Shown one piece after another: positions 1 to 64,000 of a stretch of DNA of 64,000 bases (its first letter is position 1; each line of letters opens with the position of its first letter). The DNA lies in the NCBI RefSeq assembly GCF_000014225.1, contig NC_008228.1, positions 2,976,001 to 3,040,000 of the forward strand, read 5' to 3'. Position numbers and translations under genes: made by a program. This DNA comes from Paraglaciecola sp. T6c (GTDB taxonomy: Bacteria; Pseudomonadota; Gammaproteobacteria; Enterobacterales; Alteromonadaceae). The notes below the pieces were generated by a model. That model worked only from the letters and a program-made list of their open reading frames with translations. It did not search any database and was not told the DNA's origin.

Positions 1-578
1 CGCTATTCATCCAAGCGCCGTCGTGTATAGAGGTAGTTAATATTACATTAGTGATGCAAGTCATCGTATTACCAAGTAACAATATTAATATCCGGAAAGT
101 TTCCGTGACTGCATCCGCGTATTAAGCACGAAATTCACCCGCCTTTCCCCATATTTCGTTTTAACATACGCGTTAACTCGTTGTACAGGCTAAATTTTTT
201 CTATTTTATATTATTCACTTTTGGAAACACAGAAAAATGCCTAGAGCTCGCTGTTATCCGAAAATAAACCCAAACTTGTGTGTATTAACAGTTATGGATG
301 AGGCGCAACGGCTAAGTTGGTGTTTGAAAATAGGGTAAAGGATGAGATGCTCAAACGTCCCTACGCTAAGCGAAAAATCGAAAGCAATAAAAAAATGGAT
401 GAATAGCGTTATTCACTTTCATCACAAGATTTTTTGGAAATTGACGCACGATACAGAAAGAGGCGTATTTGGTATTTGAACTAGACTAGATGCCACATTG
501 CGCAAATCGTGGTTTAAATCAGACCATTATCGATTTCTGAAACAAAATGATGTATTTGGATTTGTACGAAAATATAAA
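1..578. other. 578-nt stretch without a recognisable gene
   Basis: No open frame of convincing length or composition lies here on either strand, and no tRNA-like cloverleaf is visible. The one structural signal is a 13-bp inverted match: positions 1-13 are the reverse complement of 396-408. Because the window starts at base 1, the left copy may be cut. The stretch lies downstream of the minus-strand tRNA-Leu gene, but no hairpin with a T-run is obvious just after that tRNA. Confidence 0.5.
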
Positions 579-665
579 TGGTGCCCGGGGCCGGACTTGA
601 ACCGGCACGTCCTTACGAACGAGGGATTTTAAATCCCTTGTGTCTACCAATTTCACCACCCGGGC
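579..665 (-). tRNA. tRNA-Leu (anticodon UAA)
   Basis: Read on the minus strand this is an 87-nt class II cloverleaf. The acceptor stem GCCCGGG pairs with CCCGGGC, the anticodon loop reads TTTAAAA with TAA in the centre, there is a long variable arm and a GGTTCAAGTCC T-arm, and CCA is encoded at 579-581. It is the last tRNA of a Gly-Cys-Leu series. The order uvrY-uvrC-pgsA-Gly-Cys-Leu is the same as E. coli glyW-cysT-leuZ. Confidence 0.97.
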
Positions 666-716
666 ATCGGGGGGATACTTGTTAATGAAAACAAGCTGGT
701 ATTGCTAAAGCGTATA

Positions 717-790
717 TGGAGGCGGAACCCGGAGTCGAACCGAGATCCACGGATTTGCAATCCGCTGCATAGCCATTCTGCCATTCCGCC
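717..790 (-). tRNA. tRNA-Cys (anticodon GCA)
   Basis: Minus-strand 74-nt cloverleaf with acceptor GGCGGAA pairing with TTCCGCC, anticodon loop TTGCAAA (GCA) on a GCGGA/TCCGT stem, and an encoded CCA at 717-719. It is the middle gene of the Gly-Cys-Leu cluster and is presumably co-transcribed and processed with its neighbours. Confidence 0.97.
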
Positions 791-864
791 ACATTTGGAG
801 CTAGAAACGAAATTCGTATCAAGCTACCAGTAGTAAAACCTTTCTACTACTTGCTACTTTAATT

Positions 865-939
865 TGGAGCGGGAAACGAGATTCGAACTCGCGACCCCAA
901 CCTTGGCAAGGTTGTGCTCTACCACTGAGCTATTCCCGC
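865..939 (-). tRNA. tRNA-Gly (anticodon GCC)
   Basis: Minus-strand 75-nt cloverleaf with acceptor GCGGGAA pairing with TTCCCGC, anticodon loop TTGCCAA (GCC), T-arm GAGTTCGAATCTC and an encoded CCA at 865-867. It is the first tRNA of the cluster, about 75 nt downstream of a strong sigma70 promoter and 190 nt downstream of the pgsA stop. Confidence 0.97.
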
Positions 940-1014
940 ACCTGTTTTAAAAAGCTAACTGGTTAAGTAACGGTGACTTGTTTACTTATCGAGTTGTGTG
1001 CTGCTCTCTAAATC

Positions 1015-1050
1015 TGGGCTGCATTCTACATTCACTATCAAGACTGTCAA
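1015..1050 (-). promoter_or_regulatory. Sigma70 promoter of the Gly-Cys-Leu tRNA cluster, GC-rich discriminator
   Basis: On the minus strand a consensus TTGACA (1045-1050) is followed by a 16-nt spacer and TAGAAT (1023-1028), then GCAGCCC before the predicted start near 1015. The perfect -35 and GC-rich discriminator are typical of stable-RNA promoters under growth-rate or stringent control. It gives the tRNAs a promoter of their own besides any read-through from uvrY-uvrC-pgsA. Confidence 0.7.
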
Positions 1051-1131
1051 CAACAAAAATAACATTTTATGACTGACTGCTTGATTTTTGACTAATGCGC
1101 TTTTTTTTCCATCAATTTAACGCAAATAAGC

Positions 1132-1704
1132 CTATTTCTTCTCTGATTTTGATAATGAAGGCCATGCTGCAAGTGTGTAAGAAATCATCGACCAGAAAGA
1201 TAAAACCGCCGCGAAGTACAATAATATGTAACCCAGGGTGACCCAATAAATGGGAATTCCCATAAAATACTGCAATTCCGAGAGTAAACCTATCAAGGCT
1301 AACATTTGTGCCATCGTTTTCGCTTTACCCATAAACGAAACTTTGACGGTATCTTGCATCCCTTTTTGGCCCATCCATTCGCGTAGTGCTGAAATATATA
1401 TTTCTCGGGCTAATAGTAAAATCGCTGGAATGGTTATCCAGATGGTGGCGTAGGTGTGGGTAATTAACACGAGGGCCGTTGCGACAATGAGCTTGTCAGC
1501 CACTGGGTCTAAAAAAGCACCAAATGCGGTAGACTGTTGCAATTTACGGGCTAAGTAGCCGTCAAACCAATCGGTGATGGCTGCGAACCAAAAAACAAAT
1601 GCAGCGGCTTGATGCGCCCACTGCCAATCAAGAAAATACACAGCGACAAAAATCGGTATCAGTAAAACCCGGAGCACTGTGATGATATTAGGGATAGTCC
1701 ACAT
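1132..1704 (-). CDS. pgsA: CDP-diacylglycerol-glycerol-3-phosphate 3-phosphatidyltransferase
   Basis: Inner-membrane enzyme that makes phosphatidylglycerol phosphate from CDP-diacylglycerol and glycerol 3-phosphate, the committed step to phosphatidylglycerol and cardiolipin. The CDP-alcohol phosphotransferase signature is complete: DWFDG-YLAR followed by G-AFL-D-PVA-D at about residues 45-70. Several hydrophobic segments surround it. I use the ATG at 1704 (190 aa), which gives the usual N-terminus MWTIPNIITVLR and has a GAGGA Shine-Dalgarno about 11 nt upstream. An upstream in-frame GTG at 1764 has no visible Shine-Dalgarno. It lies 69 nt behind uvrC, in the order conserved in E. coli. Confidence 0.95.
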   Translation of the reverse strand: MWTIPNIITVLRVLLIPIFVAVYFLDWQWAHQAAAFVFWFAAITDWFDGYLARKLQQSTAFGAFLDPVADKLIVATALVLITHTYATIWITIPAILLLAREIYISALREWMGQKGMQDTVKVSFMGKAKTMAQMLALIGLLSELQYFMGIPIYWVTLGYILLYFAAVLSFWSMISYTLAAWPSLSKSEKK

Positions 1705-1773
1705 GGAGCGGTGAGTCCTCGTTATTGATTCGGTAGGCTGCCCTACCTGCTGCGTGTTAACCACGCGCTGTTA

Positions 1774-3600
1774 TTAATTGTGGATATGGTCATAAATCGT
1801 ATCCGCTAGTTCTGCGCTGATCCCTGGCACATTGGCGATTTCACTGCGACTGGCTTGCAAGATCCCCTGCAAACCGCCCATATATTTCAACAAACTTTGA
1901 CGACGCTTTGCCCCCACGCCTGGAATGGATTCCAACTTAGAGGTCTTTTTGTCCTTTTGACGCCGCGCTCTGTGCCCGGTAATCGCAAATCGATGAGACT
2001 CGTCACGAATATGCTGAATAAGGTGCAGCGCGATGGAGTCACCAGATAACGGGATAGTAGCATGGTTGCCAGCCAAAATAAGCGTTTCCAATCCTGCCTT
2101 GCGGCTACTGCCTTTCGCGACACCTATCAGTAAAGGTTTCTTCTCGTGTTTCCAATCTTCAAAGTAGTCCTCAGCTTGGGTCAATTGACCTTTACCGCCA
2201 TCGATGAATAGGATATCCGGTATTTTACTGTCGTCTTTTACATCGCGATATCGCCTTGCTAACGCTTGCGCCATAGCGGCATAGTCATCCCCTGGGGTAA
2301 TGCCTTCAATATTAAAACGGCGATAATCTGCTTTAAACGGCCCTTCACGATTGAATACCACGCATGAGGCCACCGTTAACTGACCCGAAGTGTGACTGAT
2401 ATCAAAACATTCCATGCGCTGAATGGGTTGCTCAAACTCAAGTATTTTTTCTAATTCGGTATAGCGTGCAAATACCGATTTTTGCTGGCCCTGCTTCGCA
2501 ATCAATGCATTTTCGGCATTGGTATTGGCTAAATCTAAATAGCGGCGCTTTTCATCTCTGGCACCGCGATAAAACTGAATACGACGCCCTGCTTCTTTGG
2601 TCAATAACTCTTCTATTGCGCCCTGTTCGTTTAATTCCAGTGGCGTAACAATTTGCTTAGGGATAACTTTGTTGCCTGCTAAGTAAAATTGTAGGATAAA
2701 AGACTGAAACACTTCCTCGTCAGTAGCCTCAGCAGGCACTTTGGGGTAGAAGCTTTTGCTGCCTAACAGTTTATTGTCGCGAATAAACAGGCCTTGAATA
2801 CTGGCAATGCCATTACGGTAAGCAAAACCAAACACGTCCATTTCTTCTTGGTTACCACTGACCCACTGTTGCTCTTGCACTTTATTTAGCGCACTTATCT
2901 GATCGCGATAGCGCGCTGCAGCTTCAAAGCGCAAATCCGTGCTTGCGCGCTCCATATGCTGCACCAAAGAGTCAATTACCTGCTTGTTCTTACCTTTAAG
3001 AAACATGCGCGCTAAATCTACTTGCGCTTGGTAGTCCTCATCACTCACTAGCCCTTCAACACATGGTCCGGCGCAACGTTGCAGTTGATATTGTAAGCAG
3101 GGTCTTGAACGCGCCCGATAATAGCTGTCTTCACATTGGCGAATAGGAAAAATTCGCTGCATTGTGCGCAAACTTTCGCGCACGGCCCAAGCACTTGGAT
3201 ACGGGCCAAAGTACTCACCTTTGCGCTTTTTAGGGCCACGATGATTGGCTAAGCGGGGATGTTGGTGGTCTGATAAAAAGATAAACGGATAAGACTTATC
3301 ATCTCGCAGCAGCACGTTATAGCGGGGCTTATATTTCTTGATAAAATTGTTCTCAAGAATGAAAGCTTCCGCTTCACTGTGCACGACAGTGACATCCATG
3401 TGTGCAATTTGCTTCACCAAAGACTGAGTCTTGATGCTATCAACTTGACTACGAAAATAGCTAGATACGCGATTTTTGAGATTTTTAGCCTTCCCCACGT
3501 AAATCACATCCTGCTTGTGATTGTACATGCGGTAAACGCCCGGTTGATTAGTGAGATCCTTGAGAAACGCTTTAGAATCAAACTCGATAGTGTCACTCAT
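1774..3600 (-). CDS. uvrC: Excinuclease ABC subunit C
   Basis: Dual-incision nuclease of nucleotide excision repair, acting on the UvrB-DNA complex. The N-terminal GIY-YIG domain (about residues 18-95; GVYRMY, then VIYVGKAKNLKNR) makes the 3' cut. A UVR UvrB-binding segment lies near residues 205-240. An RNase H-like endonuclease domain with MECFDISHTSGQ and FIDGGKGQL makes the 5' cut, and paired helix-hairpin-helix motifs close the protein (SIPGVGAKRRQSLLKYMGG). The length of 608 aa is normal. Only 3 nt separate it from the upstream uvrY stop, so the two are translationally close, as in E. coli. Confidence 0.98.
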   Translation of the reverse strand: MSDTIEFDSKAFLKDLTNQPGVYRMYNHKQDVIYVGKAKNLKNRVSSYFRSQVDSIKTQSLVKQIAHMDVTVVHSEAEAFILENNFIKKYKPRYNVLLRDDKSYPFIFLSDHQHPRLANHRGPKKRKGEYFGPYPSAWAVRESLRTMQRIFPIRQCEDSYYRARSRPCLQYQLQRCAGPCVEGLVSDEDYQAQVDLARMFLKGKNKQVIDSLVQHMERASTDLRFEAAARYRDQISALNKVQEQQWVSGNQEEMDVFGFAYRNGIASIQGLFIRDNKLLGSKSFYPKVPAEATDEEVFQSFILQFYLAGNKVIPKQIVTPLELNEQGAIEELLTKEAGRRIQFYRGARDEKRRYLDLANTNAENALIAKQGQQKSVFARYTELEKILEFEQPIQRMECFDISHTSGQLTVASCVVFNREGPFKADYRRFNIEGITPGDDYAAMAQALARRYRDVKDDSKIPDILFIDGGKGQLTQAEDYFEDWKHEKKPLLIGVAKGSSRKAGLETLILAGNHATIPLSGDSIALHLIQHIRDESHRFAITGHRARRQKDKKTSKLESIPGVGAKRRQSLLKYMGGLQGILQASRSEIANVPGISAELADTIYDHIHN

Positions 3601-3603
3601 GAA

Positions 3604-4248
3604 TTACAAATTTTCTGAATTAATCAACTTATGGCGCAGTGCCAAATGAGTCAGCTCAACATCCGTACTGACATTGAGCTTTTCAAACATACGATAACGA
3701 TGGGTGTTCACTGTTTTCGCACTGATATTTAAAAACTTGGCAATGTCTGGGACTTTTGAACCCTTGGTCAGCATAAGCGTGATCTCTAATTCGCGCTCTG
3801 ACAGAGACTCAAACGGGTTGCCGTCACTGAAATCTAGCGCACCTATTGCAATTTGCTGGGCGATATCAGGGGAAACGTACTTTTGCCCAGCGGCTACTTT
3901 ACGAATAGCCAACTCCATCTCTTTAGGATCTGAGTCTTTCGTTAAATAACCAAATGCTCCCATACGCATCACTTTCGCAGGAATGGGGTTTTCTTTGTGA
4001 ACCGATAACACGATAACACGTGTATTTTCACTAAAACGCAAGATTTGCTTGGTCGCTTCCAATCCACCAATGCCAGGCATACTCATATCCATTAATACCA
4101 AATCGGGTGCATTTTTACGGCAGAATTTGACTGCCTCTTCACCCGTTGTAGCTTCTCCAACTACGACAAAACCTTGTACATCTTCCAAAATACGTCTTAT
4201 ACCGGTTCTGACCAACTCATGGTCATCAACCAACAATATTTTTATCAA
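3604..4248 (-). CDS. uvrY: Two-component response regulator UvrY/GacA
   Basis: DNA-binding response regulator that, in gammaproteobacteria, is phosphorylated by BarA/GacS and activates CsrB/CsrC-type small RNAs. A receiver domain (residues 1-120) has the acidic pair DD at 8-9, phospho-acceptor Asp54 in VLMDMSMPG, and a conserved Lys in GYLTKDSDPKE. A LuxR-type helix-turn-helix follows at about 148-205 (LSERELEITLMLTKG, then SAKTVNTHRYRMFEKLNV). At 214 aa it is full length. It heads the uvrY-uvrC-pgsA series. No BarA kinase gene is in the window. Confidence 0.96.
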   Translation of the reverse strand: MIKILLVDDHELVRTGIRRILEDVQGFVVVGEATTGEEAVKFCRKNAPDLVLMDMSMPGIGGLEATKQILRFSENTRVIVLSVHKENPIPAKVMRMGAFGYLTKDSDPKEMELAIRKVAAGQKYVSPDIAQQIAIGALDFSDGNPFESLSERELEITLMLTKGSKVPDIAKFLNISAKTVNTHRYRMFEKLNVSTDVELTHLALRHKLINSENL

Positions 4249-4387
4249 ACAAGTGCTCCTAGAGGAGTGTTATTTTTCTCGATTAAGGCGTTCAATATCA
4301 CACAAATTAGAAAATATTTCAGCCCTCAATTACCTTGTATTCACTCACAAGACGTGTTTATTTTATAAAACTGTGTGAATTTTGTAC

Positions 4388-4621
4388 TTATCGGTAAAAG
4401 TGTGTGCTTAATCGGTTCCAACCCAGAATGGTATCTTTCAAACCCTGCCCCGTATTTCTTGCCAAACAGGTGGCGACAGAGCATCGAATAATCCATCGGT
4501 TTTCACAATCAGGGACCTTAGCGGGCGCTGTAGGTGTGCCCCCGCACCGGCATTTACTTGGCATATCTGCTATGTTGGCAAGGCGATTAGCCAAACTGCC
4601 TACTTCGTTTTTGTGTTTCAT
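4388..4621 (-). CDS. Small Cys-rich protein, possibly Lar-like zinc-knuckle
   Basis: Frame of 77 codons. Residues 24-28 read CRCGG, and the second half has the pattern W-x-I-x-C-S (43-48), another Cys at 52, and I-L-G-W-N at 65-69. This resembles the small Lar-type zinc-knuckle proteins (CxxCGG ... W.V.C..C ... A..WN) known as phage restriction-alleviation factors. Cysteines are 24, 26, 39, 47 and 52; the spacing CxC/Cx4C is not canonical. No strong Shine-Dalgarno precedes the ATG at 4621, and the ATG at residue 20 is an alternative start. The frame on the opposite strand (4404-4628) looks like its shadow. Function is inferred from pattern only. Confidence 0.45.
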   Translation of the reverse strand: MKHKNEVGSLANRLANIADMPSKCRCGGTPTAPAKVPDCENRWIIRCSVATCLARNTGQGLKDTILGWNRLSTHFYR

Positions 4622-5352
4622 ATATTAACTAAACTGATATTACCGTTAGGCAAAGAGCATAAAGTAAATAACCCTACAAAGTCACGGTTATATTTTGTCA
4701 AGCGTACTAATTTATCGATTTACGTAAACTTTTTGCTCATTTTCACAACCTAACAAACCCCAAATTGCTTAAAATGCAAGCTAAGTTGCCACTCATCCTG
4801 TTCTAAGTATTGGATAAATTTGCTATTAATTTTGCATCTTCAATTTGAATATTACCTTTGAAGCATATTAGGTAAATATTCAATTTTGTTTGTGGGCCTA
4901 TAATTAGGCTTATGCTTTATGATGACTCATATTGGCTATTTACGACTATTCCATCACCGATGATGGTGTACCCGAGATCTGCGCCGACGCATACGAATAA
5001 GCCTTTCACGCTCTCGGACGCTTCTCCCCCTAACCCAACGAAGTTTATTTAGCTTATGGGACCGCGCGCATCATAGCGCCGAGCTGTATAGGGCTATTAG
5101 TGTTTTGGTCAGCCAACTACAATGTTAGTTTGTACCTTTAAGCAAGCGTCATATTGCTTGGAGGTATCGCTGTTACTCTGGCTCATATGGTTAAGCGAGG
5201 GTCACTGGGTGCTCTTCGGTTGCGAGGAATGAAATAACGAAGACTTACACCATTGCACTTTAATATGTGCGCACGCATTAATTCACATTAGAATTAACGA
5301 ATATGAGTGGGGATTTAATTATCTATCACTGAGACAAAGCCCGAAGCGTAAC
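4622..5352. other. Gene-poor stretch with possible decayed or structured sequence
   Basis: About 730 nt with no full gene. Two parts look non-random. On the minus strand about 4918-5055 encodes an open stretch ending ...GADLGYTIIGDGIVVNSQYESS-stop, with a CCATCA/TGATGG hairpin at its centre and no start codon upstream before a stop. On the plus strand about 5087-5240 encodes a hydrophobic stretch interrupted by one TAA and ending LGALRLRGMK-stop. I do not recognise either as a known family. They may be gene remnants or chance translations of a structured non-coding element. Confidence 0.3.
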
Positions 5353-5776
5353 CCAGACATTTGTTCGAACAGCGTGGATTTTCACCCTCACTACCGACTC
5401 GGCGAAGACAGAAAAGCCTACGGATACAGTTTTTGATTTAACTATCTAGTGACATTAAAACAGTGCGAGGAGTGTACTCAAGCACTTCCCTGTGCATGAC
5501 GCTACGCGCGCCAGCCGCGGTAATGAATGTTCCAGACATTCGTTCGAACCGCGGGGGTTCTCACCCTCATTACCGACACAGCGAAAACGGAAAAGCCTAC
5601 AGATACAGTTTTTGATTTAACTATCTAGTGACATTAAAACAGTGCGAGGAGTGTACTCAAGCACTTCCCTGTGCCTGACGCTACGCGCGCCTGCGGCGGT
5701 AATGAATGTTCAAGACATTCGTTCGAACAGCGTGGGTTTCCCCCCTCACTACCGACACAGCAAAAACAAAAAAGCC
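5353..5776. repeat. 179-bp tandem repeat, about 2.4 copies
   Basis: Three anchors recur at exactly 179-nt spacing: CCAGACATT or CAAGACATT at 5353, 5532 and 5711, and CAGTGCGAGGAGTGTACTCA at 5461 and 5640. Copy 1 is 5353-5531, copy 2 is 5532-5710, and copy 3 is 5711 to about 5776, where it merges into the arm of the tRNA-Ser terminator. Each unit contains a GAATGT/ACATTC hairpin, flanked in copy 2 by a CCGCGGT/ACCGCGG outer stem, then a TTCGAAC box and a degenerate AAAAGCC arm. Frames in the repeat (for example from 5642) appear spurious. It lies just downstream of two tRNA-Ser genes read leftward. Confidence 0.85.
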
Positions 5777-5808
5777 CCAACGAACAACGTTGAGGCTTTT
5801 TTGTTTTT
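5761..5808 (-). terminator. Terminator of the tRNA-Ser pair
   Basis: Inverted repeat with an AAAAACAAAAAAGCC arm and a GGCTTTTTTGTTTTT arm around CCAACGAACAACGTTGA. On the minus strand the stem ends in a long T-run about 2-49 nt past the tRNA-Ser 3' end. It is symmetric enough to act in both directions. Its left arm is homologous to part of the 179-bp repeat unit. Confidence 0.8.
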
Positions 5809-5809
5809 A

Positions 5810-5901
5810 TGGCGGATAGCGAGGGATTCGAACCCCCGGTAGGTTTGACCCTACGTCTGATTTCAAGTCAGGTGCATTAAACCGAGCTCTGCCAGCTATC
5901 C
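5810..5901 (-). tRNA. tRNA-Ser (anticodon UGA), copy 2
   Basis: Minus-strand 92-nt class II cloverleaf with acceptor GGATAGC/GCTATCC, discriminator G, anticodon loop CTTGAAA (TGA), long variable arm, T-arm GGGGGTTCGAATCCC and encoded CCA at 5810-5812. It is the same as the tRNA at 5961 except at acceptor positions 4 and 7 and their pairing partners. The pair is separated by 59 nt and is probably co-transcribed. Confidence 0.96.
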
Positions 5902-5960
5902 AATTCTTTTTGTGTAAACAGATTCATCTCTAATGATTTGCATCTATTTACTTCACAATA

Positions 5961-6052
5961 TGGCGGAGAGGGAGGGATTCGAACCCCCGGTAGGTTTGAC
6001 CCTACGTCTGATTTCAAGTCAGGTGCATTAAACCGAGCTCTGCCACCTCTCC
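5961..6052 (-). tRNA. tRNA-Ser (anticodon UGA), copy 1
   Basis: Minus-strand 92-nt class II cloverleaf with acceptor GGAGAGG/CCTCTCC, discriminator G, anticodon loop CTTGAAA (TGA), long variable arm and encoded CCA at 5961-5963. It is promoter-proximal to the second tRNA-Ser(UGA). The acceptor stem with G1-C72 and G2-C71 is the usual serine form. Confidence 0.97.
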
Positions 6053-6061
6053 GAATTGAGG

Positions 6062-6096
6062 AGCCGAATATTAATGACGTTTTACGTGCTTGTAAA
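6062..6096 (-). promoter_or_regulatory. Sigma70 promoter of the tRNA-Ser pair
   Basis: On the minus strand TTTACA (6091-6096), a 17-nt spacer and TAATAT (6068-6073) are followed by TCGGCTCC, a GC-rich discriminator as expected for a stable-RNA promoter. The predicted start is about 8-10 nt upstream of the first tRNA base. Confidence 0.6.
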
Positions 6097-6283
6097 GCCT
6101 TAATTAATCAAAACTTACTGACCGACCACAAATTAGGCACACTGACCATTTTTACATCAAGTTACTAATATTTCGCATATTAGTCGCCCCTAGCACTTGA
6201 ATAATTGAACAAAACCCCATACAAAGGCATCATAGATATATTATCTGTTTTCACTACATCACTTTACCTATTGGAGGTAACAA

Positions 6284-6952
6284 ATGGAACATCGTACTAC
6301 GTATAGCAATACTGCTCAGGGTTCTGCCCTGCAAACTAACAAGGTCTTGCGCAATACGTACCTACTATTGGCAATGACTCTGACATTTAGCGCAGTGTGT
6401 GCTGGTATAGCTGCTGCAATGAATATCGGCCCAGGTGCTGCGTTAGGTATGAACCTTGCCGCATTGGTTATGATTTTCTTTTTAAATAAAGCATCACAAA
6501 GTTCAATGGGCATTTTATTCGTATTTGCCTTTACCGGTTTATTAGGTGGCTCTTTGGGTTACACCCTAAATTACTATGCTGGCTTCCAAAATGGTCCTGA
6601 AATGATTATGCAGGCCTTTGGCGCAACCGCGTTAGTGTTCTTTGGTTTATCCGGTTATGTTTTAACAACGAAGAAAGACTTCTCTTTCATGGGTGGTTTT
6701 TTAATCGTCGGCTTAATCGTGGCGGTTGTTGCGTCTCTAGCTAACCTATTTTTCCAAATCCCTGCGCTTAGCTTGGCCGTCAGTGCTGCTATCGTGTTTA
6801 TTATGTCTGGCTTCATCTTGTTTGATACTAGCCGTATCATCAACGGTGGCGAAACCAACTATATTCGCGCGACAGTTTCAATGTACTTGAATATATATAA
6901 CTTGTTCACATCGATCCTTCACCTACTAGGTGCTTTCGGTGGCGATGATTAA
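6284..6952 (+). CDS. yccA: Bax inhibitor-1 family membrane protein YccA
   Basis: Integral inner-membrane protein of the BI-1/YccA family; in E. coli YccA is a substrate and modulator of the FtsH protease. The 222-aa sequence has seven predicted hydrophobic segments starting near residue 25 (NTYLLLAMTLTFSAV). It contains the family features GLSGYVLTTKKDFSFMGGF and, near the C-terminus, FDTSRIINGGETNYIRATVS and LYLNIYNLF-like YLNIYNLFTSILHLLG. A TTGGAGG Shine-Dalgarno stands about 7 nt before the ATG. It is followed by its own terminator. In many gammaproteobacteria it sits, as here, next to tusDCB and tusE. Confidence 0.93.
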   Translation: MEHRTTYSNTAQGSALQTNKVLRNTYLLLAMTLTFSAVCAGIAAAMNIGPGAALGMNLAALVMIFFLNKASQSSMGILFVFAFTGLLGGSLGYTLNYYAGFQNGPEMIMQAFGATALVFFGLSGYVLTTKKDFSFMGGFLIVGLIVAVVASLANLFFQIPALSLAVSAAIVFIMSGFILFDTSRIINGGETNYIRATVSMYLNIYNLFTSILHLLGAFGGDD

Positions 6953-6967
6953 TCGTTAATGTGTTGC

Positions 6968-7000
6968 AAAAACACCCCGCTTAGTCGGGGTGTTTTTATT
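6968..7000 (+). terminator. Terminator after yccA
   Basis: Hairpin AAAACACCCCG-CTTAGT-CGGGGTGTTTTT with a T-rich tail, 16 nt after the yccA stop. It separates yccA from the tus genes. Confidence 0.85.
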
Positions 7001-7027
7001 TGTACTAAACTCAGGTGATTTTCAATT

Positions 7028-7417
7028 ATGGCAAGCTTTTGTTTATTGGTTACCCACGCTCCGTTTGAGCAACAACATGCATTTACTGCTTATCGCTTTG
7101 CGTGCAGTGTGCTGGCTCTAGGACACGAAATAAAAGGCGTTTTCTTTTATCAAGCGGGCGTACAGAATGCCAATGGCTATCAGGCGGGTCATAGTGATGA
7201 ATTTAACGTGCATCAAGCGTGGATAGAGTTAGGTACACAACATCGCATACCGTTAAATGTATGCGTCACCGCGGCTAACCGCCGAGGCGTCATTAACGCG
7301 CAAGATGCCAAAGATAACGACCAGCACGGGTTTAACCTAACCGAGCCTTTTATCGAAGTAGGTTTGGGTGATTTAGTTGAGCTATGCCAAGTCAGTGATA
7401 AGGTGATACAGTTTTGA
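7028..7417 (+). CDS. tusD: Sulfurtransferase complex subunit TusD
   Basis: Catalytic subunit of the TusBCD hexamer that takes persulfide sulfur from TusA and hands it to TusE on the route to 2-thiouridine at the tRNA wobble position (mnm5s2U, MnmA). The 129-aa DsrE-fold protein starts FCLLVTHAPFEQQHAFTAYRFA and carries the acceptor Cys in LNVCVTAANRRGV, followed by a C-terminal GLGDLVELCQ. It is the first gene of tusD-tusC-tusB-(tusE), with closely abutting reading frames. Confidence 0.94.
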   Translation: MASFCLLVTHAPFEQQHAFTAYRFACSVLALGHEIKGVFFYQAGVQNANGYQAGHSDEFNVHQAWIELGTQHRIPLNVCVTAANRRGVINAQDAKDNDQHGFNLTEPFIEVGLGDLVELCQVSDKVIQF

Positions 7418-7419
7418 TT

Positions 7420-7776
7420 ATGAAAACCTTAGGTATCATTAATAGTACCGCACCTTATGGTCTGTCTAACGGACAGGAAAGCTTGGACTTAGCGTTGGCC
7501 TCGGCCAATTTTGGACAAGAAGTGACGCTATTTTTTGTAGATGATGGCGTATTTCAATTGCTCAAATCCCAACAACCATCTCCTGAACAAGGTAGGCATT
7601 ACAGCAAGACGTTTCCCGCTCTCACATTCTACGATATTGACGACATTTATGTTTGTCAGCAAAGTCTCAGCGAAAGGAAACTAGAGGTGTCAGACTTGTG
7701 CATAGAAGTCACCGCCCTGCCCCCAGAAGAGCTAAATCAGCAGCTAGCTCAGCTTGACCAATTGATGAGATTTTAA
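7420..7776 (+). CDS. tusC: Sulfurtransferase complex subunit TusC
   Basis: Structural DsrF-like subunit of TusBCD. The sequence MKTLGIINSTAPYGLSNGQESLDLALA matches the family N-terminus. I start it at ATG 7420 rather than the in-frame TTG at 7414, because family members begin MK and the ATG lies 2 nt after the tusD stop (7415-7417). Length is 118 aa. It ends directly against tusB with no intergenic base. Confidence 0.92.
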   Translation: MKTLGIINSTAPYGLSNGQESLDLALASANFGQEVTLFFVDDGVFQLLKSQQPSPEQGRHYSKTFPALTFYDIDDIYVCQQSLSERKLEVSDLCIEVTALPPEELNQQLAQLDQLMRF

Positions 7777-8091
7777 ATGACACTGCATATTGTTAGCACC
7801 AGTCCTTTTAGCAGCACTGTATTTGAAAGTGTTTTTAAACGTTGCAATAACGGTGACGGGATCATGTTGATACAAGATGGCGCATACGCATTGAACCATG
7901 TGGATGTCAGTCATCAATTAAGAGAACTGAGCCTATCATTAGGCATTACCTGCTTTGTCCTAGAAGATGATGTGGTCGCCAGAGCAAATCATCTAAAATC
8001 TACAGGTACAAACTCTAAATTAATAAAATCTATCAGCATGGAAGGTTTTGTCGCACTAACGCTTGGCTACAAAACGACGATCAGTTGGTAA
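7777..8091 (+). CDS. tusB: Sulfurtransferase complex subunit TusB
   Basis: DsrH-like third subunit of TusBCD, 104 aa, with typical MTLHIVSTSPF start, IMLIQDGAYA core and the tail TTISW (family members usually end near a Trp). The ATG is the codon right after the tusC TAA, so translational coupling is likely. Seventy-seven bases separate it from tusE. Confidence 0.9.
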   Translation: MTLHIVSTSPFSSTVFESVFKRCNNGDGIMLIQDGAYALNHVDVSHQLRELSLSLGITCFVLEDDVVARANHLKSTGTNSKLIKSISMEGFVALTLGYKTTISW

Positions 8092-8168
8092 ATAATAATG
8101 TTGATTTACACCATCTTTAACCAGAGGTGAAGTAAGTCGCCCGAGATTATAGATATTAAGAGGTTTCA

Positions 8169-8513
8169 GTGCACGTGAGCGGTTATATAGAATACAAAGA
8201 GCAACAGATCCCAATAGACAAACAAGGCTATTTATTAAATGTGGACGACTGGCAACCAGATTTAGCACCCCTTTTAGCCGAAGAAGAGAGCATCGAGTTA
8301 ACCGATGCCCATTGGGAAGTAGTCAACTTCGTACGCGATTTTTATTTAGAGTACAACACCAGCCCAGCTATGCGTGCCTTAGTCAAAGCCATGAAGGTAA
8401 AATTTGGTGAAGAAAAAGCCAACAGCCGTTATTTATTTAGGTTATTTAAAAAAGGTCCTGCTAAACAAGCCACAAAAATAGCCGGCCTGCCCAAACCCGC
8501 GAAATGTTTGTAG
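8169..8513 (+). CDS. tusE: Sulfur relay protein TusE (DsrC family)
   Basis: DsrC-like carrier that accepts sulfur from TusBCD and stimulates MnmA. The family core is clear: [11 protein letters not shown], then [20 protein letters not shown], and the C-terminal arm with a penultimate Cys (GLPKPAKCL), which is the acceptor residue. Start is GTG at 8169 with an AAGAGG Shine-Dalgarno 6 nt upstream; a second GTG two codons later is possible. Length is 114 aa. It closes the tus cluster and is followed by a strong terminator shared with convergent serS. Confidence 0.93.
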
Positions 8514-8533
8514 TTTAAAGCATATAAAATCAT

Positions 8534-8577
8534 AAAAAAGCGCGGCCACTTATCTACAAAGTGGCCGCGCTTTTTTG
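8534..8577. terminator. Bidirectional terminator between tusE and serS
   Basis: Perfect GC-rich stem AAAAAAGCGCGGCCACTT with its complement AAGTGGCCGCGCTTTTTT (loop ATCTACA). It has A- and T-runs on both sides, so it can stop tusE (plus) and serS (minus) transcription. Confidence 0.92.
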
Positions 8578-8604
8578 TATCAGTAACGCCAAAGCGCTAT
8601 CACG

Positions 8605-10297
<1,693 letters not shown>

Positions 10298-11635
10298 TTA
10301 CTTGTACCTTTTATGAGCGCTCTTGTTATTTAAATCAGTCAGAAAATCTAATTTCGCCTTGAGCTTTATCTCCAGCCCTCTCTCATTAGGCACATAGTAT
10401 TGTGTATCTTGCATTTCGGGTGGTAAATAGCTTTCCCCCGCAGCAAAGGCATTTGGCTCATCATGGGCATAGCGATAGCCATCACCGAACCCCATTTCTT
10501 TCATTAACTTAGTGGGAGCATTACGTAAGTGGCTAGGCACTTCGTAATCCGGCAATGATTTAGCATCCCGCATCGCTTGCTTGAACGCCGTATAAACCGC
10601 ATTACTCTTGGCAGCACTTGCACAATACAAGGTAGCCTGCGCTATGGCTCGTTCGCCTTCTGCAGGGCCAATGCGTTGGAAAATGTCCCACGCATTGAGG
10701 CAGACTTCCATCGCTCGGGGATCGGCATTACCGATATCTTCAGTAGCAATGGCCAATAAACGCCGTGCCACATAAAGCGGATCACACCCAGCATTTAACA
10801 TACGCGCATACCAATACAAAGCACCATCAGGAGATGAGCCACGCACAGATTTGTGAAAGGCAGAGATTAAATCGTAAAACTGGTCCCCGCCTTTGTCATA
10901 CTGAGCGACCTTTTCGCCTACCGCTTCTTTAATGGCTTCAAGCGTGATTTTTCCTTCAGTGGAGAAGTCAGCAGCCAACTCAATATAATTCAATAGACGC
11001 CTTGCGTCACCGCCTGCAAGCTCGGTTAAAAGCGCAATACCCTTGTCTTCTATTTGCAGAGCTAACTGCCCCAACCCACGGGGCTCGTCAGTTAACGCGC
11101 GCTTAGCAATATCTGTCAGGTCATTCTCAGTCAGTGATTTAAGCACATACACCCGAGCACGAGATAATAAAGCACCGTTTAATTCGAAAGATGGGTTTTC
11201 TGTGGTGGCGCCAATAAACGTAATCGTGCCGTCTTCAATAAAAGGCAAAAACGCATCTTGCTGACTCTTGTTAAACCTGTGTACTTCGTCAACAAATAAA
11301 ATGGTGCGCTTGGCCTGGTTAAGCGCATTTTGTTTTGCTTGTTCAATAGCACTGCGAATATCTTTTACGCCGGAAGTAACTGCGGAGATCCGCTCGATAT
11401 GCGCATCGCAATGCATAGCAATAATTTCAGCTAATGTGGTTTTACCTGTACCAGGCGGCCCCCAGAGGATCATCGAATGGCAGTGGCCACGCTCAATGGC
11501 GCTGCGCAGGGGTTTGCCTACACCAACAATGTGTTGCTGGCCGAAATATTCGGCAATATTCTGCGGGCGCATGCGTGCAGCTAGTGGTGCGAAGCTTGGG
11601 TCGTCTTGATGGCTAAAATCGAATCCTTGATTCAT
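10298..11635 (-). CDS. rarA: Replication-associated recombination protein A (MgsA/RarA)
   Basis: AAA+ ATPase related to clamp-loader and RuvB proteins that acts at stalled forks and gaps. It has Walker [13 protein letters not shown] (about residues 59-70), Walker [12 protein letters not shown], sensor 1 [13 protein letters not shown] and the C-terminal MgsA tetramerisation region (about 270-430, [19 protein letters not shown]). The length of 445 aa is usual. Its start codon overlaps the lolA stop by one base. The chain ftsK-lolA-rarA-crcB/serS is conserved with E. coli. Confidence 0.96.
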
Positions 11636-12297
11636 CAGTTACGTTGGTCGTCCAAGTCGTAGCCTTCAGGCAGACTAAAGGTAAAGACCTCATCACTGAC
11701 CGTTTTATTTTGCTGAATATCATTGAAATACAAGTCGCTAATTTGCTGCTGGCTGTCTTGCATGCTCATCGACGTTAACTGTGCCCCATCAAACACCAAC
11801 ACGAGTGAGTGTACTGCAGAATCAGGTTTTTTCGCATCAATACGAAAAGTATCATTGGTATGAGAAACACTGAAATTCTCCCAAGCGTCACTGTTCGGCT
11901 GAGTGAGCAAAATAAGGGGATTATTGGCCACTGCTTGGTCTTGACTGATGGCAGTAACTTGCTCCACAAAAGGGTCCACATTCCATAGAGTACTGCCATC
12001 GGCAATGAGAATATTTTCATTGGGCGGGTTGAGCTCCCAATATAGTTTGTTGGGTTGTTTTAGCTTTATCACCCCAGTTGCTTCTTGCAGTACTTCGTGA
12101 TTCGCGTCAGTCACTTTTTGGGTAAACGAGGCGCTAAAGTTATGTAGGGTTTGCAATCGCGCTTTCAGTTTATCTTCATCGGTTTGCTGGGCATTTACGC
12201 TAAAAATAGCCCCTAACATTAGCAATAAAGTCCCTGATAACTTCGCCACGTAACCGATATATTTAACACTGTTCATATTTTGCTGAATACCTATCAT
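11635..12297 (-). CDS. lolA: Outer-membrane lipoprotein carrier protein LolA
   Basis: Periplasmic chaperone that moves lipoproteins from LolCDE to LolB. An N-terminal signal peptide (hydrophobic run [13 protein letters not shown], cleavage after VNA) precedes a LolA fold with [19 protein letters not shown], then [20 protein letters not shown] and [20 protein letters not shown]. Start at 12297 lies 3 nt after ftsK and has AGAG upstream; the ATG at 12276 would give a more compact signal peptide. It is 220 aa long from the first ATG. Confidence 0.94.
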
Positions 12298-12300
12298 AAA

Positions 12301-14814
12301 TTAATCTCTTGGTGGTGGAGGTGCCAACACTTCTCTATTACCATTGTGCCCTGGTGGCGTTACGACACCACTTTGTTCCATTTGTTCGACCAAGCGTGCT
12401 GCACGATTGTAACCAATTCTAAATTTACGCTGCACACTTGATACTGACGCGCGGCGTGACTCAGTGACGAAAGACACGGCTTCATCGTAAAACACATCAA
12501 ACTCTTGATCGCCGCCTTCTGGTTGCTCACCGGGCAGTAATACCTCAGCTGTGGTGTCACCGTTGAGAATCTCATCAATGTATTGCGGTGCACCGCGGCT
12601 TTTCCAATCGGCTACTACAGCATGTACTTCCGGGTCATCAACAAACGCGCCGTGGACCCGTGTCGGCACGCCAGTACCTGGTGGCAAGTAAAGCATGTCG
12701 CCCATTCCCAATAAGGTTTCAGCGCCTTGTTGGTCTAAAATAGTTCGTGAATCTATTTTTGATGACACCTGAAACGCAATACGGGTAGGAATATTAGCTT
12801 TTATCAAACCAGTGATAACGTCAACTGACGGACGCTGTGTGGCGAGTACCAAATGAATACCAGCCGCTCTGGCTTTTTGGGCTATACGGGCAATAAGCTC
12901 TTCGACTTTTTTGCCAACGATCATCATCATGTCAGCAAATTCGTCGACCACGACCACGATAGCCGGCAGTTTTTCCAAATCAGGCGCTTCCGTTAACATG
13001 CTCTCTTCTGATTTCCACAAGGGATCTTTTATCGGTTGGCCTGCTTCAATCGCATCTTTGACTTTCTGGTTGAAGCCTTTGAGATTACGTACACCCAGGG
13101 CTGACATTAAACGGTAGCGACGCTCCATTTCCCCGACACACCAGCGCAGTGCGTTGGCCGCTTCCTTCATGTCGGTTACCACTTCAGCGAGCAAATGCGG
13201 TATGCCTTCATAAACAGACAATTCAAGCATTTTCGGGTCAATCATGATCATACGCACGTCTTCTGGCGTTGATTTATACAACAGGCTCAAAATCATGACG
13301 TTAACCCCAACAGACTTACCTGAGCCAGTGGTACCTGCCACTAATAAATGTGGCATTTTGGCTAAATCAACAATCACAGGTTGGCCTGATATATCTGCTC
13401 CTAACACCATGGTTAAATCGGACTCGGCTTTTTGAAAAGCGTCACAGCTAATCACTTCGCTCAAGCGCACCATGTCGCGCTTTTTATTGGGCAACTCTAA
13501 ACCTATTACCGATTTACCTGGAATGACTTCCACCACGCGCACCGAAATAGCAGACATCGCACGGGCCAAATCTTTTGAAAGACCGGTAATCTTACTGACT
13601 TTGACACCTGGCGCTAAGTCCATCTCAAAACGGGTGATAACAGGCCCAGGATACACACCTACCACTTGTGCATCGATGTTAAAGTCTTTTAGTTTTTCCT
13701 CAAGTAAGCGAGAGACCATTTCAAGCTCTTCAGGGGTAATCGGATTTTTAATTTTGTCTGCTCGTTGCAGTAAATCAAATGACGGCATTGGCTCAGGAGG
13801 TTTACTGTCGGCAATCGCTTTAGCTGCCGCTTGCGCCTCAAGATTGGCTTTAACGTCATCAGAAACATAAACGCCATTATGCGCCTTATCCTTGGGCTGC
13901 TCAGCAGGTGCTTCTGGCTCATCCTGCATTTCATCAATATCGTCTTGCGATTTCTTTTTACGGCCAAAGCCTATCTTGTCGCGCAACTCGCTGATTGAAA
14001 TTGGGCTCGATTCCTCTTTTTTCGGTTCGGGCTCGAACAACACCTCATCGGGAATACTAAAACTCGGTTCAGGCTCGTCATGACTAAAAGGCGTCACACT
14101 TGGCTCTACACGCTGGTGATCGGGTGTATAAGGCGGAGGAACTGAAGTATTCAGCTTGTCATCAGTGCTTGCTTGCTCGTCCTTACTATCGCGATTAAAA
14201 CCGAGTCGTAGCATGGGAGCTTCTTGGATTTTCTGTGGCAGAGACCAAGCACCTGTTGCAAACGCGACGGCCAACGCACCGGTTTTATCGACAACGGTTA
14301 ACCATGAAATTCCAGTTAAAAACGTAAAGCCAGTGCAAAACAAGCTAAGTAAAATAAGAACCGTACCGGCGAAATTGAGATAAGGAACAAGCGATGCGCT
14401 AATTACATCACCTAACATTCCTCCTGCCGAGAAATAGAATAAATCATTAAAGTTAAGGCTGGCTATTCCCGCTGCACCAACAAGGGCCAACAATAGCCCT
14501 AAAATTCGCAGTCCAATCGTTAAATAGTCAAACTCAGAAATACGCTTACGTTGCTGGAACATAAACCAACCGGCGAATGCCGCTGTGAAGGGGAAGATGT
14601 AAGCAATGTAGCCGAACGTAAAAAATAAAATATCAGCTAACCAAGCGCCAATCGCGCCAACCCAATTGTGAATGTCACCTTGCAAACCAGCTTGGCTCCA
14701 GCTTGGGTCGGCTGGATGAAAAGAAGCCAATGCGAGGAGTAAGAAAAAAGCAAATGCGCAACTTAGCATCATGCCTACTTCCATAATCCGTTGGATACCT
14801 GTGAGTCTTGCCAT
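12301..14814 (-). CDS. ftsK: DNA translocase FtsK
   Basis: Septal DNA pump that clears the chromosome terminus and activates XerCD at dif. The N-terminal part has hydrophobic segments (about residues 10-175) anchoring it at the septum, followed by a short acidic/proline-rich linker (about 200-350). The C-terminal motor contains Walker [13 protein letters not shown] and Walker [15 protein letters not shown], and the final winged-helix gamma domain ([21 protein letters not shown]) reads KOPS. I start at the ATG encoding MARLTGIQ (837 aa); the in-frame TTG five codons earlier is less likely. The linker is much shorter than in E. coli FtsK. Confidence 0.96.
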
Positions 14815-14938
14815 AGCGTTTTCTTTCAACTTAGGGTTACTGCGTAAAATTAGCTGTATAAGATACCAGTGCTTTGGTCAAAATCCTAGACAACGGCGTG
14901 CTTATGCCCAGTATTTGAGCAATCTGCGGTTAAACAGT

Positions 14939-15424
14939 TCAGCGTTGATTAATTTTCACCATGGTGGTGTCTTTGACTTCTTCCATTACAACGTAAGTTC
15001 GAGATTCATTCACTCCTGGTAATCTAAGTAGGGTGTCACCAAGCAACTTACGATAGGTCGACATGTCCGCCACTCGCGCTTTAAGTAAAAAATCAAAATC
15101 ACCAGAGACTAAATGACACTCTTGGATGTCTTCATGCTGTTTTACCGCAGTAGAAAATAGCTCAAAGATATCAGGCGACGTTTTGGTCAACGTAATTTCC
15201 ACGAAGACTAACATCGCCGCACCGAGTTTTTGTGGGTCGACTCGCGCATGATAGCCTAGAATATAGCCTTGACTCTCAAGACGTTTAACTCTTTCTAAAC
15301 AAGGACTTGCACTTAGACCGACCTTATTGGCTAAATCGATATTTGATAAACGGCCGTTCTTTTGCAGCTCACTTAAAATATTGCGATCGATTCTATCGAG
15401 GTGTTTCGGTGTTTTTATCAACAT
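14939..15424 (-). CDS. lrp: Leucine-responsive regulatory protein Lrp
   Basis: Feast/famine transcription factor, 161 aa. The N-terminal HTH covers residues 9-60 (LDRIDRNILSELQKNGRLS, then VGLSASPCLERVKRLE) and the C-terminal RAM ligand domain includes HLVSGDFDFLLKARV and LPGVNESRTYVVMEEVKDT. It is transcribed away from ald, and a candidate Lrp box lies in the shared upstream region, so direct control of ald is plausible. In E. coli lrp is also a neighbour of ftsK, as here. Confidence 0.95.
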   Translation of the reverse strand: MLIKTPKHLDRIDRNILSELQKNGRLSNIDLANKVGLSASPCLERVKRLESQGYILGYHARVDPQKLGAAMLVFVEITLTKTSPDIFELFSTAVKQHEDIQECHLVSGDFDFLLKARVADMSTYRKLLGDTLLRLPGVNESRTYVVMEEVKDTTMVKINQR

Positions 15425-15481
15425 AGATAATACTGCATTTAATGGCTTTCTCCCTATTTTATACTTAAAGCATTAAATCTT

Positions 15482-15496
15482 CAGAATAATTTTCTT
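15482..15496. promoter_or_regulatory. Candidate Lrp binding site between lrp and ald
   Basis: CAGAATAATTTTCTT fits the E. coli Lrp consensus YAGHAWATTWTDCTR, quoted from memory, at 13 of 15 positions. It lies in the divergent 150-nt spacer about 80-90 nt before the ald start, where an activator or autoregulator would be expected. Confidence 0.45.
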
Positions 15497-15574
15497 CGAA
15501 CCTTCACTTATACTTCGCTCATTATGCAATACCGCATTCAATCGCCCTCGGGTTCAACCTTCAAAGGAAAATTT

Positions 15575-16705
15575 ATGCTAATTGGTGTACCAAAAGAAAT
15601 TAAAAACCACGAATATCGCGTAGGTCTTACGCCTGCTGCAGTTAAAGAGTTTGTTGTTCATGGACATCAAGTACTAATTGAAGATAATGCGGGTACCGCT
15701 ATTGGCTTTACCAATGAAGAGTTTATTGCTGCCGGTGCTGAAATAGTGCCTGATGCAGCAACCGTTTTTGCCAAAGCTGAGATGATTGTAAAGGTTAAAG
15801 AGCCGCAAGAAAATGAATGCAAAATGCTGCGCAAAGGCCAAACCTTGTATACCTATTTGCACCTTGCCCCCGATCCTAAACAGACCGAGCTACTAATTGA
15901 ATCTGGCGCAACCTGCATTGCCTATGAAACAGTAACTGATAACCGCAACGCCCTGCCCCTTCTTGCACCAATGAGTGAAGTTGCTGGTCGTATGGCGGTA
16001 CAAGCTGGCGCGCACTATCTTGAAAAAGCACAAGGTGGTAGTGGTACATTGTTGGGTGGTGTGCCAGGGGTAGCTCCGGGTAAAGTGCTAATTATCGGTG
16101 GCGGTGTTGTAGGCACCAATTCAGCTAAGATGGCGTTGGGCCTTGGTGCTGATGTTACCATTTTGGATCGCTCTTTACCGCGCTTACGTGAGTTAGATGA
16201 TATTTTTGATGGCCGTGTTAAAACCGTTTTTTCAACAGTTGATGCTATTGAGCATTATTCGTCAAAAGCTGACTTAGTGGTGGGTGCAGTACTCATTCCT
16301 GGCGCTGCAGCACCTAAACTATTGACCGCAGAACATGTTAAAAACATGAAAGAGGGCTCAGTAGTGGTTGATGTCGCTATTGATCAAGGTGGTTGTTTTG
16401 AAACCTCAAAAGCGACGACACATCAAGATCCGGTTTATATCGTAGATGGTGTTGTTCATTATTGCGTAGCAAACATGCCGGGCGGTGTTGCGCGTACATC
16501 CACTATGGCACTGAACAACGCAACGCTACCTTTCGGTTTAGCTTTGGCTAACAAAGGGCCTAAGCAGGCTATGTTAGATGATGCGCATTTGCTTAACGGC
16601 TTGAATGTGCATGAAGGTAAAGTTACTTACAAAGCGGTAGTTGATGCACTCGGAAAATCTTTAGGGTTGACCTACACCGATCCTAAAACGGCACTGAGTG
16701 CCTAA
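15575..16705 (+). CDS. ald: Alanine dehydrogenase
   Basis: NAD-dependent enzyme interconverting L-alanine and pyruvate plus ammonia. It starts [20 protein letters not shown] and carries the substrate-site region [13 protein letters not shown] (catalytic His), the Rossmann motif [20 protein letters not shown] and [15 protein letters not shown]. Start at 15575 gives 376 aa, the usual size, with AAAGGA 7 nt upstream. The upstream extension in the same frame is rejected. It is divergent from lrp and followed by a terminator. Confidence 0.96.
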
Positions 16706-16726
16706 ACATCAATGGATGTAGATTAA

Positions 16727-16757
16727 ATAAAAAAGGCACTCTCGAGTGCCTTTTTTG
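16727..16757. terminator. Terminator after ald, facing pyrF
   Basis: AAAAAAGGCACTCGAGAGTGCC-type stem (GGCACTCTCGAGTGCC) flanked by an A-run and a TTTTTT run. It lies between convergent ald and pyrF and can act on either strand. Confidence 0.85.
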
Positions 16758-16812
16758 TGCGTTTAAATGCGTCTAGAAATTTAACGTAAATGTCTAAATT
16801 TTAAATATTAGC

Positions 16813-17508
16813 TCAAGCAATAGATACATTAATAGCGTCAAGCGCAGCGACTGGATCCTTCGCTTGCGTAATAGGCCGGCCAATAACCATGTAATCCACC
16901 CCAACTTGCATAGCCTCTTGAGGTGTCATAATACGTTTCTGATCACCAACGTCACTTCCCTGGGGGCGAATACCGGGAGTCACCAACATAAATTCCTTAC
17001 CCAAAGTCTCTTTTAACATTGCAGCTTCTTGTGCCGAGCATACCACTCCGTCAAGTCCTGCTTGTTTGGTTAGGGATGCAAGCGTTAACACGTGCTCCAT
17101 GGGCGATGATTGAATACCAATTTGTGACAGCTGACGCTTATCCATGCTGGTAAGCACTGTTACTGCGATAAGATGAGGCTTGTCTTGACCGAACTGAGCT
17201 AAGCCTTCACGAGCACGTATCATCATATCTTCGCCACCAGAAGCATGTACGTTCACCATCCATACGCCTAAATCTGCGGCGGCTATGCACGCTTTGGCAA
17301 CGGTATTTGGAATATCGTGGAATTTGAGATCGAGGAATACATCGAACTCCTTCGCCACCAAAGTGCGAACAAACTCAGGACCGAAATACGTGAACATTTC
17401 TTTACCGACTTTTAGACGGCACTGAGATGGGTCAATCCTATCTACAAAATCAAGTGCGTCTTTCTTTACATCAAAATCAAGTGCGATAACCACTTTTGGA
17501 TCTTGCAT
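16813..17508 (-). CDS. pyrF: Orotidine 5'-phosphate decarboxylase
   Basis: Last step of UMP synthesis. TIM-barrel enzyme of 231 aa with the catalytic D-x-K-x-x-D segment in [14 protein letters not shown]-terminal [20 protein letters not shown], and phosphate-binding [10 protein letters not shown] and [11 protein letters not shown]. It lies 6 nt downstream of lapB, the same order as E. coli lapA-lapB-pyrF. Confidence 0.97.
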
Positions 17509-17514
17509 TAACGT

Positions 17515-18684
17515 TTATTCTCCGTCTAAGCCTTTAATCGGTTTAACCTGGCCCCATTTTTTACAGGATGGGCACAACCAATGTATTTGCCCGCCCGAAA
17601 AGCCACAGCTATGACAGCGATATTTAGGTCGCTGCTTAATCTGCTCTTCAACAAGCTCTTTTAATAGCACAAGGCTATTCATGGACTCATCAGGGGCTTG
17701 TTGTTCAATATACAACCCCATAAGCGTTTTAAAGCCTTTCATGGTGGGATGTTTACGCAGTTGATCAAGCAAAACATCAGCCGCTTCTTTTGTTAAACCC
17801 TGCCGTGCCATTAATTTCACTTTGGCTAGATAGGAGGTGGCACATTGCTGCCAATATTCGTTAAGGATCTTTTCTAGCTGCTCAAGATCGCCCAGTGCTT
17901 CAGCGCTTTGTTCTATCAACGGCACCGCTTCACTCAACCAAGATACATCACGCAAAGGCACCTGTTGTAAGTACTCGATGGCGGTCTGATATTGCTCTTG
18001 GCTAATCGCTATTTGCCCTAGCATTAGCCATGGGCGAACGGTATTTTGGTCAGCCATAATGGCTTTTTGCAAGGTTTTCTCGGCTAGATTAAGTTCATTT
18101 TTACGTACATAAATAGCCGCTTGCTCGCAATAAAAATGCGAGATGCGAATGCATAGCTCGTCACTATCGCCATGATTTTCCATCATATTCTCAGCCAGCT
18201 CAATCCCTCTGCCCCATTCTTTGGTGGCTTGATAGATATCGAAAAGCTGCTGTTGTGCATCTAGAAAATGTTTGTCTGAATTTAATAGCTGCAGAAAAGC
18301 GTTCTCAGCACGCTCCAAAAAGCCTGCAAGCACATAGTCCTTGCCTAATTCTTTGAGGGCAGATTCGCGCTGTGCTGGAGAAATTTGTTCTTTACTGACA
18401 AGATTTTGATGAACGCGTATTGCTCTGTCTAACTCGCCTCGGTGTCTGAAAAATTTGCCCATGGCAATATGGGTTTCAACCGTATCACTGTCGAGGTTGA
18501 TCATTTTTATGAGAGTATCGACGGCCTTATCAGGCTCATCAGATAAGAGGAAATTTAAGCCTTTATAGTAATGCTTAGATAAAATACTAGATTGCTTACG
18601 CTGTGCTTGACGTACACTATTGCGCCCCATCACCCAGCCATATCCGGCGGCTACAGGTAATAGCAGAAAAAGCAGTTCAAGCAT
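17515..18684 (-). CDS. lapB: LPS assembly regulator LapB (YciM)
   Basis: Membrane-anchored TPR protein that promotes FtsH degradation of LpxC and so sets LPS amount. There is an N-terminal anchor (LELLFLLLPVAAGYGWVMGR), several TPRs across about residues 35-330 and a C-terminal rubredoxin-like zinc site CHSCGF ... CPSCKKWG (residues about 355-375), which is the family hallmark. It has 389 aa, as in E. coli, and is separated by 2 nt from lapA. Confidence 0.95.
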   Translation of the reverse strand: MLELLFLLLPVAAGYGWVMGRNSVRQAQRKQSSILSKHYYKGLNFLLSDEPDKAVDTLIKMINLDSDTVETHIAMGKFFRHRGELDRAIRVHQNLVSKEQISPAQRESALKELGKDYVLAGFLERAENAFLQLLNSDKHFLDAQQQLFDIYQATKEWGRGIELAENMMENHGDSDELCIRISHFYCEQAAIYVRKNELNLAEKTLQKAIMADQNTVRPWLMLGQIAISQEQYQTAIEYLQQVPLRDVSWLSEAVPLIEQSAEALGDLEQLEKILNEYWQQCATSYLAKVKLMARQGLTKEAADVLLDQLRKHPTMKGFKTLMGLYIEQQAPDESMNSLVLLKELVEEQIKQRPKYRCHSCGFSGGQIHWLCPSCKKWGQVKPIKGLDGE

Positions 18685-18686
18685 AA

Positions 18687-18956
18687 TTAAAGGGAGTCTA
18701 CACGATTAGATTTTTTAAGTTGGCGTTCTAAACTTGCTACTCGCCACTTTAATCGTAAAGCATAAAGTGAGAATAGAATTACGCTGAGTAGCACACCACA
18801 TAAGAACACAATCAGCATAAGTAATGACACACGGATGTCGCTCTGCGCTACAAGATAATTTACTGTGACACTATGGGTATTTTGAGAACCAATAAAGCCG
18901 CCTATTAACAGCAAGACTAATACAGCAATAAGAGATAGTAATCCCTTCAACTTCAT
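18687..18956 (-). CDS. lapA: LPS assembly protein LapA (YciS)
   Basis: Small inner-membrane partner of LapB. Two hydrophobic segments (LLSLIAVLVLLLIGGFIGSQ and VSLLMLIVFLCGVLLSVILF) enclose NTHSVTVNYLVAQ, and a short basic/coiled C-terminus follows (LKWRVASLERQLKKSNR). Start at 18956 (89 aa) has a strong AGGAGG 8-9 nt upstream; the longer frame from 18980 is rejected. Confidence 0.92.
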   Translation of the reverse strand: MKLKGLLSLIAVLVLLLIGGFIGSQNTHSVTVNYLVAQSDIRVSLLMLIVFLCGVLLSVILFSLYALRLKWRVASLERQLKKSNRVDSL

Positions 18957-19106
18957 ACTTATTTGCCTCCTAGTGGGCATTTGGATCTGAACTCTTTTTT
19001 ATAAACATACTTTACTCATTCCTGAATTAAGTATTCGAAACAGCTACCACTACGGCCAATAACGAAATGCGTTTATAAACGTCACTTATAATTTACTACA
19101 CTCTAA

Positions 19107-19140
19107 CAAAAACGGCACCCCAATTGGAGTGCCGTTTTAA
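19107..19140 (-). terminator. Terminator between ihfB and lapA
   Basis: AAAACGGCAC-TCCAATTGGGG-TGCCGTTTTT hairpin on the minus strand, 15-50 nt after the ihfB stop. It probably ends the rpsA-ihfB transcript before lapA. Confidence 0.8.
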
Positions 19141-19155
19141 TGATTTAGAGATAAA

Positions 19156-19446
19156 TCAAGCAATTAAATCTTCGTTGACCCTTTCTCGTAACTCTTTACC
19201 AGGTTTGAAGTGGGGAACGTGTTTACCGTCTAACTCCACTGTCTCACCTGTTTTAGGGTTACGACCTACGCGAGGCGCGCGGTAATGCAAAGAGAAACTT
19301 CCAAATCCGCGGATTTCGATGCGTTCACCTTTTTGTAAGGTTTGCGCCATTTGCTCTAGCATTTCCTTGATAGCCAACTCAACGTCTCTTGAAGGTACGT
19401 GACGGGCTTTATCCGCTAGTCTTTCGATAAGTTCTGACTTTGTCAT
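19156..19446 (-). CDS. ihfB: Integration host factor subunit beta
   Basis: Nucleoid-associated DNA-bending protein; forms a heterodimer with IhfA (49779-50075). The 96-aa HU/IHF fold has the beta-arm with [22 protein letters not shown] and the IHF-beta-type tail [16 protein letters not shown]. It is preceded by a GGAGAG-type Shine-Dalgarno and lies 70 nt downstream of rpsA, the order found across gammaproteobacteria. Confidence 0.97.
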
Positions 19447-19516
19447 TAAAACTCTCCTTCAATATATAAGTACGTTGTGAAAATTTATCGATGCGTATAA
19501 TACGCACCTTGATTGA

Positions 19517-21190
19517 TTAATCTTCGCTCTTCGCCGCTTTAAAGGCTTCAGCAAATGCGTTAGCAAAACCAACTTCTTCTTGTTGGTTAACTTTGTCAAG
19601 TGCTTCTTTCTCGTCTGCTTGGTCTTTTGCTTTAACAGACAAGTTAACGATGCGGTTCTTACGGTCAACGCCCATGAACTTAGCTTCGATTTCGTCGCCT
19701 ACAGATGCTACTTCAGATGCATCTTCAACACGTTCGCGAGCTAAATCAGTTGCGCGGATGTAACCTTCAACTTCTTCTGCAAGTTTAACAGTTACGCCTT
19801 TGGCGTCAACTTCAGTCACAGTACCAACAACGATAGTACCTTTCTTAGTATCCGTCAGGTATTGGTTAAACGGATCTTCTTCAATCTGTTTAACACCTAG
19901 AGAGATACGCTCACGCTCTGGGTCAACTTGTAGAACAACAGCAGAGATTTCGTCGCCTTTCTTGTATTCACGAACAGCGTCTTCGCCAGTCTTGTTCCAA
20001 GAAATGTCAGACAAATGTACTAAGCCGTCAATGCCGCCGTCGAGACCGATAAAGATACCGAAGTCGGTGATAGACTTGATCTTACCACTAACTTTATCGC
20101 CTTTGCTCTGTGCCTTAGCAAACTCTTCCCATGGGTTAGGTTTACATTGCTTAAGGCCAAGAGAAATACGACGACGCTCTTCGTCAATTTCAAGAACCAT
20201 AACTTCAACAGTGTCACCCAAGTTAACCACTTTAGATGGGTGAATGTTTTTGTTAGTCCAATCCATTTCAGATACGTGAACTAGACCTTCAACGCCGTCT
20301 TCGATTTCAACGAAACAACCGTAGTCAGTTAGGTTAGTGACTGCACCGCTCAATTTAGAACCTTCAGGGTAACGCTCTGCAATTTCTTGCCAAGGATCGT
20401 TGCCCATTTGTTTCATACCTAATGAAACACGAGATTTTTCTTTGTCGAACTTAAGTACTTTAACGTTGATTTCATCACCAACATTAACGATCTCACTTGG
20501 GTGCTTAACGCGTTTCCAAGCCATATCAGTAATGTGTAGAAGACCATCAACACCACCAAGATCAACGAACGCGCCGTAATCAGTAAGGTTCTTAACGATA
20601 CCTTTAACTTCATGGCCTTCTTCAAGGTTAGCAAGAAGTTGATCACGTTCTGCGCTGCTTTCTGCTTCGATAACCGCACGACGTGAAACAACCACGTTGT
20701 TACGCTTAGCATCAAGCTTGATAACTTTGAATTCCAGTTCTTTACCTTCAAGATGAGTCGTGTCGCGTACTGGGCGTACGTCAACCAATGAACCAGGTAA
20801 GAATGCACGAACTGTATTCACTTCAACCGTAAAGCCACCTTTGACCTTACCATTGATAACACCTTTAATCGTTTCTTTGTCATCGTAAGCTTTTTCTAGC
20901 TCAACCCAGGCTTCGTGACGTTTTGCTTTTTCGCGAGACAAGATTGTTTCACCGAAACCGTCTTCAATTGCGTCTAGAGCAACGTCAACTTGGTCTCCGA
21001 TTTCAACATCTAGTGTACCGTCAGCATTACGGAATTGTTCAGCTGGGATCGCGCTTTCAGATTTCAAACCTGCGTCTACAAGTACGATGTCTTTGTCGAT
21101 AGATACGATAGTACCTTTAACAATTGCACCTGGACGGGTTTCGATTTCTTTTAAGCTTTCTTCAAATAGTTGAGCAAAATTTTCAGTCAT
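19517..21190 (-). CDS. rpsA: 30S ribosomal protein S1
   Basis: Largest ribosomal protein; brings mRNAs, especially structured or weak-SD ones, to the 30S subunit. Six S1/OB repeats are recognisable over 557 aa (for example [58 protein letters not shown]). I start at [17 protein letters not shown] (21190), which matches the family; the 26-residue upstream extension is rejected. There is no clear Shine-Dalgarno before this ATG, as in E. coli rpsA, where S1 represses its own structured leader. Confidence 0.97.
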
Positions 21191-21313
21191 AGTTAAGTTA
21201 TTTGTTTCATTTTGACATCCACACTGCAATCCGGCTAACGTGGGGTTGTTATTCATTGCCAACTTCATCCTGATGTTGGGCAGTTTACAAGTGATATAAT
21301 GCTAGCTCTTAAA

Positions 21314-21991
21314 TCAGATTTCGATTTTAGAACTAGCAAATTCAGTAATCTTATCAATTACTTGCGTTATTGTTAATTCAGTAGAATCAACAATAAGCGC
21401 GTCTTTTGCTGGTACTAAAGGCGCTACGCTGCGATTTGAGTCGCGCTCGTCACGAGCCTCTATGTCAGCCAAAAGGCGCAATATGCTAACATTATGACCA
21501 GCTTCTTTCAACTGATTAAATCTACGGCTAGCACGCTCTTGGGCGCTCGCCGTAAGAAATATCTTTACATCTGCCTCAGGGAATACAATGGTACCCATGT
21601 CACGTCCATCGGCGACAAGACCTGGCGCTTCTTTAAATGCTCGCTGGCGACGCAGTAACGCCTCACGAATACTTGGTAGTGACGCCACTTTGGAGGCCAC
21701 TGCCCCGACCTCTTCTGTACGAATGTCATCACTGACATCTTCGCCTTCTAAAATCACCTTACAGCCATGCTCTGCTGGCTCAAAGTTAACATCCAAGCCC
21801 GAAGCCAATGGCAATAGGCCTGCTTCGTCATTAGGATCAATTTGATGATGGATAGAGGCGATAGCCAAAACACGATAGATCGCGCCGCTGTCGAGGAAGT
21901 GCCAACCTAAACGATTGGCTAATAAGGTACTCACGGTGCCCTTACCAGCTCCACTTGGGCCGTCTACTGTGATGACGGGAAATAATTGCAT
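21314..21991 (-). CDS. cmk: Cytidylate kinase
   Basis: Phosphorylates CMP and dCMP with ATP. P-loop [13 protein letters not shown] at residues about 9-21, then DSGAIYRV and [15 protein letters not shown], and LID region [13 protein letters not shown]. Start at 21991 ([11 protein letters not shown], 225 aa) has AGGAG 7-8 nt upstream. It lies between aroA and rpsA, as in E. coli and Pseudomonas. Confidence 0.96.
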
Positions 21992-22116
21992 GCTCTCTCC
22001 TGAGCTAATGAAAATCGCGCGCAATTATACCCGTTGAATTTATATAAGCAATGTAAGCAAGTTTACAATCTTGTGACCGCTGTAAACACGAGCTCATGTT
22101 CACAGCGGTCACTAAT

Positions 22117-23406
22117 TTAGGCGCTTATTTGCTTTAGGCGAGTGAAGTAATCAGGGAAAGTTTTAGCCGTACAGTCAGGATCGTTAATCGTCACAGGTGT
22201 ATCGCTCAATGCCACAAGTGAAAAACACATAGCTACGCGGTGATCATCGTAAGTATCGATATCAGTTTGAATCAACGTGTTCGGAGGCGTAATAGTGATG
22301 TAATCTTGACCTTCGATAACCTCTGCACCCACTTTACGTAATTCACAGGCCATAGCGGCTAATCTGTCTGTTTCTTTGACGCGCCAATTATAAATATTAC
22401 GAATTGACGTGGTGCCTTCGGCAAATAATGCGGTCGTTGCGATGGTCATTGCTGCATCAGGGATGTGGTTCATGTCCATATCGACCGCAGTCAAAGGTGC
22501 ACCTGTGACTTCAATATAGTCATCGCCCCATGTGATTTTCGCGCCCATTTTTTCGAGCACATCGGCGAAACGAATATCCCCTTGAATACTCTTCTTTCCT
22601 ACGCCGGTAACACGCACCGTGCCGCCTTTAATGGCACCCGCGGCTAAAAAGTAAGATGCAGATGAGGCATCACCTTCAACCAAAAAATCGCCAGCAGCTT
22701 GGTACTGTTGGTTACCTTTGACAGTGAAGCTTTGGTAGTTGTTGTTTTCAACGGTTATACCAAATTGCGCCATGGTATTAAGCGTAATGTCTATATAAGG
22801 TTTCGATACCAACTCTCCGACAATATTGATAACGCTGTCATGTTCAAATAATGGCGCGGCCATGAGTAACGCGGTTAAAAACTGACTAGAAACCGCGCCT
22901 TCCACACTAATATTGCCGCCTTTTAACGCCATACCCTTCATTTTTAATGGTGGATAGCCTTCATTTTTCAAATAGGTAATCTGAGCACCGGCTTGGCGTA
23001 GTGAATCAACTAAGGCGCCAATTGGGCGCTCTTCCATCCGGGGTTCCCCCGTTAATTCAAACTCACCTATGGAGGTGGCTAATACAGCACATAAAGGACG
23101 CATAGCGGTGCCTGCATTGCCTAAAAATAATGTCTCTAGATTATCCACACTAAAACCACGACCTAAGCCTTGCACCCAACACTCGGTCTTATCGTCTGAT
23201 AAGCGGTAGTTTACACCCAGTTGAGTCAATGCTTTTAGCATGTGGCGAATGTCCTCACTGTCGAGTAAATTAGTGAGATGCGTTTCACCATTTGCTACAG
23301 CGGCAAGCAATAAAGCACGATTAGACAAACTTTTAGAGCCAGGCACGTTAACTGTGCCTGAAATCGCCGAAATGGGATTGAGTAACAATGGAGCTGAACG
23401 ACTCAT
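22117..23406 (-). CDS. aroA: 3-phosphoshikimate 1-carboxyvinyltransferase (EPSP synthase)
   Basis: Sixth step of the shikimate pathway: adds enolpyruvyl from PEP to shikimate 3-phosphate. The conserved glycine loop [13 protein letters not shown] (about residues 88-100), N-terminal [20 protein letters not shown] and [12 protein letters not shown] near the C-terminus are all present. [10 protein letters not shown] is the class I (glyphosate-sensitive) form. Start MSRSAP at 23406 (429 aa) has GAGGA 9 nt upstream and falls 1 nt after the serC stop, giving a serC-aroA operon as in E. coli. The longer frame overlapping serC is rejected. Confidence 0.96.
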
Positions 23407-23407
23407 A

Positions 23408-24493
23408 TTAACCATTCCTCTTAGCAAATTCTTGCATGAAGTTAACCAAGGCTTGCACACCTTCGATTGGCATGGCGTTGTAGATACTAGCGCGCATACC
23501 ACCAACAATACGATGACCTTTTAAAGCTTTTAGCCCAGCATTTTCAGCTTCAGCTAAAAACTGCTTATCTAGTTCTGCATTTTTCAAATGAAACGTGACA
23601 TTCATGCGAGAGCGATATTCAGGGGCAACATTGTTGCTATAAAAACCTAGGTCATCAATACATGAGTAAAGTAGATCTGATTTAGCTTTGTTGCGTTCAG
23701 CCATCGCTGCTACGCCGCCCTGCTCTTTTAACCACTTGAAAACCAAGCCTGCTAAATACCAAGCAAACGTTGGTGGCGTGTTATACATAGAATCATGTTT
23801 AGCGATAACCGTGTAATCGAAGATCGCAGGGGTAATCGAGCGTGCCTTGTCCAACAAGTCGTCGCGAACTATTACAACGGATAAACCTGAAGGCCCAATA
23901 TTTTTTTGGGCTCCGGCGTAGATCACGCCAAATTTACTCACGTCGATAGGCTGCGACAAAATATTCGATGACATATCTGCCACAAGGGGTATGTCTCCTG
24001 TTTCTGGGATCCAGTTGATTTCAACGCCATCTACCGTCTCATTGGGGCAATAGTGAATATAAGCGGCATCAGGATTTTGATTCCAAGTGTCTTGGGTAGG
24101 CATCACCACTAGGCCGTCTTCATTAGTCGTAGTAGCGGCGATATTCACGTTAATGTATTTTTGCGCTTCATCAACGGCGCTTTTTGACCAGGAGCCACTC
24201 ACTATATAGTCAGCGCTGTCACCTTCTTGTGACAAGTTAAGAGGCACTGCAGAGAACTGACCACGGCCACCACCGTGAGTAAACAACACTTTGTAGTTAT
24301 CAGGGATACTCAATAAGTCTCGCAAGTCTTGCTCGGCGGTTTCAGCAAGGGCAATAAACTCTTTACTACGATGACTCATTTCCATCACCGAACAACCTTG
24401 GTTCTGCCAGTTGATGAATTCATTTTGGGCTTGCTGCATCACAGCTTCGGGTAACATGGCCGGACCGGCACAAAAATTATAAACCTTGGTCAT
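23408..24493 (-). CDS. serC: Phosphoserine aminotransferase
   Basis: PLP enzyme of serine (and pyridoxine) synthesis. Of 361 aa; N-terminus [19 protein letters not shown], phosphate-binding [19 protein letters not shown]-lysine in [16 protein letters not shown] and C-terminal [19 protein letters not shown]. First gene of serC-aroA(-cmk), with a terminator of gyrA origin between it and gyrA being absent; the hairpin at 24511-24540 lies just upstream of it. Confidence 0.97.
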
Positions 24494-24510
24494 TCTTTAA
24501 TTTCCGATAC

Positions 24511-24540
24511 AAAAAGAGCGGCTAAGCCGCTCGTTTTAAA
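24511..24540 (-). terminator. Terminator downstream of gyrA
   Basis: Hairpin AAACGAGCGGC-TTA-GCCGCTCTTTTTG on the minus strand, about 50-80 nt after the gyrA stop and 18 nt before the serC start. It should keep gyrA and serC transcription apart. Confidence 0.8.
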
Positions 24541-24592
24541 AAACTATAGGATAATAAAGTAAGCGTGCAGCCTACCTTACCATCTACGGGCT

Positions 24593-27286
24593 TTACTCTT
24601 CGTTTTGAGGATCTTCATCCGTGGTGTTATCCACGTCTGATGCTGCGGCTTCGACTGTCTCGTCACCTTCAGCTAACGCCTCTAGTTCTTCTTCTAACTC
24701 TTCAACTTCATCGATGCGCTGCAGACCTACAACATGTTCGTCCTCTCCGGTCCGTATTAAGCGTACGCCCTGAGTGTTACGACCCACGGTAGAGACTTCA
24801 CCGACGCGAGTACGTACTAAAGTACCTTGGTCACTGATCAGCATGATTTCATCGCTGTCATTGACCTGTACAGCACCGACGACCTTACCGTTACGCTCTG
24901 AAACCTTAATGGATACCACACCTTGCGTGGCACGGCTTTTCGCTGGGTAATCTTCGACAGGGGTACGTTTACCGAAACCATTTTCGGTGGCGGTTAAAAT
25001 CGCGCCATCACCTTGAGGTACAATCAACGACACCACTTTTTGGCCATCTTGTAAGCGTATGCCACGAACACCTGTTGCTGTGCGCCCCATTGGACGTAGT
25101 GCTAGGATTTCTTCGCCAGTTTCAGGATCAATTTTAACTGCCCCTGTTTCTGAATCACGCGCTTTCTCATTAAAGCGAACGACTTTACCCGCATCCGAGA
25201 ACAACATGATATCACTGCTACCGTCGGTAATATCAACACCGATTAACTCATCACCGTCGTTCAAGTTGACCGCGATAATACCGTTTGCACGTGGGCGTGA
25301 GTACTGGACCAAGGCCGTTTTCTTCACCGTACCATTAGCCGTAGCCATTAAGACGTATTTACCTTCTTCAAATTCTTGAATAGGCAAAATCGCAGTGATA
25401 CGTTCATTTGCTTCCAACGGTAAAATATTCACAATTGGACGACCGCGTGCATTACGACTCGCTAATGGCAATTGGTATACTTTTAGCCAATACAATCGGC
25501 CGCGAGTAGAGAAGCACAAAATGTGGTCATGGGTATTGGCCACCAGTAACTTCTCGATGAAATCTTCTTCTTTCATCTTGGTCGCTGATTTACCTTTACC
25601 ACCACGGCGCTGCGACTCGTAATCGTTTAGCTTTTGATACTTTACGTAACCTTCACGAGATAGCGTCACCACAACCTCTTCACGTTCAATCAAGTCTTCA
25701 ATATCGATATCGTGAGATGCGGCAGTGATTTCAGTGCGGCGCTCATCACCGAATTCATCACGAATTTTTTCAAGCTCTTCACGTATGACTTCCATCAAGC
25801 GCTCAGGGCTACCTAATATATGCAGTAATTCTGCAATCAAGTCTAATAACTCTTTGTACTCAGAAAGAATTTTTTCGTGCTCAAGACCCGTTAATTTATT
25901 CAAACGTAAGTCAAGGATTGCTTGTGCTTGCTGCTCTGTTAAATAGTACAAGCCATCACGAATACCAAACTCGGGCTCTAACCAATCAGGACGAGCGGCG
26001 TCATTACCGGCACGCTCTAACATGTCAGACACATCGCCTAACGCCCAACCTTGAGCCGTCAATGATATTTTGGCATCAGACGGGCTTTTAGACGCTTTAA
26101 TCAGTGCGATTATCGGGTCTATATTAGCCAAAGCAATCGCTAAACCTTCAAGAATATGAGCACGCTCACGGGCTTTCTTCAGTTCGAAAACCGTACGGCG
26201 TGTGACCACTTCGCGGCGGTGTAAAACGAAGGCTTGCAGTATCTCAAGTAAATTGAACACTTTAGGCTGAGTTTTATCCAGTGCCACCATGTTGATCCCA
26301 AACACGGTTTGCATCTGTGTTTGTGAATATAAGTGGTTCAGTAAGACTTCACCTGACTCGTTACGTTTCACTTCAACTACAATACGCATGCCGTCTTTAT
26401 CAGACTCATCACGTAGGGCTGAAATGCCTTCAATTTTCTTTTCTTTTACCAGCTCGGCTATCTTTTCAATTAGGCGCGCTTTGTTGACCTGATAAGGAAT
26501 TTCGTGAACGACTATGGTTTCTTTACCATTGTCTTCGCGCTCAATCTCTGCGCGGGCGCGCATATATATTTTTCCACGCCCCGTACGGTACGCTTCTTCA
26601 ATACCCTTACGACCACTTATAAAGGCAGCGGTCGGGAAATCTGGGCCTGGGATATATTCCATCAATTCTTCAATGGAAAGCTCAGGCTTATCAATTAACG
26701 CGATACACCCGTTCACAACTTCGGTTAAGTTGTGAGGAGGAATGTTAGTCGCCATACCAACAGCAATACCTGAAGAACCATTGATTAATAGGTTGGGTAC
26801 TTTAGTGGGCAGTACGTCAGGGATGAATTCGGTACCGTCGTAATTCGGAACGAAGTCGACGGTTTCTTTTTCTAAATCCGCTAATAATTCATGGGAAATT
26901 TTCGCCATACGAATTTCGGTGTAACGCATTGCAGCGGCTGAATCACCATCAACAGAACCGAAGTTACCTTGACCATCTACCAGCATGTAACGTAAAGAAA
27001 ACGGCTGAGCCATACGTACGATGGTATCGTAAACAGCCGAGTCTCCATGTGGGTGGTACTTACCGATAACATCACCGACAACACGTGCCGATTTTTTATA
27101 GGGTTTGTTAAAATCGTTTTTCAGCTCGTTCATAGCGAACAAAACCCGGCGATGCACGGGCTTCAAGCCATCTCTTACATCAGGCAGCGCCCTGCCTACA
27201 ATTACGCTCATGGCGTAATCAAGATAAGAATTTTTAAGTTCTTCTTCAATATTAATAGGAAGAATTTCTTGGGCGTGATCAGTCAT
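24593..27286 (-). CDS. gyrA: DNA gyrase subunit A
   Basis: Breakage-reunion subunit of gyrase, 897 aa. The catalytic Tyr is residue 122 ([11 protein letters not shown]). The quinolone region keeps Ser83 and Asp87 ([10 protein letters not shown]), the sensitive wild-type form. The GyrA box QRRGGKG opens the C-terminal DNA-wrapping beta-pinwheel, and a strongly acidic tail ([14 protein letters not shown]) closes the protein. It is divergent from ubiG, as in E. coli and Pseudomonas. Confidence 0.98.
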
Positions 27287-27566
27287 ATACAGCCTTGTCC
27301 CTAGTCATTATTATTAGAAATAGAATTAGACATAAAATTTACAATCCGCGTCAGTGCATTTGAGCTAGGCCTCAAAATAACAGTCAACGATTAACTCTGG
27401 AATTTCGTATTATCGAGCCTTGGGATTCTAACACTGACCGTAAAAAATAAATAGATAGGATCCGCTCATATAGTAGCCAAAGACGCTAAAAAACCGCATA
27501 TATTGCGCTAGCCAGCTTTAATACATGCTGGCTATAATAGCGAAATTCAAATTTTTGGACCGCAAT

Positions 27567-28286
27567 ATGAACTCAGCTCAAAATGTTGACCATCAAGAAA
27601 TACAGAAATTTGCCGATTTGGCATCTCGTTGGTGGGACCTAAACGGGGAGTTTAAACCCTTACATACCATCAACCCACTTAGAACCGATTATATCGTGCA
27701 GCGCACTCAAGGGCTTGAAGGCAAGAAAGTGATTGATGTGGGTTGCGGTGGCGGTATTTTAGCGGAAAGTATGGCGCGCGCGGGTGCTGAGGTATCCGGC
27801 ATTGATATGGGCGAAGCCCCGCTTGAAGTAGCAAGATTACATAGCCTTGAATCACAATTAAGCATTGACTATCAGCTGTCAACAGCGGAAGAGTTCGCTG
27901 ATGCCCATCCTGGGCAATTCGATGTGGTGACTTGTATGGAAATGCTCGAACATGTGCCTGACCCGTCATCTGTAGTTGAGGCTTGTAGCAGACTGGTTAA
28001 ACCTGGCGGCACGGTATTTTTCTCGACCTTAAACCGTAATATCAAATCATATTTGATGGCGATAGTTGGCGCAGAGCACATTCTTAAATTAGTGCCCAAA
28101 GAAACCCACAATCATGACAAGTTTATTAAACCCTCGGAATTATTAAACTGGGTAGACAATACACCTTTGATGGCGAAACATATGACAGGCCTGCATGTAA
28201 ACCCCATTACTCAACAGTTTTATTTATCTGACAAAAACGTTGACGTGAATTACATCGTACATTGTCAGCATGGCGGTGATGCATAA
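27567..28286 (+). CDS. ubiG: Ubiquinone biosynthesis O-methyltransferase UbiG
   Basis: SAM-dependent enzyme doing both O-methylations in ubiquinone synthesis. It begins [19 protein letters not shown], with [14 protein letters not shown] typical of UbiG, SAM motif [17 protein letters not shown] and [12 protein letters not shown], then FFSTLNRN. Start at 27567 gives 239 aa, the family length, with GGA 9 nt upstream. Downstream the HAD phosphatase begins 1 nt after its stop. Confidence 0.96.
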
Positions 28287-28287
28287 C

Positions 28288-28944
28288 ATGCTAAATAAGC
28301 CCAAAGGTGTATTGTTCGATTTAGACGGTACGTTATTAGACACTGCACGAGATTTAGGCAATGCCCTAAACTGGGTTTTACACCAACATAAAATGCCCTC
28401 ATGCGCGTTCAGCGTATATCGTAATATTGCTTCTGATGGCTCTCAAGGATTACTCGAAATAGGCTTTGGCGATAGGCTCGCGGATTTTGACGTCGAAGCA
28501 CTTAGGGCCCTTTTTCTTGAAAGATATGAACAAGAGATATGTGTAGATACCGTGTCGTTTGATGGCATTAGAGAGCTACTTGCACGTTTAGATAAGGATA
28601 ATATCCCTTGGGGCATAGTGACCAATAAACCACAATGGCTCACCGAGCTTTTGTTACCTCATTTTGACGAGTTTGCCCAGTGCCAAGTGGTCATCAGTGG
28701 CGACACGTTAGAAAAACGCAAACCCCACCCTTTGCCCCTGATACATGCTGCAAACGCGATGAACATTAATCCTACAGAGTGTTGGTATATCGGCGATGCT
28801 AAACGTGACATAGATGCCGCAAAAGCTGCGAACATGTTTAGTGTGGTGGCAAACTATGGATACATAGGCCCAGAGCATAGATCAGACAGCTGGAATGCGG
28901 ATCTGTACATTGATCAACCACAGGCAATCCTCGCCCACCTATAA
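28288..28944 (+). CDS. HAD phosphatase next to ubiG (Gph/MupP type)
   Basis: HAD-superfamily hydrolase, 218 aa, with motif I FDLDGTLLDT (nucleophile and acid Asp), motif II IVTNKP, motif III Lys in KRKPHPLP and motif IV YIGDAKRDIDAA. The family includes phosphoglycolate phosphatase and MurNAc 6-phosphate phosphatase MupP. In Pseudomonas the gene right after ubiG is mupP, in the AmgK/MurU cell-wall recycling route, so MupP is a good alternative to Gph. The sequence alone does not decide. Start at 28288 is 2 nt after the ubiG stop; an overlapping ATG at 28270 exists. Confidence 0.8.
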   Translation: MLNKPKGVLFDLDGTLLDTARDLGNALNWVLHQHKMPSCAFSVYRNIASDGSQGLLEIGFGDRLADFDVEALRALFLERYEQEICVDTVSFDGIRELLARLDKDNIPWGIVTNKPQWLTELLLPHFDEFAQCQVVISGDTLEKRKPHPLPLIHAANAMNINPTECWYIGDAKRDIDAAKAANMFSVVANYGYIGPEHRSDSWNADLYIDQPQAILAHL

Positions 28945-29326
28945 CACCAAACACGATATGTAGTGGTTTTGTAAACACCTAGACACTATATATCGTGAAA
29001 TTATAACAACTGATTTTTTCGATTAAAAAAGTTTATAAAAAAATAATTCCTAAAAATGATCTTGCATTCCCTATACATGCAAAGAGAATGGCCTTGTTAG
29101 GTGAGTCGTTACTAACATAAATTTTCTGTTGATTTGAACGTCTACAAAAGCACCAGATGTGGGGTTGCAAAGGCACTAAAACCTCATTATCTTGTGTTTT
29201 ATCGACAGGATGGTCGTTGTAAAAAAGATCCGCAACTTTCCCTCTTCGTCAAGCATAATTTCCACAGAAATGGTGAAATTCACCGTTTCTATATTTTGTA
29301 AAAACTATAATCAAAACGGCGTATAC
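28945..29326. other. 382-nt spacer: nrdAB control region
   Basis: Non-coding spacer between the HAD phosphatase and nrdA. It holds the two NrdR boxes (28951-28998) and AT-rich sequence downstream of them, where the nrdA promoter is expected. The open frame extending nrdA upstream to 29192 crosses this region but has no family support. Confidence 0.7.
28951..28998. promoter_or_regulatory. Tandem NrdR boxes upstream of nrdA
   Basis: Two 16-bp near-palindromes, ACACGATATGTAGTGG (28951-28966) and ACACTATATATCGTGA (28983-28998), match the NrdR box (ACAC-AT-rich-GTGT). Their starts are 32 bp apart, about three helical turns, the spacing typical of cooperative NrdR sites. NrdR represses ribonucleotide reductase genes when dATP is high. 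Confidence 0.85.
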
Positions 29327-31642
29327 ATGAATAACAAACTCTTCGTTACTAAGCGAACTGGCGAGCGCGAAAGCATTGACCTCGAAAAAATCCACAAAGT
29401 TATTACTTGGGCAGCTAAAGGCCTTAATAATGTGTCTGTATCTCAGGTGGAAATTAAAGCGCATATTCAGTTCTACGACGGTATCAAGACAGAAGATATT
29501 CATGAGACGCTGATCCGCTCAGCGGCCGATCTTATTTCAACAGACGCACCAGATTATCAATACTTAGCAGCACGTTTGGCTATCTTCCATTTACGTAAGA
29601 AAGCCTATGGGCAGTTTGAGCCCCCAGCGCTTTTCGCCCATGTTACCAACATGGTCGAGATGCAAAAATATGATCAACATTTGTTGAGTGATTACAGCGA
29701 AGCTGAATTTCAAGAAATGGATGATTATATTGACCACTGGCGTGACATGGACTTTAGCTACGCCGCAGTCAAGCAGCTAGAAGGTAAATACCTTGTTCAA
29801 AACCGGGTAACAGGCGAAATTTACGAGAGTGCCCAATTTCTATATATCTTGGTAGCAGCATGTTTGTTTGCTGATTACCCGAAAGATTCGCGCATGGAAT
29901 ACATCAAGCGCTTCTATGATGCGACGTCGAAATTCAAAATCTCACTGCCTACGCCAATTATGGCCGGCGTGCGTACACCTACAAGGCAGTTCAGCTCATG
30001 TGTATTGATTGAAGCTGGCGATAGCCTTGATTCAATTAACGCGACAGCCAGTGCCATTGTTAAGTACGTGAGCCAGCGCGCCGGTATCGGTGTCAACGCA
30101 GGGCGCATACGTGCTCTTGGTAGCCCTATTCGCGGCGGCGAAGCATTCCATACGGGTTGTATTCCATTCTATAAGTATTTCCAAACTGCCGTTAAAAGTT
30201 GTTCACAAGGCGGCGTTCGCGGCGGTGCAGCAACACTTTTCTACCCACTTTGGCATATGGAAGTGGAATCACTTCTAGTATTGAAAAATAACCGTGGTGT
30301 AGAAGAAAACCGCGTTCGTCATTTGGATTACGGCGTGCAATTTAATAAGTTGATGTATCAGCGCTTGATTAAAGATCAGCACATTAGCTTGTTTAGCCCA
30401 TCTGACGTACCTGGTTTGTACGATGCGTTCTTTGCTGACCAACCTAAATTTGAAGAGCTATACGTTAAGTACGAGCAAGATGACAGCATCCGCAAGACCC
30501 AAATCAAAGCAGTAGAGTTGTTTAGCTTGTTCATGCAAGAGCGTGCTAGTACCGGCCGTATCTATCTTCAGAACGTGGATCACTGCAACACGCACAGTCC
30601 TTTCGACCCGAAAGTTGCACCGATCCGTCAAAGCAACCTGTGTCTTGAAATCGCTCTACCGACTAAACCCCTTGAGCACGTTAATGACGAAAACGGCGAA
30701 ATTGCCCTTTGTACATTATCAGCGTTTAACCTAGGTGCCATTGAAAGCTTAGAAGACTTCGCAGAAATGGCTGACCTCGCCGTACGTGCGCTTGACAACC
30801 TACTCGATTATCAAGATTACCCCGTACCCGCAGCGTACAATGCCACTATGGGGCGTCGTACATTGGGTATAGGTGTAATCAATTTTGCCTACTACCTTGC
30901 TAAGAACGGCGTTAAATACTCAGATGGCAGTGCCAACGGCCTCATTCACCGAACATTTGAAGCCATGCAATATCACTTGATGCGTGCCTCTTGTAACCTA
31001 GCAAAAGAGAAAGGCGCATGTCCTAAGTTTGATGAGACCACCTACTCTCAAGGGATCATGCCAATTGATACCTACAAGAAAGACTTAGACAAAATTTGTA
31101 ACGAGCCACTGCATTGTGACTGGGACAGTCTACGTGCTGACATCAAGCAATACGGTCTACGTAACAGTACCTTGTCTGCCTTGATGCCGTCTGAAACATC
31201 ATCACAGATTTCAAATGCCACCAATGGCATTGAGCCACCACGCGGCCACATCAGTGTTAAATCCAGTAAAGATGGAGTGTTGAAGCAAGTGGTGCCTGAG
31301 TACGAATTGTTGAAAGACAAGTACGAATTGTTGTGGGATTTACCGTCTAACGATGGTTACTTACAGTTAACCGGTATTATGCAAAAGTTTGTTGATCAAA
31401 CAATTTCAGCTAACACCAGTTACGACCCGAACAAATACGACGGTGGCAAAGTCCCCATGAAGTTATTGTTGAAAGACTTGCTTACCGCTTATCAGCTAGG
31501 CGTAAAAACCTTGTACTACCACAACACTCGTGATGGCGCAGCAGATACATCACAGCAAGAGCTGAAATCAACCCAGTTCGTTCCACAAGAAGCAGTCGTT
31601 GAAGAAGACGACGATTGTGCTGGCGGTGCGTGTAAAATTTAA
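29327..31642 (+). CDS. nrdA: Ribonucleoside-diphosphate reductase alpha subunit (class Ia)
   Basis: Reduces NDPs to dNDPs. N-terminal ATP-cone (FVTKRTGERESIDLEKIHKV) for overall dATP control. Active-site cysteines are recognisable in FSSCVLIEAGD, SNLCLEI and EIALCTLSAFNLG, with the catalytic Glu in CLEI. The C-terminal redox pair is in DDCAGGACKI. Start at 29327 (MNNKLFVTKRTG, 771 aa) agrees with the family; the in-frame extension from 29192 is rejected. It lies upstream of nrdB and yfaE. Confidence 0.97.
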   Translation: MNNKLFVTKRTGERESIDLEKIHKVITWAAKGLNNVSVSQVEIKAHIQFYDGIKTEDIHETLIRSAADLISTDAPDYQYLAARLAIFHLRKKAYGQFEPPALFAHVTNMVEMQKYDQHLLSDYSEAEFQEMDDYIDHWRDMDFSYAAVKQLEGKYLVQNRVTGEIYESAQFLYILVAACLFADYPKDSRMEYIKRFYDATSKFKISLPTPIMAGVRTPTRQFSSCVLIEAGDSLDSINATASAIVKYVSQRAGIGVNAGRIRALGSPIRGGEAFHTGCIPFYKYFQTAVKSCSQGGVRGGAATLFYPLWHMEVESLLVLKNNRGVEENRVRHLDYGVQFNKLMYQRLIKDQHISLFSPSDVPGLYDAFFADQPKFEELYVKYEQDDSIRKTQIKAVELFSLFMQERASTGRIYLQNVDHCNTHSPFDPKVAPIRQSNLCLEIALPTKPLEHVNDENGEIALCTLSAFNLGAIESLEDFAEMADLAVRALDNLLDYQDYPVPAAYNATMGRRTLGIGVINFAYYLAKNGVKYSDGSANGLIHRTFEAMQYHLMRASCNLAKEKGACPKFDETTYSQGIMPIDTYKKDLDKICNEPLHCDWDSLRADIKQYGLRNSTLSALMPSETSSQISNATNGIEPPRGHISVKSSKDGVLKQVVPEYELLKDKYELLWDLPSNDGYLQLTGIMQKFVDQTISANTSYDPNKYDGGKVPMKLLLKDLLTAYQLGVKTLYYHNTRDGAADTSQQELKSTQFVPQEAVVEEDDDCAGGACKI

Positions 31643-31651
31643 TCTTTCTGA

Positions 31652-31676
31652 GCCCTTTAGCGTATCCCTAAAGGGC
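31652..31676 (+). other. Hairpin between nrdA and nrdB
   Basis: Nine-base stem GCCCTTTAG/CTAAAGGGC around CGTATCC, 9 nt after the nrdA stop. It is not followed by a T-run, so it is better read as an mRNA-stability or processing hairpin than as a terminator. Confidence 0.55.
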
Positions 31677-31707
31677 GAATTCAACTCAAAATGGTCTGCT
31701 AACATTC

Positions 31708-32838
31708 ATGAAATACACAACGTTTAATCAAATCAATAATGACCCTTTGCAGGAACCTATGTTTTTTGGCAATCCGGTCAACGTTGCCCGTTATGATCAA
31801 CAAAAACACAGCATTTTCGAAAAACTTATCGAGAAGCAAATCAGTTTTTTCTGGCGCCCCGAAGAAGTAGATGTCAGTAAAGACAGAGTTGACTTTCAAA
31901 AGCTGAGTGAATCAGAAAAGCACATTTTTATTTCGAATTTGAAATATCAAACCTTATTAGACTCTATTCAAGGCCGTAGCCCAAATATTGCTTTTTTACC
32001 GATTATTTCTATTCCTGAGCTAGAAACATGGACTGAAACATGGTCGTTTTTTGAAACCATTCATTCACGTTCCTACACCCATATTTTGCGTAACTTGTTT
32101 GGGGACCCAAGCAGTATTTTCTCTGATATCGTTGAAAATGAGCAAATCAAGAAGCGCGCTGCTGATATTTCTAAATACTATGACGATTTGATTTTTTACA
32201 CCCAACTTTGGCAAACCCTTGGTGAAGGTACGCACACAATCAATGGTGAAGAACACGTTGTGACTATGCGTACGCTGAAGATAAAACTATTCTTGTGCAT
32301 GAATTCAGTCAATGCCTTGGAAGCGATTCGTTTTTACGTGTCGTTCGCGTGTACGTTTGCGTTTGCTGAGCGTGAATTAATGGAAGGTAATTCTAAAATT
32401 ATTCGCCTGATTTCACGTGATGAAAACCTACACTTGACCTCGACGCAGCATATTTTGAACTTGTGGGCCAAAGGCAAAGACGACCCTGAAATGGCTGAAA
32501 TCGCCCTTGAGTATAAAGAGGAAGCGACAAATATCTTCCTTGACGCAGTTAATCAAGAGAAAGAATGGGCTGAGTACTTATTTCAGAACGGCTCGATGAT
32601 TGGCCTAAATAAAGATATTTTATGTCAATACGTGGAGTTTATTGCGAACCACAGAATGTCAGCAATTGGCTTAGATCAGCCATTTGACATTAAAAATAAC
32701 CCCTTGCCTTGGATGAATAATTATTTGAATTCAGACAACGTACAGGTCGCTCCGCAAGAATCTGAGATCAGCTCCTATCTTGTCGGCCAAATCGACTCTG
32801 AAGTCGGCAGCAACGACTTCGACGAGTTCGAGCTATAG
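31708..32838 (+). CDS. nrdB: Ribonucleoside-diphosphate reductase beta subunit (class Ia)
   Basis: Holds the diferric-tyrosyl radical. 376 aa, same as E. coli NrdB. The radical Tyr is in [12 protein letters not shown]; iron ligands lie in [29 protein letters not shown] and [14 protein letters not shown]. The C-terminal tail [20 protein letters not shown] docks in NrdA. It lies 65 nt after nrdA, across a stem-loop, and shares one base with the yfaE start. Confidence 0.97.
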
Positions 32839-33110
32839 TGTGCAAAAAAGTCACGGTTGTTGAACACGACGACCCCGACGCCCCCTGTGAGCATACGATT
32901 TCGTTTGCTCACGACAATCTCCTCGACTGTTTGCTCATCCATAATATTCCTAAGGAATACCACTGCAAAGAGGGATTTTGCGGTGCATGTAGAACACAGT
33001 TAATCGAAGGTGAGGTAGAATACCTACTTGATCCTCTTGCTTTCATCGATGACGGCGAAATACTGCCTTGTTGCTGTAAACCCTTGGGTCACATAAAAAT
33101 TAAAGCGTAA
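32838..33110 (+). CDS. yfaE: 2Fe-2S ferredoxin YfaE
   Basis: Small ferredoxin that maintains the NrdB diferric-tyrosyl cofactor. The 90-aa protein has the plant-type pattern CKEGFCGACRTQL (Cys-x4-Cys-x2-Cys) and a fourth Cys in LPCCCKP. The start is GTG at 32838, overlapping the nrdB TAG by one base; this is a translationally coupled nrdA-nrdB-yfaE operon as in E. coli. Confidence 0.93.
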   Translation: MCKKVTVVEHDDPDAPCEHTISFAHDNLLDCLLIHNIPKEYHCKEGFCGACRTQLIEGEVEYLLDPLAFIDDGEILPCCCKPLGHIKIKA

Positions 33111-33182
33111 TCCAACCTCAAGTAAACACGCAGCGTCAATCGATTGGAATTAGCTAACAAGAAGCTAGCGGTTTTAAAATCC

Positions 33183-33208
33183 AAAAAAGCCAGCAAAATA
33201 GCTGGCTT
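33183..33208 (-). terminator. Terminator after purC
   Basis: On the minus strand AGCCAGC-TATTTT-GCTGGCT is followed by TTTTTGG, about 34-59 nt after the purC stop. It lies between convergent purC and yfaE and may also act on the plus strand. Confidence 0.75.
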
Positions 33209-33241
33209 ATATGAGTCTCACCTTTCAAACGAGATATGAGT

Positions 33242-34345
33242 TTAGTCAATAAGCTGGTACCTATCCCGTAAAACACTGATCACTTCTTCTTTAGGGTTAT
33301 CACTGAGCACAATTTTTTGGCCGGTGATTTTCTCCGCTATTTGTGTATAAGTCTTTGATATATCCATTAACACCTGTACTGGTAAGGCATTGTTTCGTGC
33401 TAATGCCTCGCGTTCATCCATGCGCTCTTTATTAAGCAATATATCAGGATCAGGGAAGTAATTGAGCAGCAACTGCCTGAATCCTTCTTTTGAGTTCTCG
33501 ACAATATTGCCTTGATCGTATTGCTTGGCGTCCCATATACGAGATGAATCTGGGGTTCCCACTTCATCCATATAAATTAATTTATCGTTTCCGTCTACGT
33601 CTTTTACATAACCAAATTCGAACTTTGTATCTACGAAAATTTGATCGATTTTGTTAAGCGCGTGACTTATGACCCCGAAGCCTTCAGTGAGTAATTTTTC
33701 GTACAAAGCAATGTCATCAGCAGAGTTAAAGTTAAACGCAGCATAGTGTTGCGCTATATCACTTCGAGACACATTGACATCGTCTGCTTCTGGCACCCCC
33801 TCAATGCCTTTAAGAACACCTTTGGTAGAAGGAGTAATCAATATATTGGCTAACTTGCTGTCTCTTGATAACCCTTCCTCAAGACGGATACCGCAAAACT
33901 CGCGTTCGCCTTTTTCGTACGCACGCCACATGGAACCCGTAATATATTGACGGCAAATCGCCTCAATCATGATTGGGCGAGCTTTCTGAACAATCCATAC
34001 CAGTGGGTGAGGAATGTCTAATATATGACTATCAGCCAGCCCCTGCTCCTTAAATAAGCCAAACCAATGGTTTGAAATAGCATTTAAAGCTGCGCCTTTT
34101 CCAGGTACACCTTGCATACCTTCTTCACCACGCCAAATGCAATCAAACGCTGAAATACGATCGCTTATTAACATGATGGCTAATGGCGTATCTTTCGGTA
34201 CCGGGTAATTATGCTCTTCAATAAGACGTCGGCTATCCTGCTCTGTTAACCAATATACAGAACGAACTTTGCCACTGTGCACAGGTAAATCAGTACGAAT
34301 AGGAAGGTTGTCATTAACAGCAAGCACTTTATCAGCGAAGCTCAT
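33242..34345 (-). CDS. purC: SAICAR synthetase (long form)
   Basis: Phosphoribosylaminoimidazole-succinocarboxamide synthase of purine synthesis. 367 aa, longer than the 237-aa E. coli type and like the form of Vibrio and Shewanella. Conserved parts are [55 protein letters not shown] and [15 protein letters not shown] (substrate and ATP-metal region). It follows bamC in dapA-bamC-purC, but a hairpin lies between them. Confidence 0.95.
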
Positions 34346-34378
34346 ACTAGATTGTCCTCAAAATGGGTTGCCTAAAAA

Positions 34379-34406
34379 CGAAAAAGCACCCTTGCGGTGC
34401 TCTTTC
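34379..34406 (-). terminator. Hairpin between bamC and purC
   Basis: On the minus strand AGAGCACCG-CAA-GGGTGCTTTTTCG. It lies 18 nt after the bamC stop. Placed inside an otherwise conserved dapA-bamC-purC order, it could terminate or attenuate read-through into purC. Confidence 0.65.
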
Positions 34407-34423
34407 AATCGATACGGATTACA

Positions 34424-35530
34424 TTAAATGTCTAAATTATCGTCAGCCATTACTCGGGCAAACACATCATACAGACCAGATAACTTATCTTTAGTAAATG
34501 GCGTGCTCTCGTTATCAAGCACAGTTAACGAGGTATGCTCACCCGCGTCTTCTACTCTAAAACGATACTCTTGCTTTTCAAGCGGTAAAGCATTTTCGTC
34601 GTTAGACCAAACTGAATCCCACCAACCACTCTCGGTACCGTTGTACTTAACAAACAATAAACCATTAGATTTGTCGTAATCTTTCACGTCAAAACCAAGT
34701 TTACGCAACACCAATAGCACGCGCGGCCATGCTGTGTCGTAGTTACTGTCAATAATAAACGCAGGTGCATCTTCGCCATCTTGGCCAATTGTAATTTGCA
34801 TACCACGGCGAATTTCCCGTAGGCGCTTAGCATCAGCCACTCGAATTTGGTATTCGTAGTGACCAATCACTTTATTCAAGATGTCGACTTCTTTAGCGCG
34901 GGAATCTACATCAGATTTTTCAGCAACAACCGCTTCCCCCTGACGCTCTTTATAATCCACTAGGTGCGCGTTCAATGTCGCCGTACGTCCGTGGGGTTTC
35001 ATTTCTAAATCAAATTCAAAGCGTTGGCTGGTGTCACGCTCAACAGATGACCAGCTATACCAATGATCATCTAAAATCTCTTTGGCCACGACCCAATCGG
35101 TAACGAGGCGCTGTTTGTCTTTATCGAACGATTCAATGCCAATGCCCTGCTCTTCTAGATAACTCAGCAGAGAATTCCAAATAGTGGTGTCTAGCGGTTG
35201 ACTATCGTCGACTTGGTCGAAAAACACCTTAGCATCTTTACTGCCATCATCAACATGAGACCCAGTGACTAAAGGCAACACCAACGCGGGTGAAACGACC
35301 TTGAGCTTTTTGCCAATAAAATTGCGCGGCGCATCAGCATCCAAAGCAGGAAGCTTATAAGCCTGACTAAAATTAGGACGGTCAACATCGGCTGGTACTT
35401 GAATATCATGACCTGGCTGTTGCTTAGTATATTCAAAATTACCGCTGGCGATTTGTCGCTCTTCTAATGAACTACACGCGCTTAAAACACTAACCGCGAT
35501 AGCTGTGCCAATGAAAAACTTAGTTGTCAT
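34424..35530 (-). CDS. bamC: Outer-membrane assembly lipoprotein BamC
   Basis: BAM-complex lipoprotein. Signal peptide with lipobox LSAC (Cys about residue 19) and the disordered N-terminal stretch typical of BamC, followed by two helix-grip domains (DTTIWNSLLSYLEEQGIGIE and YDTAWPRVLLVLRKLGFDV). It lies 9 nt downstream of dapA as in E. coli. Length 368 aa. Confidence 0.94.
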   Translation of the reverse strand: MTTKFFIGTAIAVSVLSACSSLEERQIASGNFEYTKQQPGHDIQVPADVDRPNFSQAYKLPALDADAPRNFIGKKLKVVSPALVLPLVTGSHVDDGSKDAKVFFDQVDDSQPLDTTIWNSLLSYLEEQGIGIESFDKDKQRLVTDWVVAKEILDDHWYSWSSVERDTSQRFEFDLEMKPHGRTATLNAHLVDYKERQGEAVVAEKSDVDSRAKEVDILNKVIGHYEYQIRVADAKRLREIRRGMQITIGQDGEDAPAFIIDSNYDTAWPRVLLVLRKLGFDVKDYDKSNGLLFVKYNGTESGWWDSVWSNDENALPLEKQEYRFRVEDAGEHTSLTVLDNESTPFTKDKLSGLYDVFARVMADDNLDI

Positions 35531-35539
35531 GCAATCTCC

Positions 35540-36421
35540 TTAAGATAATACGCCCGAATTGCGCATGACTTGTTCGATATGATTTTGGCTATCAAGTTCC
35601 GATTCAATTAACGGTAAACGCAAAAATGCAGATTGAATGAGCCCCATTTTGTATAAAGCCCACTTAGGCAATACTGGATTTGGTTCAATAAATAGAGCGC
35701 TGTGAAGCTCGGCTATTTGCTGATCGATTTCTTTGGCTTTGGAGTAATTACCGGCAAGCGCCGCTTCACACATCTGAGACATTTGCTTAGGTACAACATT
35801 CGCCGTCACTGAAATAACGCCGTGCCCCCCTGCCGTTAAAAACTCACATCCTGTAGCATCGTCGCCACTTAAGAATACAAAGTCTTTATCTACTAAAGGT
35901 TGCATTTGTTTTAAACGGGCAATATCACCGGTGGCATCTTTAAGGCCAACAATTTTAGGGTGTGTTGCGAGTTCCGCCACTGTGTCAGGCAGCATATCTG
36001 CAACCGTACGCCCAGGTACGTTGTACAACAGAACCGGCAAATCAGTCGCATCTGCAACCGCGTTGAAGTGCGCCACCATGCCTTTTTGTTGCGGCTTGTT
36101 GTAATAAGGCACAACACTAAGGAAACCATCAATCCCAGTACCAGCCATTTGCTCGCTTAAAAATATCGCTTCAGCGGTAGAGTTGGCTCCACTTCCAGCG
36201 ATTACCGGTATCTTCTTATCAGCGAACTCGACCATGCGCTTGACCACTTCAATGTGCTCATCAAAGGGTAACGTGGCAGACTCGCCCGTGGTGCCTACAG
36301 CAATTAAGCCATGACTGCCATTAGCAATATGAAAATCAACCAACTTCTTTAACGACGGATAATCTATCTCGCCTGATTGGTACATGGGGGTGATTAATGC
36401 AACGTAACTACCAGTAAACAT
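35540..36421 (-). CDS. dapA: 4-hydroxy-tetrahydrodipicolinate synthase
   Basis: Condenses pyruvate and aspartate semialdehyde in lysine and meso-diaminopimelate synthesis. Of 293 aa; Schiff-base Lys in IVGLKDATGDIARL, Tyr of the proton relay in PVLLYNVPGRT, and GTTGESATLP. First gene of dapA-bamC, divergent from gcvR, the E. coli arrangement. Confidence 0.97.
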   Translation of the reverse strand: MFTGSYVALITPMYQSGEIDYPSLKKLVDFHIANGSHGLIAVGTTGESATLPFDEHIEVVKRMVEFADKKIPVIAGSGANSTAEAIFLSEQMAGTGIDGFLSVVPYYNKPQQKGMVAHFNAVADATDLPVLLYNVPGRTVADMLPDTVAELATHPKIVGLKDATGDIARLKQMQPLVDKDFVFLSGDDATGCEFLTAGGHGVISVTANVVPKQMSQMCEAALAGNYSKAKEIDQQIAELHSALFIEPNPVLPKWALYKMGLIQSAFLRLPLIESELDSQNHIEQVMRNSGVLS

Positions 36422-36582
36422 GCCTACTCCAGAAAAAATTCGCGCCTAATGGTAAAGAGCCTGTGGGGTAAAAACAAGTAATGAATGCGCAGAATGCAAA
36501 ACCAATCTTGAAACTGGAAATACTAGGGGTAATTCAGGTATGTTAGTAGTGTCAAAATTCACGAAGTAAGCTTAATACGTTA

Positions 36583-37110
36583 ATGAAACAACAATTAATC
36601 ATCACCATTCTAGGTGCCAACAAAGTCACCATGCTCAGCACAATCACTGATGTGGTTAGTGAGACTAATTGCAACATTCTGGATAGTCGGCAAGCGGTTT
36701 ACGGTCAGGATTTTTCACTTACCATGATTGTAGAAGGCACCCAGAGCGCTATTGCACGTGTTGAGGTAGCTATACCTCTCGCTTGTCAGCAGCTTGATTT
36801 GCTATCCATGATGAAACGAACCAAACGCCATGCTAAACAAAATCTAGAGCACCTTGCAGACGTGACCTTCTCAGGTGTTGATGCAGTAGGTGTTATTAAA
36901 GAAGTGACGCAATTTTTCTCCACGTTTTGCGTAACCGTCAGTGCTCTGCGTTTAAAGACACTGCAAACATCTCCAGATGAACCAGATGAAGTGAAATGCA
37001 AAATGGTCGTCAGTATGCCTCACGATATTGACATAGCGGATTTCGAGAAGAAGTTTGAAGTGTTACTGCAACATCTAGATTTACACGGCGCTATTAAGCA
37101 AAATCACTGA
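36583..37110 (+). CDS. gcvR: Glycine cleavage system regulator GcvR (ACT domains)
   Basis: Protein of 175 aa with two ACT domains and no DNA-binding domain; in E. coli GcvR binds and holds GcvA inactive when glycine is low. The first ACT starts LIITILGANKVTMLSTITDVV and the second near residue 93 (VTFSGVDAVGVIKEVTQFF). It is upstream of bcp, the E. coli order, and divergent from dapA. Confidence 0.9.
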   Translation: MKQQLIITILGANKVTMLSTITDVVSETNCNILDSRQAVYGQDFSLTMIVEGTQSAIARVEVAIPLACQQLDLLSMMKRTKRHAKQNLEHLADVTFSGVDAVGVIKEVTQFFSTFCVTVSALRLKTLQTSPDEPDEVKCKMVVSMPHDIDIADFEKKFEVLLQHLDLHGAIKQNH

Positions 37111-37166
37111 ATTTTTCATTCATCACATTTCCACAATTTTTTTACATCCATATTAAGGACATTTTT

Positions 37167-37631
37167 ATGAATAGACTGACAGCGGGTGCACCAGCACCTA
37201 AATTCTCCTTGCCCAATGAGCACGGCGAAACCGTGAACCTATCGGACTTTAGCGGTAAAAAGGTATTGGTGTATTTCTACCCCAAAGCCATGACGCCAGG
37301 CTGCACTGTACAAGCTCAAAATCTTCGTGATAGCAAAAGCGAACTAGATAAGCTAAATGTAGTTGTGCTTGGCGTCAGCCCAGACGCGGTCAAGCGCCTG
37401 CCTAAATTCATTGAAAAAGAGCAGCTTAATTTCAGCCTGTTGTCTGATGAAGATCATGCTGTTGCGGAGGCCTTTGGCGTTTGGGGCTTAAAGAAGTTTA
37501 TGGGCAAGGAATATGACGGTATTCACCGCATCAGCTTTCTAATTAACGAACAAGGCGTGATTGAACACGTGTTTGATAAGTTTAAAACCAAAGACCACCA
37601 TCAGGTCGTACTTGATTATTTAAATCAATAA
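37167..37631 (+). CDS. bcp: Thioredoxin-dependent thiol peroxidase Bcp (one-Cys form)
   Basis: Peroxiredoxin of 154 aa; reduces H2O2 and organic hydroperoxides. The peroxidatic Cys is in MTPGCTVQAQNLRD (residue about 46). In E. coli Bcp a second Cys sits five residues on (TPGCTVQACGLRD); here it is Gln-Asn and the protein has no other Cys, so no internal disulfide can form. Upstream is gcvR; AAGGA precedes the ATG. Confidence 0.94.
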   Translation: MNRLTAGAPAPKFSLPNEHGETVNLSDFSGKKVLVYFYPKAMTPGCTVQAQNLRDSKSELDKLNVVVLGVSPDAVKRLPKFIEKEQLNFSLLSDEDHAVAEAFGVWGLKKFMGKEYDGIHRISFLINEQGVIEHVFDKFKTKDHHQVVLDYLNQ

Positions 37632-37696
37632 GATAGCACCGTGATGCTTGCTTACCCTGAAGCCATATTCAGGACAGGCAAGCATCGTCCAAAAGC

Positions 37697-38767
37697 TTAA
37701 ATAGCGGGAGGAAGCTCCTGCAAAGGCCCTTTCCAAGCATTAATCACCGCTTTTACCAGCGTCGCCAGTGGGATGGCAAAAAACACGCCCCAGAAGCCCC
37801 ATAAACCGCCAAAAAATAACACTGCGATAATGATGTACACCGGATGTAAGCTTACCGCTTCAGAAAATAGCACCGGCACAAGCACGTTTCCATCGAGTGC
37901 CTGAATCACCCCATAAGCAATCATTAACCACCAAAAATCCGGTGTTATTCCCCACTGAAATAAGGCCACTACCGCCACAGGAATTGTCACCACGGCAGCA
38001 CCGATATAAGGTATCAATACTGAAAAGCCCACCAACACGCCAAGCAGCAAGGCATAGCGTAAATCCATCAAGGCGAAGGTTACGGCTGATATCGTGCCCA
38101 CTATAATAATTTCGATGACTTTACCACGAATGTAGTTGGCAATTTGGGTATTCATCTCGCTACCTACTTGCTTTATAAGACGGCGCTGAGACGGTAAAAG
38201 CGGCGACAAATTGTCTAGCAGCTGATCTTTGTCCTTGAGCATGAAAAACACCATTAATGGCACCAACACAAGGTAAATTAACAAAGACGCTAAACTCCCA
38301 AGGGAACTAACAGAAGCTGAAAGAAGTTGTTCCCCCAAACTAACAATACGTTCATTCACGCCATCAAGCATGTCTTGCACATCCCCCAAATGCACAAAAT
38401 CGGGGTACTGCTCAGGTAACTGCAATAACCATACTTGTGCGTGCCCCCAGATTTGCGGCATTTCGCGAATGAGATTAATGCTTTGCTGTGATACCACAGG
38501 CACAATGCCGATAAAGGTCAAAATACATAATGTCAAAAAGCCAAAGATAACCACACTACAAGCAAAGCCTCTACGCATACCTGAGCGCGACAACTGACTT
38601 ACAGGCCAATCCAATAAATAGGCAATGACAGCGGCTACTAATACTGGCATTAAAATGGTGCCTAACAATGCCAACAGCACAGACACAGCAATTAGCATTA
38701 TCAGCAACATAACGGAATCAGGATCAGAGAATTTGCGCTTATACCATCTTTCGAACACACTTATCAT
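37697..38767 (-). CDS. perM: AI-2E family transporter PerM
   Basis: Polytopic membrane protein of the UPF0118/AI-2E exporter family, 356 aa, with about seven to eight hydrophobic segments. Family pieces include PVLVAAVIAYLLDWPV, YIRGKVIEIIIVGTISAV, LIPYIGAAVVTIPVAVVAL and the C-terminal GGLWGFWGVFFAIPLATLVK. Transport substrate is not known from sequence. It lies between bcp and bepA, as perM does in E. coli. Confidence 0.88.
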   Translation of the reverse strand: MISVFERWYKRKFSDPDSVMLLIMLIAVSVLLALLGTILMPVLVAAVIAYLLDWPVSQLSRSGMRRGFACSVVIFGFLTLCILTFIGIVPVVSQQSINLIREMPQIWGHAQVWLLQLPEQYPDFVHLGDVQDMLDGVNERIVSLGEQLLSASVSSLGSLASLLIYLVLVPLMVFFMLKDKDQLLDNLSPLLPSQRRLIKQVGSEMNTQIANYIRGKVIEIIIVGTISAVTFALMDLRYALLLGVLVGFSVLIPYIGAAVVTIPVAVVALFQWGITPDFWWLMIAYGVIQALDGNVLVPVLFSEAVSLHPVYIIIAVLFFGGLWGFWGVFFAIPLATLVKAVINAWKGPLQELPPAI

Positions 38768-39104
38768 ATAACTGTTATACCTCTTAAAAACGCGGTTAAA
38801 ATTGCTTTGACCCGATGTAGATCACATCATAAAAACGCTATTCGTTAAATGTGTGCCGTGCAAAAATCGATTAGCGCAGCATAATATAGTGTGCCACTAA
38901 AGAAAGATAAGATTTTAGCAAAGTCGTAGTGGCTTTTTTGGCCCTCTGTATTAAATAACGTTTGGGGGGTGTCGCTTAGTGCCAATAAAACACTTGAAGT
39001 TAGAGCCATTCAACGCAATATTAACGGTTATCATCAGTTTTTCGGAACTAAATCAGGCTATTGCCTTTCTTATTAACGAAGTTGTAATTGATTAAATAGG
39101 TGAA
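38768..39104. other. 337-nt spacer between perM and bepA
   Basis: Divergent spacer. It should hold the promoters of both genes, but I could not fix them with confidence. A half CRP-like site (ATCACATC near 38821) is seen without a second half. No small ORF or RNA gene is convincing. Confidence 0.4.
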
Positions 39105-40571
39105 ATGATTAAAACATCCCCAATTTACAAAAAAGCATTGCTTAGTTTGGCTGTATCGCTTGGTATTATGACGAGCGCTACCGGCTTTGCTGCTAACCAA
39201 AAGAATGCTTTGCCCGAAATAGGTGTCGTTGCTTCAAGTGCCATTAGCTTGGACAAAGAGATGCAAATTGGTGATGTGTTGATGCGTCAACTGCGAGGTC
39301 AGGCCCCTATTATTAATGACCCTCTCCTTGATGAATATATTCAAGATTTGGGTAACCGCTTGGTTGCCCAAGCCGATAATGTTAAATTTCCGTTTGAGTT
39401 TTTCCTACTTAATAATGCCGATATTAACGCGTTTGCTTTTTTCGGCGGTCACGTAGGTGTGCACACAGGTTTGATTTTTAATGCGCGAAACGAGAGTGAA
39501 CTAGCCTCAGTACTCGCCCACGAGGTCAGCCACGTTACCCAGCGGCACATCGCCAGAAGTATCGCCGCACAACAAAAATCGTCACCTTTACAGTTAGCGT
39601 CGGCCTTAGGAGGTATTTTACTTGCTCTAGCCAACCCAGAAGCGGGTATTGCCGCCATTAGTGCGGGCTCCGCTGCATCGGCACAATCCTCAATCAATTA
39701 CACTCGCCAAAATGAAAAAGAGGCGGATAGCATAGGTATTCGCATACTCGCGCAAGCAGGTTTCGACCCAAACGCTGCCGGCGAGTTTTTCGGTACATTA
39801 GTGGAAAAATACCGCTTAAAATCTAAACCACCTGCTTTTTTGTTAACTCACCCCTTGCCTGAATCTAGGGTTGCAGACGCCCGTACACGTGCTGCAAGTT
39901 ATCGCACAGCAAGAGTGGCCCCAAGCTTGAGCTTCCATCTTGCCAAGAGCCGTATTTTAGCGCGGTATTACGCAACGCCCGAATACAACGTCAGTTATTT
40001 TGAAACCAGTTTAGAGCGTGGTAGCTATACGTTTAAAACCGCGTCAGAGTATGGCCTAGCCTTGGCTTACTTAGCAGATAAACAGTACGATAAAGCCCGT
40101 GATCTCATCGATGGTTTGCTAAAGGATGATCCACGTAATTTGTTTTATCTCGATACCTATACAGACATTGCACTTGAGACTGGGCGTGTCCAGGATGCCA
40201 TCGACAAACTCACGACCCAAGCAGTGTTAACACCCCGCAATCGCGTGATCACACTGAATTTAGCCAATGCGTTGGTTAAAAATAAGCAATATGATCGTGC
40301 TGTACGCATATTAAAAGATTACTTATTGGTCGAACCTGACAACATGCTCGCCCATCAAATATTGTCTGACGCTTATGCAGAAAGTCAGAACAAGTTGGAG
40401 ATGCATCAGACCAAAGCTGAAGTCTACGCATTGGCAGCGTCCTATCCTCGCGCCATAGATGAATTACACAGTGCGTATAATTACGCAGGTGCGCAAAACA
40501 TTGAAAAGCAAAGAATACGCGCCCGAATCGAGCAGTTTCGTGAGTTTCAAACGCGTTTAGAGAGTCTTTAA
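39105..40571 (+). CDS. bepA: Beta-barrel assembly-enhancing protease BepA (M48)
   Basis: Periplasmic zinc metalloprotease and chaperone for outer-membrane proteins such as LptD. Signal peptide of about 30 residues ends near GFAANQ. The HEVSH zinc motif is at residues 139-143, followed by the downstream Glu ligand in YTRQNEKEADSIGI. A C-terminal TPR region (about 300-480) holds repeated pairs such as LAYLADKQYDKARDLIDGLL. 488 aa, as in E. coli. Its last 15 bases overlap convergently with the next gene. Confidence 0.95.
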   Translation: MIKTSPIYKKALLSLAVSLGIMTSATGFAANQKNALPEIGVVASSAISLDKEMQIGDVLMRQLRGQAPIINDPLLDEYIQDLGNRLVAQADNVKFPFEFFLLNNADINAFAFFGGHVGVHTGLIFNARNESELASVLAHEVSHVTQRHIARSIAAQQKSSPLQLASALGGILLALANPEAGIAAISAGSAASAQSSINYTRQNEKEADSIGIRILAQAGFDPNAAGEFFGTLVEKYRLKSKPPAFLLTHPLPESRVADARTRAASYRTARVAPSLSFHLAKSRILARYYATPEYNVSYFETSLERGSYTFKTASEYGLALAYLADKQYDKARDLIDGLLKDDPRNLFYLDTYTDIALETGRVQDAIDKLTTQAVLTPRNRVITLNLANALVKNKQYDRAVRILKDYLLVEPDNMLAHQILSDAYAESQNKLEMHQTKAEVYALAASYPRAIDELHSAYNYAGAQNIEKQRIRARIEQFREFQTRLESL

Positions 40572-41027
40572 TATTTCGATAGCGCTGTGCAAGGACGCAG
40601 CGCTTTGTTCACCTAACAATTGTTTTTTAACTTCTCCGTCAGGTCCTATAATAAAAGTAGCGGGCAAGCTGTTTGGTTTTGTCATTGGCAGCGGCTGCTC
40701 AATGCCGGCAATAACCGGGAATTCGATCGCAAATTTTTGTTTTAGCTCGGCTAACTCTTGTGGAGTGACATCATCGAAACTAATCGCAAACAATGGAGTG
40801 TCACCTTCATTTTGTTGATGAAATTTGTTGAGCTCGGGCATTTCTCGTAAACAGGGGGCGCACCAAAGTGCGAAGTAATTGACTACCACCCACTTTCCTT
40901 CGTAGTCACGCCATTGGTGTGAAAGGCCATCATCTGTCGTAAAATCAGTTCTAACCAAAGAATAGCCGTACATTCCCGCCAACAACCCGGCAATAACAAG
41001 CAGCGAAAATAGAAATTTACGTAACAT
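40557..41027 (-). CDS. Membrane-anchored thioredoxin-like (TlpA/ResA) protein
   Basis: Protein of 156 aa with an N-terminal hydrophobic segment (KFLFSLLVIAGLLAGMYGYSL) and a thioredoxin fold with active site WCAPC (about residues 56-60), preceded by WVVVNYFALW and followed by the cis-Pro region LPATFIIGPDGEVKK. Likely faces the periplasm, reducing or exchanging disulfides, for example in cytochrome c maturation; the partner is not known. Convergent with bepA, overlapping it by 15 nt, and divergent from arsC-like. Confidence 0.85.
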   Translation of the reverse strand: MLRKFLFSLLVIAGLLAGMYGYSLVRTDFTTDDGLSHQWRDYEGKWVVVNYFALWCAPCLREMPELNKFHQQNEGDTPLFAISFDDVTPQELAELKQKFAIEFPVIAGIEQPLPMTKPNSLPATFIIGPDGEVKKQLLGEQSAASLHSAIEILKTL

Positions 41028-41105
41028 TGTACAGCCTTCCCTTTTACCAATGAGAGCGAAACGATAGAATAACGATATTCATTGCAGATAACAGTAGAAT
41101 TTACC

Positions 41106-41477
41106 ATGTCGAAGCTGACCATACTACACAACCCACGTTGTTCAAAGAGCCGCCAAACGCTTCAATTATTAATTGATAGTGGCCAGCAACCCAAGGTTAT
41201 CGAATACCTTAAAAATCCGCCGAGCGTAGAAGAACTACAGGCTATTTTGTTGATGCTAGGTATGTCAGATCCTCGCTCCCTAATGCGTAAAAAAGAACCT
41301 GAATACAAAGCGCTAAACATAGACAGTGACAATATATCACCTGACGAACTGCTCACGGTTATGCACGTTACCCCCAAGCTTATTGAGCGCCCAATTGTGA
41401 TAAAAGGTGCGTTAGATGACCGAGAAAGCTTAGCCGCAATCGGCCGCCCGCCAGAGAATGTGCTTAAGCTACTATGA
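41106..41477 (+). CDS. ArsC-family reductase (YfgD-like)
   Basis: Protein of 123 aa in the ArsC/Spx glutaredoxin-like family. The N-terminus LTILHNPRCSKSRQTLQLL has the catalytic Cys after the HNPRCSKS loop; arsenate-type Arg residues are present later (LIERPIVIKG, with FAIGRPPENV-like AAIGRPPENVLKLL). In E. coli the gene next to bepA is yfgD, of this family. No ars operon is present, so arsenate resistance is not certain. Start is ATG 41106; a longer frame from 41082 is rejected. Its TGA overlaps the wrbA ATG. Confidence 0.88.
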   Translation: MSKLTILHNPRCSKSRQTLQLLIDSGQQPKVIEYLKNPPSVEELQAILLMLGMSDPRSLMRKKEPEYKALNIDSDNISPDELLTVMHVTPKLIERPIVIKGALDDRESLAAIGRPPENVLKLL

Positions 41478-42070
41478 GCAAGCATATTCTCGTTTTATAT
41501 TACAGCCGACACGGCGCCACCAAAGCGATGGCAAACCGAATTGCCCAAGGTGTAGAATCAAAGGGGATGCAAGCGAAGATTCGTACTGTACCTGAAATCT
41601 CTAACGGAATTGATTTCAGCCAAGCCAGCGTGCCAGATGATGGTGACCTATTTGTACAAAAAGATGACTTGAAGACGTGTGCAGGATTAGCGTTAGGCAG
41701 CCCTACCCGTTTTGGTAACATGGCCTCTGCGTTAAAATATTTTATCGATAGTACCAGCAGTCAATGGTTGTCCGGTGCGCTGGTCGATAAACCGGCGACT
41801 GTATTCACCTCAACAGGAAGTATGCACGGCGGGCAAGAGAGTACGTTGCTCAGTATGATGCTACCGCTACTACATCACGGCATGGTCATTGTAGGGTTAC
41901 CTTATACTCACCCTGAACTACATAGTACCACCACAGGCGGCAGTCCTTATGGTGCAACCCATTATGCCCATGGCGATAAAGGCAGCAAACTCAGTGATGA
42001 TGAACGCGCACTGTGTTTTGCTCAAGGACAGCGCTTGGCGGTTATCGCACACAAGTTAACATCTCAATAG
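41474..42070 (+). CDS. wrbA: NAD(P)H:quinone oxidoreductase WrbA
   Basis: Flavodoxin-fold FMN enzyme of 198 aa reducing quinones by two electrons. FMN-phosphate loop LYYSRHGATKAMANRIAQG, then GSPTRFGNMASALKYFIDST, TGSMHGGQESTLLS and the LPYTHPEL region of WrbA. It overlaps the arsC-like stop by 4 nt (ATGA), so the two are translationally coupled, and DUF2069 follows after 21 nt. Confidence 0.93.
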   Translation: MSKHILVLYYSRHGATKAMANRIAQGVESKGMQAKIRTVPEISNGIDFSQASVPDDGDLFVQKDDLKTCAGLALGSPTRFGNMASALKYFIDSTSSQWLSGALVDKPATVFTSTGSMHGGQESTLLSMMLPLLHHGMVIVGLPYTHPELHSTTTGGSPYGATHYAHGDKGSKLSDDERALCFAQGQRLAVIAHKLTSQ

Positions 42071-42091
42071 TTATTAAAACCAGGACACCAC

Positions 42092-42520
42092 ATGACCTTA
42101 AACACCCAATTCTACAAACGCCTTGCTTTAGGCAGTTACTTTTTGTTAATTGCTTGGCTGATCGTTTGGCACTTCTTTCTCACAATAGATAAAAACACGT
42201 CAACACTGTTTACCTTATTGCTGTGGATTATCCCTATTCTGTTGCCGATACGTGGATTGCTCGCTGGCAAACCATACACATATGCATGGACTAATTTTAT
42301 CGTCATGTATTATTTATTGCATGGTTTGACCGCTGTATACGCCGTAGAGGGTGAACAGATCTACGCTGCTATAGAGATATTATTGTGCGTTGGTTTGTTT
42401 ACTGGCTGTAGCTTTTACGCTCGATTACGTGGAAGAGAGCTCGGCACCGGCATTAGAAAATTAAAAGAAGAATTACTGGAAGAAAAAGAAGCATTTGAAG
42501 CGCGCAAAAACAATCGTTAA
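42092..42520 (+). CDS. DUF2069 membrane protein
   Basis: 142-aa protein with three to four hydrophobic segments (LALGSYFLLIAWLIVWHFFL, TLFTLLLWIIPILLPI and a later pair) and a charged C-terminal tail (KLKEELLEEKEAFEARK). Matches the DUF2069 family, of unknown function, often found beside wrbA and hda in gammaproteobacteria. Its last codon overlaps the hda stop in the convergent orientation. Confidence 0.85.
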   Translation: MTLNTQFYKRLALGSYFLLIAWLIVWHFFLTIDKNTSTLFTLLLWIIPILLPIRGLLAGKPYTYAWTNFIVMYYLLHGLTAVYAVEGEQIYAAIEILLCVGLFTGCSFYARLRGRELGTGIRKLKEELLEEKEAFEARKNNR

Positions 42521-43230
42521 TTGAGATTAAGCGCCTCTTTTACAAATGGGATGGTCAGCTTTCTTTGCTGTTGTAAAGACAGCTGATCTAATTTATCTAA
42601 TGTATTCATCAGCGATGGCATATCGCGCTGCCAATGATTCACCAGATACATAGCGACTTTCTCTGGCATTACCAAACCTCTTTGCCTCGCCCGCGTTAAA
42701 AGCGCCACACATCGCCCCTCATCACTTAAACTGGCTAGCGTGAAACTCACCCCCCAAGCTAAACGAGATGCTAAGTCTGCTAGTTGCAGGTTTAAAGACG
42801 TGGGCCCACCGTTAGCGCACACGACAACATGACTGCGCCCTAGCTCTTTGACTCTATTTAACAAATCAAATACCGCTATTTGCCATGTTTGTGAATCCTG
42901 CAGTGCATCTGCGTCGTCTAAACAAATGAGTTGGCTGTGCTCGAGGCCGTCAAGCACTTCAGGGGAGTATTGCTGTTTATCTTTAAAACTAAGATACACC
43001 GCACTGACATTCGCCGATTGAGCTTTGTGACATAAAGAGTAAAGAAGATGACTTTTACCTACACCGTGATCGCCACTGACAAACGTTAGCCAAGGTTGAT
43101 TTTTGGTATTCAACGTTTTGTTGAGCAAGCTTTTGAGCCGGTGAACCAAGTGCAAGTTTTCGCCAACAATAAAACTATCAAATGTTTCTGTATCGCGTAA
43201 ATTCACGGCTAAAGACAATTGCTTGCTCAT
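42517..43230 (-). CDS. hda: DnaA regulatory inactivator Hda
   Basis: AAA+ protein that, with the beta clamp, promotes hydrolysis of DnaA-ATP (RIDA). The N-terminal clamp-binding motif QLSLAV is near residue 4, Walker A GDHGVGKSHLLYSL follows, and Walker B LICLDDADALQ. Length 237 aa. It sits one base into the end of the DUF2066 gene and converges on DUF2069. Confidence 0.94.
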   Translation of the reverse strand: MSKQLSLAVNLRDTETFDSFIVGENLHLVHRLKSLLNKTLNTKNQPWLTFVSGDHGVGKSHLLYSLCHKAQSANVSAVYLSFKDKQQYSPEVLDGLEHSQLICLDDADALQDSQTWQIAVFDLLNRVKELGRSHVVVCANGGPTSLNLQLADLASRLAWGVSFTLASLSDEGRCVALLTRARQRGLVMPEKVAMYLVNHWQRDMPSLMNTLDKLDQLSLQQQRKLTIPFVKEALNLN

Positions 43231-44342
43231 TATAGTTTCCAGAAATACTCCAACTTTTGCTTATCCAGCTCGAAGCGATTCACAGGAGAAATTCGGTTAT
43301 CTAAGCTCATTGCATCTATGAGGTTGTCTACCTCGCCTAACAAGCTTAGTTCGAACTTCGCCACTTGGCCGTTTTGACTCACTAAACTGGCTGAACTTAC
43401 GACACTTAGACTATTAAAAAACGTTAATATTTCTCCGTATTGTCTAAGGCTACTTAAGTTATTTATGGTGACTATGGTCCGCATAGCAGCTGGATCGAAA
43501 CGGCTAAAATCAATTGCGTATTTGTTCGCTAGGTTGTCAGCCATACCTTCGATAACCGCACTGACCACTTGCTCTTGATCTGCTCCTGAAACAGTTCCAA
43601 CGCTTGTGCTTCCCGCTTCCAGTAACGTCCAATCGGCTCGCCAAGCAACATCAACACCTTGAGCACTGCCTTGCTCATCATTTTCTTCAGCATCGTTGTT
43701 TTCTAATTGGTAGATCCTGGCTGAAAGGACATTTTCCACGCCGTAACGCTTGCTTGCCTGAGCGAGTTGATGCACAAAGCCGCCCCATACATCATAGATA
43801 CTGATATTTTGCATATCATCTAAATCTAATAATGGTTGAACAATCTCGACCCCTCTGCGTTTTGCCACCTTTTGCGCAGCAACAAACAATTCTTGATGAC
43901 CGCCTTCAGAGACCAACTCACGACGACCGTTAGGCTCCTTAATCGCCAACCATAATATGGTTTCTGGGCGGAGCTTATCCCAAATTCGATAACCTGAATC
44001 ACGTAATTGCTTATCTACTTTTTCCTGATCAAAGTTTACCGCAAGATACAAATGCTCAGGAGTTTGCTCAAACCGATAAGTGCGTAAGTAACGTTTCGCT
44101 TGCTTAAGCTGTTGCTTGATTTGAGGGTCATTCAACAAAGTCGAATTACCACTGACCTTCACAAATACATCTTGTAGACCATCGCGTATGGCCGCATTCT
44201 GCGTGGCCGTTGATTGGTCTGCAACCTCAACTTGCGCATTGTATAATCCTTCAATGACACCCGCATTAGCACTCGCTAAAAAACATAATGTCAGACAAAA
44301 AATAAGGTGCAATCGAGCTACAATAGCGACGCCTTTGAACAT
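43230..44342 (-). CDS. DUF2066 protein
   Basis: 370-aa protein with an N-terminal signal peptide (LHLIFCLTLCFLASANA) and a region GLYNAQVEVADQSTATQNAAIRDGLQDVFVKVSGN typical of DUF2066. Periplasmic by prediction; function unknown. It shares one base with hda (TAATG) and is divergent from purM, a recurrent neighbourhood: DUF2066-hda on one side and purM-purN on the other. Confidence 0.85.
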   Translation of the reverse strand: MFKGVAIVARLHLIFCLTLCFLASANAGVIEGLYNAQVEVADQSTATQNAAIRDGLQDVFVKVSGNSTLLNDPQIKQQLKQAKRYLRTYRFEQTPEHLYLAVNFDQEKVDKQLRDSGYRIWDKLRPETILWLAIKEPNGRRELVSEGGHQELFVAAQKVAKRRGVEIVQPLLDLDDMQNISIYDVWGGFVHQLAQASKRYGVENVLSARIYQLENNDAEENDEQGSAQGVDVAWRADWTLLEAGSTSVGTVSGADQEQVVSAVIEGMADNLANKYAIDFSRFDPAAMRTIVTINNLSSLRQYGEILTFFNSLSVVSSASLVSQNGQVAKFELSLLGEVDNLIDAMSLDNRISPVNRFELDKQKLEYFWKL

Positions 44343-44528
44343 TTATCAACTTCACTCCAGAGTAGAAAGGCCCTATTGTCATTGATTTAAGTAGAAATTT
44401 CATCATTTGTTTCACCCTAGTTAATTTCCCCTTGGGCAAAATTGAGTAGATTATCTGTACCTTTTGCCATTCTGAACTGATAAAATCTGCGCTCATTTTT
44501 GGACCCTCACCCTCAAATAGGTAATTAC

Positions 44529-45566
44529 GTGACCGATAATAAACCCTCCTTAAGCTATAAAGACGCAGGTGTCGACATCGATGCGGGCAATGAACTTGTC
44601 GAAAGAATCAAATCTGTAAGCAAGAAAACACATCGCCCTGAAGTCAGAGGAGGTTTAGGTGGTTTCGGCGCGCTTTGCTCACTTCCAACTAAATATAAAG
44701 AGCCGCTGCTCGTTTCAGGCACCGATGGCGTAGGTACTAAACTGCGTTTAGCCATGGATTTAGAGCAACATGATGGCATCGGCATCGACCTAGTCGCAAT
44801 GTGCGTCAATGATCTAATCGTTCAAGGTGCTGAGCCGTTATTTTTCTTAGACTATTACGCTACTGGCAAGCTTGATGTTGATACCGCAGCCAAAGTGGTC
44901 ACAGGTATAGGCAAGGGTTGCGAATTATCGGGTTGCGCATTAATCGGTGGCGAAACCGCTGAAATGCCAGGTATGTATCACGGTAACGATTATGACGTTG
45001 CAGGTTTCTGTGTCGGCGTTGTAGAAGCTGCCGACGTAATTGATGGAAGCCGTGTAAAAGCAGGAAATGTGTTAATTGCGCTGGGCTCTTCTGGCCCACA
45101 CTCTAACGGTTACTCCTTGGTGCGTAAGATACTCGAAGTATCAGGTTGTGAGGCCAGTGAAGTATTTGATGGTAAGCCATTATCAGAGCATTTGCTCGAA
45201 CCTACACGCATTTATGTAAAGTCAGTCCTTCATTTATTAGAGAGTGTACAGGTGAATGCAATTACCCATATCACTGGTGGTGGTTTTTGGGAAAACATTC
45301 CTCGTGTATTACCTCAAGGCACAAAAGCCGTTATCGACGAAAGTAGCTGGCAGTGGCCAAGTATATTCAACTGGCTGCAAGAAAATGGCAATGTAACCAC
45401 ACACGAAATGTACCGTACTTTTAACTGTGGCGTAGGTTTGATGATAGCGCTTGAAGCGGACAAAGCCGACGAAGCGATCGCGATCCTAAAAAGCCAAGGC
45501 GAAAATGTATGGCAAATTGGCCATATTGAAGACAGCAGTGATAACAATCAGGTTGAGATTAAATAG
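44529..45566 (+). CDS. purM: Phosphoribosylformylglycinamidine cyclo-ligase
   Basis: AIR synthetase of purine biosynthesis. The frame starts with a GTG at 44529, giving 345 aa and [20 protein letters not shown], which matches E. coli; the TTG-initiated extension is rejected. Conserved parts: [33 protein letters not shown] and [15 protein letters not shown]-containing AATAGG precedes the GTG. Its TAG overlaps the purN GTG, giving the usual purMN operon. Confidence 0.96.
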
Positions 45567-46222
45567 TGACAGTCAATACCGATATCACAAAAATCGTAGT
45601 GCTGATTTCCGGTAACGGGTCAAACTTACAAGCCTTGATTGATGATATAGCCGAGCAAAAAATAACGGCGCAAATTGTTGCCGTTATTTCCAACAAAGCC
45701 GATGCCTACGGTTTAGAGCGCGCGTCTCAGGCGAATATCCCTCATCATGTTGTAAGTCACAAAGATTACGCAACACGTGATGAATACGATGCCCAATTAC
45801 ACAGCACTATTGCAAGTTTTTCGCCTGATCTGGTTGTATTAGCCGGATTCATGCGCATATTAACTCCTTGGTTTGTTGAGCAATTTACGGGTAAGATGTT
45901 AAACATTCATCCATCTTTATTGCCAAAATATAAAGGTTTAGACACGCATCAACGAGCCATAGATGCTAAAGATGAAGAACACGGCGCTTCGGTACACTTT
46001 GTTACCCCCGAGCTAGACGGCGGACCGGTTGTATTGCAATCCAAAGTGCCTGTTTTTGCCGATGAAAATGCCTCACAACTTGCCTCAAGGGTGCAAGAAC
46101 AAGAGCGCCAAATGTATCCATTAGTTGTCCGTTGGTTCTGCCAAAAAAGACTGCTAATGCTTAATAATAAGGCTTATTTAGATGGAAACGAGATACCAAT
46201 CACGGGTTACGCAGCTGATTAG
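45566..46222 (+). CDS. purN: Phosphoribosylglycinamide formyltransferase (GART)
   Basis: Transfers the formyl group from 10-formyl-THF to GAR. It has LISGNGSNLQALIDDI, catalytic Asn/His in MLNIHPSLLPKYKGL, and Asp in TPELDGGPVVLQSK. 218 aa with GTG start overlapping purM by one base. The end overlaps the DUF3108 gene by 41 nt in another frame, which indicates tight coupling. Confidence 0.96.
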   Translation: MTVNTDITKIVVLISGNGSNLQALIDDIAEQKITAQIVAVISNKADAYGLERASQANIPHHVVSHKDYATRDEYDAQLHSTIASFSPDLVVLAGFMRILTPWFVEQFTGKMLNIHPSLLPKYKGLDTHQRAIDAKDEEHGASVHFVTPELDGGPVVLQSKVPVFADENASQLASRVQEQERQMYPLVVRWFCQKRLLMLNNKAYLDGNEIPITGYAAD

Positions 46223-46907
46223 CAAACGTTGGCTAGTGGGCCTTTTATGCATAATAGGATCCGTGGCTCAAGCTACTGCTCTACCCACATTTGATGCCGA
46301 GTACACCGCATTTCGTTACGGTAAAAAGTTAGGTTATGCCTTGCTCAGCGTTGAAAATGTAGATGATGAAACCTATCGCATGGAATATCACTCGAAGGTT
46401 TCCTTGTTCTTCTTATCTGATAAGCGTACTGAAATAAGTGATTTTGCTTTTATTGACGATAAAATAGTGCCGAAAAATTATCGGTATAGTCGTACAGGCA
46501 CTGGCAGCAATAAAAGTATCAAAGTTGTTTTCGATGCAGGCAAAGAAAAGATATTCATCGATAAAGAGCCTGGAATTGACTGGCAAGATCAGTTTGACAA
46601 CCAGCTTTATCGGTTGGATTTGCAACAGAAGCTTGCTCAAGGTCAGAAGGAGTTTAGTTACCAAGTAATTAACTATCGCGGTCAAGAGCGGGATTACCAT
46701 TTAAAAGTCATGGGGACTGAGCAGCTAACGTTGCCTTACGGTATGCTCGAAGGTATAAAAGTTGAAATTGTTCGTCATAACTCAACACGAGAGACCTTCG
46801 CATGGTTTTCACCACAGCTGAATTACCAGCTCGTACGCTTGCAACAGTTCAAAGACGATAAAGAACAAGGTGACATTCAATTAAAGACCTTTACCGCCAC
46901 TCAATAG
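46182..46907 (+). CDS. DUF3108 periplasmic protein
   Basis: 241-aa protein with an N-terminal signal (SKRWLVGLLCIIGSVAQATA) and a beta-rich DUF3108 region (AFRYGKKLGYALLSVENVDD, then FLSDKRTEISDFAFIDDKIVP and LPYGMLEGIKVEIVRHN). Function unknown. It follows purN in many gammaproteobacteria. It overlaps purN by 41 nt; no alternative start has better support. Confidence 0.85.
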   Translation: METRYQSRVTQLISKRWLVGLLCIIGSVAQATALPTFDAEYTAFRYGKKLGYALLSVENVDDETYRMEYHSKVSLFFLSDKRTEISDFAFIDDKIVPKNYRYSRTGTGSNKSIKVVFDAGKEKIFIDKEPGIDWQDQFDNQLYRLDLQQKLAQGQKEFSYQVINYRGQERDYHLKVMGTEQLTLPYGMLEGIKVEIVRHNSTRETFAWFSPQLNYQLVRLQQFKDDKEQGDIQLKTFTATQ

Positions 46908-46917
46908 TAAAATAAAA

Positions 46918-46944
46918 ATACAGTGACTCATTTGAGTCACTGTT
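46918..46944 (+). terminator. Weak hairpin after DUF3108 gene
   Basis: Perfect ACAGTGACTCA/TGAGTCACTGT stem with a TT loop, about 11 nt after the stop. The T-tract is poor in the plus direction (TGTTGCC). It is better in the minus direction, so its role as a terminator is uncertain. Confidence 0.5.
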
Positions 46945-47079
46945 GCCGTTCAATCATCCCCTGCCCTTGTTATCCATTACCCTGCTAGATAATCAACCAT
47001 CAACTAAAACATTAACCAAATAGTGACAATTGGCGTAAGCTAAGACTTGATATTGTGTTGGCAAAATACTACTCTGACA

Positions 47080-47096
47080 CTCTGGTCTGACCTCTA
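47080..47096. promoter_or_regulatory. Candidate FadR operator upstream of fadE
   Basis: The sequence CTCTGGTCTGACCTCTA is close to the FadR consensus (core CTGGTC-N-GACC), ending about 14 nt before the fadE start. The position just upstream of the start suggests repression of fadE released by long-chain acyl-CoA, as in E. coli. The fadR gene itself is not in the window. Confidence 0.6.
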
Positions 47097-47110
47097 CATC
47101 TGGAGTCTTT

Positions 47111-49576
47111 ATGCAAACGTTATTATGGACACTTATTATTATCGCCACCCTTGGTGCGGCGAGCTACTTTAGAATGAAACTGATGAATGCCACTATCGCA
47201 GTGGCGGTTGCTATGTTGCTTGGCAGCATATTTGGCCCTGTGGGCGGAATCGCTTGGCTGGTATTTTTAATCATTGCTATTCCACTGAACGTGGACTCTT
47301 TACGTAAGAAATATCTTACAGCTCCGATTTTAGATACCTACAAAAAAATTATGCCTGAGATGTCAAGCACCGAGCGCGATGCCATCGACGCCGGTACAGT
47401 GTGGTGGGACGGTGAAATTTTCAGCGGCAACCCGAATTGGCAAGCGTTACATAGTATCCCGCAAGCACGCTTGACTGCAGAAGAACGCGAGTTTTTAGAT
47501 GGTCCAGTTGCGCAAGTATGCGAAATGGTCAGTGATTGGGATATTACTCATAAAGACACAGACTTGACGCCTGAAGTATGGCAATTTCTCAAAGATAATA
47601 AGTTCTTTGCGATGATCATCAAAAAGCAATACGGTGGCCTTGAGTTCTCAGCCTATGCGCAATCCCGTGTGTTACAGAAATTGTCGGGCGTCAGTGCGGT
47701 ATTATCTACCACCGTTGGTGTACCAAACTCCTTAGGTCCAGGTGAATTACTTCAGCACTATGGAACCAAAGAACAACAGGACCATTACTTGCCTCGCCTT
47801 GCAACAGGTGAAGAAATTCCCTGTTTCGCGTTAACAGGCCCAGAGGCAGGTTCAGATGCTGGCTCGCTGCCTGACAGCGGTATTGTGTGCAAAGGCGAGT
47901 GGGAAGGCAAAGAAGTCATTGGCCTGCGCTTAACATTTGATAAGCGATACATCACCCTTGCACCAGTCGCCACGGTTATCGGTCTTGCATTTAAAATGTA
48001 TGACCCTGAAGGACTGGTAGGCGACAAAAAAGATATTGGTATTACATGCGCCCTACTACCACGCGATACCAAGGGGATGGAAATCGGTAATCGTCATTTC
48101 CCTCTTAACGTTCCATTTCAAAATGGTCCCATCCGCGGAAACGATATATTCGTCCCGCTTGATTACATCATTGGCGGCGTAGAAATGGCCGGTCAAGGCT
48201 GGCGTATGCTGGTTGAATGTTTATCCGTCGGTCGTTGTATTACGCTACCTTCAGCATCGGCAGGAGGGGCGAAAAGTATCGCTCTGGCTACAGGGGCCTA
48301 CGCGCGTATACGCCGTCAATTTAAAATGCCTGTCGGTAAGATGGAAGGCGTAGAAGAAATGCTAGCCAGTATTGGCGGTAACGCTTATTTGATGGATGCC
48401 GTCACTAGCTTGACGACTAAAGCCGTAGATTTAGGTGAGAAACCGTCAGTTGTATCAGCGATTTGTAAATACCACTTAACCGAAAAAATGCGCCAGTTAG
48501 TTAATGACGCTATGGACGTACATGGTGGTAAAGGCGTTATGCTTGGGCCAAATAATTATTTGGGTCGAGGTTATCAAGGTGCGCCTATCGCCATCACGGT
48601 AGAAGGTGCCAATATTCTTACTCGTAATATGATGATATATGGCCAAGGCGCTATGCGTAGTCACCCTTTCGTGCTTAAAGAGCTTTATGCGGCAAGTCAT
48701 GAGGACAAAGAGCAAGGCTTGAACGAGTTTGACGATGCGGTATTTGGTCACATCGGCTTCGCCATCAGTAACACATTCAGAAGTATTTGGTTCTCTCTCA
48801 CAGGGGCACGCCTGGCGGGTGCACCTTTCGATGATGAAACTGCTGGCTACTATCGTTCATTGCAACGCTACAGCAGCAACTTGGCCTTGTTGTCTGATGT
48901 TTCTATGGCCGTGCTCGGCGGTGAACTGAAACGCCGTGAACGTATATCAGCCCGTTTAGGTGATGTGTTAAGCCATATCTATTTAGCCTCTGCAGTACTG
49001 AAACGCTATGATGACCAAGGCCGTTTGAAGGAAGATTTGCCTTTAGTACATTGGGCCATGCAAGACACCTTGTTCAAGCTAGAAACAGCCCTAATCGAAT
49101 TGTTCGAGAACTTCCCATCGGCAGTTTTGGGCGGGATGTTAAAAGGAATCATCATGCCGTTCGGCCGTTCATACCGTCGTCCTTCGGATAAAATAGAACA
49201 TAAAATTGCAGCTATTTTGCAAAGCCATAATCCCTCACGAACCCGTTTGGGCGAAGGGCAACATTTCGGTGGGAAAGATTGCTTGATGGGTGATTTAGAA
49301 CAGACACTGAAAGATGTGCTTGCAAGTGAGCCCGTGTTCGACAAAGTGTGTAAGGCAGCCAAAGAGCGTTACCCTTTCACTGGTCTTGACGTTATTGCAC
49401 AAAAAGGACTAGAACTAGGCGTAATCACTGAACAAGAAGCTGAATTACTTGCCCGCACGGAAGCAGGCCGCTTACGTACAATCAATGTGGATGATTTTGA
49501 CCCGAAAGAGTTGATCGCCAATACACAGGCCGCCAAGCCTAAACGTCGTACAACTAAGTCTTCAGAGGCCGCTTAG
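47111..49576 (+). CDS. fadE: Acyl-CoA dehydrogenase FadE
   Basis: First step of aerobic beta-oxidation of long acyl-CoAs, FAD-dependent. N-terminal hydrophobic segments (about residues 1-60) are followed by the acyl-CoA dehydrogenase core: [38 protein letters not shown] and [18 protein letters not shown], which carries the FAD/substrate loops of this family. 821 aa, close to E. coli FadE (814). A T/C-rich leader with GGAGTC stands before the ATG, and a terminator follows. Confidence 0.96.
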
Positions 49577-49612
49577 TGCTCATCGCTTTAGGATGACAGC
49601 CCACTAATGAAA

Positions 49613-49643
49613 CAAAACCGCTTCAATTGAAGCGGTTTTTTTA
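49613..49643 (+). terminator. Terminator after fadE
   Basis: AAAACCGCTTCAATTGAAGCGGTTTTTTT hairpin, 36 nt after the fadE stop, with seven Ts. Confidence 0.88.
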
Positions 49644-49720
49644 TAGGTGGAATTTACTTAGAAATAACCTCTACCTCTATTAATCAAATGAATATCAGCT
49701 AGGGCGGGAATTTCAGGTAT

Positions 49721-49756
49721 AAAAAATCCGCTACCTAGCATGCTAGGTAGCGGAGT
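49721..49756 (-). terminator. Terminator of the pheST-ihfA end
   Basis: Perfect 28-bp palindrome TCCGCTACCTAGCA and its complement (49727-49754), preceded on the plus strand by AAAAAA (T-run in the minus direction). It closes the thrS-to-ihfA transcript 24 nt after the ihfA stop. Confidence 0.85.
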
Positions 49757-49778
49757 AATTATTAAAACCGACTCCGTA

Positions 49779-50075
49779 TTACTCAGTCGGTTTTGTATTC
49801 TCTACGCGGCTTTTGAGCTTTTGACCAGGTCGAAATGTGACTACGCGTCTCGCCTTAATAGGGATATCTTCACCCGTTTTAGGGTTGCGCCCTGGTCGTT
49901 CACTCTTTTGTCGTAAATCAAAGTTACCAAAACCAGATAGCTTAACTTGCTCACCTGATTCCAATGCCTCACGGACCTCTTCGAAAAATGCTTCAACAAG
50001 ATCTTTGGCATCTCTCTTGTTCATGCCCAACTTTTCAAATAAATGTTCCGCCATTTCGGCTTTGGTTAACGCCAT
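49779..50075 (-). CDS. ihfA: Integration host factor subunit alpha
   Basis: Partner of IhfB. HU fold of 98 aa with [21 protein letters not shown], the beta-arm [21 protein letters not shown] and [13 protein letters not shown]. The ATG at 50075 is preferred to a TTG at 50084. It is the last gene of the thrS-infC-rpmI-rplT-pheS-pheT-ihfA series, 5 nt after the pheT stop. Confidence 0.97.
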
Positions 50076-50080
50076 ATCCG

Positions 50081-52468
50081 TCAATCCCTCAATGTAGCCC
50101 CAAATTGCTCTGACAGTTTAGTCAGAATACCATCGACCACGGCTTGAATTTCAGCTTCTTCAAGCGTTCTTGCCATGTCTTGTAAAGTCAATGAAATAGC
50201 CAAACTCTTAAACCCTGGCTCGATGCCTTTACCTCGATAGATGTCGAACAAGTTTAGGCCAACTAGTTGATTTGCGCCAAATTTTTGGATGCAATCTAAA
50301 ATTTCACCAACGACTTTATCATCGTCTACAACGATTGCAATGTCACGTCGATTTGCAGGAAATTTCGATATTTCTTTCGCTTCAGGTAACTTTTTCTCTC
50401 CAAAAGCGGCAATTTCCAGCTCAAATACGAAAACTCGACCATTTAACCCCAGTAATTTCTCGAATTTAGGATGTACGGCACCCATCACGCCAATAAAAAC
50501 ATCATCACGGTAAATTGCGGCGCTTTGTCCTGGATGAAGCGCACTATGCTCTGTCGCTTCGAAACGGAATACGTCAATAGGAGCAATAAGGCTGAGCAAA
50601 GCTTCAACATCCGCTTTAGCATCGAAAAAGTCTACCGCTTTATCTGCTCGATCCCAATTGGCGTCGTGTAAATTGCCTGCTATTACACCGGAGAAAACTG
50701 TCTCTTGACGCACGCCCATCTTTTCAGATGCATCAGGAATAAAACGTAAACCTGACTCAAACAAGCGAACCCGCGCTTGTTGGCGCTTTTGGTTATAAGA
50801 AACGGCTTGCAGCAATCCTGTCCAGGCGCTTACTCGCATGGCTGACATATCAGCAGAGATTGGGTGCGGTAATACGATAGCGTCAATTTCAGGGTATAAT
50901 TTACTCTGTACTTTAGGATCAACGAACGAGTACGTAATAGCTTCTTGGTAATCGCGGTTGGTCAGCGTCAGTTTGAGTTCGTTCACATCAAGCGCTTGCT
51001 CTTTTCGACCTGACATTCTTAACTCTGCGCTAGGCGCCACATTAGGAATGTTGTTATAACCGTAGACACGAGCGATCTCTTCTATCAAGTCTTCCTCAAT
51101 CGCGATATCAAAACGATAAGCAGGCACTTTTACTTGCCATTGCCCGTTCGACTCATCGGCGTCTAGCCCTAAGCGCATCAAAATATCACTGACTACGCTC
51201 GCTTCGATTTCAATACCCAACACACGCGTTAAACGTGCAGCGCGGAGCACCACATCTTTAACTGGCGGGATGTATTGTTCGTCAATCGCTTCTACGATAG
51301 GGCCCGCTTCACCACCTACTATCTCAAGCAGTAAAGCCGTTGCACGTTCCATTGCTTGGCGTTGCATTTGAGGATCGACACCGCGCTCGTATCGATGTGA
51401 TGCGTCAGTATGTAACCCATACTGGCGCGCTTTACCCATAATTGCGTCTGGCGCGAAAAACGCACTTTCTAAAAATATATTTTTACTATTAGAGGTAACA
51501 CCAGAATCGAGTCCACCGAAGATACCTGCCATAGCAAGCGCCTTATCCTGATCCGCAATGACCAAGGTGTTATCTTTTAACGTAACCTTAGTTTCATCTA
51601 ATAATACCAACTCTTCATCTTGTTTCGCCATACGCACAACGATGTCACCAGACAACATGTCGTTATCAAATGCATGCATTGGGTGGCCGAGCTCTAACAA
51701 TACAAAGTTAGTTACATCCACCACAGCATCAATACTACGCACACCACTGCGACGGAGCTTTTCTTGCAGCCACAAAGGTGAAGGAGCATTTACATCAATA
51801 CCTTTAATAACGCGTCCTAAATAACGTGGGCACGCTTGTGGTGCTGCAAGTGAAATACCCCTAGTGTCAGCAACACTCGCTGCCGTTTCTGGGTAAACGG
51901 GCATATCCACATTGCTTTGATTCAGCACGCCCACTTCACGAGCAAGGCCGCGCATGCCCAAGCAATCTGCGCGATTCGGTGTTAAATCAACTTCAATCGT
52001 GACATCATTCAAATCAAGATATTCGCGAATATCCTGACCTATAGGTGCGTCCGCTGGTAATTCAACAATACCATCATGGTCATCGGAAATGCCGAGCTCT
52101 GAAAAGCTACATAACATGCCGAATGAAGGCTGCCCACGTAATTTCGCTTTCTTAATTTTAAAGTTACCAGGTAATACTGCGCCGACTTTCGCCACAGCCA
52201 CTTTTAAACCCTGACGGCAGTTCGGCGCACCGCATACGATATCGATTAACTCATCATCGCCAACGTTAATTTTTGTTACTTGCAGCTTATCTGCATCTGG
52301 ATGTTGGCCGCATTCAACCACTTCACCCACGACTACGCCACTGAACTCACCGGCGACAGGCTCAACACCGTCTACTTCAAGGCCAGCCATAGTAATTTGA
52401 TCTGCAAGCTGCTGTGTAGAGATATCAGGGTTTACCCATTCTCTTAGCCACTTTTCACTGAATTTCAT
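50081..52468 (-). CDS. pheT: Phenylalanyl-tRNA synthetase beta subunit
   Basis: 795-aa beta subunit of the heterotetramer; binds tRNA and edits Tyr-tRNA-Phe. N-terminal tRNA-binding EMAP/OB domain ([20 protein letters not shown]), the B3/B4 editing domain with [13 protein letters not shown] and [19 protein letters not shown]5 and the catalytic-like core, and a C-terminal anticodon-binding B8 domain ([14 protein letters not shown]). It lies 12 nt downstream of pheS. Confidence 0.97.
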
Positions 52469-52480
52469 ACTTTCTCGCCC

Positions 52481-53563
<1,083 letters not shown>

Positions 53564-53691
53564 TCAGGCTAGATGCAATTACCGGAAAGTACGGATATTA
53601 AACGCTTTTTCATTGATTTATTGTAAACAAGGAGAGTTATTACACGCAGGATCGTGAAGGTAAGTTTGATTAAACAGAGATTAAATTCCAA

Positions 53692-53726
53692 ACAAAAAAA
53701 AACGGCGAGCATCCGGCTCGCCGTTC
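53692..53726 (-). terminator. Terminator between rplT and pheS
   Basis: AACGGCGAGC-CGGAT-GCTCGCCGTTTTTTTTTG on the minus strand, about 33-67 nt after rplT. It probably ends or attenuates the thrS-infC-rpmI-rplT transcript before pheS. Confidence 0.85.
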
Positions 53727-53758
53727 TTCGAAAGAACTTAAACTTAATTGTTAATTAA

Positions 53759-54115
53759 TTAAGCTAATGCACCTTTAGCGGCATCTACTAATGCGCTAAA
53801 TGCGTTTTTGTCATGTACTGCGATGTCAGCCAAAATCTTACGATCGATTTCAACAGACGCCTTCTTAAGACCGTTAATGAAACGGCTGTAAGACATACCA
53901 TTTTGACGCGCCGCAGCATTGATACGAGCAATCCACAATTGACGGAATTGACGTTTCTTTTGACGACGGTCACGGTAAGCGTATTGACCAGCTTTTGTTA
54001 CTGCTTGAACAGCAACGCGATAAACTCGACTACGAGCTCCGTAATAACCTTTGGCTTGCTTTAGTACCTTTTTGTGACGGGCACGTGCAACAACACCACG
54101 TTTTACTCTTGCCAT
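53759..54115 (-). CDS. rplT: 50S ribosomal protein L20
   Basis: 118-aa ribosomal protein with [34 protein letters not shown] and [19 protein letters not shown]. Needed for early 50S assembly. In E. coli it represses rpmI-rplT translation; a leader of about 117 nt upstream of rpmI (54329-54445) could hold such a site. Fifteen bases separate it from rpmI. Confidence 0.98.
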
Positions 54116-54130
54116 ATTCTAAATCCTCTC

Positions 54131-54328
54131 TTAAACGTAAGGTAACATGCGTTGAATCAACGCTGTGTCAGCTACATGGGCCAATTTCTTGCCACGAAGG
54201 TGACGTTTACGCTTAGAGCTCTTTTTAGTCAAAATATGACGCAAGTGAGACTGCTTGCTTTTGAAGCGACCTGAAGCGGTTTTTCTAAAACGCTTGGCGG
54301 CTCCACGGTTTGTTTTCATTTTAGGCAT
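54131..54328 (-). CDS. rpmI: 50S ribosomal protein L35
   Basis: 65-aa basic protein [20 protein letters not shown], with [20 protein letters not shown] and [10 protein letters not shown]. Between infC and rplT, the universal order. GGAG precedes the ATG. Confidence 0.98.
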
Positions 54329-54445
54329 TGCTAAAACTCCGCATTGTTAATGACTAAACTGCTTTGCAGAAACAGTAAGTCGTAGTTACATAGTGTGTAA
54401 TAAGGTGAGCTAGGGTGCAGTTCCCTGACTACTTGTAGACCTTAA

Positions 54446-54988
54446 TTACTTCTTAATTGGGGCGAGCACCATGATCATCTGACGACCTTCAACCCGGTTA
54501 GGGAAGGATTCGCAGTTGGCAATGTCTTCTAAATCAACTTTAACGCGATTAAGTAGATCAATACCGATATCTTGATGAGCCATTTCACGGCCGCGGAAGC
54601 GGATCGTTACTTTAGCCTTATCACCACCTTCTAGAAAGCGACGCAGGTTGCGCAGTTTTACCTGGTAATCGCCTTCATCAGTGCCAGGGCGAAATTTAAT
54701 CTCCTTGACCTGAATTTGCTTTTGTTTCTTCTTTTGCTCTTTCTGAGCTTTACTCTTTTCGAAGATGAATTTTCCGTAATCCATTACCTTACATACAGGC
54801 GGTTCTGCATTAGGGCTAATTTCAACCAAATCTAAATTAGATTGCTCAGCCGTCTCGAGAGCTTCAGTGATTGATACAACGCCAATCTGCTCCCCATCCT
54901 TTCCAACCAAACGAACTTCATTTACTGTAATTTCTTCGTTAATACGAGCTTTGCCCGAATCTTTAGCCTTAATGTTAGCGCCTTTAAT
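54446..54988 (-). CDS. infC: Translation initiation factor IF-3, AUU start
   Basis: Fidelity factor that dissociates 70S ribosomes and checks the start codon. Read from an ATT at 54988 it is 180 aa and in frame with the stop, giving N-terminal [20 protein letters not shown]. The ATG/GTG-initiated frame from 54910 would miss this part. A GGAGG sits about 8 nt before the ATT. In E. coli infC also begins with AUU, through which IF3 represses its own translation. Family segments VDLVEIS-like [16 protein letters not shown] and [16 protein letters not shown] are present. Confidence 0.94.
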
Positions 54989-55008
54989 ATGTTATTCCTC
55001 CACGAAAT

Positions 55009-56925
55009 TTACTGAATTTGTTTGCTTTTGATCTGTTCACAAGCCAATTCAATGAAAGCATCGACCGACATCTTACCAAGATCATCGCCTTTGCGTGAAC
55101 GTACTGCTATTTCGCCAGCTTCAATTTCTTTATCACCAACGACAAGCAAATACGGGACACGCCTAAGCGTGTGCTCGCGGATTTTAAAGCCTATCTTCTC
55201 ATTTCTCAAGTCTGACTTGGCTCTAATTCCAATTTCTTTTAGTTTTTTCACTACTTTTTGCGCATATTCGCTCTGATTATCAGTAATATTCATCACAACT
55301 GCTTGAGTAGGGGCTAACCAAAGTGGGAAGAAGCCTGAATACTCTTCAATCAAAATTCCAATAAAACGCTCAAGTGAACCTAAAATTGCACGGTGGATCA
55401 TAACCGGCACTTTACGTTCACCATCTTCAGCGACATAGGTTGAACCTAAACGACCAGGCATTGAGAAGTCCAACTGGACTGTGCCACACTGCCACGCTCT
55501 ATCGAGGCAATCGTGCAATGTGAATTCTATCTTGGGACCATAGAATGCACCCTCGCCCGGCAAATATTGAAAATCAATCCCCTTTGACGTGAGTGCTTCT
55601 GCCAGTTCTTTTTCTGCTTTGTCCCATACTTCATCACTGCCCACTCGTTTTTCAGGACGAGTAGAGAGTTTTACAGAGATGTTCTCGAAACCGAATATTT
55701 TGTAGATTTCATAAACTGAATCAATACATCCACCTACTTCTGCCAATATTTGGTCATCGGTACAGAATATATGTGCATCATCTTGGGTAAAACCACGCAC
55801 ACGCATCAAGCCATGTAACGCACCAGATGGCTCGTTACGGTGACAACAGCCAAACTCGGCCATGCGCAACGGCAAATCACGATATGATTTAAGACCTTGA
55901 TTAAAGATTTGTACGTGGCCTGGGCAGTTCATCGGCTTAACCGCATATTCACGCTTTTCTGATGTGGTAGTGAACATGTTTTCAGCGTACTTATCCCAGT
56001 GACCTGATTTCTCCCATAAAGAGCGGTCCATCATCAAAGGGGCTTTGACTTCATCGTATTCGTATTCACGTAATTTGCTGCGCACGAATTTCTCAAGCTC
56101 TGTGTATATGCTCCAACCATCGTTGTGCCAAAACACCATGCCAGGCGCTTCTTCTTGCCAATGGAATAAATCCAGCGCTTTACCAATTTTGCGGTGATCG
56201 CGCTTTTCAGCTTCTTCTAAACGATTCAAGTAAGCTTTAAGTTGTTTTTTATCAGCCCAAGCGGTGCCGTAAATTCGTTGCAACATTTTATTGTCGCTAT
56301 CGCCACGCCAATAGGCACCAGCCACTTTCATTAGTTTAAAGTGCTGGCAAAAACGCATGTTAGGTACGTGTGGCCCGCGGCACATGTCCACGTACTCTTC
56401 ATGATGATACAAACCAGGCGTAGCATCTTTTGGAATGTTCTCGTCTAGGATCTGCAGTTTATACTCTTCACCGCGTGCTTCAAATGTGTCTCTGGCTTCT
56501 TGCCAGCTAACGACTTTCTTAACCACATCGTAATTGGTTTTCGCCAATTCAAGCATGCGCTTTTCGAGCTTGACGAGATCTTCGTCGTTAAGAGAATGCT
56601 CCATATCAATGTCATAATAAAAGCCATTGTCAATCGTAGGACCAATCGCCATTTTGACGTCAGGCCATAATTGCTTGATTGCATGACCGATTAAATGCGC
56701 GCATGAGTGACGAATAATTTCTAAGCCATCGTCGTCTTTTGCAGTAATAATTTGCAACTGTGCGTCTTGCTCTATCAGGTCACACGCATCAACACGAACG
56801 CCGTCTACTTTTCCAGCTATGGTGGCTTTGGCTAAACCAGGGCCAATATCATTTGCCACGTCTAGTACTGAAACTGCGTTATCGAATTGGCGTTGACTGC
56901 CGTCGGGAAGTGTAATTATGGGCAT
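55009..56925 (-). CDS. thrS: Threonyl-tRNA synthetase
   Basis: Class II synthetase, 638 aa, start [15 protein letters not shown] at 56925 with AAGGA 6 nt upstream. N-terminal TGS domain, editing domain with [16 protein letters not shown] (HxxxH of the editing site) and [12 protein letters not shown]; catalytic motif 2 [15 protein letters not shown], and a C-terminal anticodon domain. The leader carries promoter and hairpins (56997-57094). It is the first gene of the thrS-infC-rpmI-rplT-pheS-pheT-ihfA series. Confidence 0.98.
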
Positions 56926-56996
56926 AATAATCCTTGTGCAGTGGTGACACCTACCAAGCGCCACATGCAAAATCTGAGTTGCGATTACATCGCGAT

Positions 56997-57060
56997 AAAA
57001 AATAAAAAAACACCTCTAATAGGTGTTTTGTCTGCTGTTCTGTTACGATCAAAACAGAAT
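56997..57060 (-). promoter_or_regulatory. Attenuator-like hairpins in the thrS leader
   Basis: On the minus strand, after the predicted start near 57058, comes a stem TTCTGTT/AACAGAA (57038-57059) and then a terminator-shaped hairpin AAACACCT-ATTAG-AGGTGTTT (57008-57028) followed by a T-rich run to 56997. The thrS ATG is about 70 nt further on. No other minus-strand gene lies upstream to be ended, so premature termination of thrS is the simplest reading. Confidence 0.6.
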
Positions 57061-57094
57061 CGGGATTATAACGAAATTTGTTCAAACTATGCAA
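57058..57094 (-). promoter_or_regulatory. Predicted thrS promoter
   Basis: Minus strand TTGCAT (57089-57094), 18-nt spacer and consensus TATAAT (57065-57070). The leader to the thrS ATG is about 133 nt. The -35 overlaps the start codon of the divergent START-domain gene at 57089. Confidence 0.65.
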
Positions 57095-57736
57095 TCGTCT
57101 TTCAGGCACTCTCTATTGGTAATATTTCTAAGTGCGAGCTTTTCTGAAGTCGGTCTTGCTCACGACCTGCTAGCTCAGCCTATTCTAGATTGGGAGCTTG
57201 CCACTACAAGCAACAATGTGGCCATTTACCAACAAGACACTGACAATGGCCACATCAAGGTGCGCGGTATAGTGCATGTTCATAATAGGCCTGAAGCATT
57301 TGTAGAATTGTTAGAACAAACACAGCTAGCACCGAAGTGGATAGCCCATAATCAAGCCGTCCATTTGCTCAAGGCAAACGAGAATGTTCGCTTAGTTCAC
57401 AGCAAATTCGACGCACCTTGGCCTATTAGGGACAGGGACATGGTGACTCAATCCATTACCTATGTTGAACAAGGTAATGTGTATATCGATATTGTCGATG
57501 CGAGTGAGAAACATCCAGAATTAGAGAATTTTGCGCGGATAAAAGGCGTAAGTGGTCGCTGGACACTCAATGCGCACGCCAATCGTTTCACCTATATTGA
57601 GTATCAGGGTCAAGCCAATCCCGGTGGCAATATTCCAATATGGTTAGCTAACCGTACTTTAATATCCTCCATTCGTGAAACGTTTGAAAATATAGTACAA
57701 CAGCTAGATAATCCCTCTTTAGTAGCACAAGATTAA
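57089..57736 (+). CDS. START-domain protein
   Basis: 215-aa protein with a signal peptide (SLLVIFLSASFSEVGLAHD) and a START/Bet v1-like lipid-binding fold, with DWELATTSNNVAIYQQD at the start and WPIRDRDMVTQSITYVEQGNVYIDI and YIEYQGQANPGGNIPIWLAN, as in StAR-related proteins. Ligand unknown. Start ATG at 57089 gives the signal peptide; a frame from 57023 is rejected. It is divergent from thrS. Confidence 0.8.
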   Translation: MQSSFRHSLLVIFLSASFSEVGLAHDLLAQPILDWELATTSNNVAIYQQDTDNGHIKVRGIVHVHNRPEAFVELLEQTQLAPKWIAHNQAVHLLKANENVRLVHSKFDAPWPIRDRDMVTQSITYVEQGNVYIDIVDASEKHPELENFARIKGVSGRWTLNAHANRFTYIEYQGQANPGGNIPIWLANRTLISSIRETFENIVQQLDNPSLVAQD

Positions 57737-57864
57737 CCGCCAAGCTAAATCAACAGGTGCCATTCCTGTATTTTACATGTGTAATACACCCAGCGATAAT
57801 AATATTAACGGTTAAAGTAAAACCTGAGATTGAGCGCCAATAATTACAGCCACCATGGAGCATT

Positions 57865-58608
57865 ATGTCAACCAAAGTTGCCTTTATTACCGGTAGTGCC
57901 AAGCGTATAGGTGCATCTACCGCCACCTACCTACATAACAAAGGGTTTAACATTGTGCTGCATTGCCATCACTCTGTATCCGAAGCCGAGACCTTACTAT
58001 TCAATCTTAACAGTCAAAGGGAACATTCCGCGCGTTTAGTGGTTGCTAACCTGTGCGAAATCGACAACTTAGGTTTACTAGCAGAGCAAGTGGTTGGCGC
58101 TTTTGGGCGCTTAGATGTGCTAGTCAATAATGCGTCTTCGTTTTACCCTACGCCCGTGGGTGATATCACGCAAAGCCACTGGCATGATTTATTTGGCAGT
58201 AATGTACAAGCGCCGTTGTTTTTAGCACAGCATCTAGCTGGGAATTTGACCGTTAATAAAGGAGTCATTATTAACATGGTTGATATTCATGCCGATAGGC
58301 CACTTCAACAGCACACTGTTTATAGCATGGCAAAGTCAGCACTGGTCACTATGACCAAGTCATTGGCCATTGAGTTAGCACCGGACATACGCGTTAACGC
58401 TGTTGCCCCTGGCGCAATTCTATGGCCCGAACAAGCGCTATCTGATGCTGACAAAAAACAGGTGTTGCAACAGATCCCTGCTAAAACCTTAGGCACACCA
58501 GAAGATATTGCTCAGGCTATCCATTATTTATGTGAAGCCAAATATGTGACAGGCCAGATCATTGCCGTGGATGGTGGGCGCAGTGTCGTGTCGAGCCATA
58601 AAGTTTGA
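57865..58608 (+). CDS. Pteridine reductase-like SDR
   Basis: 247-aa short-chain dehydrogenase. Cofactor loop TGSAKRIG fits the TGX3RXG form of PTR1-type pteridine reductases rather than the TGxxxGxG of most SDRs. Catalytic Tyr and Lys are in VYSMAKSALVTMTKS; NNASSFYPTPVG and GAILWPEQALSD agree. A FolM-like dihydromonapterin or dihydrofolate reductase role is likely but not certain. AGCC ACC upstream; ATGG start. Confidence 0.82.
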   Translation: MSTKVAFITGSAKRIGASTATYLHNKGFNIVLHCHHSVSEAETLLFNLNSQREHSARLVVANLCEIDNLGLLAEQVVGAFGRLDVLVNNASSFYPTPVGDITQSHWHDLFGSNVQAPLFLAQHLAGNLTVNKGVIINMVDIHADRPLQQHTVYSMAKSALVTMTKSLAIELAPDIRVNAVAPGAILWPEQALSDADKKQVLQQIPAKTLGTPEDIAQAIHYLCEAKYVTGQIIAVDGGRSVVSSHKV

Positions 58609-58644
58609 CCTAAAAAGATGACTTGGTGTCAGGCTACTCACTTC

Positions 58645-59658
58645 ATGCTTAACCGGCTCACAATAGTATTGGCCCTGACCATAGCGACGGTAGGATGCGG
58701 GCGAAACGACATCAGTCATACGATGAACCAATACCAAGAGCGGATAGCCAATGTATTAGACGCCCCGTTCAATGCCCCAATACCAATCAAAGCTTCAGCC
58801 TCGCTGGTCTACCCTAGCAAACGATTATTGGTAAATGTAATCAACCCACCTCAGTTGGACGTAAAGCAATTTTTTGCCTTAAAGAAATGTGACCTGAGTG
58901 TATTGATAGCCCAGCGAAACACCCCGTTAGGGCGTATACAACCACCCTCAGTACGCTACCTTTATGAGCGTGAAGTGGTTGAGTCGTTGTCACGCTGTAA
59001 GCTACTGATGCCAGAGTACAGCGCATTACTCGATGACTGGCTGGAGCATAAACTCACTGCCCTGCCATTGGTATGGGCAAATCTTATACAAACCAGTGAT
59101 GAAACCATTAATGCCTTTAGTAATAACAGTGATTTTTTTAACTCAGTAAGCTCCACCGAGCTACATACAACAAAAAGTGCTTTATCGTATTTACTCGACG
59201 CAAATAGCCAACTAAGCTCAGCGCCAAATAGCCAAGAATTGGAGCGCTATTTGTCCCAACTCTCAAAGTCGCACTTACCGGCCAAAACATGGCGAACCCA
59301 ATCGGTAATAAGAGAAGAATTAAATAGCACCACATTATGGTTACAAAAGCAGGACCTGTTTGAACAATGCAAGGATGGCCAACCAAGTCAGAAAATGAAG
59401 TATCTGAAAAACGTGTTTACCTTATTTTTTATCGAGAAAATTCAACCTATTGGCAGTGAACTAAACCGCGTGCATTATACGCTTTCACCGCTCTATCAAA
59501 AATTAAGTACAGAACCGAATTTAGCCCCGTCATTTCGCCAGTTTATCAACGCCCAAGGTGACGAGGGTTTTAACGCATATCAACTGGCGATGAAACACCA
59601 TGTGGAATTTTGGCAAACAATTTTTAAGCATTGTGGCATTTCACCTCGTGTAAACTAA
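58645..59658 (+). CDS. DUF3080 lipoprotein
   Basis: 337-aa protein with an N-terminal lipoprotein signal, MLNRLTIVLALTIATVGCGR, and Cys at residue 18. The rest resembles the DUF3080 family (LDVKQFFALKKCDLSVLIAQ, LGRIQPPSVRYLYEREVVE). A frame from 58618 adds nine residues ahead of the signal and is less likely. Function unknown. It follows the SDR by about 36 nt and converges on the exonuclease, overlapping it by 4 nt. Confidence 0.8.
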   Translation: MLNRLTIVLALTIATVGCGRNDISHTMNQYQERIANVLDAPFNAPIPIKASASLVYPSKRLLVNVINPPQLDVKQFFALKKCDLSVLIAQRNTPLGRIQPPSVRYLYEREVVESLSRCKLLMPEYSALLDDWLEHKLTALPLVWANLIQTSDETINAFSNNSDFFNSVSSTELHTTKSALSYLLDANSQLSSAPNSQELERYLSQLSKSHLPAKTWRTQSVIREELNSTTLWLQKQDLFEQCKDGQPSQKMKYLKNVFTLFFIEKIQPIGSELNRVHYTLSPLYQKLSTEPNLAPSFRQFINAQGDEGFNAYQLAMKHHVEFWQTIFKHCGISPRVN

Positions 59659-60410
59659 CACCAAATGGCAGAAATGGGTGACGTGTCATCTGGGTAATGT
59701 GTCGCCACTTGTGCTTGCAGCAGTTCTGCACATGCCAATGCATCGGTTAACGCATTATGCTGTCGATAATAAGGCAAACGATAGCGAGAGCGACAATCAG
59801 TGAGTCGAATGGACGGCGTTTTCTGCCCTAACAAACTGCGCAGAAATGTACGTTTTATAGTGCGGGAAAAGCGCGCTTCTAAAGCCATTGTATCGATACA
59901 CGGGAATACAATTTCCTCACCGATATAATGCTTTAACGCTGAATTTAAAAAACGGACTTCAATATCTTTGTGATGAGCCACCACCACTTTTCCCTGCAAG
60001 TGCTGCAATAGCTCATCCAAAACTCTGTTGAATGACGGTGCATCAGCCACATCGGAGTGGGTAATACCGTGGATCACCACCGACTTGGTTTTTAATTCAG
60101 TATCGGGTTTGATTATCCAGTGCTGCGCCTCTTGGCAACGTATGCGCTTCACTGTCATTGCCACCAAACCAATACTGACAATACTATCCGTTTTGGGATT
60201 TAAACCTGTGGTTTCAAAATCTAGTGCGACCAAAGGGGTCTCTGCGATAGGGGTATCTGCACTTATTGTCCCATGGGCGTAATACTGTTTAAGCGCAGGA
60301 TACTTTGCTTGTTTATGGCGTTTAGCAAACTCACCAGTCCAATTAACCCCTTTGCCGACAGGTTTATTATTTGGCGTATCCTGGAGCGCTTTTTTATCTA
60401 AATAAAACAT
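59655..60410 (-). CDS. DnaQ-like 3'-5' exonuclease
   Basis: 251-aa DEDDh exonuclease: ExoI VALDFETTGLNP, ExoII-type Asp in HHKDIEVRFLNSAL, and ExoIII HNALTDALACAELL with His-x4-Asp. It is downstream of the cNMP/CBS/DUF294 gene with a 16-nt gap, an arrangement recurrent in gammaproteobacteria. Substrate unknown; it is not the replicative DnaQ. Confidence 0.85.
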   Translation of the reverse strand: MFYLDKKALQDTPNNKPVGKGVNWTGEFAKRHKQAKYPALKQYYAHGTISADTPIAETPLVALDFETTGLNPKTDSIVSIGLVAMTVKRIRCQEAQHWIIKPDTELKTKSVVIHGITHSDVADAPSFNRVLDELLQHLQGKVVVAHHKDIEVRFLNSALKHYIGEEIVFPCIDTMALEARFSRTIKRTFLRSLLGQKTPSIRLTDCRSRYRLPYYRQHNALTDALACAELLQAQVATHYPDDTSPISAIWC

Positions 60411-60426
60411 CCAATGACCTTTTGCA

Positions 60427-62313
60427 TTACAAGTGACGACCAGGTTGATACCGATACTTCATGTATTTTTGCGCATCGCTGAGAATTTGAAACGCGTCTC
60501 GCAGGTTTTTACGTTCAAAATCGGACAAATACTCTGGCTCAATGTCATTATCAGGGACACGTTTCATTTCCAAATCAAATGCTTGGTGGCGAATGCGTAC
60601 CATAGCAATAAACTCAAGTGCGTCACGTAAGTCGACCCCGCGGCCTGGGGGCAGAATTTTGGCATCAATCACACCATTGAGCCGTGAAAAGCTGTTACGT
60701 CCCTCAGCCCCGACCGACAAAGCATGCACCCGGATTAAGTCGGCAATGGGGGCTGTCCCCCTGCGCTTCATATTAATAGAGTTGGTTTGCCGTCCATCCG
60801 TTTCCATCACAAAGTCTTTAAAGAACCCTAAAGGCGGCGTACGCAGCAATGCGTTTCGCGCCATACATGCTAGAAAGCGGGAATTTTTAAAGGCTTTTTT
60901 ACGAATGAGTCTATTTAGTGCGTCAGCCCATACCTTTTTCCCCCACACCCCGTCTAAATCGAAAAATATTGCACTGTGTAAAAGTGTTTCGGGTGTTGGA
61001 TTATCTATCCATTGAGTGAAATATTGCTCCCATATTTTTAATGGTTGACGCCATTTTTTGTTAGTTGCCATAATCCCGCCTTTGCAATAGGTATACCCAC
61101 AGCGGTCTAAGCCGTCACACACAAAGTTGGCTAAATCATTAAAGTAAGCGTCATGCAATTTGGGCTCAAAGCGGTTATCGAGCACCAAGGCATTGTCTTG
61201 GTCTGTTACTATGAGCTGTTCGTCACGGGCCATAGAGCCAAGGGCGAGAAAACAATAAGGTATCGGCGGCGGGCCGAACTCTTCTTCCGCTAACTCCAGT
61301 AGGCGCTGCTTAAAACTGCGGCCGATAACCGCCATCGCACTGCCAATCATTTGCGAGTTTGCATCTTCATCTACCATGCGTGAAAAGCATGTTTGCACTT
61401 CATCCTTAAGTGCTGCGAGTTCATCAACGTTTTGCGCATTGAAAATACTTTTGACCACGAACAAACTGTTTTGTGACTCGTAACGCAGTATATCTTGATG
61501 GCTTATTAAGCCAATGGGTTTCGATTTTCTGAGTACAGGTAAGTGCGTCACCTTGTGTTTTAACATCAGCATCATGGCTTCAAACACGTATTGGTTGCTT
61601 TGCACTATGGTGAGTTGCGTCGTCATGATGTCCGTCACCGGAGTGGATAAATCAAGTCCGTTAGCCACAAGTCGGCTTCGAATATCCACATCAGTAACGA
61701 TCCCAATGACCGGCTCGTCATCTGAACTTGTATCATCGTTTAGGTACTCATTTGAAATGAGTAGAGAGGAGACCCCCTCTTCGGTCATGCGCAGTGCAGC
61801 ATCTTGCACACTGGTATGCGGTGGCAAGATCAGCGGCAATTGCTCGATGAGCTTTTCCACCTTGACCGTTAACAACGCATTATTGTCTTTTTTATCTGGG
61901 CTGGATTCACGTAATCGGCTGCGATCTTCAACTTCTACGAAGTCAGCAAACTGCTCATCGTTGTCGAATAGATTATTAAACGTATCAGCGTCTATGAGGT
62001 AAACCAAGGTATCTTCAAGGGCAACGACAGGAAAACGCACCGGGCGGTTGCGCATTAGGGCCAATTCGCCAAAAAAGTTTCCTTCACCTAAACGGTTGTA
62101 TAACTCGCCGTCACGACGGAACACCTCAACAGCACCGCTTCTGATCACAAACCAATGCGTGTTGTCTTGGCCAAAGGTGAGAATGGGTGAGCCTGCTTTG
62201 TAATAGGCGATTTCTACCCCAGACGCCACATGAGATAACTCAGGCGCCGCTAAGTCAGAAAACGGTTTATGTCGTTGCAAGAAGTCGGTAACTTCAACTT
62301 GTTCAGTGGCCAT
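60427..62313 (-). CDS. cNMP-binding/CBS/DUF294 nucleotidyltransferase protein
   Basis: 628-aa multidomain protein. N-terminal cyclic-nucleotide-binding domain (about 15-125; YNRLGEGNFFGELALMRNRPV), CBS pair (about 155-290; VTDIMTTQLTIVQSNQYV), DUF294 nucleotidyltransferase-like domain with GSMARDEQLIVTDQDNALV, and its C-terminal partner domain. Likely responds to cAMP or adenosine nucleotides and modifies or binds an unknown partner. Start ATG 62313 is preferred over a TTG at 62343. The exonuclease gene follows. Confidence 0.85.
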   Translation of the reverse strand: MATEQVEVTDFLQRHKPFSDLAAPELSHVASGVEIAYYKAGSPILTFGQDNTHWFVIRSGAVEVFRRDGELYNRLGEGNFFGELALMRNRPVRFPVVALEDTLVYLIDADTFNNLFDNDEQFADFVEVEDRSRLRESSPDKKDNNALLTVKVEKLIEQLPLILPPHTSVQDAALRMTEEGVSSLLISNEYLNDDTSSDDEPVIGIVTDVDIRSRLVANGLDLSTPVTDIMTTQLTIVQSNQYVFEAMMLMLKHKVTHLPVLRKSKPIGLISHQDILRYESQNSLFVVKSIFNAQNVDELAALKDEVQTCFSRMVDEDANSQMIGSAMAVIGRSFKQRLLELAEEEFGPPPIPYCFLALGSMARDEQLIVTDQDNALVLDNRFEPKLHDAYFNDLANFVCDGLDRCGYTYCKGGIMATNKKWRQPLKIWEQYFTQWIDNPTPETLLHSAIFFDLDGVWGKKVWADALNRLIRKKAFKNSRFLACMARNALLRTPPLGFFKDFVMETDGRQTNSINMKRRGTAPIADLIRVHALSVGAEGRNSFSRLNGVIDAKILPPGRGVDLRDALEFIAMVRIRHQAFDLEMKRVPDNDIEPEYLSDFERKNLRDAFQILSDAQKYMKYRYQPGRHL

Positions 62314-62395
62314 AGAGCAGCAATTCCTGTTGGAAATAGGCAATGAATAACAACTAACTGAGGCAGATTATACCGGTTAGTTGTATCGTGTAAAA

Positions 62396-62430
62396 ACAAC
62401 AAATCCAGCCTGATAGCTGGATTTGTATAA
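62396..62430 (-). terminator. Terminator after BCCT transporter
   Basis: On the minus strand AAATCCAGC-TATCAG-GCTGGATTT followed by GTTGTTTTTAC, beginning about 14 nt after the transporter stop. Confidence 0.8.
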
Positions 62431-62443
62431 TCAGATAAGCGAC

Positions 62444-64000
62444 TTATCTTGGTTCAGACATCAAGCCTTTGACCATAGAGAATGCCGCAATGAGCAACAC
62501 AATGGTGAACGGGAATCCCGTGGATACCGCCATCGCTTGAAGTGCAATGAGTCCGCCACCAAGTATCAGTGAAACGGCGACTAAACCTTCAAACACACAC
62601 CAAAATACGCGCTGAGGTGTCGGCGCTTCTACCTTGCCACCAGCCGAGATAACATCAATCACCAAAGAGCCAGAGTCGGATGATGTCACAAAAAACACGA
62701 TGACTAACACAATGGCCACAAACGAGGTGATATTGGCTAAAGGAAGCCCCTCAAGTACAGCAAACAATTGTAACGGTAGGTCAGCGTTTACCGCCGCTTG
62801 ATAACCATCAACAACAACCTGCTGAATAGCAGTTCCGCCGAACACTGTCATCCAAAATACACAGGCAACTGATGGCACAAGCAGTACTGAAATAATGAAC
62901 TCGCGAACCGTACGGCCTCGAGAAACCCGTGCGATAAACATCCCCACAAAAGGACTCCAGGAAATCCACCACGCCCAGTAAAAGGCAGTCCATCCCGTTG
63001 CGAAACCCGTATCCTCACGCCCTACTGGATTCGCCAATTCAGGTAAGTAACGAATATAAGATACCAAGTTGTCAAAAAAGCCCGTCAGGATGGCTATTGT
63101 CGGCCCAACAACAAGCACAAAGATAACCAGCAGCACCGCTAAGATCATATTGATTTCTGACAGTTTTTTCACGCCGGCATCAAGGCCTGCTACCACTGAA
63201 AACAATGCAAGTCCCGTTATGCCTAGTACCAACAATATTTCAGTGGTTTCACCTAAAGGTAAACCAAAAACCGAATGTAGGCCTGATGCGGCTTGAGATG
63301 CCCCTAGCCCCAATGATGTCGCTAAACCAAACAAGGTTGCCAAAATCGCTAAAATATCAATGATATGCCCAGGCCATCCCCATACTCTCTCGCCTAAAAT
63401 AGGATAGAAGACCGAGCGAATGGTCAGCGGCAACCCTTTGTTAAAAGAGAATAATGCCAAGCCTAAGGCCATGATGGCGTAAATTGCCCAAGGGTGGAGT
63501 GCCCAGTGATAAATCGTGGCGGCCATCGCCAGTTTTTGTGCTGCAACCGCGTCGCCGGCTGCGCCTCCTAGCGGAGCGTAATCGGTCCGAACGCCATTCT
63601 CTAGCGTCGGTCCAGCAAAAGCAGTCCCGAAATGTCCCAATGGCTCACTAACGCCGTAATACATCAAACCTATGCCCATGCCTGCAGCAAACAGCATGGA
63701 GAACCAACCTAAGTAACTGTAATCAGGTTTCGCTTCGGTGCCGCCCAAACGGACTCGTCCTAAAGGCGAAATGACCAATACCAAACATAGAATAACGAAT
63801 ATATTCGCCGCCCCCATGAAGAAGCCATCCAAATTACCCGTTAGCCAATTTCGAATATTACCGAAAAAGGGTTCGGCTTCCGCTTGAAATAATAATGTCA
63901 GCGCCACGAATGCGATAATCATTACCCCTGACACCGCAAAGACGCGGTTGTGGATGTCTAATCCAAATGGACCAACACTGACCACGATATTGTCTTGTCC
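62444..64000 (-). CDS. BCCT-family betaine/choline/carnitine transporter, 5' end outside window
   Basis: Sodium- or proton-coupled osmolyte transporter with about 12 hydrophobic segments. It has the glycine motif GMGIGLMYYGVSEP, the Trp-rich segment WAWWISWSPFVGMFIARVSRG and SSDSGSLVIDVISAGG. The motif is GMGIGL, as in sodium-coupled betaine carriers such as BetP, not the CaiT form. The frame stays open to base 64000 (GQDNIVVSVGPFGLDIHN), so the true start lies beyond the window; the GTG at 63985 is only an internal candidate. The window holds 518 codons. Confidence 0.92.
   Translation of the reverse strand, partial: GQDNIVVSVGPFGLDIHNRVFAVSGVMIIAFVALTLLFQAEAEPFFGNIRNWLTGNLDGFFMGAANIFVILCLVLVISPLGRVRLGGTEAKPDYSYLGWFSMLFAAGMGIGLMYYGVSEPLGHFGTAFAGPTLENGVRTDYAPLGGAAGDAVAAQKLAMAATIYHWALHPWAIYAIMALGLALFSFNKGLPLTIRSVFYPILGERVWGWPGHIIDILAILATLFGLATSLGLGASQAASGLHSVFGLPLGETTEILLVLGITGLALFSVVAGLDAGVKKLSEINMILAVLLVIFVLVVGPTIAILTGFFDNLVSYIRYLPELANPVGREDTGFATGWTAFYWAWWISWSPFVGMFIARVSRGRTVREFIISVLLVPSVACVFWMTVFGGTAIQQVVVDGYQAAVNADLPLQLFAVLEGLPLANITSFVAIVLVIVFFVTSSDSGSLVIDVISAGGKVEAPTPQRVFWCVFEGLVAVSLILGGGLIALQAMAVSTGFPFTIVLLIAAFSMVKGLMSEPR

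Follow-up and report, generated by a model that had tools for sequence, protein, structure and literature searches.

A partly decayed TLR array behind tRNA-Ser(UGA) in Paraglaciecola sp. T6c is related to the rRNA-operon TLRs of Escherichia coli and carries candidate CsrA-binding hairpins

Background

tRNA-linked repeats (TLRs) have been known since 1978 and have no agreed function (PMC8144298). They occur in tRNA and rRNA operons immediately behind the RNA gene, as one unit or several in tandem. Escherichia coli K-12 has 22 TLRs at ten loci, in which 18–19 bp of the 3' end are identical to the end of the upstream tRNA or rRNA; a starvation-recovery role was claimed for the tyrT repeat and later withdrawn by its authors (PMC8144298). 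RrA, RrB and RrF, the TLRs of the rRNA operons rrnA, rrnB and rrnD, are reported to bind CsrA and Hfq, and RrB RNA reportedly arises when transcription reads through terminator T1 (PMC8144298). Binding of CsrA by RrB requires GGA motifs, two of which lie in hairpin loops, yet RrB is a weaker CsrA ligand than CsrB and its phenotypes are modest; its copied 5S end has been suggested to be an RNase E signal (PMC8144298). The 19 TLRs that lie in E. coli tRNA operons are predicted not to bind CsrA (PMC8144298).

We analysed a stretch of 64,000 nucleotides (the window; NC_008228.1, positions 2,976,001 to 3,040,000) from the 5.19-Mb chromosome of Paraglaciecola sp. T6c. A preliminary description, made from the sequence alone, had likened a tandem repeat in the window to the tyrT repeats of E. 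coli. The repeat is almost certainly a TLR array, of a known kind and unusual in detail.

Results

The array and its host tRNA

TRF found one strong array in the window, at 5353–5776 (period 179, 2.4 copies, 90% matches, 0% indels, score 715; Table 1), in agreement with the periodicity given in the preliminary description. Because the two tRNA-Ser(UGA) genes (5810–5901 and 5961–6052) are on the minus strand, the array is downstream of both, and the first core begins 64 nt behind tRNA-Ser on the same strand. The terminator (5762–5806, minus strand) folds at -26.1 kcal/mol (z -7.4). Its 3' arm and every unit have the anchor GGCTTTTxxGTTTTxGCTGTGTCGG in common, so the sharing of anchors noted earlier holds. 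Each unit contains a structured core of about 100 nt, and the cores of units 1 and 2 are spaced exactly 179 bp apart. The box and hairpin ascribed to each unit are also there, as GTTCGAAC and a hairpin; the TTCGAAC box is one of the conserved motifs of the core and no copy of the T-loop. A coding unit with a conserved small protein, as in the tyrT repeat, was ruled out, because the 179-bp period is not divisible by 3 and every frame contains stops.

Table 1 Features of the tRNA-Ser(UGA) locus, in window positions
Feature	Position	Strand	Basis
tRNA-Ser(UGA), first of pair	5961..6052	-	ARAGORN, Rfam
tRNA-Ser(UGA), second gene, host tRNA of the array	5810..5901	-	ARAGORN, Rfam
Intrinsic terminator 3' of host tRNA; its 3' arm is the start of the tandem unit	5762..5806	-	Fold, sequence
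Tandem array, 2.4 units of 179 bp	5353..5776	-	TRF
Unit 1, 5' arm, antisense of host tRNA T-arm, eroded	5732..5753	-	Sequence comparison
Unit 1, structured core, R1 97.4 bits	5647..5746	-	R1 search
Unit 1, hairpin 2, loop CUUGA, GGA lost	5704..5720	-	Sequence, loop survey
Unit 1, hairpin 4, loop AGGGAA with ANGGA	5658..5677	-	Sequence, loop survey
Unit 1, remnant of tRNA 3'-end copy, TCCTCGC	5644..5650	-	Comparison with intact units of relatives
Copy of terminator 3' arm, start of unit 2	5581..5600	-	Sequence
Unit 2, 5' arm, antisense of host tRNA T-arm (GAGGG-TGAGAA-CCCCCG)	5552..5574	-	Sequence comparison
Unit 2, structured core, R1 111.6 bits (one of the 12 R1 training sequences)	5468..5567	-	R1 search
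Unit 2, hairpin 2, loop CUGGA	5525..5541	-	Sequence, loop survey
Unit 2, hairpin 4, loop AGGGAA	5479..5498	-	Sequence, loop survey
Unit 2, remnant of tRNA 3'-end copy, TCCTCGC	5465..5471	-	Comparison with intact units of relatives
Unit 3, truncated remnant, R1 21.4 bits	5309..5388	-	R1 search

The units of the window are partly decayed. Their tails and arms are eroded, with only TCCTCGC retained of the 18–19 bp of tRNA-identical 3' end that define a TLR, and unit 3 is truncated. Both GGA loops are present in unit 2 and one of two in unit 1, the ANGGA of hairpin 4 being kept in both full units. The fold of unit 2 is no better than that of its shuffles (z -0.74), compared with z -3.8 for an intact unit of a relative. 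Elsewhere in the window, a 16/19 copy of the tRNA-Gly(GCC) 3' end (796–814) lies 50 nt behind its gene and before tRNA-Cys, and is perhaps another decayed tail repeat; TRF also reported a short tandem repeat at 44915–44947 (15 bp, 2.1 copies).

Comparison with described TLRs and CsrA sponges

We built a covariance model of the core, R1, from 12 aligned units that came only from genomes of the window's genus, E. coli being absent. In 7.4 kb of E. coli sequence, including the rRNA operon ends, R1 matched RrF (29.9 bits), RrB (27.7 bits) and RrA (27.7 bits), with E values of 8e-7 to 3e-6, and gave no match to rttR, which places the array with the RrB type. The likeness to the tyrT repeats stands in kind and anatomy, but the closest E. 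coli relatives are RrA, RrB and RrF. Like the units here, these have core hairpins with GGA loops, lie between two terminators and carry at their 3' end a copy of the end of the RNA gene that precedes them. They differ in that this gene is a 5S rRNA instead of a tRNA and that the 5' arm shows no evident antisense match to the 5S end; in RrB a further GGA lies in the third hairpin loop (CCCGGAGGG), which is GNA in the R1 family. In contrast to the tRNA-operon TLRs of E. coli, the tRNA-linked units here have RrB-type loops.

The comparison with rttR/RtT (RF00391; E. coli tyrT-tyrV) was borne out in anatomy and short motifs. Both arrays consist of tandem units of about 178 bp behind a tRNA, and the tyrT units share with those here an antisense T-arm at the 5' end, in which TGAGAA replaces TTCGAA, the motifs GGTTCGAC and CCCGAAGGG, and a tRNA 3' end at the 3' end. 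The central hairpins of rttR, however, are without GGA loops, and its tpr-like protein is not conserved in the array. The Rfam RtT model found no match in the window at E 10 or in the T6c genome at E 1, and all Rfam models up to E 10 returned only tRNA and chance matches in the array region. A related unit (L008) reaches 30.1 bits with RtT against a cut-off of 45, and intermediates are matched by both RtT and R1 (L050, L057, L101, L129 and others). Sponges of the CsrB, CsrC and McaS type also present GGA in hairpin loops, a likeness for which we claim no homology; in comparison, the units here have few sites per RNA, show no promoter of their own and are bound to tRNA operons.

Distribution in the genus and the order

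Copies beside other tRNA genes, a search for which had been suggested, occur in the T6c genome and in its relatives. A DNA search revealed a second site in T6c, behind tRNA-Trp. Of the 22 genomes searched in the genus, 15 gave matches, which lay behind tRNA-Ser(UGA), Trp and Glu; wherever a tRNA was present at these loci, the unit was downstream of it on the same strand. In relatives with intact units, the locus runs from the tRNA through its terminator to the antisense arm and the core, after which come an exact copy of the 3' part of the tRNA, from T-loop to CCA, a terminator copy and the next unit. The exact spacer pattern of the unit had no match in the genome contigs searched, a looser core pattern matched three Paraglaciecola genomes, and a pattern search of viral contigs gave no match.

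With R1, five matches below E 1e-3 were found in T6c at four loci (two array units, two at tRNA-Trp and one at tRNA-Glu), all of them 38–243 nt behind tRNA-Ser, Trp, Trp or Glu; a tRNA-Pro unit and the truncated third array unit scored lower. Across the order, 57 of 295 genomes had matches. Among 74 matches examined, 39 follow a same-strand tRNA (Ser, Asp, Glu, Trp, Arg, Lys, Gln or Tyr) or tmRNA, and most of the remainder belong to a dispersed class that has no tRNA and in which the core hairpins are the same and the ends differ. Weak R1 matches without a tRNA also occur in T6c (L032, L033, L035 and L036), their hairpins and GGA loops mostly kept, and members of the dispersed class in other genera (L043, L053 and L058) have inverted-repeat ends such as TTACTTTTCTT/AAGAAAAGTAA. 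One R1 element (L038, G015:C48:93254-96353) lies behind a tmRNA-like 3' fragment, and a nearby ORF, translated by eye, is a candidate AlpA-type excisionase; this locus is possibly the edge of an integrated island.

Core types follow the host tRNA within the genus, the Trp units of two species, for example, being closer to each other than to the Ser units of the same genome. The orthologous tRNA-Ser locus holds none to three units, with traces of decay, and the unit is dispensable, because several species have none there.

Census of tRNA 3'-end copies

In T6c, 8 of 27 tRNA regions contain a tRNA 3'-end copy (at least 16/19) outside the tRNA gene, namely Glu, Trp (two), Pro, Leu(CAA), Val, Met and the tRNA-Gly/tRNA-Cys interval. 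Tail identity is at least 18/19 in the Trp, Glu, Pro, Val, Met and Leu units of this genome, and at least 18 nt are exact in many relatives. Several of these cores are unrelated to R1; the tail copy is therefore the common feature and the core is variable. Behind tRNA-Val(UAC) lie tandem 126-bp units that each end in a tRNA 3'-end copy and have a core unmatched by R1 (L147, C1:3538705-3540050). In one region, each of two tRNA-Met(CAU) loci has three or four units behind it, about 115 bp long, in which the 3' part of the tRNA recurs from the variable loop onward (L156, C1:2724704-2726590), and tRNA-Leu(CAA) is followed by copies of its own 3' end with yet another core (L161, C1:4277593-4278580). 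At positions 874–1301 of a further locus (L040), three sub-threshold matches to Rfam AaHKsRNA22, spaced by 167 bp, lie upstream of a tRNA-Ser that has tail repeats of its own; this sRNA family, known from Aggregatibacter, is possibly a tail repeat as well.

Conserved RNA structure and GGA loops

The hairpins covary between copies, an outcome on which the idea of a comparable tRNA-tail RNA had been staked. In a MAFFT alignment of the 12 units, 93.6% of cells are paired across four stem-loops and the closing pairs, and 13 of 25 pairs show double changes, as high a value being reached in 0 of 500 shuffles; RNAalifold, unprompted, returned stems identical to those counted. Among 125 R1 matches, whose alignment, unlike that of the 12 units, was fitted to the R1 model, double changes occur in all 25 pairs (660 cells, against 183 in shuffles). 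GGA is kept in the loops that correspond to the two GGA loops of RrB, in loop 2 of 116/125 and loop 4 of 113/125 matches (CNGGA and ANGGAN), a conservation partly built in because the model contains GGA, while the surrounding stems vary freely. Hairpin 4 often reads RUACANGGAUGUAY, which appears close to the CsrA consensus, RUACARGGAUGU. The conserved GGA hairpins look like candidate docking sites for CsrA. T6c has a csrA gene, some 400 bp away from a tRNA-Ser(GCU)-Arg-Arg cluster (region C1:3642024-3642985).

Ends matched to the host tRNA

We compared the 5' arms of 66 elements with an upstream tRNA (39 from R1, 27 from Rfam RtT) with the antisense of the host end and of 38–53 tRNA ends for other amino acids. 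The host ranked first among the 39–54 tRNAs in 42 of 66 elements, where one or two are expected. The matched region extends over the T-arm into part of the acceptor strand, ATTCGAA being replaced by ATGAGAA; copying beyond the T-arm on the inner side was ruled out, identity being at background past the T-stem. Arms pair more strongly with the 3' end of their own host (-14.0 kcal/mol) than with the ends of other hosts (-10.4 kcal/mol; p 0.0004 over 33 non-redundant hosts), and tail copies start within the T-loop. The match of the arm to its host may reflect either copying or selection for pairing. No description of a host-specific antisense arm was found in the accessible literature.

Discussion

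We propose, at a probability of roughly 0.45 for the whole, that these RrB-type TLRs are transcribed by terminator read-through and titrate CsrA in a manner tied to growth rate. Some tRNA-Ser transcripts would pass the terminator into the array, and the unit RNA would fold into hairpins whose CNGGA and ANGGAN loops may bind CsrA. Titration of CsrA by units freed in tRNA processing would then keep pace with tRNA synthesis, and so with growth rate. In intact units, the 5' antisense T-arm copy and the 3' copy of the host tRNA end could form a closing stem, which would also give tRNA 3'-processing enzymes a known substrate. Arrays would expand and contract by recombination between units, the repeat boundary here lying in the terminator arm. 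The strong terminator ahead of the array, the presence of only two GGA loops per unit, the weaker CsrA binding and modest phenotypes of RrB itself (PMC8144298), the partly built-in GGA conservation, the eroded window units with the GGA loss in unit 1 and the weak fold of unit 2, and the dispensability of the unit at the orthologous tRNA-Ser locus count against this proposal.

The same loci may be read as selfish or neutral DNA, a small, once mobile element whose ends match its tRNA target, with hairpins and GGA loops recognized at the DNA level (for example, in single-stranded form by a transposase or recombinase), tail copies that keep the host tRNA intact, like those of integrative elements that target tRNA genes, and arrays as by-products of recombination. 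Both ends track the host tRNA, as the 42 of 66 first ranks indicate, and tail copies start within the T-loop, a known crossover region of integrases. The dispersed class, with its tRNA-free inverted-repeat ends around the same core hairpins, and the variation from none to three copies at the orthologous tRNA-Ser locus also fit. We nevertheless consider a selfish or neutral origin less likely than CsrA titration: no enzyme gene was found at the loci, recent movement is not seen because core types go with the host tRNA within the genus, and the homologous GGA loops of RrB have a partner at the RNA level (PMC8144298). Slightly less probable again is that plain tandem duplication left a functionless, decaying relic in T6c, a view compatible with the CsrA proposal for intact units elsewhere. 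The eroded tails, the GGA loss in unit 1, the truncated unit 3, the weak fold and the absence of the unit from some species all suit a relic, whereas the ANGGA loop of hairpin 4, kept in both full units, and the intact covarying units retained by relatives do not. An accessory of tRNA processing or termination, in which a decoy 3' end shields the transcript end or backs up termination while the antisense arm sequesters the copied 3' end from invading the real tRNA, seems improbable, as it leaves the conserved GGA loops unexplained and most tRNA units of T6c are without such an element. It would accord with the terminator copies that come after the tRNA 3'-end copy in intact units, with the stronger pairing of the arm to its own host and with the RNase E signal suggested for RrB (PMC8144298).

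Returning to CsrA titration, GGA loops conserved on covarying stems, behind tRNAs as well as rRNA, point to one protein partner. It is a more doubtful extension that TLRs form an ancient system of the Gammaproteobacteria: numerous tRNA and rRNA operons would each have a CsrA decoy of their own, which would tie CsrA activity to the synthesis of stable RNA, and the unit ends would re-adapt to the tRNA in front of them. The host-specific antisense arm is a clue to the origin and persistence of TLRs. What this locus chiefly yields is a testable link between TLRs and CsrA across the family, together with an end structure matched to the host.
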